Positions 1 to 64,000 of a stretch of DNA of 64,000 nt are shown here, piece by piece. How positions within the stretch are numbered: the first letter of the stretch is position 1; each line of letters opens with the position of its first letter. A model generated the notes under the pieces. The model searched no databases. It worked only from the letters and a program-made list of their open reading frames with translations, and was not told where the DNA came from. The stretch is from Comamonadaceae bacterium (GTDB lineage Bacteria; Pseudomonadota; Gammaproteobacteria; Burkholderiales; Burkholderiaceae_C), in the NCBI GenBank assembly GCA_009996515.1, contig JAACZV010000017.1, positions 62,001 to 126,000 on the forward strand, given 5' to 3'. The translations under genes were made by a program, and so were the position numbers.

Positions 1-863
1 CCGATGCCGCGCGCGCCGTTCAGGCCGATCTCCCACAGCCAGCCGGCCTCATGGGCGGTGGCGACGGTGCAGCTCTCCATGACGGCGTCGTCCGCCAGCG
101 GGATCTTGCAGGCCAGCGCGCGGTCGGCGAACAGCTGGTGGCGCACCGACTTGAACTCGCTGCCCAGCGCGCGGCCGATGAGCTCGGCGCGAAAGCCCGT
201 GCAGTCGATGTAGAGCTCCGCCTCGAAGCGACCCTGCTGGGCGGTGTCCAGGTGGGCGATGGCGCCCTGTTCGTCCAGCGCCACGCGGGTCACCGTGCCC
301 TGCACATGGCGCACGCCCAGCTCGCGGGCGCGCCCGGCCAGCAGCGCAGCCAGCTTGCGCGCGTCGAAGTGGTAGGCGTAGTTCAGCGGCGCTGCGTAGG
401 CTGCCTCGCCGGCGCGTTTGGGCGCGCGCTGCGCCGCGGCCACGCGCGTCTGCAGCGTCATGGCCTCGGCGAAGGGCGGCCGCGTGGCCGGGTCCTGCAG
501 CAGCCAGTAGGGCACGAGGTTGAGGTCCTCGGCGTAGAAGGGCGCCTCGAAGGGGTGGAAGAACTGGTGCGGCGCCGCGCCGGCCGGCGCCGGCACCCAG
601 TCCACGAAGCGTATGCCCTGCTTGAGCGTGGCGGCGGTCTCGCGGATGAACCGCGCCTCGTCGATGCCCAGGAACTGCAGCGTGCCGCGGATGGTGGGGA
701 AGGTGCCCTCGCCGACGCCCACGATGCCGATGTCGGGCGACTCCAGCACCGTCACCTCCAGGTGGCCGTGCGCCGACAGGCGCAGGAAGCGGGCCAGGTA
801 GGCGGCGGTCAGCCATCCGGCCGTGCCGCCGCCGACGATGAGGATGCGTCGCTTGGGAGTCAT
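1..863 (-). CDS. flavin-dependent tryptophan halogenase family protein (3' end cut by window edge)
   Basis: The first 287 codons are present; the rest lies beyond base 1. The protein opens with an FAD-binding Rossmann motif GGGTAGW (residues 11-17), has a lysine (K81, in LKQGIRF) where PrnA-type halogenases carry the catalytic lysine that forms the haloamine, and near residue 273 has the GWLWEI stretch matching the WxWxI family signature. Members use FADH2, oxygen and halide to halogenate indole or other electron-rich substrates; in proteobacteria many of unknown substrate sit near TonB receptors. The ATG (863-861) overlaps the stop codon of the upstream VapC gene, so the two are probably co-translated. 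The family is clear; the substrate cannot be read from the sequence and it need not be free tryptophan. Confidence 0.9.
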   Translation of the reverse strand, partial: MTPKRRILIVGGGTAGWLTAAYLARFLRLSAHGHLEVTVLESPDIGIVGVGEGTFPTIRGTLQFLGIDEARFIRETAATLKQGIRFVDWVPAPAGAAPHQFFHPFEAPFYAEDLNLVPYWLLQDPATRPPFAEAMTLQTRVAAAQRAPKRAGEAAYAAPLNYAYHFDARKLAALLAGRARELGVRHVQGTVTRVALDEQGAIAHLDTAQQGRFEAELYIDCTGFRAELIGRALGSEFKSVRHQLFADRALACKIPLADDAVMESCTVATAHEAGWLWEIGLNGARGI

Positions 864-1357
864 GCGCGGGTGTAGAGGTTCTTCAGCCATTGGTGGCCGG
901 TCTGGGTGCCATGGGCCCAGTCCTCGTCGTCGTCGCCGGGCGGGGCGATGTAGCCGGAGGGGTTGAGCAGCTTCACGCGGCCGGCGCGGAAGGCCGAGAC
1001 GCGGTGGGTCACGAAGGTCAGGCCATGCTCCAGCGCGGTGGCGGCGAGCAGGCCGTCGCGCGTGTTGGCATAGGGCAGCTGGGCGCGGCGGCGCACGACG
1101 GCCGCATCCACCGGCAGCACGCGGCCGTCGAAGGCCGGCATGACGCGGCCGTCTATCCAGTCGCGCACCACCAGGCCGGCGGCGCGGTCGCGGCGCGCCA
1201 GCCGGGCGGCGGCGGTCTCGATCTCCAGCAGGTTCAGCGCCGAGATGAAGAGCTTCTGGCGCGGCAGGCCGGCCGCCCAGGCGGCCAGGCCGGCGTCGGA
1301 CTGGCCGGCCTTGGCCTTGCGCAGCTCCAGCACGATGCCGGTGTCGAGCAGGAACAT
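860..1357 (-). CDS. vapC: VapC-family PIN-domain ribonuclease toxin
   Basis: A protein of 165 residues with the PIN fold signature: LLDTGIVLEL at the N terminus (first acidic metal ligand), LNLLEIETA near residue 42 and NTRDGLLAATALEHGL near residue 110 (conserved aspartate). VapC toxins are Mg-dependent endoribonucleases that cut tRNA or rRNA and are held inactive by their antitoxin. The start ATG overlaps the antitoxin stop by one base. It is some 25-30 residues longer than a typical VapC: after the usual VKLLNP ending it continues with an acidic PPGDDDEDW stretch and ends in LYTRA at the halogenase start. The extension may simply reflect readthrough into the junction, or it may matter for coupling. 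Confidence 0.9.
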   Translation of the reverse strand: MFLLDTGIVLELRKAKAGQSDAGLAAWAAGLPRQKLFISALNLLEIETAAARLARRDRAAGLVVRDWIDGRVMPAFDGRVLPVDAAVVRRRAQLPYANTRDGLLAATALEHGLTFVTHRVSAFRAGRVKLLNPSGYIAPPGDDDEDWAHGTQTGHQWLKNLYTRA

Positions 1358-1605
1358 CAGAGGTCCTCGCGGTGATCCCAGGCGCCGTCGGCCGAGGCGT
1401 CGCGGGCGTCCAGCGCCACCGTCTCGGGCAGGGCCAGCAGCTCCAGGATGCTCTCGCCCTCGCCGGTCAGGCGGCGGTACTCGGCGATGCTCAGCAGTAC
1501 ATGGCTGGGCTGGCCACGGTCGGTGATGACCACGGGCTCGACCTGGGCCGCGCGCTTGGCCTGGCTGACGTCGCGGTTGAACTCGCGGCTGGTGATGAGT
1601 TTCAT
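1357..1605 (-). CDS. Phd/YefM-type antitoxin partner of VapC
   Basis: An 82-residue protein starting MKLITSREFNRDVSQAKRAA and followed by VVITDRGQPSHVLLSIAEYRRL, which is the Phd/YefM DNA-binding fold. The C-terminal part (residues 50-82) is acidic and would wrap the toxin. Phd-fold antitoxins paired with PIN toxins are common in proteobacteria. The ATG at 1605-1603 is chosen because homology begins exactly there; the frame stays open further upstream but without antitoxin-like sequence. The antitoxin precedes the toxin, which is the usual order for autoregulated modules, and a 12-base palindrome lies 44 bases upstream of its start. Confidence 0.9.
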   Translation of the reverse strand: MKLITSREFNRDVSQAKRAAQVEPVVITDRGQPSHVLLSIAEYRRLTGEGESILELLALPETVALDARDASADGAWDHREDL

Positions 1606-1648
1606 CGCCGCGCGAATGTAGCGGCCGGCCTGCCGTGCCGCAATCCGG

Positions 1649-1660
1649 ATGTAGGTACAT
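1649..1660. promoter_or_regulatory. candidate antitoxin operator (palindrome)
   Basis: ATGTA-GG-TACAT is an inverted repeat with five-base arms, 44 bases upstream of the antitoxin ATG. Phd-type antitoxins bind short AT-containing palindromes in their own promoter. The site stands out in otherwise very GC-rich DNA. Binding is inferred from position only. Confidence 0.45.
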
Positions 1661-1801
1661 AGGCCCATCGCCGTTCGACCCGATGGACAGCGCAATCCCC
1701 GCTGGCACAGTGCAAACGGCGGATGGGCGAGAGGGTGCATCCGCTGCAGACAACGTTGTCGCCTGCCAACCGCAGGCGTCACAGGACCGACAAGGCTGCC
1801 C

Positions 1802-3166
1802 ATGGAATTCGACCTGCTGGCCATCCTGGCCGATGTATTCGCCAAGCACGGCCCTGCGGCCCAGGCGGTGGCGCAGACCTATTCGCCCAACGATTTCAGC
1901 GTGCGCTTCTTCCTGCAGCTGGCCGTCATCCTGCTGGCCTGCCGCGTGGTGGGCTGGGCCGGCCGCAAGTTCCTGGGCCAGCCCCAGGTCGTCGGCGAGA
2001 TGATCGCCGGCGTGCTGCTGGGGCCCTCGCTGCTGGGCCTGCTGGCGCCGCAGGTGCAGGCGGCCATCTTCCCCAGGGAGATGAAGAACGTCCTGTACTG
2101 CGGCGCGCAGCTGGGCGTGGGCCTGTACATGTTCCTGGTCGGCACGACGCTGCGGCTGGACCACTTCGCCACCAAGGCGCGCAGCGCCATCGGCGTGTCG
2201 GTGGCGGGCATCACGGCGCCCTTCTTCATCGCCTGGCTGATCACGCCGCTGCTGCTGACGGTGCCGGGCCTGTTCGCCGACGGCATCTCGACGGCCAATG
2301 CGACGCTGTTCATGGGCGCCTGCATCGCGCTGACGGCCTTTCCCATGCTGGCCCGCATCATCAACGAGCGCGGCCTGGCGAACACCTCGCTGGGCACGCT
2401 GTCGCTGACGGCCGGCGCCTTCGACGACGCCGTCTCCTGGTGCGTGCTGGCGCTGGTGCTGGCGGCCTTCGGCGCCGGCCCCGGCGTGGCCGTGCTGGCC
2501 ATAGGCGGGGGCGTGCTCTATGCGGCCTTCATCATGCTGTTCGGTCGCCGGCTGCTGGCGCCGCTGGGCCGCATCGTGGAGCGCGAAGGCCAGATGAGCA
2601 CGACGGTGCTGGGCATCACGATGGCGCTGTTCTGCCTGTCGGCCTTCATCATGGACGCCGTGGGCATCCACGCCATCTTCGGCGGCTTCATCCTGGGGGC
2701 CGTCATGCCGCGCGGCCTGTTCGCGGCCGAGCTGAAGAAGAAGGTCGAGCCGCTGGCCGTGGTGCTGCTGCTGCCGATGTTCTTCACCTACTCGGGCCTG
2801 AACACGCGGCTGGACATGATCAATTCGCTGCAGCTGCTGCTGATCGCGCTGGGCGTGCTGGCCGCCTCGGTGCTGGCCAAGTTCGGCGCCTGCTACCTGG
2901 CCGCCCGCCTGGCCGGCGAGGACAACCGCACGGCGCTGGGCATAGGCGCGCTGATGAACTCGCGCGGCCTGATGGAGCTCATCATCATCAACATCGGCCT
3001 GCAGAAAGGCATCATCGGCCCGGCCCTGTTCTCCATGCTGGTGCTGATGGCCGTGGCGACCACCATGATGGCCACGCCGCTGTTCGAGGCGGTCTACGGC
3101 CGCAAGGCGCGCGAGTCCGGCGAGCTGGACGCCGTGCCGGGCCGGGCGGCGGGCCGCGCGGCCTGA
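1802..3166 (+). CDS. CPA2-family cation:proton antiporter (KefB/Na+-H+ exchanger domain)
   Basis: A 454-residue integral membrane protein with about twelve hydrophobic segments. GQPQVVGEMIAGVLLGPSLLG near residues 59-79 is the hallmark of the Na+/H+ exchanger (PF00999) domain of the CPA2 family, and TAGAFDDAVSWCVLA near residue 204 holds the acidic pair expected in the ion-binding site. It lacks the C-terminal TrkA-N domain of KefB/KefC, so it resembles the short antiporters. It likely exchanges Na+ or K+ for H+ at the inner membrane. The ATG at 1802 directly precedes the conserved region. The last 73 bases overlap the end of the convergent acyltransferase gene. Ion specificity is unknown. 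Confidence 0.88.
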   Translation: MEFDLLAILADVFAKHGPAAQAVAQTYSPNDFSVRFFLQLAVILLACRVVGWAGRKFLGQPQVVGEMIAGVLLGPSLLGLLAPQVQAAIFPREMKNVLYCGAQLGVGLYMFLVGTTLRLDHFATKARSAIGVSVAGITAPFFIAWLITPLLLTVPGLFADGISTANATLFMGACIALTAFPMLARIINERGLANTSLGTLSLTAGAFDDAVSWCVLALVLAAFGAGPGVAVLAIGGGVLYAAFIMLFGRRLLAPLGRIVEREGQMSTTVLGITMALFCLSAFIMDAVGIHAIFGGFILGAVMPRGLFAAELKKKVEPLAVVLLLPMFFTYSGLNTRLDMINSLQLLLIALGVLAASVLAKFGACYLAARLAGEDNRTALGIGALMNSRGLMELIIINIGLQKGIIGPALFSMLVLMAVATTMMATPLFEAVYGRKARESGELDAVPGRAAGRAA

Positions 3167-4299
3167 GGGGCGTCGCCGCGCCGGGCGCCGCGCTGTATGC
3201 CCAGCAGCAGCGCCAGGCCCGGCACCCGGCGCAGCGCGAGATAGGCCGCCGCGCAGATCGCGAAGGTCAGCACGATGAGCAGCAGGGCCTCCAGCCCCCA
3301 GGGCAGGCCCAGCGGCTTGAGCCACTGGCTCAGCACGACGATGACGCTCTGGTGCAGGATGTAGAGGCAGAACACCGCGGCGGCCGCCCGGCGCAGCCCG
3401 GGCGACTCCCGCGTGAAGGCGCGCTGCGCCCAGCCGCAGGCGGCGGCGATGCCCCACCAGCCCAGCGCGCCGCGCAGCAGCGGCGCGGCGGCATGCGGGC
3501 CATCGAGGCTCATCAGCAGGGCCCAGCCGGCCAGCGACATGCCCAGCGCCACCCAGCGCAGCCGCAGCACGGCCGCCCACAGGCCCGCGGCCAGCGGCGT
3601 GCGGCTGGCCCAGCCCAGCGCGAACAGCCCGCCGTACTGCAGGTGGTTGTAGAGGTCTTGCACGAAGTTGTGCGTGGACGGGTGCTGCGGGAACACGAAC
3701 AGCCGCAGCAGCGCCAGCGGCAGGGCCGGCAGCAGCAGCCAGGCCCAGGCCGGCAGCGCGAGCGTGGGCAGGGGCCGGCGTGCGCACGCGGCCGCCACGG
3801 CGCCCAGGCATGCGTACAGCCACAGATAGGGCAGGAACCACAGGTGGTTCCAGGTCGGCACGATCATGCAGTCCGTACCGCGGCAGAACCTGCCGACATG
3901 CAGATAGGCCCGCCAGAAGTCCAGATAGCCGCCGTCGCCGGGCAGCAGCTCCGGCGCCTGCGTCAGCACCTCGTAATAGGCCTGGGGCGTCACGAGGACC
4001 ACCATGCCGAACAGCAGCGGCAGCAGCAGGCGCAGCGAGCGGTCCTGCAGCGTGCCCAGCAGGCCGCGCCGGGCGAACAGGCCCTGGCAGGCGGCGCCGG
4101 CGATCAGGAACAGCAGGCCCAGCCGCCATGGCGAGCTGAGCTGCATGAAGGGCTCCAGCGCCGTGCTGGCGGCAGGGCTCTTCACATGCCAGTCCCAGGT
4201 CACGTAGTACATGCCGACGTGGTAGGGGATCAGCAGCGCGAAGGCGGCGACGCGCAGGCCGTCGAGGAAGGGCAGGCGCGGCAGTGGGGCGGTGTTCAT
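3094..4299 (-). CDS. acyltransferase 3 family membrane protein
   Basis: A 401-residue protein with about ten membrane segments. It begins FLDGLRVAAFALLIPYHVG, the N-terminal AT3 (PF01757) signature with a conserved arginine and histidine. Family members O-acylate periplasmic glucans, lipopolysaccharide or exopolysaccharide; the arrangement resembles the OpgC/YrrM-like branch, but the substrate is unknown. It starts 60 bases downstream of the LytTR regulator on the same strand, so it is probably the last gene of the sensor-regulator operon. Its C-terminal 24 codons, a low-complexity Ala/Arg/Pro tail, overlap the antiporter gene on the other strand. Confidence 0.85.
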   Translation of the reverse strand: MNTAPLPRLPFLDGLRVAAFALLIPYHVGMYYVTWDWHVKSPAASTALEPFMQLSSPWRLGLLFLIAGAACQGLFARRGLLGTLQDRSLRLLLPLLFGMVVLVTPQAYYEVLTQAPELLPGDGGYLDFWRAYLHVGRFCRGTDCMIVPTWNHLWFLPYLWLYACLGAVAAACARRPLPTLALPAWAWLLLPALPLALLRLFVFPQHPSTHNFVQDLYNHLQYGGLFALGWASRTPLAAGLWAAVLRLRWVALGMSLAGWALLMSLDGPHAAAPLLRGALGWWGIAAACGWAQRAFTRESPGLRRAAAAVFCLYILHQSVIVVLSQWLKPLGLPWGLEALLLIVLTFAICAAAYLALRRVPGLALLLGIQRGARRGDAPQAARPAARPGTASSSPDSRALRP

Positions 4300-4359
4300 G
4301 GCCGCCAGCTTGGCGGCCGGGCCCGCGCGGCGCGAGGCCCGTGGGGCCGGTGGCGGGAT

Positions 4360-5052
4360 TCAGGGGGCGAGCGCGTCCAGCACCCCGCGATAGCCGCGCG
4401 ACACGCGCAGCGTCGCGCCGCCGCCCAGCGTCAGCTGGGCCTCGCCGCTGCCCAGCCGTTCGATGCGCCGCACATGGGCCCAGTTGACCGCATGGCTGCG
4501 GTGCACGCGCAGGAAGCGCGCGGCCCAGCCGGGGCGGGCCAGCGCGTCGGCCAGCGTGGCGCGCTCCAGCAGGCTGCGCGGCGGCAGGTGCAGCTCGATG
4601 TAGTTGTCGGCCGCCGAGATCCACTGCACGTCGGCCAGCCACAGCCGCTCGCCCGCCACCCACCACTCGCCCACCAACTCGGGCGGCCGCGCCAGCCGCT
4701 CGCGCACGCGCGCCAGTGCGGCCGCCAGCCGCTCGGCCGTGTAGGGCTTGAGCAGATAGTCCAGCGCCGCCAGCTCGAAGGCCTGCAGCGCATGCTGGGC
4801 ATGGGCCGTCGAGAACACGATGCAGCGCACGCCGGCCTCGCGCAGCGCGCCGGCCAGCTGCACGCCGCTGCCGCCGGGCATCTCGATGTCCAGCAGCGCC
4901 AGGTCCGGCGGCACGGCCAGGCCGCGCGCCAGGGCCAGCGCGGCGGGTGCATCGGGCGCTTCCAGCAGCTCGGCCACGTCCGCCTCGGCCGCCAGCAGGC
5001 GGCGCAGCTTGGCGCGCGCGGCGGGCTCGTCGTCGACGATCAGCACGCGCAT
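4360..5052 (-). CDS. LytTR-family response regulator
   Basis: A 230-residue protein: a receiver domain (residues 1-115; acidic pocket VDDEP, phospho-acceptor D55 in LALLDIEMPG, and LKPY lysine) followed by a LytTR DNA-binding domain (about 130-230, with SAADNYIELHL and FLRVHRSHAVN). It is the output partner of the LytS-like kinase, whose 3' end overlaps its start by 13 bases. The ATG at 5052 is where receiver homology starts. LytTR regulators bind direct repeats near promoters; the downstream acyltransferase is a plausible target but nothing here proves it. Confidence 0.93.
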   Translation of the reverse strand: MRVLIVDDEPAARAKLRRLLAAEADVAELLEAPDAPAALALARGLAVPPDLALLDIEMPGGSGVQLAGALREAGVRCIVFSTAHAQHALQAFELAALDYLLKPYTAERLAAALARVRERLARPPELVGEWWVAGERLWLADVQWISAADNYIELHLPPRSLLERATLADALARPGWAARFLRVHRSHAVNWAHVRRIERLGSGEAQLTLGGGATLRVSRGYRGVLDALAP

Positions 5053-6107
5053 GGCAGCTCCAGCGCGAGGCTCATGCCGGCGCCGTCCGGGCCGAACTCG
5101 ACGCACGCGGCATCGCCGTAGCGTGCCTGCAGGCGCTCGCGCAGATTGCGCAGGCCCAGGCCGCCGTCGGGGTCGGGCGCGGCCTCGGGCGCCGGCGTGT
5201 CGCCATGGTTGCTGACGCGCAGGCGCAGCCGCCCCGACGCGCAACCCGCCACGACGCTGACGGTCACGCGGCCGCGGTGCCGTGCCACGTCATGCTTGAC
5301 GGCGTTCTCCACCGGCGCCAGCAGCAGCAGCGCCGGCAGCCGGCAGGCCCGCGCGGCGGCATCGGCCTCGATGCGCACGAGCAGCCGCTCCGGCCCGAAG
5401 CGCGCCTGCATCAGCGCCAGGAAGGGCGCCACCAGTGCCAGCTCCTCGTCCAGCGTGTGCTCGACGCGCTGCTGCGCGGCCAGCGTCTGGCGCAGCAGGT
5501 CGGCCAGCTGGCACAGCAGCCGGTCGGCGGCGGCGACGTCCTCGTACATGACGGAGGAGATCAGGTTCAGCGTGTTGAACAGGAAATGCGGCTGCACCTG
5601 GTCGGCCAGGCGCGCCAGCCTGGCCTCGGCCAGCTCGCGGCGGGCGCGCTCCAGCTCCTGTGTGCGCTGCGCGGCCGCGCGGGCCATCCAGATGCCGCGC
5701 GAGATCAGGCAGAAGCTGACATAGCTCACGGCGTCCTTGCCGCCCTCGTAGACCAGCAGCCTGGGCAGCTCGAAGACCTGGTAGTCCTGGCCCAGCAGGC
5801 CGTAGACCAGCAGGCGCAGGCCGAACATGCCGCCGATGTGGGCCAGGCTGAACAGCGGCAGCGCGACGGCATGGACGGCCAGCTGCCGCGGCCACGGCCG
5901 GCCGCCGAGGCGCCCGACCAGCGCATGCAGGCCCAGCGCCAGCCCGCCGATGATGGCGACGGAGCTGAACTCCCACAGAAACGGCTCCCAGGGGCGGTCG
6001 CCGCCGCGCAGCCGGTAGGACTGCAGCTCCGAGACACTCAGCAGCAGGCCGACGGCGGCCAGCAGCGCGACATAGGGCAGGCGCCAGCGGCGCGGCAGCA
6101 GGGACAT
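5040..6107 (-). CDS. LytS/YehU-type sensor histidine kinase
   Basis: A 355-residue kinase with four to five N-terminal membrane segments (residues 10-140), a short helical linker and a His_kinase domain: LADQVQPHFLFNTLNLIS with phospho-acceptor H174, the N-box PVENAVKHD and GGLGLRNLRERLQARYG in the ATP lid. This is the HPK8 class that pairs with LytTR regulators. It lacks a recognisable extracellular sensor domain, so the signal may be sensed in the membrane. The gene ends inside the regulator gene (13-base overlap), giving translational coupling. It starts 81 bases after the efflux outer membrane factor on the same strand and could receive readthrough from that operon. Confidence 0.93.
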   Translation of the reverse strand: MSLLPRRWRLPYVALLAAVGLLLSVSELQSYRLRGGDRPWEPFLWEFSSVAIIGGLALGLHALVGRLGGRPWPRQLAVHAVALPLFSLAHIGGMFGLRLLVYGLLGQDYQVFELPRLLVYEGGKDAVSYVSFCLISRGIWMARAAAQRTQELERARRELAEARLARLADQVQPHFLFNTLNLISSVMYEDVAAADRLLCQLADLLRQTLAAQQRVEHTLDEELALVAPFLALMQARFGPERLLVRIEADAAARACRLPALLLLAPVENAVKHDVARHRGRVTVSVVAGCASGRLRLRVSNHGDTPAPEAAPDPDGGLGLRNLRERLQARYGDAACVEFGPDGAGMSLALELPCAC

Positions 6108-6188
6108 GCCGCGAGGTTAGCCGGCCCCGGCGCCACCGCGCGGCGGCTCGCCCCGGCCGGGGCGCCGTTCGCCCCAGGCCGGCGCGGC

Positions 6189-7709
6189 TCAGAGCGCCGT
6201 CAGCCGCGCGGCAAAGGCCTTGTGCACGCCCAGCAGCGCGGCCGCGCGGGCCGTCTGCACCTGGATCAGCGCATCGCGGGCCGTCAGCCGGTCCTGCTCG
6301 GCCTGCAGCAGCGCATAGAAGTCGGTCACGCCGGCCTCGTAGCGCTTGAGCGCCAGTTCGCGCGCCCGGGTGGTGGCCTCGGCGGCGGCGGCCTGGGCCG
6401 CCGCCTGCTGCTCGGTCTCGCGCAGTGTGGACAGGCTGCCCTGGGCGTCCTGCAGCGCCGCCAGCTGGGCCTGCTCGGCGGCGGCCACGGCGGCGTCGAA
6501 GCCGGCACGCGCCGCACCTTCCTCGGCCTTGCGGGCGCCGAAGTCCAGGAAGTTCCAGTTCAGCGCGGCGGCGATGCTGTGGATCTGCGTGCCGCTCTTG
6601 AAGAGGTCGCCGGCGCTGGCGGCGCTCCAGCCGATCTGGCCCGTCAGGCCCAGCGTGGGCCAGCGCGCGGCCCAGGCCACATGGGCGCGCGCGGCCGCCG
6701 CCTGCGCGCGCGCGGCGGCGGCCTTCACGTCGGGCCGCTGGGCCAGCAGGCCGGCCGGGTCGGGCAGCGTGCCGAGGCTGACGAGGCGCGGCTCGGGCAT
6801 GGCGGGCAGCGGGTCGCTGTCGGCCTTGTCGCAGTCGGCCGGGGCCTGGCCGCGCAGCACGTCCAGTTGCAGGCGCACCAGGCAGGCCGCGTTGCGCAGC
6901 GCCGGCACGCTGGCCGAGGTCTGGGCGACGAGGGCTTCGGCGCGCGCCTGGTCCAGCGCGGTGCCGCGGCCGGCGCCGACGCGGGCCTTCACGAGATCCA
7001 GCAGCTGGTTCTGCACGACCAGCGTTTCCTTGGCCAGCGCCAGGCGGTGGCCCAGGCCGATGAGCTGGGCCTGCAGGTTCAGCGCCGTGCCGGCCAGGCT
7101 GAGCGCGGCGGCGTCGCGGTCCAGTGCGGCGCTCTGGGCGTCATAACCGGCCGCCTGGGCGGTGGCGGAGACGCGGCCCCAGAGGTCGATCTCCCAGCCG
7201 GCCGTCGCATTGACGCCGTAGCTGTTGAAGTTGTTGAACTGGCCCAGGTCGTTGGGCGCGCGCTGGCGGCTGGCGCTGGCGCCGGCGCTGACCGAGGGCA
7301 GGCGGCGCGCGCCGGCCGCATCGGCCAGCGCCTCGGCCTGCTTGAGCCGCGCGGCGGCGGCACGCAGGTCGCGGTTGTTGGCCAGCACCTCGTCGACGAC
7401 GCGTTGCAGCTGGGCGCTGTCGACGAAGGCGGCCGTCATCGTCGCGGCGCCCGGGTTGGCAGGCGGCAGTTGAGCGAACTGCGCGGGAGCGAGATTGGCC
7501 GGGCCTGGCGACAGGCCGGGCGCGGCACAGCCGACCAGGGCCGCGGCGAGGGCCAGCAGCGTCAGCGGGCCGAGCGCCGGGCCGCTCCCAAGCCGGCCCG
7601 TCAGGCGATGTGCTTGCCGGTCGAACCGGCAAGCATCGGCGTCCCCTCGGGGGACCGCCCGGACGGGCCCGCGTTCAGCGGGGCAAGATTGGGCGAGGGG
7701 CCTTGTCAT
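6189..7709 (-). CDS. RND efflux outer membrane factor, NodT/OprM family lipoprotein
   Basis: A 506-residue TolC-like protein with two OEP repeats and the typical heptad-rich Ala/Gln helices that form the periplasmic tunnel. A lipobox LAAALVGC puts the acylated cysteine at residue 61, leaving a 45-residue stretch before the hydrophobic core, which is unusually long. That stretch is encoded by a dispersed hairpin repeat (7567-7700), so either the repeat has become the N-terminal coding sequence or translation starts later at a non-ATG codon. The ATG at 7709 is one base past the pump stop, which favours coupled translation. It is the outer membrane exit duct of the pump encoded upstream. Confidence 0.9.
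   Translation of the reverse strand: MTRPLAQSCPAERGPVRAVPRGDADACRFDRQAHRLTGRLGSGPALGPLTLLALAAALVGCAAPGLSPGPANLAPAQFAQLPPANPGAATMTAAFVDSAQLQRVVDEVLANNRDLRAAAARLKQAEALADAAGARRLPSVSAGASASRQRAPNDLGQFNNFNSYGVNATAGWEIDLWGRVSATAQAAGYDAQSAALDRDAAALSLAGTALNLQAQLIGLGHRLALAKETLVVQNQLLDLVKARVGAGRGTALDQARAEALVAQTSASVPALRNAACLVRLQLDVLRGQAPADCDKADSDPLPAMPEPRLVSLGTLPDPAGLLAQRPDVKAAAARAQAAAARAHVAWAARWPTLGLTGQIGWSAASAGDLFKSGTQIHSIAAALNWNFLDFGARKAEEGAARAGFDAAVAAAEQAQLAALQDAQGSLSTLRETEQQAAAQAAAAEATTRARELALKRYEAGVTDFYALLQAEQDRLTARDALIQVQTARAAALLGVHKAFAARLTAL
7567..7700. repeat. dispersed hairpin repeat, copy A
   Basis: This copy shares with 42408-42522 the frame GGGCCGAGCGCCGGGCCGC, then AAGCCGGCCCG, GGCGATGTGC, GCATCG and CGGGGGACCG in the same order. 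The central stem is GCTTGCCGGT pairing with ACCGGCAAGC around a CGA loop (7612-7634). In the other copy the stem sequence differs but pairs perfectly. It lies inside the 5' end of the outer membrane factor gene, just after its ATG. Confidence 0.75.
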
Positions 7710-7710
7710 G

Positions 7711-10700
7711 TCAGTGGCCCTCCTTCTTCGTGGGTTCATCATCATCGATGCCGGGGTGGAAGGCGTGGGCCGAGGCGTCGACCTGGGCACGCAGCGCGGC
7801 CGCGCGGGCGCGGCGCTTCTCGGTGCCGGCGCGCAGCAGGCTGTAGAAGACCGGCGTCAGGAAGATGCCGAAGAAGGTCACGCCCAGCATGCCGGCGAAC
7901 ACGGCGATGCCCATGGCGCGGCGCATCTCGCTGCCGGCGCCGCTGCCCAGGATCAGCGGGATGACGCCGGCGCAGAAGGCGATGGACGTCATCAGGATGG
8001 GGCGCAGCCGCAGGCGGCAGGCCTCGATGACGGCGTCGCGGATGCTGCGGCCCTGCTCCTCAAGCTCCTTGGCGAACTCGACGATCAGGATGGCGTTCTT
8101 GCAGGCCAGGCCCACCAGCACCACCAGCGCCACTTGCGTGAAGATGTTGAGATCTCCCGCCTGCATGAAGGGTGGCAGGTGCGACAGCCAGACGCCGAAC
8201 AGCGCCGACAGGATGCACATGGGCACGATCAGGATGATGGCCAGCGGCAGGCTCCAGCTCTCGTACTGCGCGGCCAGCACCAGGATGACCAGCAGCACCG
8301 AGAACAGCAGCACGGCGGCCAGCGTGGGGATCTCGACGTTGAGCACCGGCACCGTGACGCTGCGCGTCAGGCGGTCCTGGTAGCTGAGGTCGGTGAACTC
8401 GTAGCCGAAGCCGCGCGGCAGGTTCTTCAGCAAGGCCTCGATCTCGGCCTCGGCCTGGCCGCTGGAGAAGCCGGGCTTGGGCGCGCCGTTGATGTCGGCC
8501 GACGGGAAGCCGTTGTAGCGCGTCACGCGCGTCGGGCCGAAGGTCGGCTCCACGCTCATCAGCGAGCCCAGCGGCACCATCTCGCCGGCCGCGTTGCGCG
8601 TCTTCAGCTGGGTGATGTCCTCGGCCTTGGCGCGGAACGGTGCGTCGGCCTGCACGATGACCTGGTAGGTCTTGCCGAACTTGGTGAAGTCGTTGACGTA
8701 CAGCGAGCCCAGGTTGATCTGCAGCGTGTCGTAGATGGAGCCCAGCGGCACGCCCATCTGCTTGGCCTTGGTGCGGTCCACGTTGGCGAACAGCTGCGGC
8801 ACGTTGATGTCGTAGTTGGAGTAGGGCGTGCCGATGGTGGTCTTGGGGTTGCCGTAGATCTGGCCCAGCGTGCCCCAGGTGGCGCCGTACAGCGCCTGCT
8901 CGCCCTGGCTGCTGCGGTCCTGCACCTGCACCTTGAAGCCGCCGGCGATGCCCAGGCCGTCCACCGGCGGCGGCGGCACGACGAACATGCGCGCGCCCTG
9001 GATCTGCTGGATGGCGCCGTTGACCTGGCCGAGGATGGCCTCCTTGCTCTTGTCGCGCGTTTTGCGCTTGTCGAAGCCCTCGAGGCCGAAGAACACGATG
9101 GCCTCGTTGGGCGAGGCCGAGAAGCCGGCGCCCGACAGGCCGGGGAAGGCCACCGAGTCGACGATGCCGGGCACCTTCAGCGCGATGTCGGTCATACGGC
9201 GCACGACCTCCTCGGTGCGGTCCAGGCTGGAGCCGGCGGGCAGCTGCACGATGCCGATCAGGTACTGCTTGTCCGGCGCGGGCACGAAGCCGCTGGGGAT
9301 GCGCGAGAACAGCAGCGCCGTCGCGCCCAGCAGCAGCGCGTAGACGACCAGCGCCAGCGACTTGCGCTTGAGGATGCCGGTCACGCCGCGGCCGTAGTCC
9401 TCGGAGCGGCGGTGGAAGAAGACGTTGAACCAGTGGAAGAAGCGGCCGAACACGCGGTCCATGCCCCGCATGACGGCGTCCTTGGGCGCGTCGTGCGGGC
9501 GCAGCAGGATGGCGGCGAGGGCCGGCGAGAGCGTCAGCGAGTTGAAGGCCGAGATCACCGTCGAGATCGCGATGGTGACGGCGAACTGCTTGTAGAACTG
9601 GCCCGACAGGCCCGGCACCAGCGTCAGCGGGATGAACACGGCGCACAGCACCAGCGCGATCGCGATGATGGGGCCCGAGACCTCGCGCATGGCCTTGACC
9701 GTCGCCTCATGCGGCGTCAGGCCGTCCTGGATGTTGCGCTCGACGTTCTCCACCACGACGATGGCGTCGTCCACGACGATGCCGATGGCCAGCACCAGGC
9801 CGAACAGCGTCAGCGTGTTGATGGAGAAGCCCAGCGCCAGCAGCACCGCGAAGGTGCCGACGATGGACACCGGCACGGCCACCAGCGGGATGATGGAGGC
9901 GCGCCAGGTCTGCAGGAACAGGATGACCACCAGCACCACCAGCGCCACCGCCTCGAAGAGGGTGCTGACCACCTTCTCGATGGAGGTCTGCACGAAGCGC
10001 GTCGGGTCGTAGACGATGTCGTAGTCCACGCCCTTGGGGAAGCCGGGCTTGAGCTTCTCCATGGTCTTGCGGACGTTGTCGGAGATCGCCAGCGCGTTGG
10101 AGCCGGGCGCCTGGAAGATGGCGATGGCCGCGGCTTCCTTGTTGTTCAGCAGGCTGCGCAGCGCATAGGTGTTGGCGCTGATCTCGACGCGGCCGACGTC
10201 CTTGACGCGCACCATGGCGCCGGTCCCGGTGTCGCTGCGCACGATGATGTCGCCGAACTCCTCCTCCGTGGCCAGGCGGCCCTGGGCGTTGATGGCGAGC
10301 TGGAAGTCGGTTCCCTTGGGCGACGGCGAGGCGCCGACGACGCCGGCCGCGACCTGGGTGTTCTGCTCGCGGATGGCGCCGACGACGTCGGCGGCCGTCA
10401 GGCCGCGCGCGGCCAGCTTCTGCGGGTCCAGCCAGACGCGCATCGCGTAGTCGCCGGCACCGAAGCTCAGCACCGAGCCCATGCCCGGGATGCGCAGCAG
10501 ATCGTCGCGCACGTTCAGCGTCGCGTAGTTGCGCAGGTAGAGCGCGTCGCGCGAGTTGTCCGGGCTGACCAGGTGGACCACCATGGTCAGGTTGGGCGCG
10601 GACTTCTCGGTCGTCACGCCTATGGTGCGCACGATGTCGGGCAGGCGCGGCAGCGCGCGGTTGATGCGGTTCTGCACCGCCGTCTCGGCGGCCTCGGGCG

Positions 10701-11001
10701 AGGTGCCGATCTTGAACGTGACCGTGAGGTTCATGCCGCCGTCGCCGGTGGCCTGGCTCTCGAAATACAGCACGTTCTCGAGGCCGTTGATCTGCTCCTC
10801 GAGCGGCGTGGCCACCGTCTCGGCGATGACGCGCGGGTTGGCGCCGGGGTACTGGGCGCGCACGACCACCTGCGGCGGCGCGACCTCGGGGTATTCCGAC
10901 ACCGGCAGCAGCGGGATGGCCAGCGCGCCGAGCAGGAAGATGAACAGCGACAGCACGGTCGCGAAGCGCGGCCGGTCGATGAAGAAGCGTGAGATGTCCA
11001 T
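7711..11001 (-). CDS. RND multidrug efflux pump, HAE1 family (MexF/OqxB-like)
   Basis: A 1096-residue inner membrane transporter with the AcrB architecture: MDISRFFIDRPRFA start, twelve membrane segments and two large periplasmic loops. The proton-relay aspartates are D411 and D412 in GIVVDDAIVVVENVER. GFVPAPDKQYLIGIVQLPAG after the eighth porter element resembles the MexF/BpeF/OqxB branch more than AcrB/MexB. It uses the proton gradient to drive drugs or solvents through the outer membrane factor. The adaptor gene ends 17 bases upstream and the outer membrane factor starts one base downstream, so all three components lie in one operon. Substrates cannot be assigned from sequence. Confidence 0.95.
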   Translation of the reverse strand: MDISRFFIDRPRFATVLSLFIFLLGALAIPLLPVSEYPEVAPPQVVVRAQYPGANPRVIAETVATPLEEQINGLENVLYFESQATGDGGMNLTVTFKIGTSPEAAETAVQNRINRALPRLPDIVRTIGVTTEKSAPNLTMVVHLVSPDNSRDALYLRNYATLNVRDDLLRIPGMGSVLSFGAGDYAMRVWLDPQKLAARGLTAADVVGAIREQNTQVAAGVVGASPSPKGTDFQLAINAQGRLATEEEFGDIIVRSDTGTGAMVRVKDVGRVEISANTYALRSLLNNKEAAAIAIFQAPGSNALAISDNVRKTMEKLKPGFPKGVDYDIVYDPTRFVQTSIEKVVSTLFEAVALVVLVVILFLQTWRASIIPLVAVPVSIVGTFAVLLALGFSINTLTLFGLVLAIGIVVDDAIVVVENVERNIQDGLTPHEATVKAMREVSGPIIAIALVLCAVFIPLTLVPGLSGQFYKQFAVTIAISTVISAFNSLTLSPALAAILLRPHDAPKDAVMRGMDRVFGRFFHWFNVFFHRRSEDYGRGVTGILKRKSLALVVYALLLGATALLFSRIPSGFVPAPDKQYLIGIVQLPAGSSLDRTEEVVRRMTDIALKVPGIVDSVAFPGLSGAGFSASPNEAIVFFGLEGFDKRKTRDKSKEAILGQVNGAIQQIQGARMFVVPPPPVDGLGIAGGFKVQVQDRSSQGEQALYGATWGTLGQIYGNPKTTIGTPYSNYDINVPQLFANVDRTKAKQMGVPLGSIYDTLQINLGSLYVNDFTKFGKTYQVIVQADAPFRAKAEDITQLKTRNAAGEMVPLGSLMSVEPTFGPTRVTRYNGFPSADINGAPKPGFSSGQAEAEIEALLKNLPRGFGYEFTDLSYQDRLTRSVTVPVLNVEIPTLAAVLLFSVLLVILVLAAQYESWSLPLAIILIVPMCILSALFGVWLSHLPPFMQAGDLNIFTQVALVVLVGLACKNAILIVEFAKELEEQGRSIRDAVIEACRLRLRPILMTSIAFCAGVIPLILGSGAGSEMRRAMGIAVFAGMLGVTFFGIFLTPVFYSLLRAGTEKRRARAAALRAQVDASAHAFHPGIDDDEPTKKEGH

Positions 11002-11018
11002 GGGCTACCGCCTTGGGA

Positions 11019-12209
11019 TTACTTCGAGGCGGCGGAGGCCGGAGCAGCGGCGGGCGCGGCGCCCGGCTGGCCCTGCGGCGCGGCCGGGATGGGCATGCCG
11101 TTGGCGTCGACCTTCAGCACCTGGGGCGTGACCGGCGCGCCGGGGAAGGCGCGCAGCAGGCCGTCCACGATGACCAGTTCGCCGGCCTTGACGCCCTCGA
11201 CGACGCGCATGCCGTCGATCAGCGCGCCCGGCGTGACGGGGCGCGGCTGCACGATGTTGTTGGCACCGACGATGAGGACGATCTTGCGCGTCTGGTCGGT
11301 CGTGATGGCGCGGTCGGGGACGACGACGCCGGGGTAGCTGCCGCTGCCGCCGAGCTTGACGCGGGCATACAGGCCCGGCGTGAACTGGCCCGCCTTGTTG
11401 TCGAACACCGCGCGGGCGCGGATGGTGGCCGTGGCCGGGTTGAGGCGGTTGTCGACGAAGTCCAGCCTGCCGGTGTGCGGGTAGCCCTGCTCATTGGACA
11501 GGCCCATCTGCACGGCCGTCTGCACCGGCTTGCTCATGCGCATGTACTTCAGGTAAGTGGCCTCGCTGGCGTCGAAATAGGCATAGACCTTGTCGCTGGA
11601 GACCAGCGTGGTCAGCACCGGGTCGCCCACGCCGACGAGGTTGCCGGGCGTGACGTTGGCGCGCGAGGTGCGGCCGGACACCGGTGCCGTCACGTTGGCG
11701 TACTCGACGCTGAGCCTGGCCTGCACCAGCGCGGCCTCGGCGGCCTTCTGGCTGGCCTCGGCGCTGCGCAGCGCGGCGCGCAGCTGGTCGATCTCCTGCT
11801 GGCTGACGGCGTTGACGCTGACCAGCTTCTCGGAGCGGGCCAGGTCGGCGCGCGCCAGCTCGGCCTGGGTCTTGGCCGCCGCGATCTGCGCCTCGGCGCG
11901 GGCGACCTCGGCCTTGAAGCCGCGGGCATCGATGCTGAACAGCGGGTCGCCCTTGCGGACGAGCTGGCCTTCCTTGAAGCGCACCGCCTCCACGGTGCCG
12001 GCCACGCGGGAACGCACCTCCACCGTGTCGGGCGCCTCCAGGCGGGCGGTGAATTCGTCGAATTCCTGCACTTCGCGCTGTGTGGCCGGCGCCACGGACA
12101 CGGGCGGCGGGCCGCCGTGGCCGGCGGCGCCGTCCGGCTTCTGGCCGCAGGCGGCGAGCAGGGCGGCAACGAGGGGGATCAGGGTCAGGGCCAGGTTTTT
12201 CTTCGTCAT
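11019..12209 (-). CDS. RND periplasmic adaptor lipoprotein (MexE/OqxA-like)
   Basis: A 396-residue membrane fusion protein. The signal peptide ends in LLAAC with acylated C21; the lipoyl half-motifs are VRSRVAGTVEAVRFKEG and VTAPVSGRTSR, separated by an alpha-helical hairpin (residues about 100-165), then a beta-barrel and a membrane-proximal domain. It bridges the pump and the outer membrane factor. The ATG at 12209 is preceded by GGAG at a good distance, whereas the frame upstream of it has no signal-peptide character. It is the first gene of the efflux operon; no transcriptional regulator gene is adjacent. Confidence 0.95.
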   Translation of the reverse strand: MTKKNLALTLIPLVAALLAACGQKPDGAAGHGGPPPVSVAPATQREVQEFDEFTARLEAPDTVEVRSRVAGTVEAVRFKEGQLVRKGDPLFSIDARGFKAEVARAEAQIAAAKTQAELARADLARSEKLVSVNAVSQQEIDQLRAALRSAEASQKAAEAALVQARLSVEYANVTAPVSGRTSRANVTPGNLVGVGDPVLTTLVSSDKVYAYFDASEATYLKYMRMSKPVQTAVQMGLSNEQGYPHTGRLDFVDNRLNPATATIRARAVFDNKAGQFTPGLYARVKLGGSGSYPGVVVPDRAITTDQTRKIVLIVGANNIVQPRPVTPGALIDGMRVVEGVKAGELVIVDGLLRAFPGAPVTPQVLKVDANGMPIPAAPQGQPGAAPAAAPASAASK

Positions 12210-12293
12210 GGAGGGCTCCGAGGGCAAGGCGGCGACTGTAAGCATTTCGCGTCCCGCTTCGTCACCCCAAACCTGAAGGCCCGCTCAAGCTGC

Positions 12294-12308
12294 TGACATT
12301 TCTTGTCA
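12294..12308. promoter_or_regulatory. candidate operator/promoter of the efflux operon
   Basis: TGACA-TTTCT-TGTCA is a perfect inverted repeat with a five-base spacer, about 85 bases upstream of the adaptor ATG. Read on the minus strand it includes TTGACA, a perfect -35 hexamer, so a bound regulator would block the promoter. The -10 box is not obvious. The regulator would have to be encoded elsewhere. Confidence 0.45.
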
Positions 12309-12326
12309 ACAGCCGCGAGACGTGTA

Positions 12327-12360
12327 CGAAAAAGCCGCCGGGCTCGAAAGCGCGGCGGCT
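12327..12360 (-). terminator. intrinsic terminator of the POT transporter gene
   Basis: On the minus strand AGCCGCCG and CGGCGGCT arms (12333-12360) form a hairpin followed by a run of five T, 48 bases after the transporter stop codon. It separates the transporter from the efflux operon downstream. Confidence 0.85.
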
Positions 12361-12407
12361 TGGCTGTTACACGCGGGTTTCATGACCCGCGCATGTCGTG
12401 CATCCCT

Positions 12408-13973
12408 TCAGTGCACGCCGTGCATCCACTTCTTCATCAGCGGCGTCATGGCCATCAGCACCACACCGGCGCCGATGGGGATGATGGTGAAGATCAGGAA
12501 GAACACCGACATCGAGTAGGTCGACGAGATGTGGTCGATGTAGGCGCCGGTGGAGCCGGCGATCTTGTTGGCGATGGCGGAGTTCAGGAACCAGACGCCG
12601 AACATCAGGCCCAGCAGACGCGTCGGCGCCAGCTTGGAGATGTAGGACAGGCCCACCGGCGACAGGCACAGCTCGCCCATGGTGTGGAACAGATAGGCCA
12701 GCGACAGGAACATCATGCTGACCTGGGCCGTCTTGGCGCCCTGCGGGATGCCGGCCGAGCCATAGGACAGCACGGCAAAGCCCAGGCCCAGCAGCACCAG
12801 GCCGGTGCCGAACTTGACCGGGCCGGACGGGTTCCAGTGCTTCTCCCACATCTTGGAGAACATGGGCGCCAGCACGACGATGAAGAAGCTGTTCAGCACG
12901 CCGAACCAGGTGGCGGGCACCTCGCTCTGCTCCATCGCGAACTCGCGGCCCAGCATCCACAGGCACAGGCCCCAGATGATGGCGAAGGCGACGGCCAGCG
13001 ACAGGTTGGCCATCGCGTACTTGCCGCCGGTGGAGCGGTAGAGCTTGAACAGCAGCCAGGACAGGATGGCCGCCGGGATCAGCGTCATGGCCGTGTTGAC
13101 GACCTTGAAGATGAAGCCGCTGGTGCCGACCAGCGAGCGGTCGGTGTAGTCGGCCGCGAAGATGGTCATGGAGCCGCCGGCCTGCTCGAAGGCGAACCAG
13201 AAGAAGATCGTGAAGAAGGAGAACACGAAGATGGCCTTCAGGCGGTCGGCCACCACATGGGCGGGCGTGTCGTCGGCCTGGGCCGCGATCGCCTTCTTGG
13301 CCGCATCGACCTTGTCGCCTATGGTGCCGAACAGGCCCTGGCTGAGCCAGAACTGGATGGCGCCCAGGATCATGAACAGGCCCGCCAGACCGAAGCCCAG
13401 GTTCCAGGAGATCTTCTCGCCGATGTAGCCGCACAGCGAGATGCCGAAGAAGGCGCCGGCGTTCACGCCCATGTAGAACAGCGTGTAGCCGCCGTCACGG
13501 GCGCCCTCGTTGTCCTTGCCGTAGAGCTGGCCGACGATGGCCGAGATGTTGGGCTTGAACAGGCCCGTGCCCAGCACCACCAGCCCCAGGCCCAGGTAGA
13601 AGCTGGGCAGCGTGTCCATGAACAGCGCGATGTGGCCGGCCGCGATGATGAAGCCCCCCAGCAGCACCGAGCGGCGCGTGCCCAGCAGCCGGTCGGCCAC
13701 GTAGCCGCCCAGGATGGGCGTCAGATAGGCCAGCATGGTGTACCAGCCGTAGAGGTTGGTCGCGTCGGCGCGGCTCCAGCCCCAGCCGCCCTTGCTGGCC
13801 TCGGTGATCAGGAAGAGCACCAGCAGCGCGCGCATGCCGTAGTAGGAGAAGCGCTCCCACATCTCGGTGAAGAAGAGCACGAAGAGCTGGTTGGGCTGGC
13901 CGAGTATGGTCGCCGGGGCGGCCGCTGCACGGCCGGACGCGGCCGGGTCGGCCACGGGGGAGGTGGTAGTCAC
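12408..13973 (-). CDS. POT-family proton-dependent oligopeptide transporter
   Basis: A 521-residue membrane protein with about fourteen hydrophobic segments. FFTEMWERFSYYGMRALL near residues 34-51 is the ExxERFxYY signature of PTR2/POT transporters, and GGYVADRLLGTRRSVLLGG follows as the second family motif. These proteins import di- and tripeptides with protons (DtpA-like). The start appears to be GTG at 13973, since the codon is CAC on the given strand; the next ATG falls within the conserved region. It lies downstream of exonuclease III on the same strand with a hairpin in the 138-base gap. It is terminated by the stem-loop at 12327-12360. Confidence 0.92.
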   Translation of the reverse strand: MTTTSPVADPAASGRAAAAPATILGQPNQLFVLFFTEMWERFSYYGMRALLVLFLITEASKGGWGWSRADATNLYGWYTMLAYLTPILGGYVADRLLGTRRSVLLGGFIIAAGHIALFMDTLPSFYLGLGLVVLGTGLFKPNISAIVGQLYGKDNEGARDGGYTLFYMGVNAGAFFGISLCGYIGEKISWNLGFGLAGLFMILGAIQFWLSQGLFGTIGDKVDAAKKAIAAQADDTPAHVVADRLKAIFVFSFFTIFFWFAFEQAGGSMTIFAADYTDRSLVGTSGFIFKVVNTAMTLIPAAILSWLLFKLYRSTGGKYAMANLSLAVAFAIIWGLCLWMLGREFAMEQSEVPATWFGVLNSFFIVVLAPMFSKMWEKHWNPSGPVKFGTGLVLLGLGFAVLSYGSAGIPQGAKTAQVSMMFLSLAYLFHTMGELCLSPVGLSYISKLAPTRLLGLMFGVWFLNSAIANKIAGSTGAYIDHISSTYSMSVFFLIFTIIPIGAGVVLMAMTPLMKKWMHGVH

Positions 13974-14069
13974 GTCAGTCGTTCCAGGTGAAACCGCAGG
14001 AGGCAGGCGGTGGCCCGCCGCGGAAGGCCGGGATTGTCCCCGCCGCCAGGCGTTTTTCAGGCGCCGGGA

Positions 14070-14089
14070 CCCCAGGGATTGCCCTGGGG
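14070..14089. terminator. hairpin between exonuclease III and the POT gene
   Basis: CCCCAGGG-ATTG-CCCTGGGG is a perfect eight-base-pair stem, 23 bases after the exonuclease III stop. A second palindrome, GGCGGCGCGCCGCC (14088-14101), abuts it. There is no clear T run, so it is at best a weak terminator or mRNA-stabilising structure. Confidence 0.4.
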
Positions 14090-14111
14090 CGGCGCGCCGC
14101 CGGCGGCGGCG

Positions 14112-14894
14112 TCAGAGGGTGAAGTCGTAGTCGATGGTCAGCGGCGCATGGTCGCTGAACAGCTGGCCGGTGTAGATGGCCTCGCGCCGGGCCAGCGCGG
14201 CGACACCGGGGGTGGCGAGGTGGTAGTCCAGCCGCCACCCGACGTTGTTGGCGCGGGCGTTGCCGCGGTTGCTCCACCAGGTGTACTGCTCCGCCGCCGG
14301 GTTCAGCGTGCGGAACACGTCGACCAGGCCGCCCTCGTCCAGCAGCTTGGTCATCCAGGCGCGCTCCTCGGGCAGAAAGCCGCTGTTCTTCTGGTTGCCG
14401 CGCCAGTTCTTCAGGTCGATTTCCTTGTGCGCGATGTTGACGTCGGCGACGAGGATGAACTCGCGCTCGCCCTTCATCGCCATCAGCTGCGGGTAGACGG
14501 CGTCCAGGAAGCGGTACTTGACGGCCTGGCGCTCCTCGCCGCTGGTGCCGCTGGGGAAATAGACGCTGATCAGGCTGAGCTTGCGGCCGGGCTTGTCGAA
14601 GCGCTTCTCTATCCAGCGGCCCTCGCTGTCGAACTCGGCGATGCCCAGCCCGGTGACGACCTCGCTGGGCTCTTCCTTGGTGTACAGGCCCACGCCCGAG
14701 TAGCCCTTCTTCTCGGCGTAGTGGAAATGGCCGTCGAGCTTGTCGCAGCGGCGGAACTTGGCCTCGACGACGTCGGCCTGGGCCTTGAGTTCCTGCACGC
14801 CGACGGCGTCGGCCTGCTGCTGGTCCAGCCAGTCGAAAAAGCCCTTGCTGGCGGCGGAGCGCACGCCGTTGAGGTTGGCGGTGATGAATCGCAT
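14112..14894 (-). CDS. xth: exodeoxyribonuclease III (AP endonuclease)
   Basis: A 260-residue member of the EEP nuclease superfamily. All catalytic blocks are visible: FITANLNGVRSA with the active-site Asn, VGVQELKAQ with the metal-binding Glu, GYSGVGLYTK, ILVADVNIAHKEID with Asp and Asn, RLDYHLAT and the final SDHAPLTIDY. It incises abasic sites and degrades 3' ends in base excision repair. The ATG at 14894 begins exactly at the conserved MRFITANLNG; the open frame upstream is not conserved-looking. It is divergent from the TonB-dependent receptor gene with 110 bases between them. Confidence 0.96.
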   Translation of the reverse strand: MRFITANLNGVRSAASKGFFDWLDQQQADAVGVQELKAQADVVEAKFRRCDKLDGHFHYAEKKGYSGVGLYTKEEPSEVVTGLGIAEFDSEGRWIEKRFDKPGRKLSLISVYFPSGTSGEERQAVKYRFLDAVYPQLMAMKGEREFILVADVNIAHKEIDLKNWRGNQKNSGFLPEERAWMTKLLDEGGLVDVFRTLNPAAEQYTWWSNRGNARANNVGWRLDYHLATPGVAALARREAIYTGQLFSDHAPLTIDYDFTL

Positions 14895-15004
14895 GGCGGC
14901 GGAGTATGGCAGCGCCGGCCGCAGCGGCCGCGCAACACCGCAGGCGACGCCGCCGGCCCCGGCGCGCAGAATCGTTCGCACCCCCAACCCTCCACCGTCA
15001 AGCC

Positions 15005-17230
15005 ATGCAGCACCTCACGCATCGTCCGTCCCTGCTGGCGCTGGCCCTGGCCGCCGCCTTCCCCGCGCTGGCCCTGGCGCAGGCCGCGAGCGAGACCAAG
15101 GACCGCAGCCAGCTCGAGACCGTCGTCATCACGGCGGAGCGGCGTGCCGAGAACATCAACGAGGTGCCGACGGCGGTCAGCGCCATCGCCGGCGAGAAGC
15201 TGGACGTGCTGGCCTCCGGCGGCCAGGACGTGCGCTTCCTGTCGGGGCGGGTGCCCAGCCTGAACATCGAATCCAGCTTCGGCCGCGCCTTCCCGCGCTT
15301 CTACATCCGCGGCTATGGCAACACGGACTTCCGCCTCAACGCGTCGCAGCCGGTGTCGCTGATCTATGACGACGTGGTGCAGGAGAACCCCATCCTGAAG
15401 GGCTTCCCGGTGTTCGACCTCAAGGCCGTCGAGGTGGTGGCCGGCCCGCAGGGCACGCTGTACGGCCGCAACACGCCGGCCGGCGTCGTCAAGTTCGAGT
15501 CCGAGCCGCCCGTCCTCAAGCGCCAGGAGGGCTTCGTCAACCTCTCCTACGGCAGCCGCGGCTCGGCCAACGTGGACGGCGCCTTCAACATCCCGCTGGG
15601 CCCCGAATGGGCGGCGCGCATCTCGGCCCAGGTGCAGCGCCGCGACAACTGGGTGACCAACACGGCGCCCAAGATCCAGACCGACAAGACCGAAGGCTAT
15701 GACGACCGCGCCGTGCGCGTGCAGCTGCTCTACCAGCCGAACAAGGACTTCTCGGCGCTGTTCAACCTGCACAACCGCGAGCTGGACGGCAGCCCGCGGC
15801 TGTTCCGCGCCAACATCATCAAGCCCGGCACCAACGACCTGGTGGACGGCTTCGACCCGGCCAAGGCCGCCTTCGACGGCAGGAACGAGCAGCGCCTGCA
15901 CGCCACCGGCGGCAATGCGCGGCTGCGCTGGACGCTGGGCGACGTGACGCTGCACTCCATCACCGCGCTGGAGACCGTGCAGCCCTACTCGCGCGGCGAC
16001 GTCGACGGCGGCTACGGCGCCTCCTATGCGCCGCCCTATGGCCCGGGCTTCATCCCGTTCTCGTCCGAGACCTCCGACGCGCTGCACGGCCACCGCCAGT
16101 TCAGCCAGGAGTTCCGTGCCGAGTTCAACCCGGCCGGCCCGCTGCGCTACCAGGGCGGCGTCTACTTCTTCGACGAGCGCTACACCGTCGAGAGCGCCAA
16201 CTACGACACCCTCTTCGGCGGCCCCACGACGTCGGCCCGCACCCGCCAGACCAACCAGGCCTATGCGCTGTTCGGCTCCGTCAACTACGACGTCAGCCCC
16301 GAGTTCAAGCTGCGCGGCGGCCTGCGCTACACGCACGACAAGAAGTCGCTGGCCACCGAGTCCAAGGACGTGCCGCTGGACACCTCCAACGGCCTGTCGG
16401 CCCAGACCTCGGACTCCAAAGTGACCTGGGACCTGGCCGGCACCTATGCGCTGGCCAAGGGTGCCAATCTGTACGCCCGCGTCGGCACCGGCTTCCGCGG
16501 CGCGGCCATCCTGCCGGCCTCGGCCTTCGGCCCGCTGTCCACGGCCAAGCAGGAGACGCTGACCTCCTACGAGATCGGCGTGAAGAGCGACCTCTGGGAC
16601 CGCCGCGCCCGGCTGTCGGCCAGCCTGTTCAGCTACCAGGTCAAGGGCCTGCAGCTCACCGAGGTGGGCGGCGGCGGCAACAGCAACACCGTCAAGAGCG
16701 CCGCCAAGGCGCGCGGCCAGGGCGTGGAGCTCAACCTCGAGCTGCTGCCCATCAACAGCCTCTTCATCACGCTGGGCGGCAGCTTCAACGACGCCAAGAT
16801 CCGCGACCCCAACCTCATCGTGGCCGGCTGCGGCGGCGGCTGCACGGTGACCAACCGCCCGGCCGGCGGCGGCGAGTTCTACATCGACGGCAACCAGCTG
16901 CCGCAGGCGCCGCGCTGGACCGCCAACCTGACGGCCCGCTACACCTGGCCGCTGGCCGATGGCAGCGAGGTCTATGTCTACACCGACTGGGCCTACCGCT
17001 CCAGCGTCAACTTCTTCCTCTACCAGTCCACCGAGTTCACCGGCAAGCCGCTCACCGAGGGCGGCCTGCGCCTGGGCTATGTGTTCGGCAACGGCAAGTA
17101 CGAGGTGGCCGGTTTCGTGCGCAACCTCACCAACCAGATCCGCGTGACCGGCGCCATCGACTTCAACAACCTGACCGGCTTCATCAACGACCCGCGCACC
17201 TATGGTGCGCAGTTCAAGGCATCGTTCTGA
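15005..17230 (+). CDS. TonB-dependent outer membrane receptor
   Basis: A 741-residue protein with a Sec signal peptide (residues 1-27, ending FPALALAQA), a TonB-box-like QLETVVITAERR near residue 36, a plug domain (about 45-160, with YIRGYGN and VEVVAGPQGTLYGRNTPAGVV) and a 22-strand barrel that ends in GAQFKASF with terminal Phe. The plug and spacing resemble the FyuA/pesticin-receptor branch often seen for siderophores and other ligands. The ATG at 15005 is chosen for the signal peptide. It stands alone between exonuclease III and pyrE, so the ligand is not indicated by its neighbours and no Fur box is visible upstream. Confidence 0.93.
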   Translation: MQHLTHRPSLLALALAAAFPALALAQAASETKDRSQLETVVITAERRAENINEVPTAVSAIAGEKLDVLASGGQDVRFLSGRVPSLNIESSFGRAFPRFYIRGYGNTDFRLNASQPVSLIYDDVVQENPILKGFPVFDLKAVEVVAGPQGTLYGRNTPAGVVKFESEPPVLKRQEGFVNLSYGSRGSANVDGAFNIPLGPEWAARISAQVQRRDNWVTNTAPKIQTDKTEGYDDRAVRVQLLYQPNKDFSALFNLHNRELDGSPRLFRANIIKPGTNDLVDGFDPAKAAFDGRNEQRLHATGGNARLRWTLGDVTLHSITALETVQPYSRGDVDGGYGASYAPPYGPGFIPFSSETSDALHGHRQFSQEFRAEFNPAGPLRYQGGVYFFDERYTVESANYDTLFGGPTTSARTRQTNQAYALFGSVNYDVSPEFKLRGGLRYTHDKKSLATESKDVPLDTSNGLSAQTSDSKVTWDLAGTYALAKGANLYARVGTGFRGAAILPASAFGPLSTAKQETLTSYEIGVKSDLWDRRARLSASLFSYQVKGLQLTEVGGGGNSNTVKSAAKARGQGVELNLELLPINSLFITLGGSFNDAKIRDPNLIVAGCGGGCTVTNRPAGGGEFYIDGNQLPQAPRWTANLTARYTWPLADGSEVYVYTDWAYRSSVNFFLYQSTEFTGKPLTEGGLRLGYVFGNGKYEVAGFVRNLTNQIRVTGAIDFNNLTGFINDPRTYGAQFKASF

Positions 17231-17299
17231 GGGCCGGCGCCAGGCGGCCGGGCTCTTCCCTGAGTGCCCGGCCGTTGGCCGGCCCCTAGAATCTTTGCC

Positions 17300-17968
17300 A
17301 TGTCCGCCGCGCCCACCGATGCCCTCGCCCAGTCCTTCGTCGCCTTCGCCGTGCAGGCGGGCGTGCTGAGGTTCGGCGAGTTCAAGACCAAGGCCGGGCG
17401 CCTCAGCCCCTATTTCTTCAACGCCGGCCTGTTCGACGACGGCGCCAAGCTCGCCAGCCTTGCCGGCTTCTATGCCGACCGGCTGATCGCCTCGGGCCTG
17501 GCCTTCGACATGATCTTCGGCCCCGCCTACAAGGGCATCACGCTGGCGGCCGCCGTCTCCATGGAGCTGGCGCGCCGCGGCCGCAATGTGCCGTTCGCCT
17601 ACAACCGCAAGGAAGCCAAGGACCATGGCGAGGGCGGCACCCTGGTCGGTGCGCCTGTGCAGGGCCGCGTGCTCATCATCGACGACGTCATCTCGGCCGG
17701 CACCTCGGTGCGCGAGTCCATCCAGATGATCGAGGCCGCCGGCGCCACGCCCTGCGGCGTGGCCATCGCGCTGGACCGCCAGGAGAAGGCGACCGAGGGC
17801 GGCGTGGACAGCCCGCTGTCGGCCGTGCAGCAGGTGCAGCAGCGCTACGGCCTGGCCGTCGTTGCCGTGGCGGGCCTGGCCGACCTGCTGGCCTATCTGG
17901 ACGGGGCGCCCGAGCTGGCGGCCCACCGCCCGGCCGTGCTGGCCTACCGCGAGCGGTACGGCGTCTGA
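17300..17968 (+). CDS. pyrE: orotate phosphoribosyltransferase
   Basis: A 222-residue type I phosphoribosyltransferase that joins orotate to PRPP in pyrimidine synthesis. The PRPP loop VLIIDDVISAGTSVRE (residues about 123-138), FGPAYKGITLA and the flexible-loop segment YNRKEAKDHGEGG are intact. The ATG at 17300 precedes the family start and the length matches beta- and gammaproteobacterial PyrE. The stop overlaps the ATG of the DUF4124 gene by one base, giving coupled translation. Confidence 0.96.
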   Translation: MSAAPTDALAQSFVAFAVQAGVLRFGEFKTKAGRLSPYFFNAGLFDDGAKLASLAGFYADRLIASGLAFDMIFGPAYKGITLAAAVSMELARRGRNVPFAYNRKEAKDHGEGGTLVGAPVQGRVLIIDDVISAGTSVRESIQMIEAAGATPCGVAIALDRQEKATEGGVDSPLSAVQQVQQRYGLAVVAVAGLADLLAYLDGAPELAAHRPAVLAYRERYGV

Positions 17969-18639
17969 TGCGCGTCCTGCCCGTCGTCGCCGCATGCCTG
18001 GTCGCCGGCACCGCGCTGGCCCAGGATGGCGCGCCCGGCCGCGGCATCTACAGCTGCACGACCGCCGATGGCCGCCGCCTGACCAGCGACCGCCCCATCC
18101 CCGAGTGCACCGCGCGCGAGCAGCGCGTGCTCAACCCCGACGGCTCGCAGCGCACGACGCTGCCGCCCTTCCTCAGTCCCGAGGAGCGGGCGGCCAAGGA
18201 GGCTGCCGACCGCCGTGCGGCCGCCGAGCGCATCGCCCAGCAGGACGCCGTGCGCCGCGACCGCACGCTGATGCTGCGCTACCCCAACGAGGCCGCCCAC
18301 CAGCGTGCCCGCCACGCGGCACTGGACGATTCCGACAAGGCCATGCGCCTGTCCGAGCGCCGCATCAAGGACCTGACCGCCGAGCGCAAGCCGCTGCTGG
18401 ACGAGGCCGAGTTCTACACGGGCAAGCCGCTGCCGGCCAAGCTCAAGCAGGCGCTGGACGCCAACGACGCCAGCATCGAGGCCCAGCAGGTGCTCATCGA
18501 GAACCAGAAGGCCGAGCTGGTGCGCATCAACGCTCGCTTCGACGCGGAGCTGGCGCGGCTGAAGAAGCTCTGGGCCGGCGCCGCGCCGGGCTCGCTGCCG
18601 CCGCTGGGTGAGCCGCCAGCGACGGCCCCGAAGCGCTGA
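17968..18639 (+). CDS. DUF4124-containing periplasmic protein
   Basis: A 223-residue protein with a signal peptide (MRVLPVVAACLVAGTALAQ), then GIYSCTTADGRRLTSDRPIPEC, the DUF4124 motif with two cysteines likely to form a disulfide. The rest is charged and helical (residues 70-200), probably coiled coil. The function of DUF4124 is not known; such proteins are widespread in Burkholderiales, often next to housekeeping genes. It is fused to pyrE by a TGATG junction, but a pyrimidine role is not implied. Confidence 0.85.
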   Translation: MRVLPVVAACLVAGTALAQDGAPGRGIYSCTTADGRRLTSDRPIPECTAREQRVLNPDGSQRTTLPPFLSPEERAAKEAADRRAAAERIAQQDAVRRDRTLMLRYPNEAAHQRARHAALDDSDKAMRLSERRIKDLTAERKPLLDEAEFYTGKPLPAKLKQALDANDASIEAQQVLIENQKAELVRINARFDAELARLKKLWAGAAPGSLPPLGEPPATAPKR

Positions 18640-18711
18640 GTTAGGGCCTCGGACCGTCCTCGGTCCCCCAGCCGGCCCGCGCGGGACGCGGCCCGTCCTT
18701 CGTCCGGCGTC

Positions 18712-18733
18712 GGCGAGTGCGCAGGCACTCGCC
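18712..18733. terminator. bidirectional hairpin between convergent DUF4124 gene and gatB
   Basis: GGCGAGTGC-GCAG-GCACTCGCC is a perfect nine-base-pair stem in the 105-base convergent gap. No U tract follows on either strand, so termination is a guess from position. The rest of the gap has further short GGACC/GGTCC inverted repeats. Confidence 0.5.
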
Positions 18734-18744
18734 TCGGTCCGGAC

Positions 18745-20193
18745 TCAGCCCAGCTTTTTCTTCAGCAACTCGTTGACCAGGCCGGGGTTGGCCTTGCCCT
18801 TGGTCGCCTTCATGGCCTGGCCCACCAGCGCGTTGAAGGCCTTGTCCTTGCCGGCGCGGTACTCGTCCACCGACTTCGGGTTGGCCGCCAGCACCTCGTC
18901 GAGGATGGCCTCGATGGCGCCGGTGTCGCTGACCTGCTTCAGGCCCTTGGCCTCGATGACGGCGTCCACGTCGCCGGCCTCGCCCGACCACAGCGACTCG
19001 AACACCTGCTTGGCGGCGTTGTTGGAGATCGTGCCGTCGGCGATGCGGGCTATCAGCTGCGCCAGCAGCTGCGGGCCTACCGGCGCACCGCCGATCTCGC
19101 CGCCGGACGCGTTCAGCCGCTTGCTGATCTCGCCCATGACCCAGTTGGCCACCAGTTTGGGCGCCGCGCCCGCGGCCTTGGCGGCCTCGTAGTAGCGTGC
19201 CGTGGCCAGGCTCTGCGTCATCATGGTCGCGTCATAGGCCGGCAGGCCGTCCACGCTCTCGAAGCGGGCCGCCATCACGGCCGGCAGCTCGGGCATCTCG
19301 CCCTTCACGCGCTCCACCCACTCCGGTGCGATCACCAGCGGCGGCAGGTCGGGGTCGGGGAAGTAGCGGTAGTCGGCCGAGTCCTCCTTGCTGCGCATCG
19401 CGCGGGTCTCGCCGGTGTCGGGGTTGTAGAGCACCGTGGCCTGCTGAATCTTGCGGCCGTCCTCGATCTCGTCGATCTGCCAGTTGACCTCGTAGTTCAC
19501 CGCGTCGACGAGGTAGCGGAAGCTGTTGAGGTTCTTGATCTCGCGCCGCGTGCCGAAGGGCTCGCCAGGCTTGCGCACCGACACGTTGACGTCGCAGCGG
19601 AACGAGCCTTCCTGCATGTTGCCGTCGCAGATGCCCAGCCACATGACCAGCGCATGCAGCGTCTTGGCGTACTCGGCCGCCTCGGCGGCGGAGCGCATGT
19701 CGGGCTCGGAGACGATCTCCAGCAGCGGCGTGCCGGCGCGGTTCAGGTCGATGCCCGACTGGCCGTGGTAGTCCTCGTGCAGGCTCTTGCCCGCGTCTTC
19801 CTCGAGGTGGGCGCGGGTCAGGTTGACCTTGTGCTTGACGTCACCGACGAAGAACTCCACCGCGCCGCCTTGCACCACCGGGATCTCGAACTGGCTGATC
19901 TGGTAGCCCTTGGGCAGGTCGGGGTAGAAATAGTTCTTGCGCGCGAAGATGGACAGCGGCGCCACCTTGGCGCCCACCGCCAGGCCGAAGCGGATCGCGC
20001 GCTCGACGGCCGCGCGGTTCAGCACCGGCAGCGTGCCGGGCAGCGCCAGGTCCACCGGCGAGGCCTGGGTGTTGGGCGCGGCGCCGAAGGCGGTGGAGGA
20101 GCCGCTGAAGATCTTGCTCTGCGTGGAGAGCTGAACGTGGTTCTCGAGGCCGATGACGACCTCGTAGCCGCGGATGAGTTGCGATGTGGGCAT
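18745..20193 (-). CDS. gatB: Asp-tRNA(Asn)/Glu-tRNA(Gln) amidotransferase subunit B
   Basis: A 482-residue protein starting [13 protein letters not shown], with the [13 protein letters not shown] and RCDVNVSVR blocks that bind the mischarged tRNA and activate its carboxylate, and a C-terminal GatB/YqeY tail domain (about 330-482) ending [10 protein letters not shown]. With GatA and GatC it converts Glu-tRNA(Gln) to Gln-tRNA(Gln), or Asp-tRNA(Asn) to Asn-tRNA(Asn). It is last in the gatC-gatA-gatB operon, one base after the gatA stop codon. Confidence 0.97.
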
Positions 20194-20194
20194 A

Positions 20195-21681
<1,487 letters not shown>

Positions 21682-21685
<4 letters not shown>

Positions 21686-21981
21686 TCGATGACCTTGGGA
21701 ACGAGGAAGAGGCCGTCCTCGACGGCCGGGGCGCTGCGCTGGTTGGCTTCGCGCTGGTTGCTCTCGGTCACAACATCCTCGCGCAGGCGCAACTGCACCT
21801 GCTGGATGGCCGACAGCGGCGTGTACAGCGGCTCGATGCCGGCGGTGTCCACGGCGCTCATCTGGTCCACGATCTTGAAGAAGTCGTTCAGGTTGCCCAG
21901 CAGCGCCTGGGACTCGGCCGGTTGCAATTCCAGCCGGGCCAGATGGGCGATGCGGCTCACATCGTCAGGGGTGAGGCTCAT
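21682..21981 (-). CDS. gatC: Asp-tRNA(Asn)/Glu-tRNA(Gln) amidotransferase subunit C
   Basis: A 99-residue protein with the typical GatC sequence: [17 protein letters not shown], then [25 protein letters not shown]. GatC wraps around the GatA-GatB interface and stabilises the complex. It is first in the operon and is divergent from mreB across 209 bases, in which I see no clear promoter except a TATTAT hexamer at 22052-22057 facing mreB. Confidence 0.95.
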
Positions 21982-21983
21982 GA

Positions 21984-23234
<1,251 letters not shown>

Positions 23235-23266
23235 GCCCAACCTCCTGATACGCCGCTCGGCGCGCC

Positions 23267-24259
23267 ATGCCTCTCGGCACCCTAGACCGCACACCCCCGC
23301 CGTTCTTCCGCCAGGGCCCGTCGGCGCTGACCAAGCTCGCGCTGTGTTCGGCCCTGGCCCTGCTGATGATGGTGGCCGATGCCCGCTTCAAGCTGATGCA
23401 GCCGGTGCGCGCCGGCTTCGCGCTGGTGCTGCAGCCGGTGCAGCGCCTGCTGCTCGCGCCGGTGGACGCCTGGGACACCGCGGGCGACTACCTGCGCGGC
23501 ACCCAGCGCGCCATGCAGGCCGAGGACCTCGCCAAGCGCCAGCTCAGCGCTCAGGCCGAACGCCTGTCCCGGGTCCAGGCCTTGCAGGCCGAGAACGAGC
23601 GGCTGCGCAAGCTGCTGGGCCTGCGGCCGTCGCTGACCGTGCCGTCCATTCCGGCCGAGGTGTTGTTCGAGGCGCCCGACCCGTTCTCCCGCCGCGTCGT
23701 CATCGACCGCGGCGCGACCCAGGGCGTGGCCCCCGGCTCGCCGGTCATCAACGAGGCCGGCGTGCTGGGCCAGGTGACGCGCGTCTATCCGCTGTCCAGC
23801 GAGGTCACGCTGCTCAACGACAAGGACGCCGCCATCCCGCTGCTGAACGCCCGCACGCAGATGCGCAACGCCGCGGCGGGCCGCGCCGACGGCAACGGCA
23901 TGGAACTGCGCTTTCTCGCGGCGAATGCCGACGTGAAGGTCGGTGATCTGATGACCACCTCGGGGCTGGACGGTGTCTACCCGCCGGGCCTGCCGGTCGC
24001 CAAGGTCAGCGTCGTCGAGCGCCGCGGCGATTCCAGCTTCGCCCAGGTGCTGCTGACCCCCATCGCGCAGCCGGACAGCGCCCGCCATGTGCTGGTGCTG
24101 CTGCCGCTGGACCGCCACCTGGCCGCCAAGCAGGAGGCCGAGGCGGCGGCGGCGGGCGAGGCCGCCTCGGCCGCGGCCGGCCGGGCCGCCGCGCGCGCCG
24201 CCAAGAAGGCCGAGCGCGCCGAGAAGGCGGCCGCCAAGGCGTCTGGAGCTGCACCATGA
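23267..24259 (+). CDS. mreC: rod-shape-determining protein MreC
   Basis: A 330-residue bitopic protein: cytoplasmic tail, one membrane helix (residues 24-42), a coiled coil (about 75-115, QAERLSRVQALQAENERLRKLL) and the double beta-barrel periplasmic domain (120-285). It links MreB to penicillin-binding proteins. The C terminus (residues 285-330) is an extra Ala/Lys/Glu-rich tail of the kind common in Burkholderiales. The stop overlaps the mreD start by four bases. Confidence 0.95.
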   Translation: MPLGTLDRTPPPFFRQGPSALTKLALCSALALLMMVADARFKLMQPVRAGFALVLQPVQRLLLAPVDAWDTAGDYLRGTQRAMQAEDLAKRQLSAQAERLSRVQALQAENERLRKLLGLRPSLTVPSIPAEVLFEAPDPFSRRVVIDRGATQGVAPGSPVINEAGVLGQVTRVYPLSSEVTLLNDKDAAIPLLNARTQMRNAAAGRADGNGMELRFLAANADVKVGDLMTTSGLDGVYPPGLPVAKVSVVERRGDSSFAQVLLTPIAQPDSARHVLVLLPLDRHLAAKQEAEAAAAGEAASAAAGRAAARAAKKAERAEKAAAKASGAAP

Positions 24260-24777
24260 TCATGCCGCGCGCCGCCGACCAGCTGCTGCTGCCGGCCAAC
24301 CCCTGGTTCATCGCCTTCACGCTGGTCATCGCGCTGCTGGTGGACATGGTGCCGGCGGGCCGGATCGCGGCCATGCCGGACGTGCTGGCCGTCGTGCTGG
24401 TGTTCTGGGGCGTGCACCAGCCGCGCCGCGTGGGCGTGCTGTGGGCCTTCATGTTCGGCCTGCTCATCGATGTGCACGACGGCGCGCTGCTGGGCCAGCA
24501 TGCGCTGGCCTACAGCGGCCTGAGCTACGGCGCGATCGCGCTGCACCGCCGCCTGGCCTGGTTCCCCATCGGCGCCCAGGCGGTGCAGGTGCTGCCGCTG
24601 TTCTTCGCCGCCCATGTGCTGACGCTGCTGGTGCGCATGCTGGTGGGCGGCATGTGGCCGGGCTGGAGCCTGCTGCTGGCGCCGGTCTTCGAGGCGCTGC
24701 TGTGGCCGGTGGCCAGCGTGCTGCTGCTGGCGCCGCAGCGCCGTGCGCCGGACCCCGACGCCAACCGGCCGCTATGA
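24256..24777 (+). CDS. mreD: rod-shape-determining protein MreD
   Basis: A 173-residue membrane protein with five hydrophobic segments and the family pattern (PNPWFIAFTLVIALLVDMVPAG near residues 14-35 and FMFGLLIDVHDGALLGQHAL near 66-85). It is a partner of MreC in the elongasome. It is coupled to mreC through the ATGA overlap, and mrdA follows 65 bases later. Confidence 0.93.
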   Translation: MIMPRAADQLLLPANPWFIAFTLVIALLVDMVPAGRIAAMPDVLAVVLVFWGVHQPRRVGVLWAFMFGLLIDVHDGALLGQHALAYSGLSYGAIALHRRLAWFPIGAQAVQVLPLFFAAHVLTLLVRMLVGGMWPGWSLLLAPVFEALLWPVASVLLLAPQRRAPDPDANRPL

Positions 24778-24842
24778 CGCGCTTGCGGTCGCGTCGCCTG
24801 CCGGTCCTCGTGACCCGGGCTGCCGGGCCCAGGGGCTAGCCC

Positions 24843-26846
24843 GTGGTCGTCATCAAGAACATCCGTCAGGAGCTGTCGCGCTTTCGCCTGCGCGTGCTGG
24901 CCGCGGTCGCCTTCGTGCTGTTCTGCTTCGGCCTGCTGGTCGCGCGCCTGGTCTGGCTGCAGATCTTGCAGCACGACAGCTTCGCGGAGCGGGCCGAGTC
25001 CAACCGCATCGCCGTCGTGCCCATCGTGCCCAACCGCGGCCTCATCAAGGACCGCAACGGCGTCGTGCTGGCCAGCAACTACTCGGCCTACACGCTGGAG
25101 ATCAACCCCGAGAAGGTCACTGACCTGGACGCCACCATCGAGGCCCTGGGCGAGATCGTCGAGATCCAGGCGCGCGACAAGCGCCGCTTCAAGCGCCTGC
25201 TGGACGAGTCCAAGCACACCGACTCCCTGCCCATACGCACCAAGCTCAGCGACGAGGAGGTGGCGCGCTTCACGGCCCAGCGCTTCCGCTTCCCCGGCGT
25301 GGAGATCAAGGCGCGGCTGTTCCGCTCCTACCCGCTGGGCGACATCGGCGCCCACCTGATCGGCTACATCGGCCGCATCAACCAGGCCGAGAAGAAGGCG
25401 ATGGACGACTGGGAGGAGGAGGACCTCGCCAACTACCGCGGCACCGAGTACATCGGCAAGCTGGGCCTGGAACAGGCCTACGAGAAGGAGCTGCACGGCA
25501 CCACCGGCTTCGAGCAGGTGGAGACCAGCGCCGGCGGCCGCGCGGTGCGCCGCCTGGACCACCGCCCGCCCACGCCCGGCAACACGCTGAACCTGTCCAT
25601 CGACATCAAGCTGCAGGCGCTGGTGGAGAAGCTGTTCGGCGAACGCCGCGGCGCGCTGGTGGCCATAGACCCGCGCAACGGCGAGGTGCTGGCCTTCGTG
25701 TCCAAGCCCACCTTCGACCCCAACCTGTTCGTCGACGGCATCGACGCCGACTCCTGGCGCGAGCTCAACGAGGACCTCGACAAGCCGCTGCTCAACCGGG
25801 CCCTGCGCGGCACCTACCCGCCGGGCTCCACCTTCAAGCCGCTGATGGCCATGGCCGCGCTGAACAGCGGCAAGCGCGCGCCGGGCACGGTCATCATGGA
25901 CAACCTGACCTACAGCTTCGGCGGCCGCACCTTCAGCAGCCCTGAGACCGACCGGCCCGGCCCCAAGGACATGCGGCTGGCCATCGTGTCCTCGTCCAAC
26001 GTCTACTTCTACAGCCTGGCCAACGAGATGGGCGTGGACCTCATCCACGACCAGCTCGAGCCCTTCGGCCTGGGCCGCAAGACCGACATCGACTTGCAGG
26101 GCGAGGTCACCGGCGTGCTGCCCTCGCAGGCCTGGAAGCGCAACTATTTCCGCCGCAGCCCGGCGAATCAGAAGTGGTTCCCCGGCGAGACCATCTCGCT
26201 GGGCATAGGCCAGGGCTACAACAGCTTCACGATGCTGCAGCTGGCCAGTGCCTATGCGACGGTGGCCTCCGGCGGCCAGCGCTTCAAGCCGCGTCTGGTG
26301 CGCGAGATCGAGGACGTGGTCAAGCACGCGCAGCGCCGCGTCGCCAGCGATGCCCTGGAGCCGCTGCCGCTCAGGCCCGCCGACGTGGACGTGATCCGCA
26401 ACGCGATGAACGGCGTGACGCTGGAGGGCACGGGGCGTCAGGTGTTCGCCGGCGCCGCCTACCAGAGCGGCGGCAAGACAGGCACGGCCCAGGCCGTCAG
26501 CCTGCGCGCCGGCGAGCGCTACCGCGACATCAAGGCGGACGAACGCAAGCGCGACCACTCGCTGTACGTGGGCTTCGCGCCGGTGGACCGGCCCGAGGTG
26601 GCGCTGGCCGTCATCGTCGAGAACGCCGGCTGGGGCTCGGCCGCGGCCGCGCCCATCGCACGCCGCGTGTTCGACTACCTGCTGACCGGCACCTATCCCA
26701 GCGAGGAAGACATCGCCAGGACGCAGCTGGGGCAGACCTACGCGCCCATCGGCACGCCGCGCCGCGCCGCCGACGTGCCGCTGCCCGGCCAGGCCGCCTC
26801 GGCGCCCGCCGCCGCCTCCGCACCTGCCTCGGGAGCCTCGCGATGA
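24843..26846 (+). CDS. mrdA: penicillin-binding protein 2 (elongasome transpeptidase)
   Basis: A 667-residue class B penicillin-binding protein. It has an N-terminal membrane helix (19-40), a dimerisation/pedestal domain (60-230) and a transpeptidase domain with S329-T-F-K332, the SSN motif in VSSSNVYFY and K545-T-G. It cross-links peptidoglycan during rod elongation and is the target of mecillinam. The start is GTG at 24843, since no ATG precedes the conserved MVVIKNIRQE. The last 20-30 residues form an Ala/Pro/Ser tail. The stop overlaps the rodA ATG. Confidence 0.97.
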   Translation: MVVIKNIRQELSRFRLRVLAAVAFVLFCFGLLVARLVWLQILQHDSFAERAESNRIAVVPIVPNRGLIKDRNGVVLASNYSAYTLEINPEKVTDLDATIEALGEIVEIQARDKRRFKRLLDESKHTDSLPIRTKLSDEEVARFTAQRFRFPGVEIKARLFRSYPLGDIGAHLIGYIGRINQAEKKAMDDWEEEDLANYRGTEYIGKLGLEQAYEKELHGTTGFEQVETSAGGRAVRRLDHRPPTPGNTLNLSIDIKLQALVEKLFGERRGALVAIDPRNGEVLAFVSKPTFDPNLFVDGIDADSWRELNEDLDKPLLNRALRGTYPPGSTFKPLMAMAALNSGKRAPGTVIMDNLTYSFGGRTFSSPETDRPGPKDMRLAIVSSSNVYFYSLANEMGVDLIHDQLEPFGLGRKTDIDLQGEVTGVLPSQAWKRNYFRRSPANQKWFPGETISLGIGQGYNSFTMLQLASAYATVASGGQRFKPRLVREIEDVVKHAQRRVASDALEPLPLRPADVDVIRNAMNGVTLEGTGRQVFAGAAYQSGGKTGTAQAVSLRAGERYRDIKADERKRDHSLYVGFAPVDRPEVALAVIVENAGWGSAAAAPIARRVFDYLLTGTYPSEEDIARTQLGQTYAPIGTPRRAADVPLPGQAASAPAAASAPASGASR

Positions 26847-28003
26847 CCGTCATCATCGAACGCCCGCCGCTGATGAGCCGGCTCAAGCCCTGGCTCAGCG
26901 GCTTCGACGCCCCGCTGCTGCTGACCGTGCTGTGGCTGTGCTTCTGGGGCCTGCTGTGCATGTACTCGGCCGGCTACGACCACGGCACTCGCTTCGTGGA
27001 CCACGGCCGCAACATGCTGCTGGGCCTGGGCCTGATGTTCCTGGTGGCGCAGATCCCGCCGCAGCGGCTGATGACGCTGGCCATCCCGCTCTATGTGTTC
27101 GGCGTGACGCTGCTGGTCGCGACGGCGCTGTTCGGCATCACGAAGAAGGGCGCCACGCGCTGGCTCAACGTGGGCATCACGCAGATCCAGCCCTCCGAGC
27201 TGCTGAAGATCGCCACGCCGCTGATGCTGGCCTGGTGGTTCCAGAAGCGCGAGGGGCTGCTGCGCTGGCCCGATTTCATCGCCGCCTTCGCGCTGCTGCT
27301 GCTGCCCTTCCTGATGATCGCCAAGCAGCCCGACCTGGGCACCAGCCTGCTGGTGCTGGCCGCGGGCCTGTACGTGATCTTCTTTGCCGGCCTGCCGTGG
27401 AAGCTCATCGTGCCGGCGCTGGTGCTGGCGGCCGCCGGCATCACGACGCTGGTGCTCAGCGAGGACCGCATCTGCGAGCCCGACGTGACCTGGCCGGTGC
27501 TCAAGGAATACCAGAAGCACCGCGTCTGCACGCTGCTGGACCCGTCCAAGGATCCGCTGGGCAAGGGCTTCCACATCATCCAGGGCGAGATCGCCATCGG
27601 CTCCGGCGGCCTGACCGGCAAGGGCTTCATGCAGGGCACGCAGACCCACCTGGAGTTCATCCCCGAGCGCACCACCGACTTCATCTTCGCGGCCTTCGGC
27701 GAGGAGTTCGGCTTCCTGGGCGCGCTGGCGCTGCTGGCCGGCTTCACGGCGCTGATCCTGCGCGGGCTGATGATCGCGACCGAAGCGCCCACGCTGTTCT
27801 CGCGGCTGATGGCGGGCGCGGTGACGCTGTCCTTCTTCACCTATGTTTTCGTCAACATGGGCATGGTCAGCGGCATCCTGCCCGTCGTCGGCGTGCCGCT
27901 GCCCTTCATCAGCTATGGCGGCACGGCCATGGTGACGCTGGGGCTGTCGCTGGGTCTGCTGATGTCGATCGCGCGGGCCAGGAAGCTGGTGAAGACCTCC
28001 TGA
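26843..28003 (+). CDS. rodA: peptidoglycan glycosyltransferase RodA
   Basis: A 386-residue SEDS protein with ten membrane segments. It carries the catalytic aspartate region IIQGEIAIGSGGLTGKGFMQGTQ and the C-terminal VPLPFISYGGTAMVTLGLSLGLL, which are signature stretches of the RodA/FtsW family. It polymerises lipid II in complex with PBP2. The ATG at 26843 overlaps the mrdA stop (ATGA), and it ends the cluster. Confidence 0.96.
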   Translation: MTVIIERPPLMSRLKPWLSGFDAPLLLTVLWLCFWGLLCMYSAGYDHGTRFVDHGRNMLLGLGLMFLVAQIPPQRLMTLAIPLYVFGVTLLVATALFGITKKGATRWLNVGITQIQPSELLKIATPLMLAWWFQKREGLLRWPDFIAAFALLLLPFLMIAKQPDLGTSLLVLAAGLYVIFFAGLPWKLIVPALVLAAAGITTLVLSEDRICEPDVTWPVLKEYQKHRVCTLLDPSKDPLGKGFHIIQGEIAIGSGGLTGKGFMQGTQTHLEFIPERTTDFIFAAFGEEFGFLGALALLAGFTALILRGLMIATEAPTLFSRLMAGAVTLSFFTYVFVNMGMVSGILPVVGVPLPFISYGGTAMVTLGLSLGLLMSIARARKLVKTS

Positions 28004-28024
28004 GCCCAGCCCGTGCCGCGGGCA

Positions 28025-28042
28025 CCGGGCGATCGCGCCCGG
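28025..28042. terminator. hairpin between convergent rodA and sensor kinase genes
   Basis: CCGGGCG-ATCG-CGCCCGG is a seven-base-pair GC stem in the 46-base convergent gap. No U tract follows, so it may act in both directions only weakly. Confidence 0.4.
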
Positions 28043-28049
28043 CAGGGAT

Positions 28050-29582
28050 TCAGGCGCCCGGCCGGTCCGCGGGCAGGGGCAGGGCCGGGAACCGGATCGT
28101 GAAGCGCGCGCCCGTCCCCTGGCCGTCCGGCCACTCGCCGCCCGCCTCCGAGCCGACGATGCGGCGCAGGCGGGTGTCATCCAGCGTGATCTCGGCCTCG
28201 TGCTGCTGCACGATCTCCTTCACGATGGCCAGCCCCAGCCCCGAGCCCTCCACGCCGCTGCCCAGCGACCGGTAGAAGGGCTGGAAGACCTTCTCGCGCT
28301 CGCCCGGCGCAATGCCCGGCCCGCTGTCCTCAACCTGCAGCACGACGACCTGGCCGAAGGGGTCCTCGACGACACGCACCGTCACCAGCCCGCCGGCCGG
28401 CGTGTACAGCAGCGCGTTGTCGACGAGGTTGCGGATCAGCTCGCCCAGCAACACCGGCTGGCCGTGCACGCGCAGCCGGCTGTCGTCGGGCACCACGCCG
28501 TCATAGCCCAGGTCGATGCGACGCTCCAGCGCGCGCGGCACGAAGTCGCGCACCGTGTCGATGGCGATCTCGGCCAGGTTGACCGGCTCGCGCCGCAGCG
28601 CCTGCTCGACGTCCTCGGCGCGCGCCATCGCCAGCAGCTGGTTGACCATGTGCGCCGCCCGCTCGCTGGCACGGGCGATCTGCGCCAGCGAGCGCTTCAT
28701 CTCCTCCGGCGAGGCGCGGCCGGCGTCGATCTCGCGCTGGATCAGCTCGGCCTGGGTGCGCAGGCCGGCCAGCGGCGTCTTCAGCTGATGGGCCGCGTCG
28801 GCGAGGAAATGCTTCTGCCGGCTCATCGACGAGTCCAGCCGCGCCAGCAGGTCGTTGATGGCGCGCACCAGCGGCGCCACCTCGTCGGGCACGCGCTGCT
28901 CGTCGATGGGCGACAGGTCGGAGCTCTCGCGCGAGCGTATGCGCCGCTGCAGCTCGTTGAGCGGCGAGATGCCGCGCGCCAGCGCCAGCCACACCAGCAG
29001 CACGGCCAGCGGCAGGATGACGAACTGCGGCAGGATGACGCCCTTGATGATCTCGTTGGTCAGCCGCGCCCGCTTGCCCATGGTCTCAGCCACCTGCACC
29101 AGCATGGTCCGGCCCGACCCGGCCTGGCCCGCCGGCGCCACCCAGAGATAGGCGACCCGGACCGCGTCGGAGCCCACCTCGTCGTCGCGGAAATGCAGCT
29201 CCCAGGGCGCGACGGGCGCGTCCTCGGTGGGCACCGGCAGCGTCGCATCGCCGCTGAGCAGCTCGCCGCGCAGGCCCAGCACCTGGTAGTAGACCGTGTC
29301 CGACGCGTCCGCCCGCAGCAGCGCCGCCGCCTCGGGCGCGAGGGCATAGCGGTCCTTGCCCCTGCCCAGGGTCGCCGGCGTCGCGGTCGCCACCTGCTGC
29401 CCCAGGCTGCGCGCCGTCTCGCCCAGCTCGCGGTCATAGGGGCGGCCGGCGATGCCCTGCGCCACCAGCCAGGTCAGGGCCACGCTGATCGGCCAGATCA
29501 GCAGCAGCGGTGCGAGCATCCAGTCCAGGATCTCGCCGAACAGCGAGCCCTGCTGCGGGCTGGCACCGTCCTTGTTGGGCAT
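28050..29582 (-). CDS. TctE/QseC-type sensor histidine kinase
   Basis: A 510-residue kinase: membrane helix (residues 20-42), a periplasmic 2CSK_N-like sensor domain (45-180), a second membrane helix (180-202), HAMP region and a HisKA domain with H265 in ADAAHQLKTPLAG, then an HATPase domain with LIRNLVDNALLYTP, VEDSGPGI and GSGLGLAIVKEI. The pattern matches TctE kinases, which respond to tricarboxylates, but no tripartite transporter gene is adjacent, so the signal is open. The ATG at 29582 is three bases past the regulator stop codon; an in-frame TTG one codon earlier is less likely. Confidence 0.92.
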   Translation of the reverse strand: MPNKDGASPQQGSLFGEILDWMLAPLLLIWPISVALTWLVAQGIAGRPYDRELGETARSLGQQVATATPATLGRGKDRYALAPEAAALLRADASDTVYYQVLGLRGELLSGDATLPVPTEDAPVAPWELHFRDDEVGSDAVRVAYLWVAPAGQAGSGRTMLVQVAETMGKRARLTNEIIKGVILPQFVILPLAVLLVWLALARGISPLNELQRRIRSRESSDLSPIDEQRVPDEVAPLVRAINDLLARLDSSMSRQKHFLADAAHQLKTPLAGLRTQAELIQREIDAGRASPEEMKRSLAQIARASERAAHMVNQLLAMARAEDVEQALRREPVNLAEIAIDTVRDFVPRALERRIDLGYDGVVPDDSRLRVHGQPVLLGELIRNLVDNALLYTPAGGLVTVRVVEDPFGQVVVLQVEDSGPGIAPGEREKVFQPFYRSLGSGVEGSGLGLAIVKEIVQQHEAEITLDDTRLRRIVGSEAGGEWPDGQGTGARFTIRFPALPLPADRPGA

Positions 29583-29585
29583 CAA

Positions 29586-30257
29586 TCAGGACGGAATTTT
29601 TTCAAGGCAGTAGCCGAGGCCGCGCACGGTCGCGATGCGGATCGGCCCCTGCTCGATCTTCTTGCGCAGCCGGTGGATATAGACCTCGATGGCGTTGTTC
29701 GAGACCTCCTCGCCCCATTCGCACAGCCGCTCGACCAGCTGGTCCTTGCTGACCAGGCGGCCGGCGCGCTGCAGCAACACCTCCAGCAGCGACAGCTCGC
29801 GCGCCGACAGCTCCAGCATCTGCTCGTTGATGTAGGCCACGCGGCCGGTGGCGTCGAAGCTCAGCGGCCCATGCTTGATGATGCTGCTGGCCGTGCCCAG
29901 GCCGCGCCGGGTCAGCGCCCGCACGCGCGCCTCCAGCTCCTGCAGCGAGAAGGGCTTGGCCATGTAGTCGTCGGCGCCCAGGTCCAGCCCCTTGACGCGC
30001 TGCTCGACGCTGTCCGCCGCGGTCAGGATCAGGACCGGCATCGTCGAGCCGCGTGCGCGCAGCTTGCGCAACACCTCCAGCCCATGCAGGCGCGGCAGGC
30101 CCAGGTCCAGGATGACGAGATCGAACTCGTGCGTGGCCAGCGCCGTGTCGGCCTCGCTGCCGGTGGCGACGCGGTCCACCGCGTAACCGGACGCGCGCAG
30201 CGCCCGCAACAGCCCGTCGGCCAGCACTTGGTCGTCTTCGGCAATCAGGATGCGCAT
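29586..30257 (-). CDS. OmpR/PhoB-family response regulator (TctD-like)
   Basis: A 223-residue regulator with a receiver domain (1-115; AEDD pocket, D51 in LVILDLGLPR, K101-region AKPFSL) and a winged-helix DNA-binding domain (125-220; LSARELSLLEVLLQRAG and VEVYIHRLRKK type sequence). It is the partner of the downstream kinase, separated by three bases. It reads away from recA; the 168-base divergent gap holds the recA promoter and an inverted repeat closer to this gene that could be its own site. Confidence 0.93.
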   Translation of the reverse strand: MRILIAEDDQVLADGLLRALRASGYAVDRVATGSEADTALATHEFDLVILDLGLPRLHGLEVLRKLRARGSTMPVLILTAADSVEQRVKGLDLGADDYMAKPFSLQELEARVRALTRRGLGTASSIIKHGPLSFDATGRVAYINEQMLELSARELSLLEVLLQRAGRLVSKDQLVERLCEWGEEVSNNAIEVYIHRLRKKIEQGPIRIATVRGLGYCLEKIPS

Positions 30258-30294
30258 GGTCTTGTCTCCTGGGGCGATGTTATGTGGTCGTTGA

Positions 30295-30315
30295 GTGGCT
30301 CACGCCATGAGCCAC
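30295..30315. repeat. perfect inverted repeat upstream of the TctD-like regulator
   Basis: GTGGCTCA-CGCCA-TGAGCCAC has eight-base perfect arms and lies 38 bases upstream of the regulator start and 57 bases before the recA LexA box. It could be an operator for the regulator or a structure separating the two divergent transcripts; no T run follows. Confidence 0.4.
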
Positions 30316-30371
30316 CCCGGCCCTAGGATGCCATTCCATCCCCGACCGTCCTCAAGTCGGCGGATGAAGCA

Positions 30372-30387
30372 CTGTACAAATATACAG
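30372..30387 (+). promoter_or_regulatory. LexA (SOS) box of recA
   Basis: CTGTACAAATATACAG is a 16-base palindrome fitting CTG-N10-CAG, the proteobacterial LexA operator. It overlaps the -35 region, as expected for repression of recA until DNA damage. Confidence 0.92.
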
Positions 30388-30400
30388 ATTGCCCCATAAT
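30373..30400 (+). promoter_or_regulatory. recA promoter
   Basis: TGTACA (30373-30378) and CATAAT (30395-30400) are sigma-70-like hexamers with a 16-base spacer. The -35 element lies inside the LexA box. The recA ATG follows 25 bases after the -10, with GGAG as the ribosome binding site. Confidence 0.65.
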
Positions 30401-30425
30401 TCGGCCATTCCCCACGGAGATTCGC

Positions 30426-31475
30426 ATGGACGCCCCGGTCAAAGCCCTCAACACCGAAAAAGCCAAGGCCTTGCAGGCCGCCCTCGCCCAGATCGAAAAG
30501 CAGTTCGGCAAGGGTTCCATCATGCGTCTCGGTGAGGGCGAGGTCATCGAGGACATCCAGGTCGTTTCCACCGGCTCGCTGGGCCTGGACATCGCGCTGG
30601 GCGTCGGCGGCCTGCCGCGCGGCCGCGTCGTCGAGATCTACGGCCCCGAGTCGTCCGGCAAGACCACGCTGACGCTGCAGGTCATCGCCGAGATGCAGAA
30701 GTTGCAGGGCGTGTGCGCCTTCATCGACGCCGAGCATGCGCTGGACGTGCAGTACGCCCAGAAGCTGGGCGTCAACCTGCAGGACCTGCTGATCAGCCAG
30801 CCCGACACCGGCGAGCAGGCGCTGGAAATCGTCGACGCGCTGGTGCGCTCCGGCTCGGTGGACCTCATCGTCGTCGACTCGGTCGCCGCGCTGACGCCCA
30901 AGGCCGAAATCGAAGGCGAGATGGGCGACAGCCTGCCCGGCCTGCAGGCCCGCCTGATGAGCCAGGCGCTGCGCAAGCTGACCGCCACGATCAAGAAGAC
31001 CAACTGCATGGTCATCTTCATCAACCAGATCCGCATGAAGATCGGCGTCATGTTCGGCTCGCCCGAAACGACTACCGGCGGCAATGCGCTGAAGTTCTAC
31101 GCCTCCGTGCGCCTGGACATCCGCCGCATCGGCTCCATCAAGAAGGGCGAGGAAGTCATCGGCTCCGAGACCAAGGTCAAGGTCGTCAAGAACAAGGTCA
31201 GCCCGCCGTTCAAGACCGCCGAGTTCGACATCCTTTACGGCGAAGGCATCAGCCGCGAGGGCGAGATCGTCGACATGGGCGTAGCCCACAAGATCGTCGA
31301 GAAGTCCGGCTCCTGGTATGCCTACAAGGGCGAGAAGATCGGCCAGGGCAAGGACAACGCCCGCGAGTTCCTGCGCGAGAACGTCGATGTGGCCCGTGAG
31401 ATCGAGAACCGCATCCGCGAGGCGGTTGGCGTCGCGCCGCTGGGCGAGGCCGAGGGCAAGGCCGACAAGGCGTGA
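30426..31475 (+). CDS. recA: recombinase RecA
   Basis: A 349-residue recombinase. Walker A is GPESSGKTT (residues about 73-81), Walker B is [12 protein letters not shown], and the L2 loop [22 protein letters not shown] is intact. It coats single-stranded DNA, drives strand exchange and stimulates LexA cleavage. Length and start are standard. A LexA box and promoter lie directly upstream and recX follows 96 bases downstream. Confidence 0.99.
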
Positions 31476-31571
31476 CCGGCGCCGTGCCGGTTCATGTCGG
31501 CCGGGCCCGGATGAAGGATGAAGAGTGCCGGCCGGGCCCTGGCCGGCCGCTCAACCCGGTGAAGGCCTGAC

Positions 31572-32075
31572 ATGGCGCGCACGCCCCTGTCGCTGAAGGC
31601 CCGCGCCATAGCCCTGCTGGCCCAGCGCGAGCACAGCCGCGCCGAGCTGCGGCGCAAGCTGCTGAGCATCGAGCGCCGCTCGCGCGCGGCTGCGCAGGCC
31701 GGCTCGCACGCCGCGCCCGAGGATGCGGCCGAGGCCGCCGACATCACCGAGGCGGCCGTCGATGCGCTGCTGGACAGCCTGGCCGCTGCGGGCTATCTCG
31801 ACGAGACGCGCTTCGTCGAATCCCGCCTGCATGTCCGCGCCGGCCGCTTCGGCATCCAGCGCATAGAGCAGGAACTCGCCCAGCATGGGCTGAAACTGGA
31901 CGCCCAGCAGCGGGCCTTGCTGCGCGAAACCGAGCTGGAGCGGGCGCGCGAGGTCTGGCTCAAGCGCTTCGGCCCGGAGCCGGAGCGCGGCGCCACCGAA
32001 CAGGCACGCCAGAGCCGCTTCCTGCTGGCCCGGGGTTTTTCCGCCGAGCTGGTGCGCCGGCTGCTGCGCGGCTGA
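31572..32075 (+). CDS. recX: recombination regulatory protein RecX
   Basis: A 167-residue all-helical protein with the three repeated RecX modules: SLKARAIALLAQREHSRAEL, a middle AGYLDETRFVESRLHVRAGRFG and a final RQSRFLLARGFSAELVRRLL. RecX binds the RecA filament and limits its activity. It follows recA, probably in the same transcript. The central Ala-rich insertion (about 40-58) is longer than in E. coli. Confidence 0.95.
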   Translation: MARTPLSLKARAIALLAQREHSRAELRRKLLSIERRSRAAAQAGSHAAPEDAAEAADITEAAVDALLDSLAAAGYLDETRFVESRLHVRAGRFGIQRIEQELAQHGLKLDAQQRALLRETELERAREVWLKRFGPEPERGATEQARQSRFLLARGFSAELVRRLLRG

Positions 32076-32097
32076 ACACCGTTTGACCAAGCGCAGA

Positions 32098-32113
32098 AGG
32101 GGAGTTTTCCCCT
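32098..32113 (+). terminator. hairpin downstream of recX
   Basis: AGGGGA-GTTT-TCCCCT is a six-base-pair stem 22 bases past the recX stop codon. No T run follows, so it is a weak terminator candidate. Confidence 0.4.
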
Positions 32114-32168
32114 CCGTGCTACATTGCCGGCTGCCCAAAAAACGAGGGTTCACCCGGTTACAAGCCCT

Positions 32169-32184
32169 TTGCCGATGTCGGCAA
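32169..32184. repeat. palindrome upstream of the DUF2889 gene
   Basis: TTGCCGA-TG-TCGGCAA has seven-base perfect arms, 67 bases upstream of the DUF2889 ATG. It has the form of an operator; no regulator is known. Confidence 0.35.
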
Positions 32185-32250
32185 GGCGCTGCAGAAGCCG
32201 GTTTGACCCCCGTCCCGGCACCGGCCGGGTTCATCCGCCCATCCCGTTTC

Positions 32251-32826
32251 ATGCCCGTCGCCCACCCGTCCGCCACGCGCCGCCCGCTGCACCGTCGCGC
32301 CCTCGATGTGCAGGTGTTTGCGCGCGATGACGGCCTGTTCGACGTGGAAGCCTGCCTGACCGACACCAAGTCGCACGACGTGCCGCTGGCCGGCGTGCCG
32401 CGCAAGGCCGGCGACCCCATCCACGAGATGCGCCTGAACCTGACGGTGGACGCGGCGCTCACCATCACGGCCGCCACGTCCGAGACGCTCTGGATGCCGT
32501 ATCCGGGCGCCTGCGACGCACATGGCGACGCCTATGCCCGGCTGGTCGGCCTGAACCTGATGAAGGGTTTCCGCCAGGCCGTGCATGAACGCCTGGCCGC
32601 GACGCGCGGCTGCACCCATCTGACCGAGTTGTGCCAGGTGCTGCCCACGGCCGTCATCCAGGCGCTGGCCGGCTCCGTCATCGACACCCGCGAGGGCGAT
32701 GCCTCCGGCAACCCGCCCTTCCAGCTCGACCGCTGCCATGCGTTGCGCCGCGACGGCGCCACCGTCGCCCAGTTCTATCCCCGCTGGCATCTGGCCACCC
32801 CAGAGGCCGCCGCGACCGTTTCCTGA
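32251..32826 (+). CDS. DUF2889 family protein
   Basis: A 191-residue soluble protein starting [23 protein letters not shown]. The family (DUF2889) is identified by [20 protein letters not shown] near residue 28 and [19 protein letters not shown] near residue 120. Its role is unknown; such genes occur singly or near aromatic catabolism genes. The ATG at 32251 is the most likely start: the open frame upstream (32083-32250) has no conserved sequence and contains two hairpins. It lies between recX and sucC; a CCGACCCGAAAGACC leader separates it from sucC by 25 bases, so the two may be cotranscribed. Confidence 0.85.
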
Positions 32827-32851
32827 CTTCCCCGACCCGAAAGACCCAGCC

Positions 32852-34012
<1,161 letters not shown>

Positions 34013-34030
34013 GCCCAGGAGTTCCACACC

Positions 34031-34924
34031 ATGTCGATCTACATCAACAAAGACACCAAGGTCATCACCCAGGGCATCACCGGCAAGACCGGCCAGTTCC
34101 ACACGCTGGGCTGCCAGGCCTATGCCAACGGCAAGAACGCCTTCGTCGCGGGCGTGAACCCCAAGAAGGCCGGCGAGAAGTTCTCCGAGATCCCCATCTA
34201 CGCGACCGTCAAGGAAGCCGCCTCGCAGACCGGCGCGACCGTCTCGGTCATCTACGTGCCGCCCGCGGGCGCCGCCGCCGCGATTTGGGAGGCCGTCGAG
34301 GCCGACCTGGACCTGGCGATCTGCATCACGGAAGGCATTCCCGTCCGCGACATGCTGGAAGTGCGCAACAAGATGAAGGCCAAGGAAGCCGCCGGCGGCA
34401 AGCGCACGCTGCTGCTGGGCCCCAACTGCCCGGGTCTGATCACGCCCGACGAGATCAAGATCGGCATCATGCCCGGCCACATCCACCGCAAGGGCCGCGT
34501 CGGCGTCGTGTCGCGCTCCGGCACGCTGACCTATGAAGCCGTGGCGCAGCTGACCGAGCTGGGCATCGGCCAGTCGTCGGCCGTGGGCATCGGCGGCGAC
34601 CCGATCAACGGCCTCAAGCACATCGACGTGATGAAGGCCTTCAACGACGACCCGGACACCGACGCCGTCATCATGATCGGCGAGATCGGCGGCCCGGACG
34701 AGGCGGAAGCCGCGCGCTGGTGCAAGGCCAACATGAAGAAGCCCATCGTCGGCTTCATCGCCGGCGTCACCGCCCCTCCGGGCAAGCGCATGGGCCACGC
34801 CGGCGCGCTGATCTCGGGCGGCGCCGACACGGCCGATGCCAAGCTCGCCATCATGGAAGAGTGCGGCTTCACGATCACGCGCAACCCGTCCGAGATGGGC
34901 AAGCTGCTCAAGGGCCTGCTGTAA
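34031..34924 (+). CDS. sucD: succinate-CoA ligase subunit alpha
   Basis: A 297-residue protein with the CoA-binding Rossmann fold ([11 protein letters not shown] near residue 15) and the phosphohistidine loop [19 protein letters not shown], in which the histidine carries phosphate from succinyl phosphate to ADP. Length is standard. A strong intrinsic terminator follows 37 bases after the stop, ending the sucCD transcript. Confidence 0.98.
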
Positions 34925-34960
34925 TCGGGTGAGCACCCGTACCGTCTCTTAGAAGAGCCA

Positions 34961-34989
34961 AGCCGTCGGGCCACCCCGGCGGCTTTTTT
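34961..34989 (+). terminator. intrinsic terminator of sucCD
   Basis: AGCCGTCGGG and CCCGGCGGCT arms around a short CCAC loop form a ten-base-pair stem (one G-T pair), followed directly by a run of T. It separates sucCD from the TerC gene that starts at 35001. Confidence 0.9.
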
Positions 34990-35000
34990 ATTGCTGATCC

Positions 35001-35696
35001 ATGGAACACCTCGACGCCACGTTCTTCTTCGCGCTGCTGAAGATCGTCTGGGCCGACCTGCTGCTGTCGGGCGACAACGCCGTCGTCATCGCGCTGGCGA
35101 CGCGCAGCCTGCCGCCGCGCCAGCAGCGGCGCGCCATCTTCGGCGGCGCCGCGGCGGCCATCCTGATGCGCGTCGTGCTGGCGCTGTTTGCCATCGAGCT
35201 GCTGCAGCTGCCGGGGCTGAAACTGGTGGGCGCGGCCCTGCTGCTGTGGATAGGCGTCAAGCTGATGAGCCAGGCCGACGAGGAGGCCGAAGTCCGCGAG
35301 GCCCACGGCCTGTGGGCCGCTGTGCGCACCATCCTGCTTGCCGATCTGGCAATGAGCCTGGACAACGTCGTCGCCATCGCCGCCTCGGCCAGCGCCGCCG
35401 CGCCGCCGATGCGGCCGGTGCTGCTGCTCATCGGCCTGGGCCTGTCCATCCCGCTCATCATCTTCGGCAGCACGCTGCTGCTGAAGCTGATGCAGCGCTT
35501 CCCGGCCATCATCACGCTGGGCGCGGCGCTGCTGGGCTTCGTCGCCGGCGAGATGGTCACGACCGACGCCACCGTGCACGACTGGTTTGAGATCAACCTG
35601 CACGGCCTGGACTACCTGGTCAGCATCGCTGGCGCGGTGCTGGTCGTGGCGGTCGGCCTGGCGCTGGCGCGCCGCACCCGGCCCGCGGCCCCCTAA
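35001..35696 (+). CDS. TerC-family integral membrane protein (YjbE-like)
   Basis: A 231-residue protein with seven membrane helices. The paired acidic motifs WADLLLSGDNAVVIALATR (residues about 17-35) and ADLAMSLDNVVAIAA (about 113-127) are the TerC signature and likely bind a metal ion. Members are linked to manganese export or to metal loading of exported proteins. No yybP-ykoY riboswitch precedes it: only the sucD terminator and 11 bases lie upstream, so its promoter must be inside or upstream of sucD. The Ser/Thr kinase gene follows 10 bases later. Confidence 0.9.
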   Translation: MEHLDATFFFALLKIVWADLLLSGDNAVVIALATRSLPPRQQRRAIFGGAAAAILMRVVLALFAIELLQLPGLKLVGAALLLWIGVKLMSQADEEAEVREAHGLWAAVRTILLADLAMSLDNVVAIAASASAAAPPMRPVLLLIGLGLSIPLIIFGSTLLLKLMQRFPAIITLGAALLGFVAGEMVTTDATVHDWFEINLHGLDYLVSIAGAVLVVAVGLALARRTRPAAP

Positions 35697-35706
35697 GATC
35701 GCCGTC

Positions 35707-36818
<1,112 letters not shown>

Positions 36819-36822
<4 letters not shown>

Positions 36823-37628
36823 CCCTGGAGTTCTTTAGCGCCACCGACGTGGGCCGGGCGCGCGACAACAACGAGGATTCGGTCGCGCTGGACGAGGCCG
36901 CCGGCCTGGTCGTGCTGGCCGACGGCATGGGCGGCTACAACGCCGGTGAAGTGGCCAGCCAGATGCTGACCGGCTTCGTCAGCAGCGAGCTGGGCCGCTG
37001 GCTCAAGGGCGCCGGCCGCGAGGCCCGCGCCGGCGAGGTCAGGCGCGCGATGGACATCTGCGTCGACAACGCCAACCGCGCCATCTTCAACGCCGCCAAC
37101 ACCAACCCGCGCTATGCCGGCATGGGCACGACGCTGGTGCTGGGCGTGTTCCGGCCGGAGGGCCTGCTGCTGGGGCATGTGGGCGACTCGCGCGCCTACC
37201 GGCTGCGCGCCGGGCGCCTGATGCAGATCACGCGCGACCACTCGCTGCTGCAGGAGCAGATCGACGCCGGCCTGCTGACCCCCGAGGAAGCCGCCTTCTC
37301 CAGCAACAAGAATCTCGTCACTCGCGCCGTCGGCGTCGAGGACACCGTGCTGATGGAGCTGCACCTGCACGAGGTGCAGCCCGGCGACACCTTTCTGCTG
37401 TGCTCCGACGGCCTGTCCGACATGCTGGACTACGACAGCCTCGCCAACCTGCTGAACGCCCATGCGGCCCTGCCCGAGGCCGCGCGCGCGCTGGTCGCGG
37501 CGGCCAACGACCAGGGCGGGCGCGATAACATCGCGCTCATCCTGGCCCGCGCCGAGGGCCGCCAACGCAGCGAGGGACGGGGCTGGTGGCCCTTCGGACG
37601 GCGTGGCGGCAAGGACTCCCTTGCCTGA
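36819..37628 (+). CDS. PP2C-family serine/threonine phosphatase
   Basis: A 269-residue PPM phosphatase (Stp1-like). The metal-binding motifs are all visible: ARDNNEDSV, LADGMGGYNAGEVAS, HVGDSRAYRLR, LLCSDGLSDML and GGRDNIALIL. It should reverse the phosphorylation by the upstream kinase. The final 30 residues are basic and glycine-rich. It is coupled to the kinase by an ATGA overlap and lies 37 bases before the FHA gene. Confidence 0.94.
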
Positions 37629-37665
37629 ACAGTCGCGGCAAGCACAACAGAACTTGAGGTCATAC

Positions 37666-38316
37666 ATGGGCAAACTGGTGGTTTCGCTCGACGGCGTCGT
37701 GATCAAGGAAGTCCAGATCACCAAGGACAAGACCACGCTCGGTCGGCGGCCGTACAACGACATCGTCATCGACAACCTCGCCGTCAGCGGCGAGCACGCC
37801 GTGCTGCAGATGGTCGGTGCCGACGTCTTCATCGAAGACCTGAACTCCACCAACGGCACCTACATCAACGGCAAGGCCATCAAGAAGCAGCTGCTGGCCG
37901 ACAACGACACCGTCGAAATCGGCAAGTACAAGATCAAGTTCCTGCTCAACGAGGGCGGCGACTACGAGAAGACCATGATCCTCAAGCCCGGGTCTGGCGC
38001 GCCTGCCAGCCTGGGCCTGAGCTCCTCCTTCGGCGCGCTGGGCGGCGCCGGCATAGGCCCGGCCACCATCAAGGTGCTGACGGGTGCCGCCGCCGGCCGC
38101 GAGGTGGCGTTGACCAAGGTCGTCACGACGCTGGGCAAGCCCGGTGTGCAGGTGGCCTCCATCACCAAGCGCCCCACTGGCTATGTGTTCGCCCATGTCG
38201 AGGGCGCGCAGCGCCCCAGCGTCAACGGCATCCCGCTGACCGGCGAGTCCATCGCGTTGCGCAGCGGCGACCTGCTCGAGCTGGCCGGCACGCAGATGCA
38301 GTTCGTCCAGGGCTGA
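37666..38316 (+). CDS. FHA-domain protein
   Basis: A 216-residue cytosolic protein. The first FHA domain (residues 15-95) has the phosphothreonine-binding residues in LGRRPYNDIVIDN, VSGEHAVL and LNSTNGTYING. A Gly/Ala/Ser linker leads to a second, degenerate FHA-like fold (about 130-214, LGKPGVQVASITKRP and PSVNGIPLTG) that lacks the usual Ser-x-x-His. It probably reads the phosphothreonines made by the kinase two genes upstream. The ATG at 37666 has an upstream TTGAGG sequence. No type VI secretion genes are near. Confidence 0.92.
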   Translation: MGKLVVSLDGVVIKEVQITKDKTTLGRRPYNDIVIDNLAVSGEHAVLQMVGADVFIEDLNSTNGTYINGKAIKKQLLADNDTVEIGKYKIKFLLNEGGDYEKTMILKPGSGAPASLGLSSSFGALGGAGIGPATIKVLTGAAAGREVALTKVVTTLGKPGVQVASITKRPTGYVFAHVEGAQRPSVNGIPLTGESIALRSGDLLELAGTQMQFVQG

Positions 38317-38507
38317 ATCCCCACTCGGCTCGGGCCCTCTCGAGGGGGCTATGCTGCCAGCGCAGAGGCGGCGCCGCCCGCTGTGATTTCCTCACGCACG
38401 GCCTCCCTCCAACCCGGTAATCCGACCGCCACGGCCCGGCGGGCGCTGCGTACATTCCTGGCACAGCCTCGCCCGACGCGTGGCACTCCATCCAAGCCAC
38501 GCACCGC

Positions 38508-39293
38508 ATGAACATCCGCGTCCTGGGCTGCTCCGGCGCCATTGCCGCCGGCTACAAGACCACCGCCTTCCTGCTCGACGACGATGTGCTCATCGACGCC
38601 GGCACCGGCGTGGGCGACCTGCCGCTGCAGGCCCTGGCCGCCATCGACCACATCCTGCTCAGCCACTCCCACCTGGACCATGTGCTGGGCATCCCGCTGC
38701 TGGCCGACGCCGTGCTGCGCCTGCGCGTCGCCGCCGGCCGCCCGCCCATCCAGGTCCACGCGCTGCCCGAGACGCTGGACGCGCTGCGCCGGCACATCTT
38801 CAACGGCGTCATCTGGCCCGACTTCACGGCACTGCCCACGGCCGCGGCGCCGGTGCTGTCGCTGCACCCCTTCCAGATCGGCGAGCGCCTGGACCTTGGC
38901 GGCCGCGTCATCGAGGTGCTGCCGGCCGCCCACACCGTGCCGGCCGTCGGCTTCGCCGTGGACGCCGGCGCCGCCGCCGCTCATGCCCACTGGGTCTTCA
39001 CCGGCGACACCGGCCCCAACCCGGCGTTGTGGCGCCGGCTGGCCGAGCTGCGCCTGTCCCACCTGGTCATCGAGACGGCCTTCAGCGACGACGAGGCCGA
39101 GGTCGCCCAGGTCAGCAAGCACCTGTGCCCGCGCGAGCTGGGCCGCGAACTGGCGCAGCTGGCCGGCAGCGTCGACGTGCGCATCACCCACATCAAGCCC
39201 GGCGAGGTCGAGGCGGTCATGCAGGGCGTGCAGGCGCTGGGCAGCCCGCACCGCATCAGCGCGCTGCAGGCCGGGCAGTCCATGCCGCTCTGA
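38508..39293 (+). CDS. metallo-hydrolase, class II cyclic-nucleotide phosphodiesterase-like
   Basis: A 261-residue beta-lactamase-fold protein. HSHLDH (residues 53-58) is the di-zinc motif, with further ligands in AAHTVPA and TGDTGPNPALW. HSHLDHVLGIP and the downstream VIETAFSD, and ITHIKPGE motifs match class II 3',5'-cyclic nucleotide phosphodiesterases (CpdP/PDE1 type) rather than glyoxalase II. It may lower cAMP or cGMP. It is preceded by a 191-base gap after the FHA gene, so it is not clearly in that operon, and is the last gene before the sigma-54 pilin promoter. Substrate assignment is family-based. Confidence 0.82.
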   Translation: MNIRVLGCSGAIAAGYKTTAFLLDDDVLIDAGTGVGDLPLQALAAIDHILLSHSHLDHVLGIPLLADAVLRLRVAAGRPPIQVHALPETLDALRRHIFNGVIWPDFTALPTAAAPVLSLHPFQIGERLDLGGRVIEVLPAAHTVPAVGFAVDAGAAAAHAHWVFTGDTGPNPALWRRLAELRLSHLVIETAFSDDEAEVAQVSKHLCPRELGRELAQLAGSVDVRITHIKPGEVEAVMQGVQALGSPHRISALQAGQSMPL

Positions 39294-39392
39294 GCCGGCT
39301 GGCTCGGGGCCCAACGCGGCGTCTGAGCGCAGCGCCCGGCGTGCGCCAGGGCCCTCCCGTACGTCCCGTGCCGTCGATGCATTTGCTTACGT

Positions 39393-39460
39393 CTGACAAA
39401 TCCTGGCCCGTGCGGCCGAAATGACGGAATGCGTCAGTCCGAAGTGACCATTTTTGTCAG
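39393..39460 (+). promoter_or_regulatory. candidate activator (PilR-type) binding region upstream of pilA
   Basis: Inverted CTGACAAA (39393-39400) and TTTGTCAG (39453-39460) flank a TGACG-N5-CGTCA palindrome (39422-39436). All lie 50-120 bases upstream of the -24 element, where enhancer-binding activators such as PilR bind TGTC-type repeats. The match to PilR sites is by position and motif similarity only. Confidence 0.5.
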
Positions 39461-39510
39461 GCTGCCCGGCTGTTCGTGCGCTTTCGCACGGGCTGGTGGG
39501 GCCAAAAACC

Positions 39511-39526
39511 TGGCACGCCCCCTGCA
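39511..39526 (+). promoter_or_regulatory. sigma-54 promoter of pilA
   Basis: TGGCAC-N5-CTGCA matches the -24/-12 consensus TGGCAC-N5-TTGCA with one mismatch; the invariant GG (39512-39513) and GC (39524-39525) are twelve bases apart. It lies 47 bases before the pilin ATG, giving a leader of about 35 bases. Sigma-54 with PilR is the usual control of pilA in proteobacteria. Confidence 0.85.
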
Positions 39527-39572
39527 TAAGAGGGTTGTGCCTCCTCCCACCCACTCTGACTGGAGTTCCGAC

Positions 39573-40058
39573 ATGAACCTGAAAGCACGCGCCCAACAAG
39601 GCTTCACCCTGATCGAACTGATGATCGTCGTCGCCATCATCGGCATCCTGGCTGCCGTGGCGATTCCGCAGTACAAGAACTACACCATCAAGGCCAAGGT
39701 CGGCAACGCGATCACGGCGGCGGACTCCGTGAAGACGGCGGTTGGCCTGTGCGCTCAGGAGACCGGCGCCCTGACGGATTGCGATGGCGGGAGCAATGGC
39801 GTTCCTGCTAACGTGACCGGCGGCGTGACCAAGGAAGTGGCGGGCATTTCGACCACTAACGGCATCATCACGATCACGCTGGCCACCGGTCTTGGCACGG
39901 GCGTTGACGGCGCCAAGATTTGCTTTGAGCCGACGGCCGATGCGAACACCGTCGTCTGGAACGCCGGCACCGATATGCAAGCTGCCAACGTTGATGCCTC
40001 GGTCATCTCCAGCATCACGAAGAACAACAAGGCGGCCACGGCTCCGACCTGCAGCTAA
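39573..40058 (+). CDS. pilA: type IV major pilin-like prepilin
   Basis: A 161-residue prepilin. The leader [10 protein letters not shown] is cut by PilD between G10 and F11, giving [22 protein letters not shown] with the conserved glutamate (fifth residue of the mature protein). The globular part has four cysteines, two near positions 50-60 of the mature protein and two near the end, and the protein ends in APTCS with a C-terminal serine. A sigma-54 promoter lies directly upstream and a terminator directly downstream, so it is a single-gene transcript. It builds surface pili for twitching, attachment and DNA uptake. Confidence 0.93.
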
Positions 40059-40085
40059 GTCGCCCCGGCGTCGCCACCATCCAAA

Positions 40086-40108
40086 AGAGGGCCTCTGGCC
40101 CTCTTTTT
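40086..40108 (+). terminator. intrinsic terminator of pilA
   Basis: AGAGGGCC-TCT-GGCCCTCT forms an eight-base-pair stem followed by TTTTT, 28 bases past the pilin stop codon. Confidence 0.92.
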
Positions 40109-40176
40109 CGTTGTCCGGCGGTGCCATGCCCGGGGGGCACCAGAAGGCAGCGGGACAATCGCTCCAGTCCTGCGCC

Positions 40177-41895
40177 ATGCCATCATCCGCGCCCATGTCC
40201 TCCCAGCCCCCCGCCCCGGTCGATGCCGCACCGCTGGGCCTCATCCTCGCCGCCGCGCTCCCGCCGCTGCTGGCCTTCAACCAGACCCCGTCGGCCACGC
40301 TCTATAACCAGTTGCTGGCCCTGGCCGGCTGGGGCCTGGCGCTGCTGCTGCTGGCCCGCGCCACGCCCGGCTGGCGCAACGGGCTGAAAAGCCCCGCGGC
40401 GCTGGCGCTGGCGCTGCTGCTGGTCGCGCCGCTGAGTTCGGTGCTCTGGCGCGGGCTGCCGTCGTCGCTGGGCCTGGGCGCCACCGCCATCCTCGGCGCC
40501 GGCCTGGCTGTGCTGCTGGTGGCCCAGGGCCTGTCGCGCGAGCAGCGCGGCCTGGCCGCCGAGGCCTTGTGCTGGGGCCTGCTCGCGGCCGGCCTGGCCA
40601 GCGTGGCCGTCAGCCTGGTGCAGGTGTTCCTGCCGGCCTGGGCCGACGGTACCGTCATCGCCCGCTCCGGCATCCCGGGCCGCGCGGTGGGCAACCTGCG
40701 CCAGCCCAACCACCTCGCCAGCCTGATGATGTGGGCCTCGGTCGCCGCCGTCTTCGTCACCGAGAGGCGCGGCTGGCGTGGGCTGCTCGTGCCGCTGCTG
40801 TTCGCCTGCGTCTTCACCGTCGTGCTGAGCGCCTCGCGCACCGGCTTCATCGGCATTGCGATGCTGGCCGTCTGGGGTCTGGTGGACCGTCAGCTCTCGC
40901 GCTCGGCCCGCCTGGCGCTGCTCGCCACGCCGCTGATGCTGGGCGTCAGCTGGTGGCTGATGGCGCAATGGTCGGCCGAGGGCCATGCCTTCGGCGCCGC
41001 CTCACGCCTCGCCGAGGGCGCCGGCTCGCCGTCGCGGCTGGCCATCCTGCGCGACGCCTGGGCGCTGACGCTGGCCAACCCGCTGCTGGGCGTGGGCTGG
41101 GGCGAGTTCAATGTCGCCTGGAGCCTGACGCCCTTCCCGGACCGGCCCGTCGCCTTCTTCGACCACACGCACAACCTGCCCTCGCAGCTGGCCGTCGAGC
41201 TGGGCCTGCCCTGGGCAGGCGTGGTGCTGGCCTTGCTGGCCTGGGCGCTGTGGCTGGCCTGGCGCGGCGCGGCGCGCGCCGGCGCGGATGCGCCGCTGCG
41301 TCGCGCGGCGCTGATGCTGGTGCTGACCATCGCGCTGCACAGCCTGCTGGAGTACCCGCTCTGGTATGCCTATTTCCTGCTGCCGGCCTGTTTCGCACTG
41401 GGCCTGGCCCTGCCGGCGGGTGGTGCTCACGCGGCACCGGCCTCGGCCCGCCCCTGGCAAGTGGTCGGCGGCCTGTTGATCGCCGGCAGCGCCTTCGCCG
41501 TCTGGGACTACCAGCGCATCGTCGTCATTTACGCGCCGCCGGCCGATGCCGGCCCGCTGGACGAGCGCATCGCCGCGGGCCAGCGCTCGCCGTTCTTCGG
41601 CCACCAGGCCGATTACGCGGCCGCCACCACCTTCCCGCCCGGCCGGCAGGCCCTGGCCGCGACGCGCCGCACGGCCTTCAGCCTGGTGGATGCACGGCTG
41701 CTGATGCACTGGTCGCGCTCGCTGGAGGCGACGGGCGACGTGGAGGGCGCCCGCTATGTGGCCGACCGGCTGCGCGAGTTCCGCAACCCGACCGGCGACA
41801 CCTGGTTCGCGAGCTGCGGCGACGCCGCCTCCGCGCCGGCCATGCCGCAATGCCAGCCGGCCTCGGCCGTGCTGGACTGGCGGACGCTTCGTTAG
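40177..41895 (+). CDS. PglL-type O-oligosaccharyltransferase / Wzy-like polymerase
   Basis: A 572-residue membrane protein with about twelve helices. It has the PglL hallmark LRQPNHLASLM near residue 180, the large periplasmic loop with FFDHTHNLPSQLAVELGLPWAG, and the C-terminal HSLLEYPLWYAYFLLP (Wzy_C_2). PglL enzymes move preassembled glycans from lipid carriers onto serines of exported proteins, often pilins; Wzy ligases polymerise O antigen. Position next to pilA favours pilin glycosylation. The start is uncertain: ATG at 40177 is used, while 40195 (18 bases on) and 40126 are possible. The gene converges with moaC, 7 bases away. Confidence 0.85.
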   Translation: MPSSAPMSSQPPAPVDAAPLGLILAAALPPLLAFNQTPSATLYNQLLALAGWGLALLLLARATPGWRNGLKSPAALALALLLVAPLSSVLWRGLPSSLGLGATAILGAGLAVLLVAQGLSREQRGLAAEALCWGLLAAGLASVAVSLVQVFLPAWADGTVIARSGIPGRAVGNLRQPNHLASLMMWASVAAVFVTERRGWRGLLVPLLFACVFTVVLSASRTGFIGIAMLAVWGLVDRQLSRSARLALLATPLMLGVSWWLMAQWSAEGHAFGAASRLAEGAGSPSRLAILRDAWALTLANPLLGVGWGEFNVAWSLTPFPDRPVAFFDHTHNLPSQLAVELGLPWAGVVLALLAWALWLAWRGAARAGADAPLRRAALMLVLTIALHSLLEYPLWYAYFLLPACFALGLALPAGGAHAAPASARPWQVVGGLLIAGSAFAVWDYQRIVVIYAPPADAGPLDERIAAGQRSPFFGHQADYAAATTFPPGRQALAATRRTAFSLVDARLLMHWSRSLEATGDVEGARYVADRLREFRNPTGDTWFASCGDAASAPAMPQCQPASAVLDWRTLR

Positions 41896-41902
41896 GGGCT
41901 GT

Positions 41903-42382
41903 TCACGCGGCGCGCCAGTCGCCGCTCTTGCCGCCCTGCTTCTCCAGCACCCGCACCTCGGCGATGACCATGCCGCGGTCGGCGGCCTTGCACATGTCGT
42001 AGATGGTCAGCAGGCCCAACTGCACGGCGCACAGCGCCTCCATCTCGACGCCGGTGCGGCCCAGCGTCTCCACCTGGGCGCGGCACAACACCCGGCTGCC
42101 GGCCTCGTCGAGGTCGAAGTCCACCGCCACGCGCGTGATGGGCAGCGGATGGCACAGCGGCACGAGGTCGCTGCAGCGCTTGGCGCCCTGGATGGCCGCG
42201 ATGCGCGCCACGCCCAGCACATCGCCCTTCTTGGCCGTGCCGCTGGCGATCAGTGCGAAGGTTTCGGGCCTCATGCGGATCTCGCCGGCGGCCACGGCCA
42301 CGCGGTGCGTCTCGGCCTTGGCCGACACGTCCACCATATGGGCCTGGCCCTGGGCGTCGAAATGGGTGAGTGGATGGCTCAT
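41903..42382 (-). CDS. moaC: cyclic pyranopterin monophosphate synthase accessory protein MoaC
   Basis: A 159-residue protein catalysing the second step in molybdopterin synthesis with Moa[37 protein letters not shown] and [13 protein letters not shown] with the catalytic Lys and Asp are present; length matches the family. The ATG at 42382 starts MSHPLTHFD, which fits MoaC. The sequence upstream is a dispersed hairpin repeat (copy B), read through in frame by chance. There are no other molybdenum cofactor genes in the window. Confidence 0.96.
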
Positions 42383-42407
42383 GTCGTCCGTGAATGAAGG
42401 TCTTGTC

Positions 42408-42522
42408 GGGCCGAGCGCCGGGCCGCCCCAAGCCGGCCCGCCTGGCGATGTGCTGGCGGCTTGATGCCGCCAGCATCGCCGTCCCCCCGGGGGACCGGCC
42501 AAGGTACTCCTTGGACGAGGGG
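42408..42522. repeat. dispersed hairpin repeat, copy B
   Basis: This copy shares the ordered blocks of copy A at 7567-7700. The stem is GCTGGCGGC pairing with GCCGCCAGC around TTGAT, within outer arms GGCGAT and ATCGCC (42444-42480). It lies 26-140 bases upstream of the moaC start. The pairing is conserved while the stem bases differ from copy A. Confidence 0.75.
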
Positions 42523-42612
42523 CTGCATCATGCTTGGAAACAAACAGGCAAGCTGTTGCAGGCATCATAGGATGCCCGGTCCCCGACCCGCTCCGGCTCG
42601 CGCCGCCGCCCG

Positions 42613-44205
42613 ATGAAGAAGCTCCTGCACCGCCCCCTGCTCAGCCTGCTCGCCGCGGCGACGCTGGCCCTGCCCGGCGCACCGCTGAACGCCCAGGTCA
42701 ACCTGCCGGCCCTGGGCGACTCGGTCTCGCAGGACCTGGACGTGGGCGCCGAGCGCCAGCTGGGCGAGCGCTACATGCGCTCCATCCGCCTGGATCCCGC
42801 CGTCGTGCAGGATCCGCTGCTGCAGGAGTATGTGGACGGCATCTTCCAGCCCCTGGTGGCCGCGTCCACGAAGCTGGGCCATATCGGCGAGGACATCCAG
42901 GCCCGTTTCGCCTGGGAGTCCTTCCTCGTCGAGGACAAGAGCGTCAACGCGTTCGCGCTGCCGGGTGGCTTCATCGGCACCCACCTGGGCCTGATCGCGA
43001 TGACGGTGTCGCGCGATGAGCTGGCGTCGGTGCTGGCCCACGAGATCTCGCATGTCACGCAGCGCCACATCGCGCGCCGCATCGCCGGCGACTCCAAGAA
43101 CAGCATGATCGCCATCGCCGGCCTGCTGCTGGGCGTGCTGGCCGCGTCGCGCGGCAACATCGACCTGGCCAACGCCGGCATCGTCGGCGGCCAGGCCGCG
43201 GCCACGCAGATGTCGCTGAACTTCTCGCGCGACATGGAACGCGAGGCCGACCGCGTGGGCTTCAACGTGCTGGTGGAGGCGGGCTTTGCCGGCAGCGGCA
43301 TGGTCAGCATGTTCGAGCGCATGGAGCAGGCCTACCACCTGATGGACAACGGTGCGTTTCCCTACCTGCGCTCCCACCCGCTGACAAGCGAGCGCATCGG
43401 CGACGCGCGCACGCGGCTGGCGCTGGAGCCGTTCGCGCGCCCCCGCGGCCTGGCCGAACATGCGCTGATGGCGGCCCGCGCCCGCGTGCTGATGGACCCG
43501 CGCGTGGACGCCTGGAAGGTGCTCGAGAACTACGACGCCGGTGCCCGCAACATCCGCGAGAGCGGCGGCTACGAGCAGCTGGGCGCGCGCTATGCCGCCG
43601 CGCTGGCGTCCATCAAGCTGCGCAACTTCGACCGCGCCGAGGCCACGCTGCGCAGCGCCGAGGTGACGCTGCAGCTCATCAACCCCAGCCCCGCGGAGAC
43701 GGTGGCCGCCCGTCGGCAGCTGACCTATCTGCGCGCCGAGCTGGCCCAGGCCCGTGGCCGCCCCATGGAGGGCGTCGCGGCGCTGGACGGCCTGCAGGGC
43801 GAGAAGTCCCGCCCCATGCTGATGCAGCGGGTGGGCCTGGCGCTGGTGCCCGGCGCCGGCGCGCCCGCGCTGCGCGAGGCGGCCGAGGCGCTGCAGACCC
43901 ATGTCAGCCTGCAGCCCAAGGACTCGTATGCCTGGTCGCAGCTGGCGCTGATCTGGCAGAAGCTGGACCAGCCGCTGCGCGCGGTGCGCGCCCAGGCCGA
44001 GGTGCATGCCGCCGCGGGCGACCTCAACGGCGCCATCGACCGCCTGCGCTCCGGCCTGCGCCAGTCGCGCGGGCCGGACGCCGACCAGGTCGAGGCCTCG
44101 GTCATCGATGCGCGGCTGCGCGCCCTGGTCTACGAGCGCCAGTCCCTGTTGGCCGAGATCTACAAGGGCCGCTACATCCCGCCCGACGTCGAACTGCCGA
44201 ATTGA
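42613..44205 (+). CDS. M48-family periplasmic metalloprotease with TPR-like domain (BepA-like)
   Basis: A 530-residue secreted protease: signal peptide (1-27, ending PLNAQ), an M48 domain with zinc motif HEISH (residues 143-147) and a third ligand in [10 protein letters not shown] near 210, and a C-terminal helical TPR-like region (300-510). This is the BepA/YfgC architecture; BepA degrades and helps assemble outer membrane proteins such as LptD. The loop around residue 160 is hydrophobic ([13 protein letters not shown]). It is divergent from moaC across the repeat-containing gap of 230 bases. Confidence 0.93.
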
Positions 44206-44208
44206 GAC

Positions 44209-44413
44209 TACCCCCTACGGCCTGACGGGGCCTTGCAAGAGGCGCCGAGCCACTGGTTGCCGCTGAAGGGATGGCGAGGCTTCGCCCGCCCGTCCACACC
44301 GTATTTCAAGGCGCGCGCAGCGCCGCCGCCCCTCGCGCGACTCCCACGGATCCGGCTTTGCCGGGCCGTCGGGAGTGCCCCCTTGAGGGGGCGGCCGTCA
44401 GGCCGTAGGGGGT
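44209..44413. repeat. composite inverted-repeat element (CCCCCTACGG family)
   Basis: Outer arms CCCCCTACGGCCTGACGG (44211-44228) and its exact reverse complement (44395-44412) enclose several smaller hairpins, including CCGGC-TTT-GCCGG and GCCCCC-TTGA-GGGGGC. Both flanking genes stop or end at its borders: the M48 gene ends at 44205 and the convergent membrane protein at 44418. It could serve as a bidirectional terminator. Similar C-rich elements are common in Burkholderiales genomes. Confidence 0.75.
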
Positions 44414-44417
44414 GGGC

Positions 44418-44774
44418 CTATCCCCGCGGGAATAGGCGCTCGATGACGACGTCGATGACCATGCCGCACAGGCTGTAGATCAGCGAGCCGATCAGCGCCG
44501 CCCAGAAGCCGGTCACGGCCAGGCCGTCCAGCACCGAGGCGGCGGCCCAGAACATCAGCGCGTTGATGACGAACAGGAACAGCCCCAGGCTGAGCACCGT
44601 CACCGGCAGCGTCAGCAGCACCAGCAGGGGCCGCAGCAGCGTGTTCAACAGGCCCAGCACCAGGGCCGCGATCAGCGCCGACGTGAAGTTCTTGACGACG
44701 ACGCCCGGGTAGAGGTGGGCCACCAGCAGCAGCGCCCCGGCGAGCAGCAGCCAGCGAACGAGAAGCTTGGTCAT
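44418..44774 (-). CDS. phage holin family 4 (YvlD/DUF360-like) small membrane protein
   Basis: A 118-residue protein with four membrane helices. The TSALIAALVLGLLNTLLRPLL stretch (residues about 31-51) is the signature of the Mycobacterial 4TM / phage holin 4 family, which is found in many bacteria without any phage context. Function is unknown, possibly envelope-related. The ATG at 44774 is chosen because the first helix starts directly after; the earlier codons are not conserved in look. Divergent from the tonB gene across 119 bases. Confidence 0.85.
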   Translation of the reverse strand: MTKLLVRWLLLAGALLLVAHLYPGVVVKNFTSALIAALVLGLLNTLLRPLLVLLTLPVTVLSLGLFLFVINALMFWAAASVLDGLAVTGFWAALIGSLIYSLCGMVIDVVIERLFPRG

Positions 44775-44839
44775 GGCGCGAGCATATCGGGCGCCGCGGG
44801 GCTTCGTGTCGCGTCCGCACCGCAGCGCGGCAATGTTCA

Positions 44840-44860
44840 AATGGGAATCGTTCGCATTCG
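44840..44860 (+). promoter_or_regulatory. Fur box upstream of tonB
   Basis: AATGGGAATCGTTCGCATTCG resembles the betaproteobacterial Fur operator built from GAAT/ATTC repeats. It is followed by a TAACAT -10-like hexamer (44864-44869), so bound Fur would block the promoter. The downstream genes are all iron-uptake genes, which supports the call. Confidence 0.75.
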
Positions 44861-44893
44861 TGTTAACATTTTCCGAGTCGAACCCGATTCATC

Positions 44894-45643
44894 GTGAAGC
44901 CGCTCGCATTTGTCGCCCCCACCCCGGTAGCCGCCGCCGCGCTGCCGATCGCAGCCCGCGTGGCGCGGCCCAGCTTTGCCGAGCTGTCGCAGCCGCCGCG
45001 CAGCCGCCGGCTGCTGCTGGCGGGCATTGCCGCGCTGCATCTGCTGGGCTTCTGGGGCCTGAGCCAGGTGCAGGATGTGCGTCGCGCGGTGGCCCGCGTC
45101 GCGCCGGTAGTCGTGCGCCTGATCGCGCCGGCCGAGCCACCCAGGCCGCAGCCGCCGCTGCCGGTCGCCATGCCCGAGCTGAAGGCGCCGGCGACCATGC
45201 CCATCGCGCCGCCCGTGATCGCCATCGCGGTGGCGCCCGCACCGTCGCCCGTCGTTGCGGCGCTGCCGCCGCCCCCGCCGGTGCTGGCGCCGGTGCAGAC
45301 GGCGCCCGTGCCGGTCGCCCAGGTCGCCCAGGTCGCACCGCCGCCAGCGCCGCAGATCAGGCAGGTCCCGGCCAGCGCGGTGCGCTATCTGCGCGAGCCG
45401 CGCACGGTGGTGCCCGTGATGTCCAGGCGGCTGCGCGAATCGGGCGTCGTGCAGCTGCGCGTGGTCGTCGACGTGCGCGGCCTGCCGCGCGAGATCACGC
45501 TGGCCAAGTCTTCCGGCTTCGCCCGCCTGGACGAGCAGGCGCTGCTGGACATGCGCAGCGCCCGCTTCGTCCCCTATATGGAGAACGGCCAGCCCGTCGA
45601 GTGGGAGGTCATCGCACCGATGTCCTACGAAGTCGACCGCTGA
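44894..45643 (+). CDS. tonB: energy transducer TonB
   Basis: A 249-residue protein: membrane helix (residues about 40-58, LLLAGIAALHLLGFWGL), a Pro/Ala/Val-rich periplasmic linker (75-150) with VAQVAQVAPPPAP, and a C-terminal TonB domain (165-249, SGVVQLRVVVDVRGLPREITLAKSSGFARLDEQALL and FVPYMENGQPVEW). It transmits proton-motive force from ExbBD to receptors. There are no exbBD genes nearby. The start is GTG at 44894. A Fur box precedes it and the Fiu-like receptor follows 94 bases later. Confidence 0.92.
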   Translation: MKPLAFVAPTPVAAAALPIAARVARPSFAELSQPPRSRRLLLAGIAALHLLGFWGLSQVQDVRRAVARVAPVVVRLIAPAEPPRPQPPLPVAMPELKAPATMPIAPPVIAIAVAPAPSPVVAALPPPPPVLAPVQTAPVPVAQVAQVAPPPAPQIRQVPASAVRYLREPRTVVPVMSRRLRESGVVQLRVVVDVRGLPREITLAKSSGFARLDEQALLDMRSARFVPYMENGQPVEWEVIAPMSYEVDR

Positions 45644-45737
45644 CGCGACCCCTTTCCCCCAAGTAGCCATGCCGTGGGCGGTGCCGGACACCGCCGTGGG
45701 CAAAGCCATGCCCATTCACGATCCCTCGGAGAAATCC

Positions 45738-47996
45738 ATGTCCCGCAAGAACAAGAAATCGTTGCAGCTGGCGGCCCCGGCCCTGCTGCCCCTGGGCGCG
45801 CTGGCGGCCGGCTTCGGCTTCGCCACGGCCGCGCTGGCGCAGACCGCCCCCACGCCGCAGCCGCCCGCCAAGGAGGAGAGCGTGCTGCCCACGGTGCGCG
45901 CGCGCGCCAGCGCCGAGCCCCAGGGCAAGGAGGACTACCAGACCACCGAGACCCGCATCGGCAAGGGCAAGCAGGACCTGCGCGACATCCCGCAGTCCGT
46001 CACCGTGCTGACCGAGAAGCTGATCGACGACGCCAAGCTGGAGACGCTCAAGCAGGCGCTGCACTACACGGCCGGCATCACCTTCGCCGCCACCGAGAAC
46101 GGCACCGACCAGGACATCCGCATGCGCGGCTTCCCGGTGGCGACGACCGGTGACCTGCTGATCGACGGCATGAAAGACCCGTCGCAGTACGACCGCGACA
46201 GCTTCAACTACGACCGCATCGAGGTGATGCGCGGCTCGGCGTCCATGCTGTTCGGCCGCGGCTCCACGGGCGGCGTCATCAACCAGGTCAACAAGAAACC
46301 GCAGCTGGCCGACCTCACCGAGGTGGTGACCACGCTGGGCTCCGGCGACGCGCTGCGCAGCACGGTGGACTTCAACAAGCGCCTGGGCGAAGACAGCGCG
46401 CTGCGCATCAACGCGATGTTCAACACCGCCGACAACGGCGGCGCGCGCATCGACAAGCACGGCATCGCGCCCACCATCAGCTGGGGCCTGGACAGCGACG
46501 ACCAGTTCACGCTGGGGCTGTTCTACCTGGACGTGGACAACCGGCCCATGTCCAGCCTGCGCTATCTGGAAGGCAGCGTGGCCGCGCAGATCGCCCCGGG
46601 CAACTTCTACGGCAGCGCCAGCGACTACCTGCGCGGCCGCGCCTTCTACGGCACGGGCTCGTGGACGCACCGCTTCAACGGCGGCGGCGAGCTGCGCACG
46701 CAGTTCCGCAAGGGCAACTACAAGCGCGACTCCTGGGGCACGACGGCCGGCTTCCCCGCCGGCACGACCGCGGCCACGCTGAGCCCGACCACCGTGCTCA
46801 CGACCGTGGGCCTGGCGCCGCGCAAGGACGACATCGACGGCACCTACGTCCAGAGCGACTACAGCAACAGCTTCCGCGCGCTGGGCCTGCGCCACGAGGT
46901 GCTGGCCGGCGTGGACTTCGCCGACGAGAGCGCCAACCGCTTCGGCGCCTGGGGCACGGTGGGCACCAACTACAACAAGGGCACGGTCGTGGTGGGCCAG
47001 CCCAACAACGGCCGCGTCACCGCGGCGCTGCCGGTCTACCGCAAGACCAGCGACTACGCCGGCCAGTCCTTCGGCGCCTATGCGCAAGACCTGGTCGCGC
47101 TGACGCCGCAGTGGAAGCTGCTGGGCGGCCTGCGCTGGGACCGCGTCAAGGCCGACATGACCAATGTGACCTACGCCAACACCGGCACCGACGTCTCCAA
47201 CGGCAGCGCGTCCAGCCGGCTGTCCTACCCGTCGCTGTGGAGCGGCCGCGCCGGCGTGCTGTTCCAGCCCACGGCCAGCCAGTCCTATCACCTGTCCTGG
47301 GGCACGTCGTTCAACACCTCGGCCGACACCTACCAGTACACGACGCAGCAGACCGCCGACGTGGCGGCCGAGAAGAGCCGCAACATCGAGCTGGGCGCCA
47401 AGCTGGACTGGCTGGATGGCCGGCTGTCGACGCGCGCCGCGCTGTTCCGCACCGAGAAGTACAACGAACGCACCACCGACTCCGACTTTGCCGGCACCTT
47501 CCCCGTGCTGAGCGGCCGGCGCCATTCGCAGGGCCTGGAGTTCGACATCGTCGGCCGCATCACGCCGGAGCTGGAGATCTACCTCTCCTACTCCTATCTG
47601 CACAAGGCCGTCATCGACAAGGTCGGCACCGCGGTCAACCCGACCGGCGGCTACACGACGCTGGTGGGCGCGCCGGTGGGCCTGTCGCCCAAGCACACCG
47701 GGGCGGCCTGGCTGAGCTACCAGTTCACGCCCAGCCTGCGCGTGGCTGCCGGTGCACGCGGCGCGTCGGTCAACCATCCGCTGCTGGGCGGCACCGCCGC
47801 GGCCTCCAAGACCGCCAGGGCGCCGGGCTATGTGGCCTTCGACGCGATGGCCGAGTACACCCTCAGCGCCGACCTGTTCCTGCAGTTCAACGTCACCAAC
47901 CTGGGCAACAAGGTCTATGGCGACCAGCTCTACCCCGGCTTCTACACGCCGGGCGAGGGCCGCACGCTGAAGACCACGCTGGGTATGCGCTTCTAG
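45738..47996 (+). CDS. TonB-dependent catecholate siderophore receptor (Fiu/CirA-like)
   Basis: A 752-residue receptor with a Tat- or Sec-like signal peptide (1-38), a plug with [29 protein letters not shown]-type ([22 protein letters not shown]) and [23 protein letters not shown], and a barrel ending KTTLGMRF with terminal Phe. It fits TIGR01783 siderophore receptors such as Fiu. The genes for PiuC, PepSY and cytochrome b561 downstream support a role in iron uptake. The ATG at 45738 is preceded by GGAG at a normal distance. Signal and siderophore cannot be told from the sequence. Confidence 0.94.
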
Positions 47997-48013
47997 CCCC
48001 CGGAGAGCAAGCC

Positions 48014-48700
48014 ATGCTGCTGCACGTTCCACAAGTCCTCACGCCCGACGAACTGCGCCAGGCCCGGGTCATCCTGGCCCAGGCCCCATGGGGAGACGGC
48101 CGCATGACGGCCGGCTCCCAGTCGGCGGTGGCCAAGAACAACCAGCAGCTGCCCGAGACCTGCGAGGCCACGCTGCAGCTGCAGGCGCTGGTGCTGCCGG
48201 CGCTTCAGCGCCATCCGCTGTTCTTCTCGGCCGCGCTGCCCAAGGCCATCTCGCCGCCGCTGTTCAACCGCTACGGCGGCGCGGCCAACAGCTTCGGCAA
48301 CCACGTCGACAGCGCCGTGCGCTATCTGCGCGACGGCCAGGGCCGCGTGCGCACCGACGTGTCCTGCACCCTCTTCCTCGCCGACCCCGACGAGTACGAG
48401 GGCGGCGAGCTGACGATGGAGGACACCTTCGGCCAGCAGCGCGTCAAGCTGCCGGCCGGCGACCTCATCCTCTACCCCGGCCACAGCGTGCACCGGGTCG
48501 AGCCGGTCACGCGCGGCCAGCGCCTGGCCAGCTACTTCTGGGTGCAGAGCATGGTGCGCAGCGCCGAGCAGCGCCGGCTGCTGTTCGACATGGACACCCA
48601 CCTGATGAGCCTGCGCAGCCGGCTGGGCGAGGGCGATCCCGCCGTCATCGGCCTGACCGGCACGTACCACAACCTGCTGCGCATGTGGCTGGACTGCTGA
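48014..48700 (+). CDS. Fe(II)/2-oxoglutarate-dependent dioxygenase PiuC/YbiX family
   Basis: A 228-residue double-stranded beta-helix hydroxylase. The iron ligands are H97 and D99 in [10 protein letters not shown] and H160 in [16 protein letters not shown]170 region binds 2-oxoglutarate. PiuC proteins are encoded with Fiu/PiuA-type receptors and are thought to modify siderophores or receptor-linked substrates under iron shortage; the substrate is not established. The gene starts 17 bases after the receptor stop. Confidence 0.93.
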
Positions 48701-48729
48701 CCCTCACGTTCATCCTCAAGGAGAAAACC

Positions 48730-49017
48730 ATGCAACGTCTCGTCGTCTGCGGCCTGCTGGCCCTCGCCGCCTCCGGCGCCTTCGCCCACGGCAACGTCTC
48801 CTGCCCCGCCATGCCCAAGGAAGAGAAGCAGCCGCAGATGGCGCTGCAGAAGAAGCTGGAGGGCGAGGGCTGGCGAGTGCGCCAGGTGAAGAACTCCAAC
48901 GGCTGCTACGAGGTCTACGGCTTCGACGGCCAGGGCAAGAAGGCCGAGGCCTTCTTCAACCCCAAGACCTTCGAGCGGGTCTATGCCGAAGGCGAACAGC
49001 CCGCGGCCACGAAGTAG
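48730..49017 (+). CDS. small periplasmic PepSY-domain protein
   Basis: A 95-residue protein with a signal peptide (MQRLVVCGLLALAASGAFAHG) and a PepSY-like domain (30-90) containing LQKKLEGEGWRVRQVKNSNGCYEVYGFDGQGKKAEAFF-type sequence: a basic helix followed by two beta strands. There are two cysteines, C28 (NVSCPAM) and C57 (NGCYEV). The family is often encoded together with cytochrome b561 in iron operons; a redox or metal role is suspected but unproven. AGGAG lies 10 bases upstream of ATG at 48730. Confidence 0.85.
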   Translation: MQRLVVCGLLALAASGAFAHGNVSCPAMPKEEKQPQMALQKKLEGEGWRVRQVKNSNGCYEVYGFDGQGKKAEAFFNPKTFERVYAEGEQPAATK

Positions 49018-49020
49018 GGC

Positions 49021-49566
49021 ATGCGCATCCGCGTCTGGGACGGCCTGGTCCGCACGCTGCACTGGACGCTGGCCGGCGCCGTCGCGGCGGCCTGGATCAG
49101 CGGCCACCGGGCGCCCGCCGACTTCGAGGCGGTGCACCACCTGGCCGGTTATGTCGCGCTCGCCGCCGTCGCGTTGCGCCTGGGCTGGGGCTTGGTCGGC
49201 AGCCGCCATGCGCGCCTCGCGCAGTTCCTGCGCGGGCCGCGCGAGGTGCTGGCCTATGCGCGCGCGCTGCGCGCCGGCCGCGAGCCGCGCTTCATCGGCC
49301 ACAACCCGCTGGGCGGCTGGATGGCGCTGCTGCTGTGGCTGTGCGCGGCCGCCGTCGCCATCACCGGCTGGCTCTACACGACCGAATGGCTATGGGGCTA
49401 TGCCTGGCTGGAGCAGCTGCACGCGGCCCTGGGCTGGCTCATCGCGGCCCTGGTCGGCGCGCATCTGGGCGGCGTCGTCATGACGAGCTGGCGGCATCGC
49501 GAGAACCTCGTCGGCGCGATGTTCAGCGGATGCAAGCGCGCGCCCGGCGCCGGCGACATCGACTGA
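49021..49566 (+). CDS. cytochrome b561-type membrane protein
   Basis: A 181-residue protein with four membrane helices. Histidines placed for two b hemes are visible: VRTLHWTLAG, AVHHLAGYVA, LEQLHAALGW and VGAHLGGVV. It belongs to the Ni,Fe-hydrogenase I cytochrome b / cytochrome b561 family. In this setting it may act as a ferric reductase with the PepSY partner, three bases upstream. It ends the iron operon. The last 20 residues are loop-like. Confidence 0.88.
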   Translation: MRIRVWDGLVRTLHWTLAGAVAAAWISGHRAPADFEAVHHLAGYVALAAVALRLGWGLVGSRHARLAQFLRGPREVLAYARALRAGREPRFIGHNPLGGWMALLLWLCAAAVAITGWLYTTEWLWGYAWLEQLHAALGWLIAALVGAHLGGVVMTSWRHRENLVGAMFSGCKRAPGAGDID

Positions 49567-49797
49567 GCGCCCGTGCATGCAAGCCTCGCGAAGGCCCGAG
49601 TGATGCGGCCTCGCGACAAGCCAGGCCTCCAAGCATCGATTTCATGGGGCTTTGCGGGTCATTCCCTCTAGGAAAGCCTTCTCTTCCCCTAGGGAGAGCA
49701 GTACCATCGCCGCCGCAGGGTGCTAGAGAGTATTGAAGGCTTACGCGGCCTTCACCCAGACCCGGCACATCAACAACTTTTGATGGAGTGAATCGAC

Positions 49798-50202
49798 ATG
49801 GCAACTGCGAAGAAGGCCGCGCCCGCGAAGAAGGCGGCGGCTCCGGCCAAGAAGGCTGCACCGGCGAAGAAGGCGGCGGCTCCGGCCAAGAAGGCCGCGC
49901 CCGCTGCGAAGAAGGCGGCTCCGGCCAAGAAGGCCGCGGCACCCGCCAAGAAGCGCACGCCCAACGCCGCCTTCATGAAGGCCCTGACCCCCAGCGCCGC
50001 CCTCGCGGCCATCGTCGGCGCAGCCCCGCTGCCGCGCACCGACGTGACCAAGAAGGTCTGGGAGTACATCAAGAAGAACAAGCTGCAGGACGAGCTGCAG
50101 AAGCGCGTCATCAACGCCGACGCCAAGCTGAAGGAAATCTTCGGCAAGGCCAAGGCCGACATGTTCGAGATGACCAAGCTGATCAACAGCCACCTGAAGT
50201 GA
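49798..50202 (+). CDS. SWIB/MDM2-domain protein with histone H1-like Lys/Ala tail
   Basis: A 134-residue protein: residues 1-52 are repeats of KKAAPA/AAPAKK, as in eukaryotic-like histone H1 tails, and 56-132 form a SWIB domain (ALTPSAALAAIVGAAPLPRTDVTKKVWEYIKKNKLQD). Such proteins are found in Chlamydia and many betaproteobacteria and probably bind DNA or nucleoid proteins. The repeats are recombination-prone. An ATG with GGAG 9-12 bases upstream starts at 49798. A perfect terminator follows 31 bases after the stop codon. Confidence 0.93.
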   Translation: MATAKKAAPAKKAAAPAKKAAPAKKAAAPAKKAAPAAKKAAPAKKAAAPAKKRTPNAAFMKALTPSAALAAIVGAAPLPRTDVTKKVWEYIKKNKLQDELQKRVINADAKLKEIFGKAKADMFEMTKLINSHLK

Positions 50203-50232
50203 AGCGGCAGCGCGCCAGCGGCGCATGCCACC

Positions 50233-50257
50233 AAGCCCGGCCATGCCGGGCTTTTTT
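50233..50257 (+). terminator. intrinsic terminator of the SWIB gene
   Basis: AAGCCCGGC-CAT-GCCGGGCTT is a nine-base-pair stem followed by TTTT. It lies 31 bases past the stop and 15 bases before the end of the convergent response regulator gene. Confidence 0.95.
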
Positions 50258-50271
50258 GTTGCGGCGCCGGC

Positions 50272-50664
50272 TCAGGCCAGCAGCTGGTTCAGCGCGGCCT
50301 GCAGGCGCGGCACGTCGATGGGCTTGAGCCAGTAGTCGTGAAAGCCGGCCTCGCGCGCGGCGCGCACGACGTCGCGGGGGTCATCGGCCGACAGCGCCAC
50401 CCAGCGCGCCTGCCGCAGCGTCTCGCCCAGGCCGGCGTCGGCCCGGGCCCGGGCGATCAGGTCCAGCCCCGTCATGTCGGGCAGGTTCATGTCCACCAGC
50501 ACCAGGCTGGGCCGGCCCTCGGCCAGCGCCGCCAGCGCCTCGGCGCCGTTCTCGGCACAGCGCAGCTCCCAGCCCGGCAGGGCGCGGAACACCTCTTCCA
50601 TCAGGATGAGGTGGATGCGGTCGTCTTCGACGTAGAGCACCAGCGGCAGGGCGCGATCGGGCAT
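50272..50664 (-). CDS. single-domain (CheY-like) response regulator
   Basis: A 130-residue receiver domain without output domain. The acidic pair is in LYVEDDRIHL, the phospho-acceptor is D58 (LVLVDMNLPD), and the switch lysine is in DYWLKPID. Unlike CheY it has a long insertion around residues 80-95 (DAGLGETLRQARWVALSADD). No partner kinase is adjacent, so it is an orphan. ATG at 50664 is preceded by purine-rich CTCCC-complement GGGAG. Function cannot be assigned. Confidence 0.9.
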   Translation of the reverse strand: MPDRALPLVLYVEDDRIHLILMEEVFRALPGWELRCAENGAEALAALAEGRPSLVLVDMNLPDMTGLDLIARARADAGLGETLRQARWVALSADDPRDVVRAAREAGFHDYWLKPIDVPRLQAALNQLLA

Positions 50665-50781
50665 GGCGGATGGGGGAGGGCGGGAAAGCGGTCGGCACGA
50701 TAGCAGCAATGCCGGGCCGCCACGCCGTCGCGGGCCGACAAAGGTTTCCGGCTATTTGCGTGATTTTTCTCACCGCGCGCG

Positions 50782-50802
50782 GCCCCCCGCTTTGCGGGGG
50801 GC
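50782..50802. repeat. GC hairpin in the leader of the PEP-CTERM gene
   Basis: GCCCCCCGC-TTT-GCGGGGGGC is a perfect nine-base-pair hairpin, 84 bases before the PEP-CTERM ATG. A second stem, GCGCCC-TGGTTC-GGGCGC (50845-50862), follows. Neither is followed by a T run. Confidence 0.45.
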
Positions 50803-50885
50803 TCAAGGCGTGGAAACCCTGAACATCCCTAACATTCAGTTCATGCGCCCTGGTTCGGGCGCGTTGCATTTTTCCGGACCGACGA

Positions 50886-51674
50886 ATGTCTCTGATCGCC
50901 ACCCTCGCCCTTGCCGTTTCCGCCGGCGCCACGCTGCCCCAGTGCAGCTGGGACCGTCCGGGCGTCAACCCCTTCATGGGCGACGTGGTGGCGGCCGTGG
51001 ATCGCTACAAGGACATTCCCGCCGCCACGCGCGACAAGCTCAAGGCCCGCATGAAGGCGCGCAGCTACGACGACATCGCCCTCATCGAGCGCGATGCCAT
51101 CCAGGGCCGCGCGTCTTACGCGCCGGAGATCCGCGACATGCACTTCGGCGCCGGTTCCGTCTGCCGCACGGTGACGCGCGCCAAGTGGGCGCCGACGACG
51201 CAGGAGCGTGGCCTGGTCTATTGCGAGGATGGCGAGTGCATCCTGGTGCCCACCGTCTGCCGCAACGTCAGCCGCATCCGCCGCGTGGAGAAGCCGGCCG
51301 CGGCCGCCACGCCCAGCATGGTCGCGTCGGTGCGTGAGAGCGAGCAGGCGCCGCTGGAATTCGAGCCGCCCGCTGCCGGCCCCATGGCCGGCCCGGCGCC
51401 GGAGAGCTTTGCCACCGCGTCCGGCGTGCCGGCGCTGGCCGAGACCCCCAGCATCGGCGGCATCCATCCGCCCGGCAATCCGCCCGCGCCTGGCCCCGGC
51501 GGCGGCCCGGGCTTCGTGGACCCGGGCATCCCCGTGCTGCCGCCCGGCCGCGTGCCCACCGACACCAACCCGCCCGGCGAGGGCGTGCCGGCCATTCCCG
51601 AGCCCGGCACCTGGGCCATGGTGGCGCTGGGCCTGCTGGTCGTCGTCTTCCGCGCCCGCCAGCGCCGGCGCTGA
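50886..51674 (+). CDS. MHFG-motif PEP-CTERM sorting protein
   Basis: A 262-residue exported protein. It has a short signal peptide (MSLIATLALAVSAGATLP), an N-terminal cysteine-containing domain with RDMHFGAGSVCR (around residue 78) and YCEDGECILVPTVC, a long Pro/Gly/Ala-rich stretch (135-230) and a C-terminal sorting signal IPEPGTWAMVALGLLVVVFRARQRRR: PEP motif, hydrophobic helix and basic tail. Exosortase/EpsH cuts such tails at the membrane and the protein goes to the surface or matrix. The MHFG motif is the name-giving feature of a betaproteobacterial family. No exosortase gene lies in the window. Confidence 0.88.
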   Translation: MSLIATLALAVSAGATLPQCSWDRPGVNPFMGDVVAAVDRYKDIPAATRDKLKARMKARSYDDIALIERDAIQGRASYAPEIRDMHFGAGSVCRTVTRAKWAPTTQERGLVYCEDGECILVPTVCRNVSRIRRVEKPAAAATPSMVASVRESEQAPLEFEPPAAGPMAGPAPESFATASGVPALAETPSIGGIHPPGNPPAPGPGGGPGFVDPGIPVLPPGRVPTDTNPPGEGVPAIPEPGTWAMVALGLLVVVFRARQRRR

Positions 51675-51698
51675 CCCGCCTCGGCGCGGGCCGCGCGC

Positions 51699-54590
<2,892 letters not shown>

Positions 54591-54662
54591 GGCAGTTTTC
54601 ACAAGCGAACCGGACATGATAGGTCGCCACAATCCGCCGCTCCAAACGACCACAGGGCGCAC

Positions 54663-56651
54663 ATGAAGAACCATCTGGCTGCCGCCATGTTTGCAGTGAC
54701 CGCCGTGCTGTGCGGCGCGGGTGCCGCCGCGAGCGCCGCCGAGCCGCCGCCGGCCAGCGCCTTCTTCAAGCGTCCCGCGGTGCGGGCACCCAAGCTCAGC
54801 CCCAGCGGCCGCTATCTGGCCATCCAGGCGGCCGGCAAGGGTGACCGCGTCTGGCTGGCCGTGCTGGACCTGCAGGACCTGCGGTCGCCGAAGTTCATCG
54901 CCGGCTTCAACGACGCCGACATCGCCACCCACCACTGGATCAGCGAGGACCGCCTGGTCTTCGACGTGTCCGACTCTCCCGACGGCACGACCAGCGTCGG
55001 CGGCCAGGGCCTGTGGGCGGTGGACCGGGAGGGCGGCAACGTGCGCCAGCTCATCAAGACCGACAAGCCCTTCCTCACCACGGCCACGCTGATCGCCGAC
55101 CGGCGGCTGGAGGCCAACTGGGTGCTGCACAGCGTGCCGCCGGCACTCGACGGCAGCGAGATCGTCGTCAAGCGCCGGCCCTGGATGAGCGAGAACGCCG
55201 CCACGGGCGTGCAGCTGGCCCGGCTGGACACCCGCACCGGCCTCACCCGCACGCTCAGCGAAGGCATCCCCGACCACAGCCGCTCCTGGCTGCTCGACTG
55301 GCGCGGCGAGCCGCGCGTCATCGACACCCTGAACCAGGGCCGCAGCCGGCTTTATCGCCGCGACGAGGCGGGCCGCTGGCAGCCCTGGTACGACGACGAT
55401 CCGCAGCAGCGCCGGCATCCCTGGCCGATCTGGTGGGGGCCTGACGGCCTGATGCTGGGCGAGCAGGGCCATGGCGGCTTCGGCGCCGTCTTTCGGCTGG
55501 ACCCGGACAGCGGCCGCGCCGTGGGCGAGCCGCTGATCTCCACGGCCGGCTACGACTTCACCGGTCGCCTGCTCAGCGAGCCGGGCAGCGGCCGGCTGCT
55601 GGGCGTGCGTTTCGAGACCGACGCCCCGGGCACCGTGTGGCTGGACCCGACGATGAAGGCCTACCAGGCCGACATCGATGCCCGCCTGCCCGGCAGCGTC
55701 AACCTCATCGAATGCCTGCGCTGCGTGCAGGCCAGCCATCTCATCGTCACCGCGCTGTCCGACGTGCGGCCGCCGCTGTACTTCCTCTACAAGACCGCCG
55801 AGAAGCAGCTGCAGCCGCTGGCCGGCGGCCGTGCCGACCTGCCCAGGGCGGCCATGGGCCAGCGCGACTACCACCGCATCCGGGCCCGCGACGGCCTGGA
55901 GATGCCCGTGCTCGTCACCCAGCCGGCCGCAGGCCTCAAGGGCCGGGCGCCCACCATCGTGCTGGTGCATGGCGGCCCTTACATGCGCGGCACGCACTGG
56001 GCCTGGGAAGCTGAGGCCCAGTTCCTCGCCAGCCGCGGCTACCTGGTGCTGGAGCCGGAGTTCCGCGGCAGCACGGGCTACGGTTTCGCGCATTTCCGGG
56101 CGGGCTGGAAGCAATGGGGCCTGGCCATGCAGGACGACCTCGCCGACACGCTGGCCTGGGCCGTGAAGCAGGGCTGGGCCGATCCGGGCCGCGCCTGCAT
56201 CATGGGCGCCAGCTATGGCGGTTATGCGGCCATGATGGCGGCGGTCACGCAGCAGGACCTGTTCAAGTGCGCCATCAACTGGGTCGGCGTCACCGACATC
56301 GGGCTGATGAGCAGCATCCACTGGAGCGACTTCTCCGAAGAGTGGAAGCAGTACGGCATGAAGCGCCTGGTGGCCGATCCCGACACCGACGCCGAGCAGA
56401 TGAAGAGGACCTCGCCGCTGCAGCGTGCCGGCGAGATCCGCATGCCGCTGCTGATGGCCTATGGCGGCGAGGACTGGCGCGTGCCGCTCAAGCACGGCAG
56501 CGCCATGAAGGCTGCGCTGCGCGCCGACCAGTCGCTGGAATGGGTGGTCTACCCCGACGAGGGCCATGGCTGGTTCAACCTGAAGACCAACGAGGACTTC
56601 TGGGGCCGCGTCGAGCGCTTCCTGGCCCGGCATCTGGCTGCCGCGGATTGA
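54663..56651 (+). CDS. secreted S9-family prolyl oligopeptidase-like peptidase
   Basis: A 662-residue exported protein. Signal peptide 1-26 (ending AASAAEP). Beta-propeller region (35-400) and a C-terminal alpha/beta-hydrolase: oxyanion region [16 protein letters not shown], nucleophile S in [11 protein letters not shown] (near 520), Asp in YGGEDWRVP and His in DEGHGWF. It should cleave short peptides in the periplasm or outside the cell, perhaps dipeptidyl peptidase-like. Divergent from uvrA across 72 bases, so it has its own promoter. Specificity is unknown. Confidence 0.93.
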
Positions 56652-56790
56652 CGGTTCATCCGGGCCGCATGCAGCTCGCGGCCCGCGTCTGACGCTTCAT
56701 CGCAGCGCCATGGCGGCGCCCGGCTCCGGTGACGAAACTGCTTCCATCGACACAGCAATCCCGCTGTGCAGATACCCCAAAGGAAGCATC

Positions 56791-57024
56791 ATGAACACCA
56801 CCGTCCTGATCCAAGCCGCCGCCGTTGCCGCCTTCGCGTTCACCACCTTCGCCGCTGCCGCCGCGCCGCAGCAGGTCCAGCAGCTGCCCCGCGTCGTCGT
56901 CACCGGCAAGGCCGTCAAGGAAGTGGCCCAGCTGCCGCGCGTCGTCGTCACGGGCTATGCCGTTCGCGAGGTCGCCCAGGTGCAGCAGCTGCCCCGCGTG
57001 ACCGTCTTCGCCCGTCGCGCCTGA
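56791..57024 (+). CDS. small exported tandem-repeat protein with VVVTG motif
   Basis: A 77-residue protein not recognised as a known family. A signal peptide (1-25, MNTTVLIQAAAVAAFAFTTFAAAAA) is followed by about 50 residues of tandem repeat: QLPRVVVTGKAVKEVA (31-46), QLPRVVVTGYAVREVA (47-62) and QLPRVTVFARRA (66-77). The repeated PRVVVTG resembles the plug-entry VVVTG/TonB-box region of TonB-dependent receptors; the receptor at 15005 has QLETVVITAERR. An AAAGGAAG ribosome site lies 5-12 bases before the ATG. It is alone between the S9 peptidase and the cyclase-like gene. It has no cysteine. Role unknown. Confidence 0.8.
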   Translation: MNTTVLIQAAAVAAFAFTTFAAAAAPQQVQQLPRVVVTGKAVKEVAQLPRVVVTGYAVREVAQVQQLPRVTVFARRA

Positions 57025-57077
57025 ATCCGGCCCGAGCATGTTCTCCATGACGTTGCTTCCGCTCCGAGCCGAGTCGC

Positions 57078-57110
57078 CGGCGCAGCAGGCCGGTGGCCCG
57101 GGCTGCGCCG
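57078..57110. terminator. hairpin between the repeat-protein gene and the cyclase-like gene
   Basis: CGGCGCAGC and GCTGCGCCG form a nine-base-pair stem around a 15-base loop, 54 bases past the stop. Flanking direct copies of GCCGAGTCG surround it. No T run follows. Confidence 0.4.
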
Positions 57111-57123
57111 CCGAGTCGGCTTG

Positions 57124-57140
57124 GCGTGAGAATTTCACGC
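57124..57140. promoter_or_regulatory. palindrome upstream of the cyclase-like gene
   Basis: GCGTGA-GAATT-TCACGC is a six-base inverted repeat with an AT-rich centre, 43 bases before the GTG start at 57183. It has the look of an operator; no protein can be named. Confidence 0.4.
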
Positions 57141-57182
57141 GGCTCTGAAAGACAATCCGGGCTTCTTGAACGGAGCCCGCGA

Positions 57183-58427
57183 GTGAAAGAAGAGCTGCGC
57201 AAACGCCGGTCCTGGCTGGACGGCTTCATGGCCTACCCGGCGCCGGCGGGCCTCAGCGAAACCACGCTGCGCGACAACATCATCCTGCTGGACCAGGCGC
57301 TCTACGCGCTGTGGAGTCTGGGCGACAACCTCATCTACGCCTGGATGCCCGAGGGCCGCGGCCTGCGCGTGCTGGTCGCGCCGCACCAGATGCTGACCGA
57401 GTACGCGCTGGGCGACGGCAAGCTCGAGCCGGCCGAGACCCAGCGCCGCACGCGGCTGCTGGACAAGCTGCTGTCCAACCAGGAACACCTGGACCCGCAG
57501 GCCTTCGACGCCGTCAGCACCGCGCTGGGCGTCACGCCCCGCTACATCGAACTGCCCTTCACGCCCGAGCGCGGCCTGGGCCTGCCGCTGATCGCGGCCA
57601 TCGCGGCGCGCTACGGCATCCGCCTCGTGGAGGACCGCGCCGTCATCCTGTTCGACGCCGTCGGCTTCTCGCTGCTGACGCCGCTGCAGCAGGTCGTGCA
57701 GCTCAACAGCCTGTCCTGCTCCGTCAACGCGGCCTACGCCAAGCTGCTGGACCGCGAGATCAACATCAACTTCGCCCGCACCACCACCGGCGACGGCTTC
57801 TACATCTGGAACCGCATGCGCGGCGTCGAGGCCAATGTGGAGCTGTACCAGCTGATGCAGTTCATCCTGGCCGACAACGCGCTGGCCCAGGAGCGCGCGA
57901 CGCGGCCCGAATCGGTGCCGCGGCTGCGCGCCTGCTTCCATGTCGGCTCGCACTACGAGTTCTACCAGTCCGAGGGCCTGAACCCCACGTCCTTCAGCTA
58001 TTTGGTGGGTCAGGTGACGATAGAGCTGGCGCGCATGATCGACAGCGCCGAGCCGGGCCAGATCCTTGTCGGCAAGTTCAACACGCTGATGCACGACGAG
58101 ACCACCGGCGAGGACGTGCGCATCGACAGCCTGGGCTTCGTCGAGCGCACGCGCGCGCCGCTGCGCAGCCTCAACGGCCTCAAGCTGGCCGGCTCCGAGG
58201 TGGACGAGATCGCCTGCTACCTGACCGGCCGCCGCGACGCGTCCGGCCTGTGGGGCATCAGCGAATACCAGATGGCCGACAAGCACGGGCTCATCCACCG
58301 CGTCTACAACGCCAAGATCAACATCCATCGCCGCAACGGCGCGCCCATCTACCTGGGCCTGCGCGAGGAAGACCTGCCGGCGCATGCGTTGCGCACCGTC
58401 GCCGACACCGACTCCAAACCCTTGTAG
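57183..58427 (+). CDS. divergent class III nucleotidyl cyclase-like protein
   Basis: A 414-residue cytosolic protein. The N-terminal half (1-145) has no recognised domain. The C-terminal half has cyclase-fold features: VILFDAVGFS with metal-ligand D158 and TTTGDGFYIW with D204, then SYLVGQVTIELARMIDSAEPGQILV near residue 272-296, which aligns with the NLAARLESLAEPGQILV region of class III cyclases but has Ile in place of the transition-state Asn. Both metal-binding Asp are kept, so it may bind nucleotide but activity is doubtful. The start is GTG at 57183, preceded by GGAG. The next gene is a cyclase-AAA protein. Confidence 0.72.
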   Translation: MKEELRKRRSWLDGFMAYPAPAGLSETTLRDNIILLDQALYALWSLGDNLIYAWMPEGRGLRVLVAPHQMLTEYALGDGKLEPAETQRRTRLLDKLLSNQEHLDPQAFDAVSTALGVTPRYIELPFTPERGLGLPLIAAIAARYGIRLVEDRAVILFDAVGFSLLTPLQQVVQLNSLSCSVNAAYAKLLDREININFARTTTGDGFYIWNRMRGVEANVELYQLMQFILADNALAQERATRPESVPRLRACFHVGSHYEFYQSEGLNPTSFSYLVGQVTIELARMIDSAEPGQILVGKFNTLMHDETTGEDVRIDSLGFVERTRAPLRSLNGLKLAGSEVDEIACYLTGRRDASGLWGISEYQMADKHGLIHRVYNAKINIHRRNGAPIYLGLREEDLPAHALRTVADTDSKPL

Positions 58428-58515
58428 TGCAGCGCGCATTGCTGCGCGCTTAGGCCTACAAACACCGAATTTTGGCAACCGCGGATGGGCCGCTACCGCT
58501 AGCATTTCCAGCGTT

Positions 58516-61500
58516 GTGACCGAGTCCCCCGCCTCCACCGCTGCCAGCCCCGATGCCGTCGGCCAGCGCCGGCTGCTGACCCTGCTGTTCGTTGACCTGA
58601 GTGGCTCCACGGCCATGGCTGAATGGATGGAGGCCGAGCACTACGCGGCCATGCTGGCCGGGCTGCGCGCGCTGTACGAGCGCATCGTGCCCCACCATGG
58701 CGGCGTCATCGCGCGCATCCAGGGCGACGGCATGCTGGCCGTCTTCGGCCATCCCGAGGTGCGCGAGGACGATGGCCGCCGCGCCACCGAGGCCGCGCTG
58801 GAGCTGCATGCCGCCGTGCGCGGCATCATGCCGCCCGGCCCCAAGCCCGCCGATTTCGCCGGCCTGGCCCTGCACAGCGGCATCCATGCCGGCATCGTGC
58901 TCGTCAACGAGGGCGACCAGATGCGCGGCCGCTTCGAGCTGCTGGGCAACGCGCCCAACATCGCCGCCCGGCTGTCCGAGGCCGCGCGGCGCGACGAGAT
59001 CATCGCCAGCGAGGAGAGCCTGGGCCTGCAGAGCCAGTTCTTCGAGACCGGCCCGCGCTTCTCGCTGCAGCTGCGCGGCCGCGCGACGCCGCTGGCGGCC
59101 TATCGCGTGCACGGCCGCGCGCCGGTGGGGCGGCGTTTCGAGGCCAGCATGCGGCGTGGCCTGGCGCCGCTGGTCGGCCGCCAGGGTGAGCTGGCGGCGC
59201 TGGACGCAGCGCTGGCGCGCACGCTGGCCGGCCGCTCCCAGTGGCTGGGCATACGCGCCGGCGCCGGCGTCGGCAAGACCCGGCTCACCGAGGAGTTCCT
59301 GCGCCATGCGGCCGACCAGGCCGGCCAGGCCGTGCAGATCCACCGCGGCTACTGCGAGAGCTACCTCAGCGCGGAGCCGCTGCAGCCTTTCCTGCAGATG
59401 CTGCGTGCGCTGGACCTGCACGACGGCGGCCTGCCCGACGCACCGCCGGAGCTGTTCGCCGCCCAGCAGAGCGCGCCGGCCCAGCGCGCCGATGCGCTGC
59501 TGGCCCTGTTGCTGGCGCTGGCGCGGCGCACGCCGCAGCTGGTCTGCATCGACGACCTGCAATGGGCCGACGACGCCTCGCTGCGCCTGCTGCACCGGCT
59601 GCGCGCCGCGGCCCAGTCGCAAGGCCTGCCGCTGCTGCTGCTGACCGCCAGCCGGCCGGCGTCCGGCGCCGCCGCGCTGCCCGGCGCCAACGACGGCGAT
59701 GCCGACATCATCGAGCTGCCGCCGCTGACCGAGACCGAGGCCGCCCGCGCCGTGCAGCAGCTGCTGCCGCAGACCGACCCCTTCATCGCCGCCGAGGTGC
59801 AGCGCCATGCCGGCGGCAACCCGCTGTTCATCGAGGAGCTGTGCCATGCCGCGGCCGACAGCGGCGGCGGCTTGGTCGAGGGCCAGAGCGGCTCGGCCTG
59901 GCTGGCCGCCCTGGTCGAGTCGCGCGTCGGCCGCCTGCCGCCCGCGCAGGCCCAGCTGGTGCGCCTGGCCGCCGTCATCGGCAACGTCATCCCGGTCTGG
60001 CTGCTGAAGGCCTTGTCCGGCTGTGGCGAGCGCCATCCCGATGTGCAGGCGCTGGCCGCGCAGGACTTCATCTTCCCGGACCGGCGCCCCGGCCATCTGC
60101 GCTTCAAGCACGGCATCACGCGCGACGTCGTCTACGAGGCCACCGGCCTGCACGAGCGCCAGGCCCTGCACCGCCACATCAGCGCCGCGCTGAGCGCGCA
60201 TGGCGGTGCCGAGGACCAGCTGCACGAGCAGCTGGCCTACCACGACGCCGCCGCCAACGACTGGCCGGCCGCGGCCCGCCATGCCGAATCCGCCGGCGAC
60301 CAGGCGCTGGCCGTGTCGGCGCTGGACCGCGCCAAGAAGCAGTTCCGCGCCGCGCTGGCCGCGCTGGAGTTCCTGCCAGACGACGCGGAGCGCCGCCGCC
60401 GCTGGATCGCCATCGCGCAGCGCCTGGGCATGGCCTGCGTCTTCGACGCCTCGCAGGACGACCTGCGCGTGCTCAAGCATGCCGCCAGCCTGGCCCATGC
60501 CGCGGGCGAGCCCGGCCTGATCGCCCGCACCGAGTACTGGCTGGCCTATGTGGGCTATGCGCTGGGCGAGACGCGCGACAGCCTGCGCCATGCGCAGGCC
60601 GCCGTCCAGATGGCCCAGCATTGCGGCGACCATGCGCTGCTGGCCCAGCTGCCCGGCACCGTGGGCCAGCTCAAGGCCGCCGCGGCCGACTACGCCAGTG
60701 CCCTGCCCATGCTGGACCTGGCCATCGAGCGCCAGCGCGAGCGCGCCAGCAAGAGCGCGGTCAACCAGATCGGCCTGTCCTTCTCGCTGTGCTGCCGTGC
60801 CTATGTGCTGGGCGACCAGGGCCGGTTCGCGCAGGCCCACGAGATCTTCGCCGAGGCCCTGGCCCCCTTCGACGGCAGCGGCCATGCGGTGGAGGCCAGC
60901 ATCCAGGGCTGGCGCGCCGCCGTGCTGCTGTGGCAGGGCCGCTGGGCCGAGGCCCGCGAGGCCGCGGCCGTGGCCCACCGCGTCGGCGCCCAGGTGCGCA
61001 GCATGTTCACCTGCGCCATGGGCCACGCCGCCGGCGCCTATGGCGCCTGGATGCAGGAGGCCGACCCGGCCGCGCGCCAGCACATCCTGGACGCCACCGC
61101 CTGGCTGGCGCCGCGCGGCGGCGGCCTGTACAGCAGCTTCCAGCATGGCTGGCTGGCCGACATCCTGTCCACCCAGGGCGATGCCGGTGCGGCGCGCCAC
61201 CATGTGGCCCTGGCCTTGAGGCGTGGCCGCCAGCATGACTGGATAGGCGGCGCCATGGCCTACCGTGCCGCCGCCCGCCTGGCGGCCGGCGTGGGCGACG
61301 CTGCCCGAGCCAGACGCTATCTGGACCTGGCGCGCGGCGCCGGCGCGCAGCGCAACTCGGCCCATGAGGCCGCCGTCACCGAGCTGCTGGAGGCCGAGCT
61401 GCGCCTGGACGAGGGCTGGCAGGCCGCCCGCGACCACGCGCAGCGCGAGTTCGAGCGGCTGGGCATGACGGGTTTCCTGGAGCGGGCGCGGCGGCTGTAG
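58516..61500 (+). CDS. adenylate/guanylate cyclase-AAA ATPase-TPR protein
   Basis: A 994-residue cytosolic protein. Residues 15-175 form a class III cyclase domain with FVDLSGST (D27) and IQGDGMLAVFG (D71), and GNAPNIAARL (144-153) that keeps Asn and Arg of the catalytic loop. The residues that set ATP versus GTP are unusual (Arg before the QGD, Asn at the usual Asp site). Residues 215-480 are an AAA ATPase with Walker A GAGVGKT (249-255) and Walker B LVCIDDLQWADD, and 600-994 are TPR-like repeats. The start is GTG at 58516. This layout resembles large CyaA-like regulators. Confidence 0.88.
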   Translation: MTESPASTAASPDAVGQRRLLTLLFVDLSGSTAMAEWMEAEHYAAMLAGLRALYERIVPHHGGVIARIQGDGMLAVFGHPEVREDDGRRATEAALELHAAVRGIMPPGPKPADFAGLALHSGIHAGIVLVNEGDQMRGRFELLGNAPNIAARLSEAARRDEIIASEESLGLQSQFFETGPRFSLQLRGRATPLAAYRVHGRAPVGRRFEASMRRGLAPLVGRQGELAALDAALARTLAGRSQWLGIRAGAGVGKTRLTEEFLRHAADQAGQAVQIHRGYCESYLSAEPLQPFLQMLRALDLHDGGLPDAPPELFAAQQSAPAQRADALLALLLALARRTPQLVCIDDLQWADDASLRLLHRLRAAAQSQGLPLLLLTASRPASGAAALPGANDGDADIIELPPLTETEAARAVQQLLPQTDPFIAAEVQRHAGGNPLFIEELCHAAADSGGGLVEGQSGSAWLAALVESRVGRLPPAQAQLVRLAAVIGNVIPVWLLKALSGCGERHPDVQALAAQDFIFPDRRPGHLRFKHGITRDVVYEATGLHERQALHRHISAALSAHGGAEDQLHEQLAYHDAAANDWPAAARHAESAGDQALAVSALDRAKKQFRAALAALEFLPDDAERRRRWIAIAQRLGMACVFDASQDDLRVLKHAASLAHAAGEPGLIARTEYWLAYVGYALGETRDSLRHAQAAVQMAQHCGDHALLAQLPGTVGQLKAAAADYASALPMLDLAIERQRERASKSAVNQIGLSFSLCCRAYVLGDQGRFAQAHEIFAEALAPFDGSGHAVEASIQGWRAAVLLWQGRWAEAREAAAVAHRVGAQVRSMFTCAMGHAAGAYGAWMQEADPAARQHILDATAWLAPRGGGLYSSFQHGWLADILSTQGDAGAARHHVALALRRGRQHDWIGGAMAYRAAARLAAGVGDAARARRYLDLARGAGAQRNSAHEAAVTELLEAELRLDEGWQAARDHAQREFERLGMTGFLERARRL

Positions 61501-61515
61501 GCGCCCGGCCCGCCG

Positions 61516-64000
61516 TCAGATCGCCAGCGCCACCACCGTCGGCGAGCCCGTGAAGCGCATCACGCCGGCATCCAGCACCGCCGCGATGACGCCCAGCATG
61601 ACGCCCATGCCCATGCCATAGCCCGGGCAGGCATGCGGCGGCGCACCCTGCGGATCGGCGCGGTCGCCGCCGAAGGCGACATGGTGGCGCAGCGGATCCT
61701 GCTGCGTGGCCGAGCCCAGGCCCACGATGAGGGTGTCGCCGGCGGCGATGTCCACCTGGCCCAGGCGATGGTCGCTCCGGGCGCGGCGCCAAATCTGGAA
61801 GGGCGTGGGGCGCTGGTTCAGCGTCGCCAGCAGCGCCGGGCGCAGCCGCGCGACCGCCTCGGCGTAGCGCTGGGCGTCGGTCGCGGCGGGCGCCACCTCG
61901 TGCCAGCCGGGCTGCAGGTCCCACAGCTTGCGCGTCTGCACCCAGGCGCCCAGCACGGTCAGCAGATTGCCATGCGTGGTGGGCGGGAAGCCCAGCATGA
62001 CGCCGGCCAGCGTGCGCGCGGCCAGGTCGGCCGGTGCGCCGGGCACGGCCTCGGTGGCCTTGACGATCTGCTCCGTCAGCGCCGGCCACTGCGCCCGCGG
62101 CGTGGTCTGCAGCCAGGCGGCGGTGGCGGCCAGGAAGCTCTGGCCGGCCTTGCGGCCGGTGTCGCTGACGAAGGCGCTGGGATGCGGGCCGAACACATGG
62201 CGCGACACCTGGAACAGCGCGCGCGGGCAGCGCGGCGGCTCGGGCGACACGGGCGGGTGCGGCTCGGTGCCCCAGACCAGCCGGCCGTCGGGCAGGCCGA
62301 ACCAGGCGCGGCACAGCGCGGCCAGCACGCCCTCGCTGAGGCGCTCCAGGTCCAGCGGCGTGTCGGCCGGGATGCCGTCGGGTTTCTGGCCGGCCGGGAA
62401 GGCGGCCAGCAGCGCGCGCGCCTCCTGCTTCAGGTCGGCCAGGCCCTTGCGGGCGATGGCGTAGGCGGCGCCGAAGGCCTGGTCCTCGCTGACCTGCTCC
62501 AGCGCCCGGTTGACCGCGGGGGCCTGCTCCTTGTGGCCGTTGTCGTCGTCCATGCCGAGGAAGCCCTCGCCGATGGAGTCGCGCATGCGTTCGCCATAGC
62601 CCTTGTTGGAGTAGCGCTCGCCCGTATTGCGCAGCACGTCGCAGACACGCTCCGGCGCGCCGACGAGCACGCCGTAGGCGGTGCGGGCGACGCCGCCGGG
62701 CTGGGCACGCACCCAGGCCCAGGCGAGGTCGCGGGTGTTGGTGTCCTCCAGCCAGCGCTGCCAGGCGGCGAAGTCGTCCGGCGCCGGCGCCTGCAGCGGC
62801 ACGGGCGTGGCGGCCGGCAACGGCAGGGGCAGCTCGGCCAGCGCCGGCAGGGCCTTGAGCGCCGGGATGGAGGGCACGAAGAAATAGGCGCCCCATTGCA
62901 GCGTCACGAAGGGCTGGCTGCCCAGGTCGATCTCGTAGGGCTTGCCGGCATGCTCGAAAGGGTAGAGGCGCCTGCCCTGGCCGGGATCCACGACCCCGAG
63001 AAACGGGTCGCTCTGCGCCGAATAGCCGCCGCTGGCGTTGGCGCCGGCCATCCAGCGCTGCACCACCTCGAACTGCTCGGCCAGGTGGGCGTTGTAGGCC
63101 ATGAAGACCAGGCCGCGGTCTTCCTTGTCATTGGGGTTGAGGCGGTCTGGCGGCGGGCCGTAGCTCATGCCGCGGCGCAGGATGCGCGGCATGCGGCCGG
63201 TCAGCGCGGAGTCCGGCGCCTGGTCGCGCGGGTTGGCGCGGCGGATATGGGCGTGGAAGGGGCAGGCCGAGCCGCGCGCGTCGCGCTCGTAGTTGAAGTC
63301 GTTGCGGTCCGTGCTCTCGTCGGCCAGCGCCTTGCCGTCCAGGCGGCGGCCCATCAGCTTGGCCAGCAGCAGCTCGCGCGGCAGGTTGATGCGCTTGGCC
63401 TCGCGCTCGACGCAGTCGTGCAGCCGGCCGGTGTACTGGCGCAGCTTGCGCACGGCCAGGAAGCTGCCGCAGTCCAGCAGCGGGTCGGCCTGCTCGGGCA
63501 CCGGCCAGCCCTTGTCGCGCAGCGTGGAGAAGCCCTGCACGATCTCGCCCTCGGGCACCTGGTCGTCCCAGTGCTGGTGCGGAGCCGGGTCCAGGCCGGG
63601 CTGGCTGATGCCGTCCTTGAAGCCGAAGTTCTCGCGGTCGGCAGCGTTGCTGCGCATGGGCTCCACGGCCATCAGCGACAGGCCCGTGCCCTCGGTCAGG
63701 CGCCGGCCGGCGGCAGCGATGCGCGCCTGGTCGTCTGGCGTCAGGGCCTCGCCGCCGTTGGGGTTGTGGAAGCGCAGCTGCACCAGCAGGTGGGCGCCGG
63801 CCGGGTCGAAGCGGTCATGCTGGTTGACATGGGGCGCCAGCGCCCAGTGGCTGGGATGGTTGTGGCGCACGTCGCCCAGCAGGCCGGCGCGGGCCGCCAT
63901 GCCCTCCTTGAAGGCCTGCGGGAAGCGCGCCAGCCGCGCCTCGGGGATGCCCAGCGCCTTCAGGCCGGCCAGCGTCAGCGCCAGCTGTTGCCAGGCGCCG
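61516..64000 (-). CDS. DyP-type peroxidase fused to cytochrome P450-like domain (5' end cut by window edge)
   Basis: A single open frame of at least 827 codons runs off the right edge. Counting from the Met at 63900, the DyP part (1-345) has GFKDG (92-97, distal Asp), the proximal heme histidine in FHAHIRRANPRD (H218) and ILRRGMSYG with the distal Arg. After a Pro/Ala-rich linker (350-375) comes a P450-like part (390-794): GVLVGAPERVCDVLRN, GFPPTTHGN in the I-helix position, LIVGLGSATQQDP and the heme loop HACPGYGMGMG with C758. No clear ExxR is visible. DyP enzymes oxidise dyes and phenols with hydrogen peroxide; a P450 fusion is uncommon. No frameshift separates the domains. Confidence 0.85.
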   Translation of the reverse strand, partial: GAWQQLALTLAGLKALGIPEARLARFPQAFKEGMAARAGLLGDVRHNHPSHWALAPHVNQHDRFDPAGAHLLVQLRFHNPNGGEALTPDDQARIAAAGRRLTEGTGLSLMAVEPMRSNAADRENFGFKDGISQPGLDPAPHQHWDDQVPEGEIVQGFSTLRDKGWPVPEQADPLLDCGSFLAVRKLRQYTGRLHDCVEREAKRINLPRELLLAKLMGRRLDGKALADESTDRNDFNYERDARGSACPFHAHIRRANPRDQAPDSALTGRMPRILRRGMSYGPPPDRLNPNDKEDRGLVFMAYNAHLAEQFEVVQRWMAGANASGGYSAQSDPFLGVVDPGQGRRLYPFEHAGKPYEIDLGSQPFVTLQWGAYFFVPSIPALKALPALAELPLPLPAATPVPLQAPAPDDFAAWQRWLEDTNTRDLAWAWVRAQPGGVARTAYGVLVGAPERVCDVLRNTGERYSNKGYGERMRDSIGEGFLGMDDDNGHKEQAPAVNRALEQVSEDQAFGAAYAIARKGLADLKQEARALLAAFPAGQKPDGIPADTPLDLERLSEGVLAALCRAWFGLPDGRLVWGTEPHPPVSPEPPRCPRALFQVSRHVFGPHPSAFVSDTGRKAGQSFLAATAAWLQTTPRAQWPALTEQIVKATEAVPGAPADLAARTLAGVMLGFPPTTHGNLLTVLGAWVQTRKLWDLQPGWHEVAPAATDAQRYAEAVARLRPALLATLNQRPTPFQIWRRARSDHRLGQVDIAAGDTLIVGLGSATQQDPLRHHVAFGGDRADPQGAPPHACPGYGMGMGVMLGVIAAVLDAGVMRFTGSPTVVALAI

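Follow-up and report, generated by a model that had tools for sequence, protein, structure and literature searches.

A conserved bacterial fusion of a DyP peroxidase with a P450-derived domain

The fusion protein described here, made by some bacteria of soil and water, is built of three parts: an N-terminal domain, a dye-decolorizing (DyP) peroxidase and, at the C-terminus, a domain with the P450 fold. What bacterial DyPs do physiologically is still largely unsettled; the conserved fusion, together with one genome in which the same parts lie adjacent, links a DyP with one particular second heme enzyme. Its P450 half, in which the thiolate ligand is kept and both the ExxR motif and the I-helix acid are lost, amounts to a natural experiment on which parts of a P450 serve folding, heme retention and oxygen activation.

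Gene structure and domain layout

The window, the whole 64,000-nucleotide stretch analyzed here, spans bases 62001-126000 of contig C17 in a 4.58-Mb genome (G000). From the stop codon at window position 61516 to the end of the window runs a single open frame on the minus strand (Table 1). The contig extends 2,054 bases past the window, and reading the frame to its true start at C17:127046, 1,046 bases outside the window, recovers a complete protein of 1,176 residues with the N-terminus MARGNDVQLGG. A methionine occupies this start column in 35 of 36 long-frame relatives, the exception (L067) beginning at a contig end. The N-terminal domain (approximately residues 1-290) lies wholly outside the window and was hence invisible to the original prediction, which had proposed DyP and P450-like parts in one frame with an intact linker and no intervening stop. 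Frame reading and the relatives bear this out, and the motifs it named (GFKDG, HIRRANPRD, ILRRGMSYG, PTTHGN and HACPGYGMGMG) are all present in frame. Across 35 relatives, the linker has an aligned length of 26-55 residues and a mean identity of 0.49. The model of the whole protein has a pLDDT of 75.9 and a pTM of 0.59 and is least to be trusted near the DyP active site, where confidence is low; no conclusion is drawn from how it positions one heme site against the other.

Table 1. Features of the fusion gene and its convergent neighbor, in window coordinates
Feature	Position	Strand	Basis or conservation
DyP-P450 fusion gene, residues 350-1176 and stop	61516..64000	-	frame reading of the window
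DyP peroxidase domain, in-window part, residues 350-735 (domain begins near residue 300)	62842..63999	-	PDB 8re3_A match, PF20628
GFKDG, DyP GxxDG motif with distal Asp478 (presumed role)	63610..63624	-	G475, D478, G479 invariant, 36/36
HIRRANPRD, with proximal heme-ligand His600 (presumed role)	63223..63249	-	H600 invariant, 36/36; aligns with HIRRMNPRD of 8re3
RRGMSYG, with distal Arg624 (presumed role)	63157..63177	-	R624 invariant, 36/36
Linker, residues 736-765	62752..62841	-	alignment
P450-fold domain, residues 766-1176	61519..62751	-	AF2 model, structure matches
GFPPTTHGN, I-helix, Pro1022 before Thr1023	61966..61992	-	P1022, T1023 36/36; aligns with GAIPTTSK of a true P450
ATLNQRPTPFQIWR, K-helix region without ExxR (1074, 1077), then propionate-type Arg1087 (presumed role)	61786..61827	-	residue counts, 36/36
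FGGDRADPQGAPPHACPGYG, heme-thiolate loop, Cys1140 and HxC His1138	61615..61674	-	H1138, C1140, G1142 36/36
Nucleotidyl cyclase - AAA ATPase - TPR protein, 1,038 aa, convergent, 15 bases from the fusion gene	58384..61500	+	Pfam

Distribution of the fusion

A search with the full protein of 60 genomes (its own, 19 of the genus and others of the family and order) gave matches in 28. The fusion is matched in its own genome and in all 19 others of the genus, with the gene split over two contigs in G001 and G013 and cut at a contig end in G010; two further genomes of the family (G030 and G032) also carry it whole, and six more match in the DyP part only. The P450-part profile A2 was scanned against 84,980 species by means of two short peptide patterns only, an approach that misses more distant members, and yielded 40 loci. 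In 38 of these, the DyP motifs and the HACxGY loop share one frame, and the remaining two (L034 and L070) stop at contig edges before the DyP part. An assembly or sequencing error joining two genes is rejected by the agreement of the 19 same-genus genomes and of these 38 relatives, and we give it practically no chance.

The nearest named relatives are Roseateles sequences, whose P450 parts are 89% and 85% identical to that of the fusion; L033 belongs to Roseateles puraquae, a non-pathogenic bacterium of water. Alignment A3 leaves out L066, which is near-identical to L065, and L070, a 123-residue stub; A4 and the residue counts over 36 sequences further leave out the truncated L034, L046 and L071. 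Searching 398 genomes of the phylum with A3 returned, apart from the protein's own genome, a single true fusion in G169 and free P450-like genes in G441 (E 1.6e-4) and G078 (E 6.1e-4). Three more distant members were found outside the 40-locus scan: L097, through the A3 search, L098, through the 60-genome search, and a Sphingopyxis plasmid copy, which has a short N-terminus and whose start lies 64 bases past a Tn3 transposase gene. All 10 close pairs compared show a lower dN than dS in the N-terminal, DyP and P450 parts alike.

The DyP half

The DyP half belongs to the DyP superfamily by both sequence and fold, and its catalytic residue set is intact. The Pfam DyP family to which the original prediction had pointed, PF04261, gives no match; the domain is found instead by PF20628 (27.8 bits against a cut-off of 20) and by solved DyPs. 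NCBIfam TIGR01413 scores 91 bits, just below its cut-off of 100.5, and no animal-peroxidase family appears among the Pfam results for the fusion protein. The closest solved relative by sequence is 8re3_A, a DyP of Deinococcus radiodurans, matched by phmmer over residues 350-735 (E 9.1e-39). In a Foldseek search with the full model, the first 18 rows are all DyPs, and the Deinococcus enzyme (8re3, 8re2) is the closest by fold as well. The two proteins have in common the GxxDG motif, HIRR.NPRD and the distal arginine. Asp478, His600 and Arg624, each invariant in all 36 sequences, are presumed to be the distal Asp, proximal His and distal Arg of a DyP. The Deinococcus protein differs in being a stand-alone enzyme of ~445 residues with no P450 part.

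The C-terminal half is a P450-derived domain

The Pfam p450 family, PF00067, has no match to the fusion protein, nor to any of 10 members in single-sequence searches; a search of the whole genome with it found two other P450s and nothing on contig C17. The C-terminal half is nevertheless a P450-derived domain, as originally predicted, and profile-profile comparison and predicted fold both reject the alternative that it is unrelated to P450s. A profile built from ten relatives and compared with PDB sequences matched 28 distinct chains to E 10 (best E 0.0017), of which 25 are P450s, some of them entered under individual names such as NzeB, NascB, AspB and TamI, and three are methane monooxygenase gamma chains. 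By hhalign, the family profile matches the free P450 of locus L107 with an E-value of 1.8e-8 over 329 columns. In the hhalign test set, 13 of 23 true P450s and none of 60 unrelated ORFs fell at E <= 0.0012, while the other 10 P450s did not; the lowest value among the unrelated ORFs, compared like the P450s with the fusion family's profile, was 0.0098. The P450 locus L090 was left out of this comparison, since the motif filter did not pick it up, and single profile E-values were not relied on alone.

AlphaFold2 gives a confident P450 fold for the C-terminal half (window 61516-62760; pLDDT 91.8, pTM 0.92). The 50 PDB rows listed in a Foldseek search with this model are all P450s, and the best VIA-align match is to P450BioI (Z 31.4, rmsd 2.8, 342 residues). 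When 369 genomes of the class were searched with A6, three gave hits besides the protein's own genome: a P450 adjoining a DyP in G050, a P450 in G583, and a match in G082 (E 1.7e-6) that contains an internal stop, shows no P450-like gene by eye and is probably false.

Residues kept and lost in the P450 half

Cys1140, the HxC histidine His1138, Gly1142, Arg1087 and Trp1086 are invariant in the 36 full-length sequences, and Arg1087 presumably has the heme-propionate role. The heme cysteine is also present in L071, L072, L097 and L098, with the CxG glycine replaced by alanine in L072. In FGGDRADPQGAPPHACPGYG, the stretch from FGG to HAC is longer than in FGxGxHxCxG. Both halves of the protein probably bind heme, because the ligands in each are conserved. 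The meander that leads from the last beta strand to the cysteine loop looks short by eye.

The ExxR motif, which the original prediction could not find in the single sequence, is lost across the family. Residue 1074, the glutamate position, is Glu in none of the 36 sequences (Ala 25, Arg 3, Gln 2, Asn 2, and Gly, Ser, Thr and Asp 1 each), and residue 1077 is Arg in six. In L098, outside this set, the glutamate is kept and the arginine replaced by Gln, as judged by eye. The I-helix reads GF[PLA]PT[TV] in the family, with Pro at the acid position and Thr1023 after it in all 36 sequences, followed by Thr (19) or Val (17); the threonine is missing at its position in the divergent copies L071 and L072 (Sphingopyxis copy).

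In ordinary P450s, the I-helix residue before the threonine is acidic and bears on oxygen activation, whereas ExxR serves the fold and the heme pocket and is not the motif that activates oxygen. The original suggestion that oxygen activation may have been lost with ExxR thus holds as to the loss of the motif but not as to its use as a marker of oxygen activation, on which the replacement of the I-helix acid by proline bears instead. Judged by its residues, the P450 half lacks the equipment of an oxygen-activating monooxygenase, the acid-alcohol pair being incomplete and ExxR gone.

The N-terminal domain and loci with unfused parts

Neither Pfam nor the PDB sequences gave a match to the N-terminal domain (residues 1-290). 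Proteins resembling it occur as separate genes before DyP-like genes at L110, L103 and L107, the DyP nature of the L103 neighbor being judged by eye. By hhalign, the N-domain profile matches a 232-aa protein at L110 (E 8.2e-12), a 150-aa protein at L103 (E 3.7e-12) and two proteins at L107 (E 5.8e-5 and 1.2e-4), against a lowest control value of 0.026 among 60 unrelated ORFs. At L110, a weakly catalase-like gene (15.4 bits, cut-off 25) comes first, followed in a row by the N-domain and DyP genes. A search of 398 genomes with the N-terminal domain returned, besides the protein's own genome, two places in G169, one match in G350 and one in G059, the last a 55-residue frame with a stop and probably a chance match.

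Locus L107 (same order) carries, on one strand and with gaps of 23-84 bases, two N-domain-like genes, a DyP (PF21105, 59.4 bits), a P450 and a glutathione-transferase-like gene. Its P450 is the fusion family's best full-length profile match, has GAIPTT in the I-helix and directly follows the N-domain-like and DyP genes. Unlike the fusion, it is a separate gene that scores above the Pfam p450 cut-off (72.7 bits), with ExxR present (ESLR, by eye) and an ordinary cysteine loop.

This unfused DyP-P450 neighborhood was found in one genome only. A related P450 occurs in 24 of the 41 genomes in the family of G050 (the L107 family), with the identities shown at most 38% apart from G050 itself. At the four loci read there (L123-L126), the P450 adjoins a gene resembling a RoxA-like cytochrome c, not a DyP; the neighbor at L108 is RoxA-like by Pfam, the sole one so confirmed.

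Neighboring genes

The gene convergent with the fusion encodes a cyclase-ATPase-TPR protein that the original prediction had not mentioned. Pfam matches it to Guanylate_cyc (47.1 bits, cut-off 21.9) and AAA_16 (71.1, cut-off 32.6); TPR_12 falls under its cut-off (21.8 against 30.1), and the NCBIfam TOMM kinase/cyclase model scores 163.7, far under its cut-off of 705.75. This gene is present at 35 of the 40 loci, convergent in 34 and co-directional in one, and within 600 bases of the fusion in 24. It is absent from the flank of L032, L042, L049 and L052, and the contig of L043 ends too soon. The cyclase gene also adjoins the fusion in the Sphingopyxis plasmid and in L098. By eye, no redox partner is seen among the gene clusters common to at least five loci.

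A few loci carry lipase links, all by matches below the Pfam curated cut-offs. The divergent members L097 and L098 are extended at the C-terminus by sequence that weakly matches GDSL_2 (27.0 and 17.8 bits, respectively, against a cut-off of 32.9). A patatin-like gene (27.4, cut-off 27.7) lies directly upstream in L065. Upstream genes at other loci are unrelated; in L058, L061 and L062 they encode a histidine kinase, a protein of beta-lactamase fold and an aldose epimerase. A gene similar in appearance to that of L065 lies upstream in L068.

Relation to known peroxidase-P450 fusions

The fungal linoleate diol synthase and Ppo fusions likewise place a peroxidase-type heme domain before a P450 in one chain (PMC13049297). 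That paper reports that the fungal CYP fusion partners are self-sufficient, keep HxC and isomerize hydroperoxides made by the attached dioxygenase. The Ppo-family P450s have the HxC cysteine pocket in degenerate surroundings and an unusual I-helix that lacks the acid; in 9-AOS, this region contains Pro and Thr, as (V/A)PxT or TPxG (same source). The DyP-P450 family resembles them in showing HAC and PPT[TV]. In the fungal fusions, the N-terminal enzyme belongs to the peroxidase-cyclooxygenase superfamily, whereas here it is a DyP, an unrelated fold; the present fusion further differs in being bacterial, in its extra N-terminal domain and in the loss of ExxR as well. The likeness in HAC and PPT[TV] is a parallel and not a homology of the fusions, because the peroxidase halves have unrelated folds.

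The CYP5619 peroxidase/dioxygenase-P450 fusions of oomycetes also join a peroxidase to an atypical P450 part. They are reported to have EXXR and CXG with a degenerate heme-binding motif, and their partner is not a DyP, whereas in the DyP-P450 family CxG is invariant and ExxR is lost (PMC5919972). P450s of the CYP157 type in Streptomyces lack ExxR and are reported as proven functional; they keep EVLW or EQILW in place, whereas this position varies freely in the DyP-P450 family and the domain is fused to a DyP (PMC3990721). Among the titles and abstract openings listed for the open PMC literature, no DyP-P450 fusion was found. Peroxidase-P450 fusions are thus already known in fungi and oomycetes, and within that open literature, as sampled, DyP appears new as a partner.

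A possible mechanism and its alternatives

The reading we tentatively prefer, at somewhat less than an even chance, is that the P450 half handles a hydroperoxide and is coupled to the DyP half. The protein would be a cytosolic three-part diheme enzyme, composed of the N-terminal domain, the DyP and the P450-derived heme-thiolate domain. With hydrogen peroxide, the DyP half would oxidize a substrate, at best guess one of lipid type, and the radical so formed would take up oxygen. The P450 half, probably acting on peroxide with no need of a redox partner, would isomerize or cleave the resulting hydroperoxide, as in the fungal linoleate dioxygenase-P450 fusions, and the conserved cyclase-ATPase-TPR neighbor may sense the product. 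Several observations argue for a hydroperoxide-handling P450 half: the loss of the I-helix acid with the threonine kept in all 36 sequences, the likeness of HAC and PPT[TV] to the fungal motifs, the separate N-domain-like, DyP and GAIPTT P450 genes of L107, the catalase-like, N-domain and DyP row of L110, the lipase hints from GDSL_2 in two divergent relatives and the patatin-like gene of L065, and the lack of a redox partner among the shared clusters. The constraint that keeps both active sites also speaks for it. Against this reading stand the sub-cut-off scores and small number of the lipase links and the unrelated upstream genes of L058, L061 and L062, as do the single genome with an unfused pair, the RoxA-like neighbors at the four related loci read, and the missing I-helix threonine in L071 and L072. 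It also counts against it that we know of no DyPs acting as hydroperoxide formers.

The peroxygenase relay originally proposed is one possible mechanism and is not singled out by these data; the neighbors and the fungal fusions favor a hydroperoxide-handling P450 a little more. As a peroxygenase pair, the P450 half would hydroxylate through the peroxide shunt while the DyP half removed excess peroxide or further oxidized the product. The fused partner is itself a peroxide-using fold, and peroxide-driven P450 chemistry fits the loss of the I-helix acid and the lack of an obvious redox partner nearby. Peroxygenase P450s (CYP152), however, have an I-helix Arg near the heme for the carboxylate substrate, and the family helix GF[PLA]PT[TV] is without an Arg of that type. 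We consider such a pair rather unlikely. The losses of ExxR and the acid would also fit catalytic decay, with the P450 half serving as a regulatory module that may or may not bind heme; it could, for example, be a sensor of peroxide, NO or a ligand that controls the DyP or signals to the cyclase. A role of this kind, which has a minor but appreciable likelihood, is in keeping with a signaling gene as the sole widely conserved neighbor; it sits poorly with the invariance of Cys1140, His1138, Arg1087, Trp1086 and the I-helix Pro-Thr, with dN below dS in every pair, and with the ordinary-looking P450 that adjoins a DyP in L107. Many bacterial P450s use redox partners encoded far away, and the fold and thiolate ligand would suit a conventional oxygen-using monooxygenase of this sort, with the DyP half coupled for peroxide removal. 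Proline in place of the acid of the acid-alcohol pair in all 36 sequences and the absence of ExxR make this very improbable.

A bolder extension of the hydroperoxide reading, which we regard as speculative and improbable, is that the protein is a bacterial counterpart of the fungal psi-factor synthases, built independently from a DyP and a P450. It would make an oxylipin-like signal from membrane lipids, which the adjacent STAND-like cyclase-ATPase-TPR protein would sense, raising cAMP. If so, bacteria would have a wider toolkit for lipid-peroxide signaling, with DyP, the N-domain, lipases and P450 or catalase-like partners as its interchangeable parts.

Standard annotation conceals the P450 half, as Pfam p450 fails to detect the domain. 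The Sphingopyxis copy, the sole plasmid copy found, is annotated merely as a Dyp-type peroxidase domain protein.

Genomic neighborhoods of the fusion gene and its parts

The fusion gene and its cyclase neighbor also occur on the Sphingopyxis plasmid pDB-1. There, an N-terminally short fusion copy has a Tn3 transposase gene on one side and the cyclase-type AAA ATPase gene on the other; past the ATPase gene lies a gene for a Crp/Fnr regulator. This setting suggests horizontal spread of the gene pair. The 444-residue protein adjoining the cyclase gene is kept next to it in 21 of the 40 loci carrying the fusion gene. It has no Pfam matches, and stretches of its sequence look, by eye, like a second cyclase-like domain. 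In many loci, the DNA upstream of the fusion gene encodes relatives of the short protein of L001.

In L112–L122 and L123–L126, all from genomes of one family, and in L108, free P450s adjoin genes that resemble RoxA-like cytochrome c, with Pfam confirmation of this identity in L108 only. Here, too, a P450 may be paired with a second heme oxidase.

Coordinates of neighboring, stand-alone, and extended features in the window and in individual loci (L)
Feature	Location	Strand
Short protein, secreted-looking, repeated PRVV[VI][TE]G motif	window 56710-57024	+
Short protein, secreted-looking, repeated PRVV[VI][TE]G motif	L001:8247-8525	+
444-residue protein	window 57093-58427	+
Three consecutive genes: weakly catalase-like protein, separate version of the fusion's N-terminal domain, stand-alone DyP	L110:7232-10337	-
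Fusion protein, ~1,586 residues, C-terminal weak GDSL-lipase match	L097:392-5155	
Fusion protein, ~1,586 residues, C-terminal weak GDSL-lipase match	L098:5585-10342
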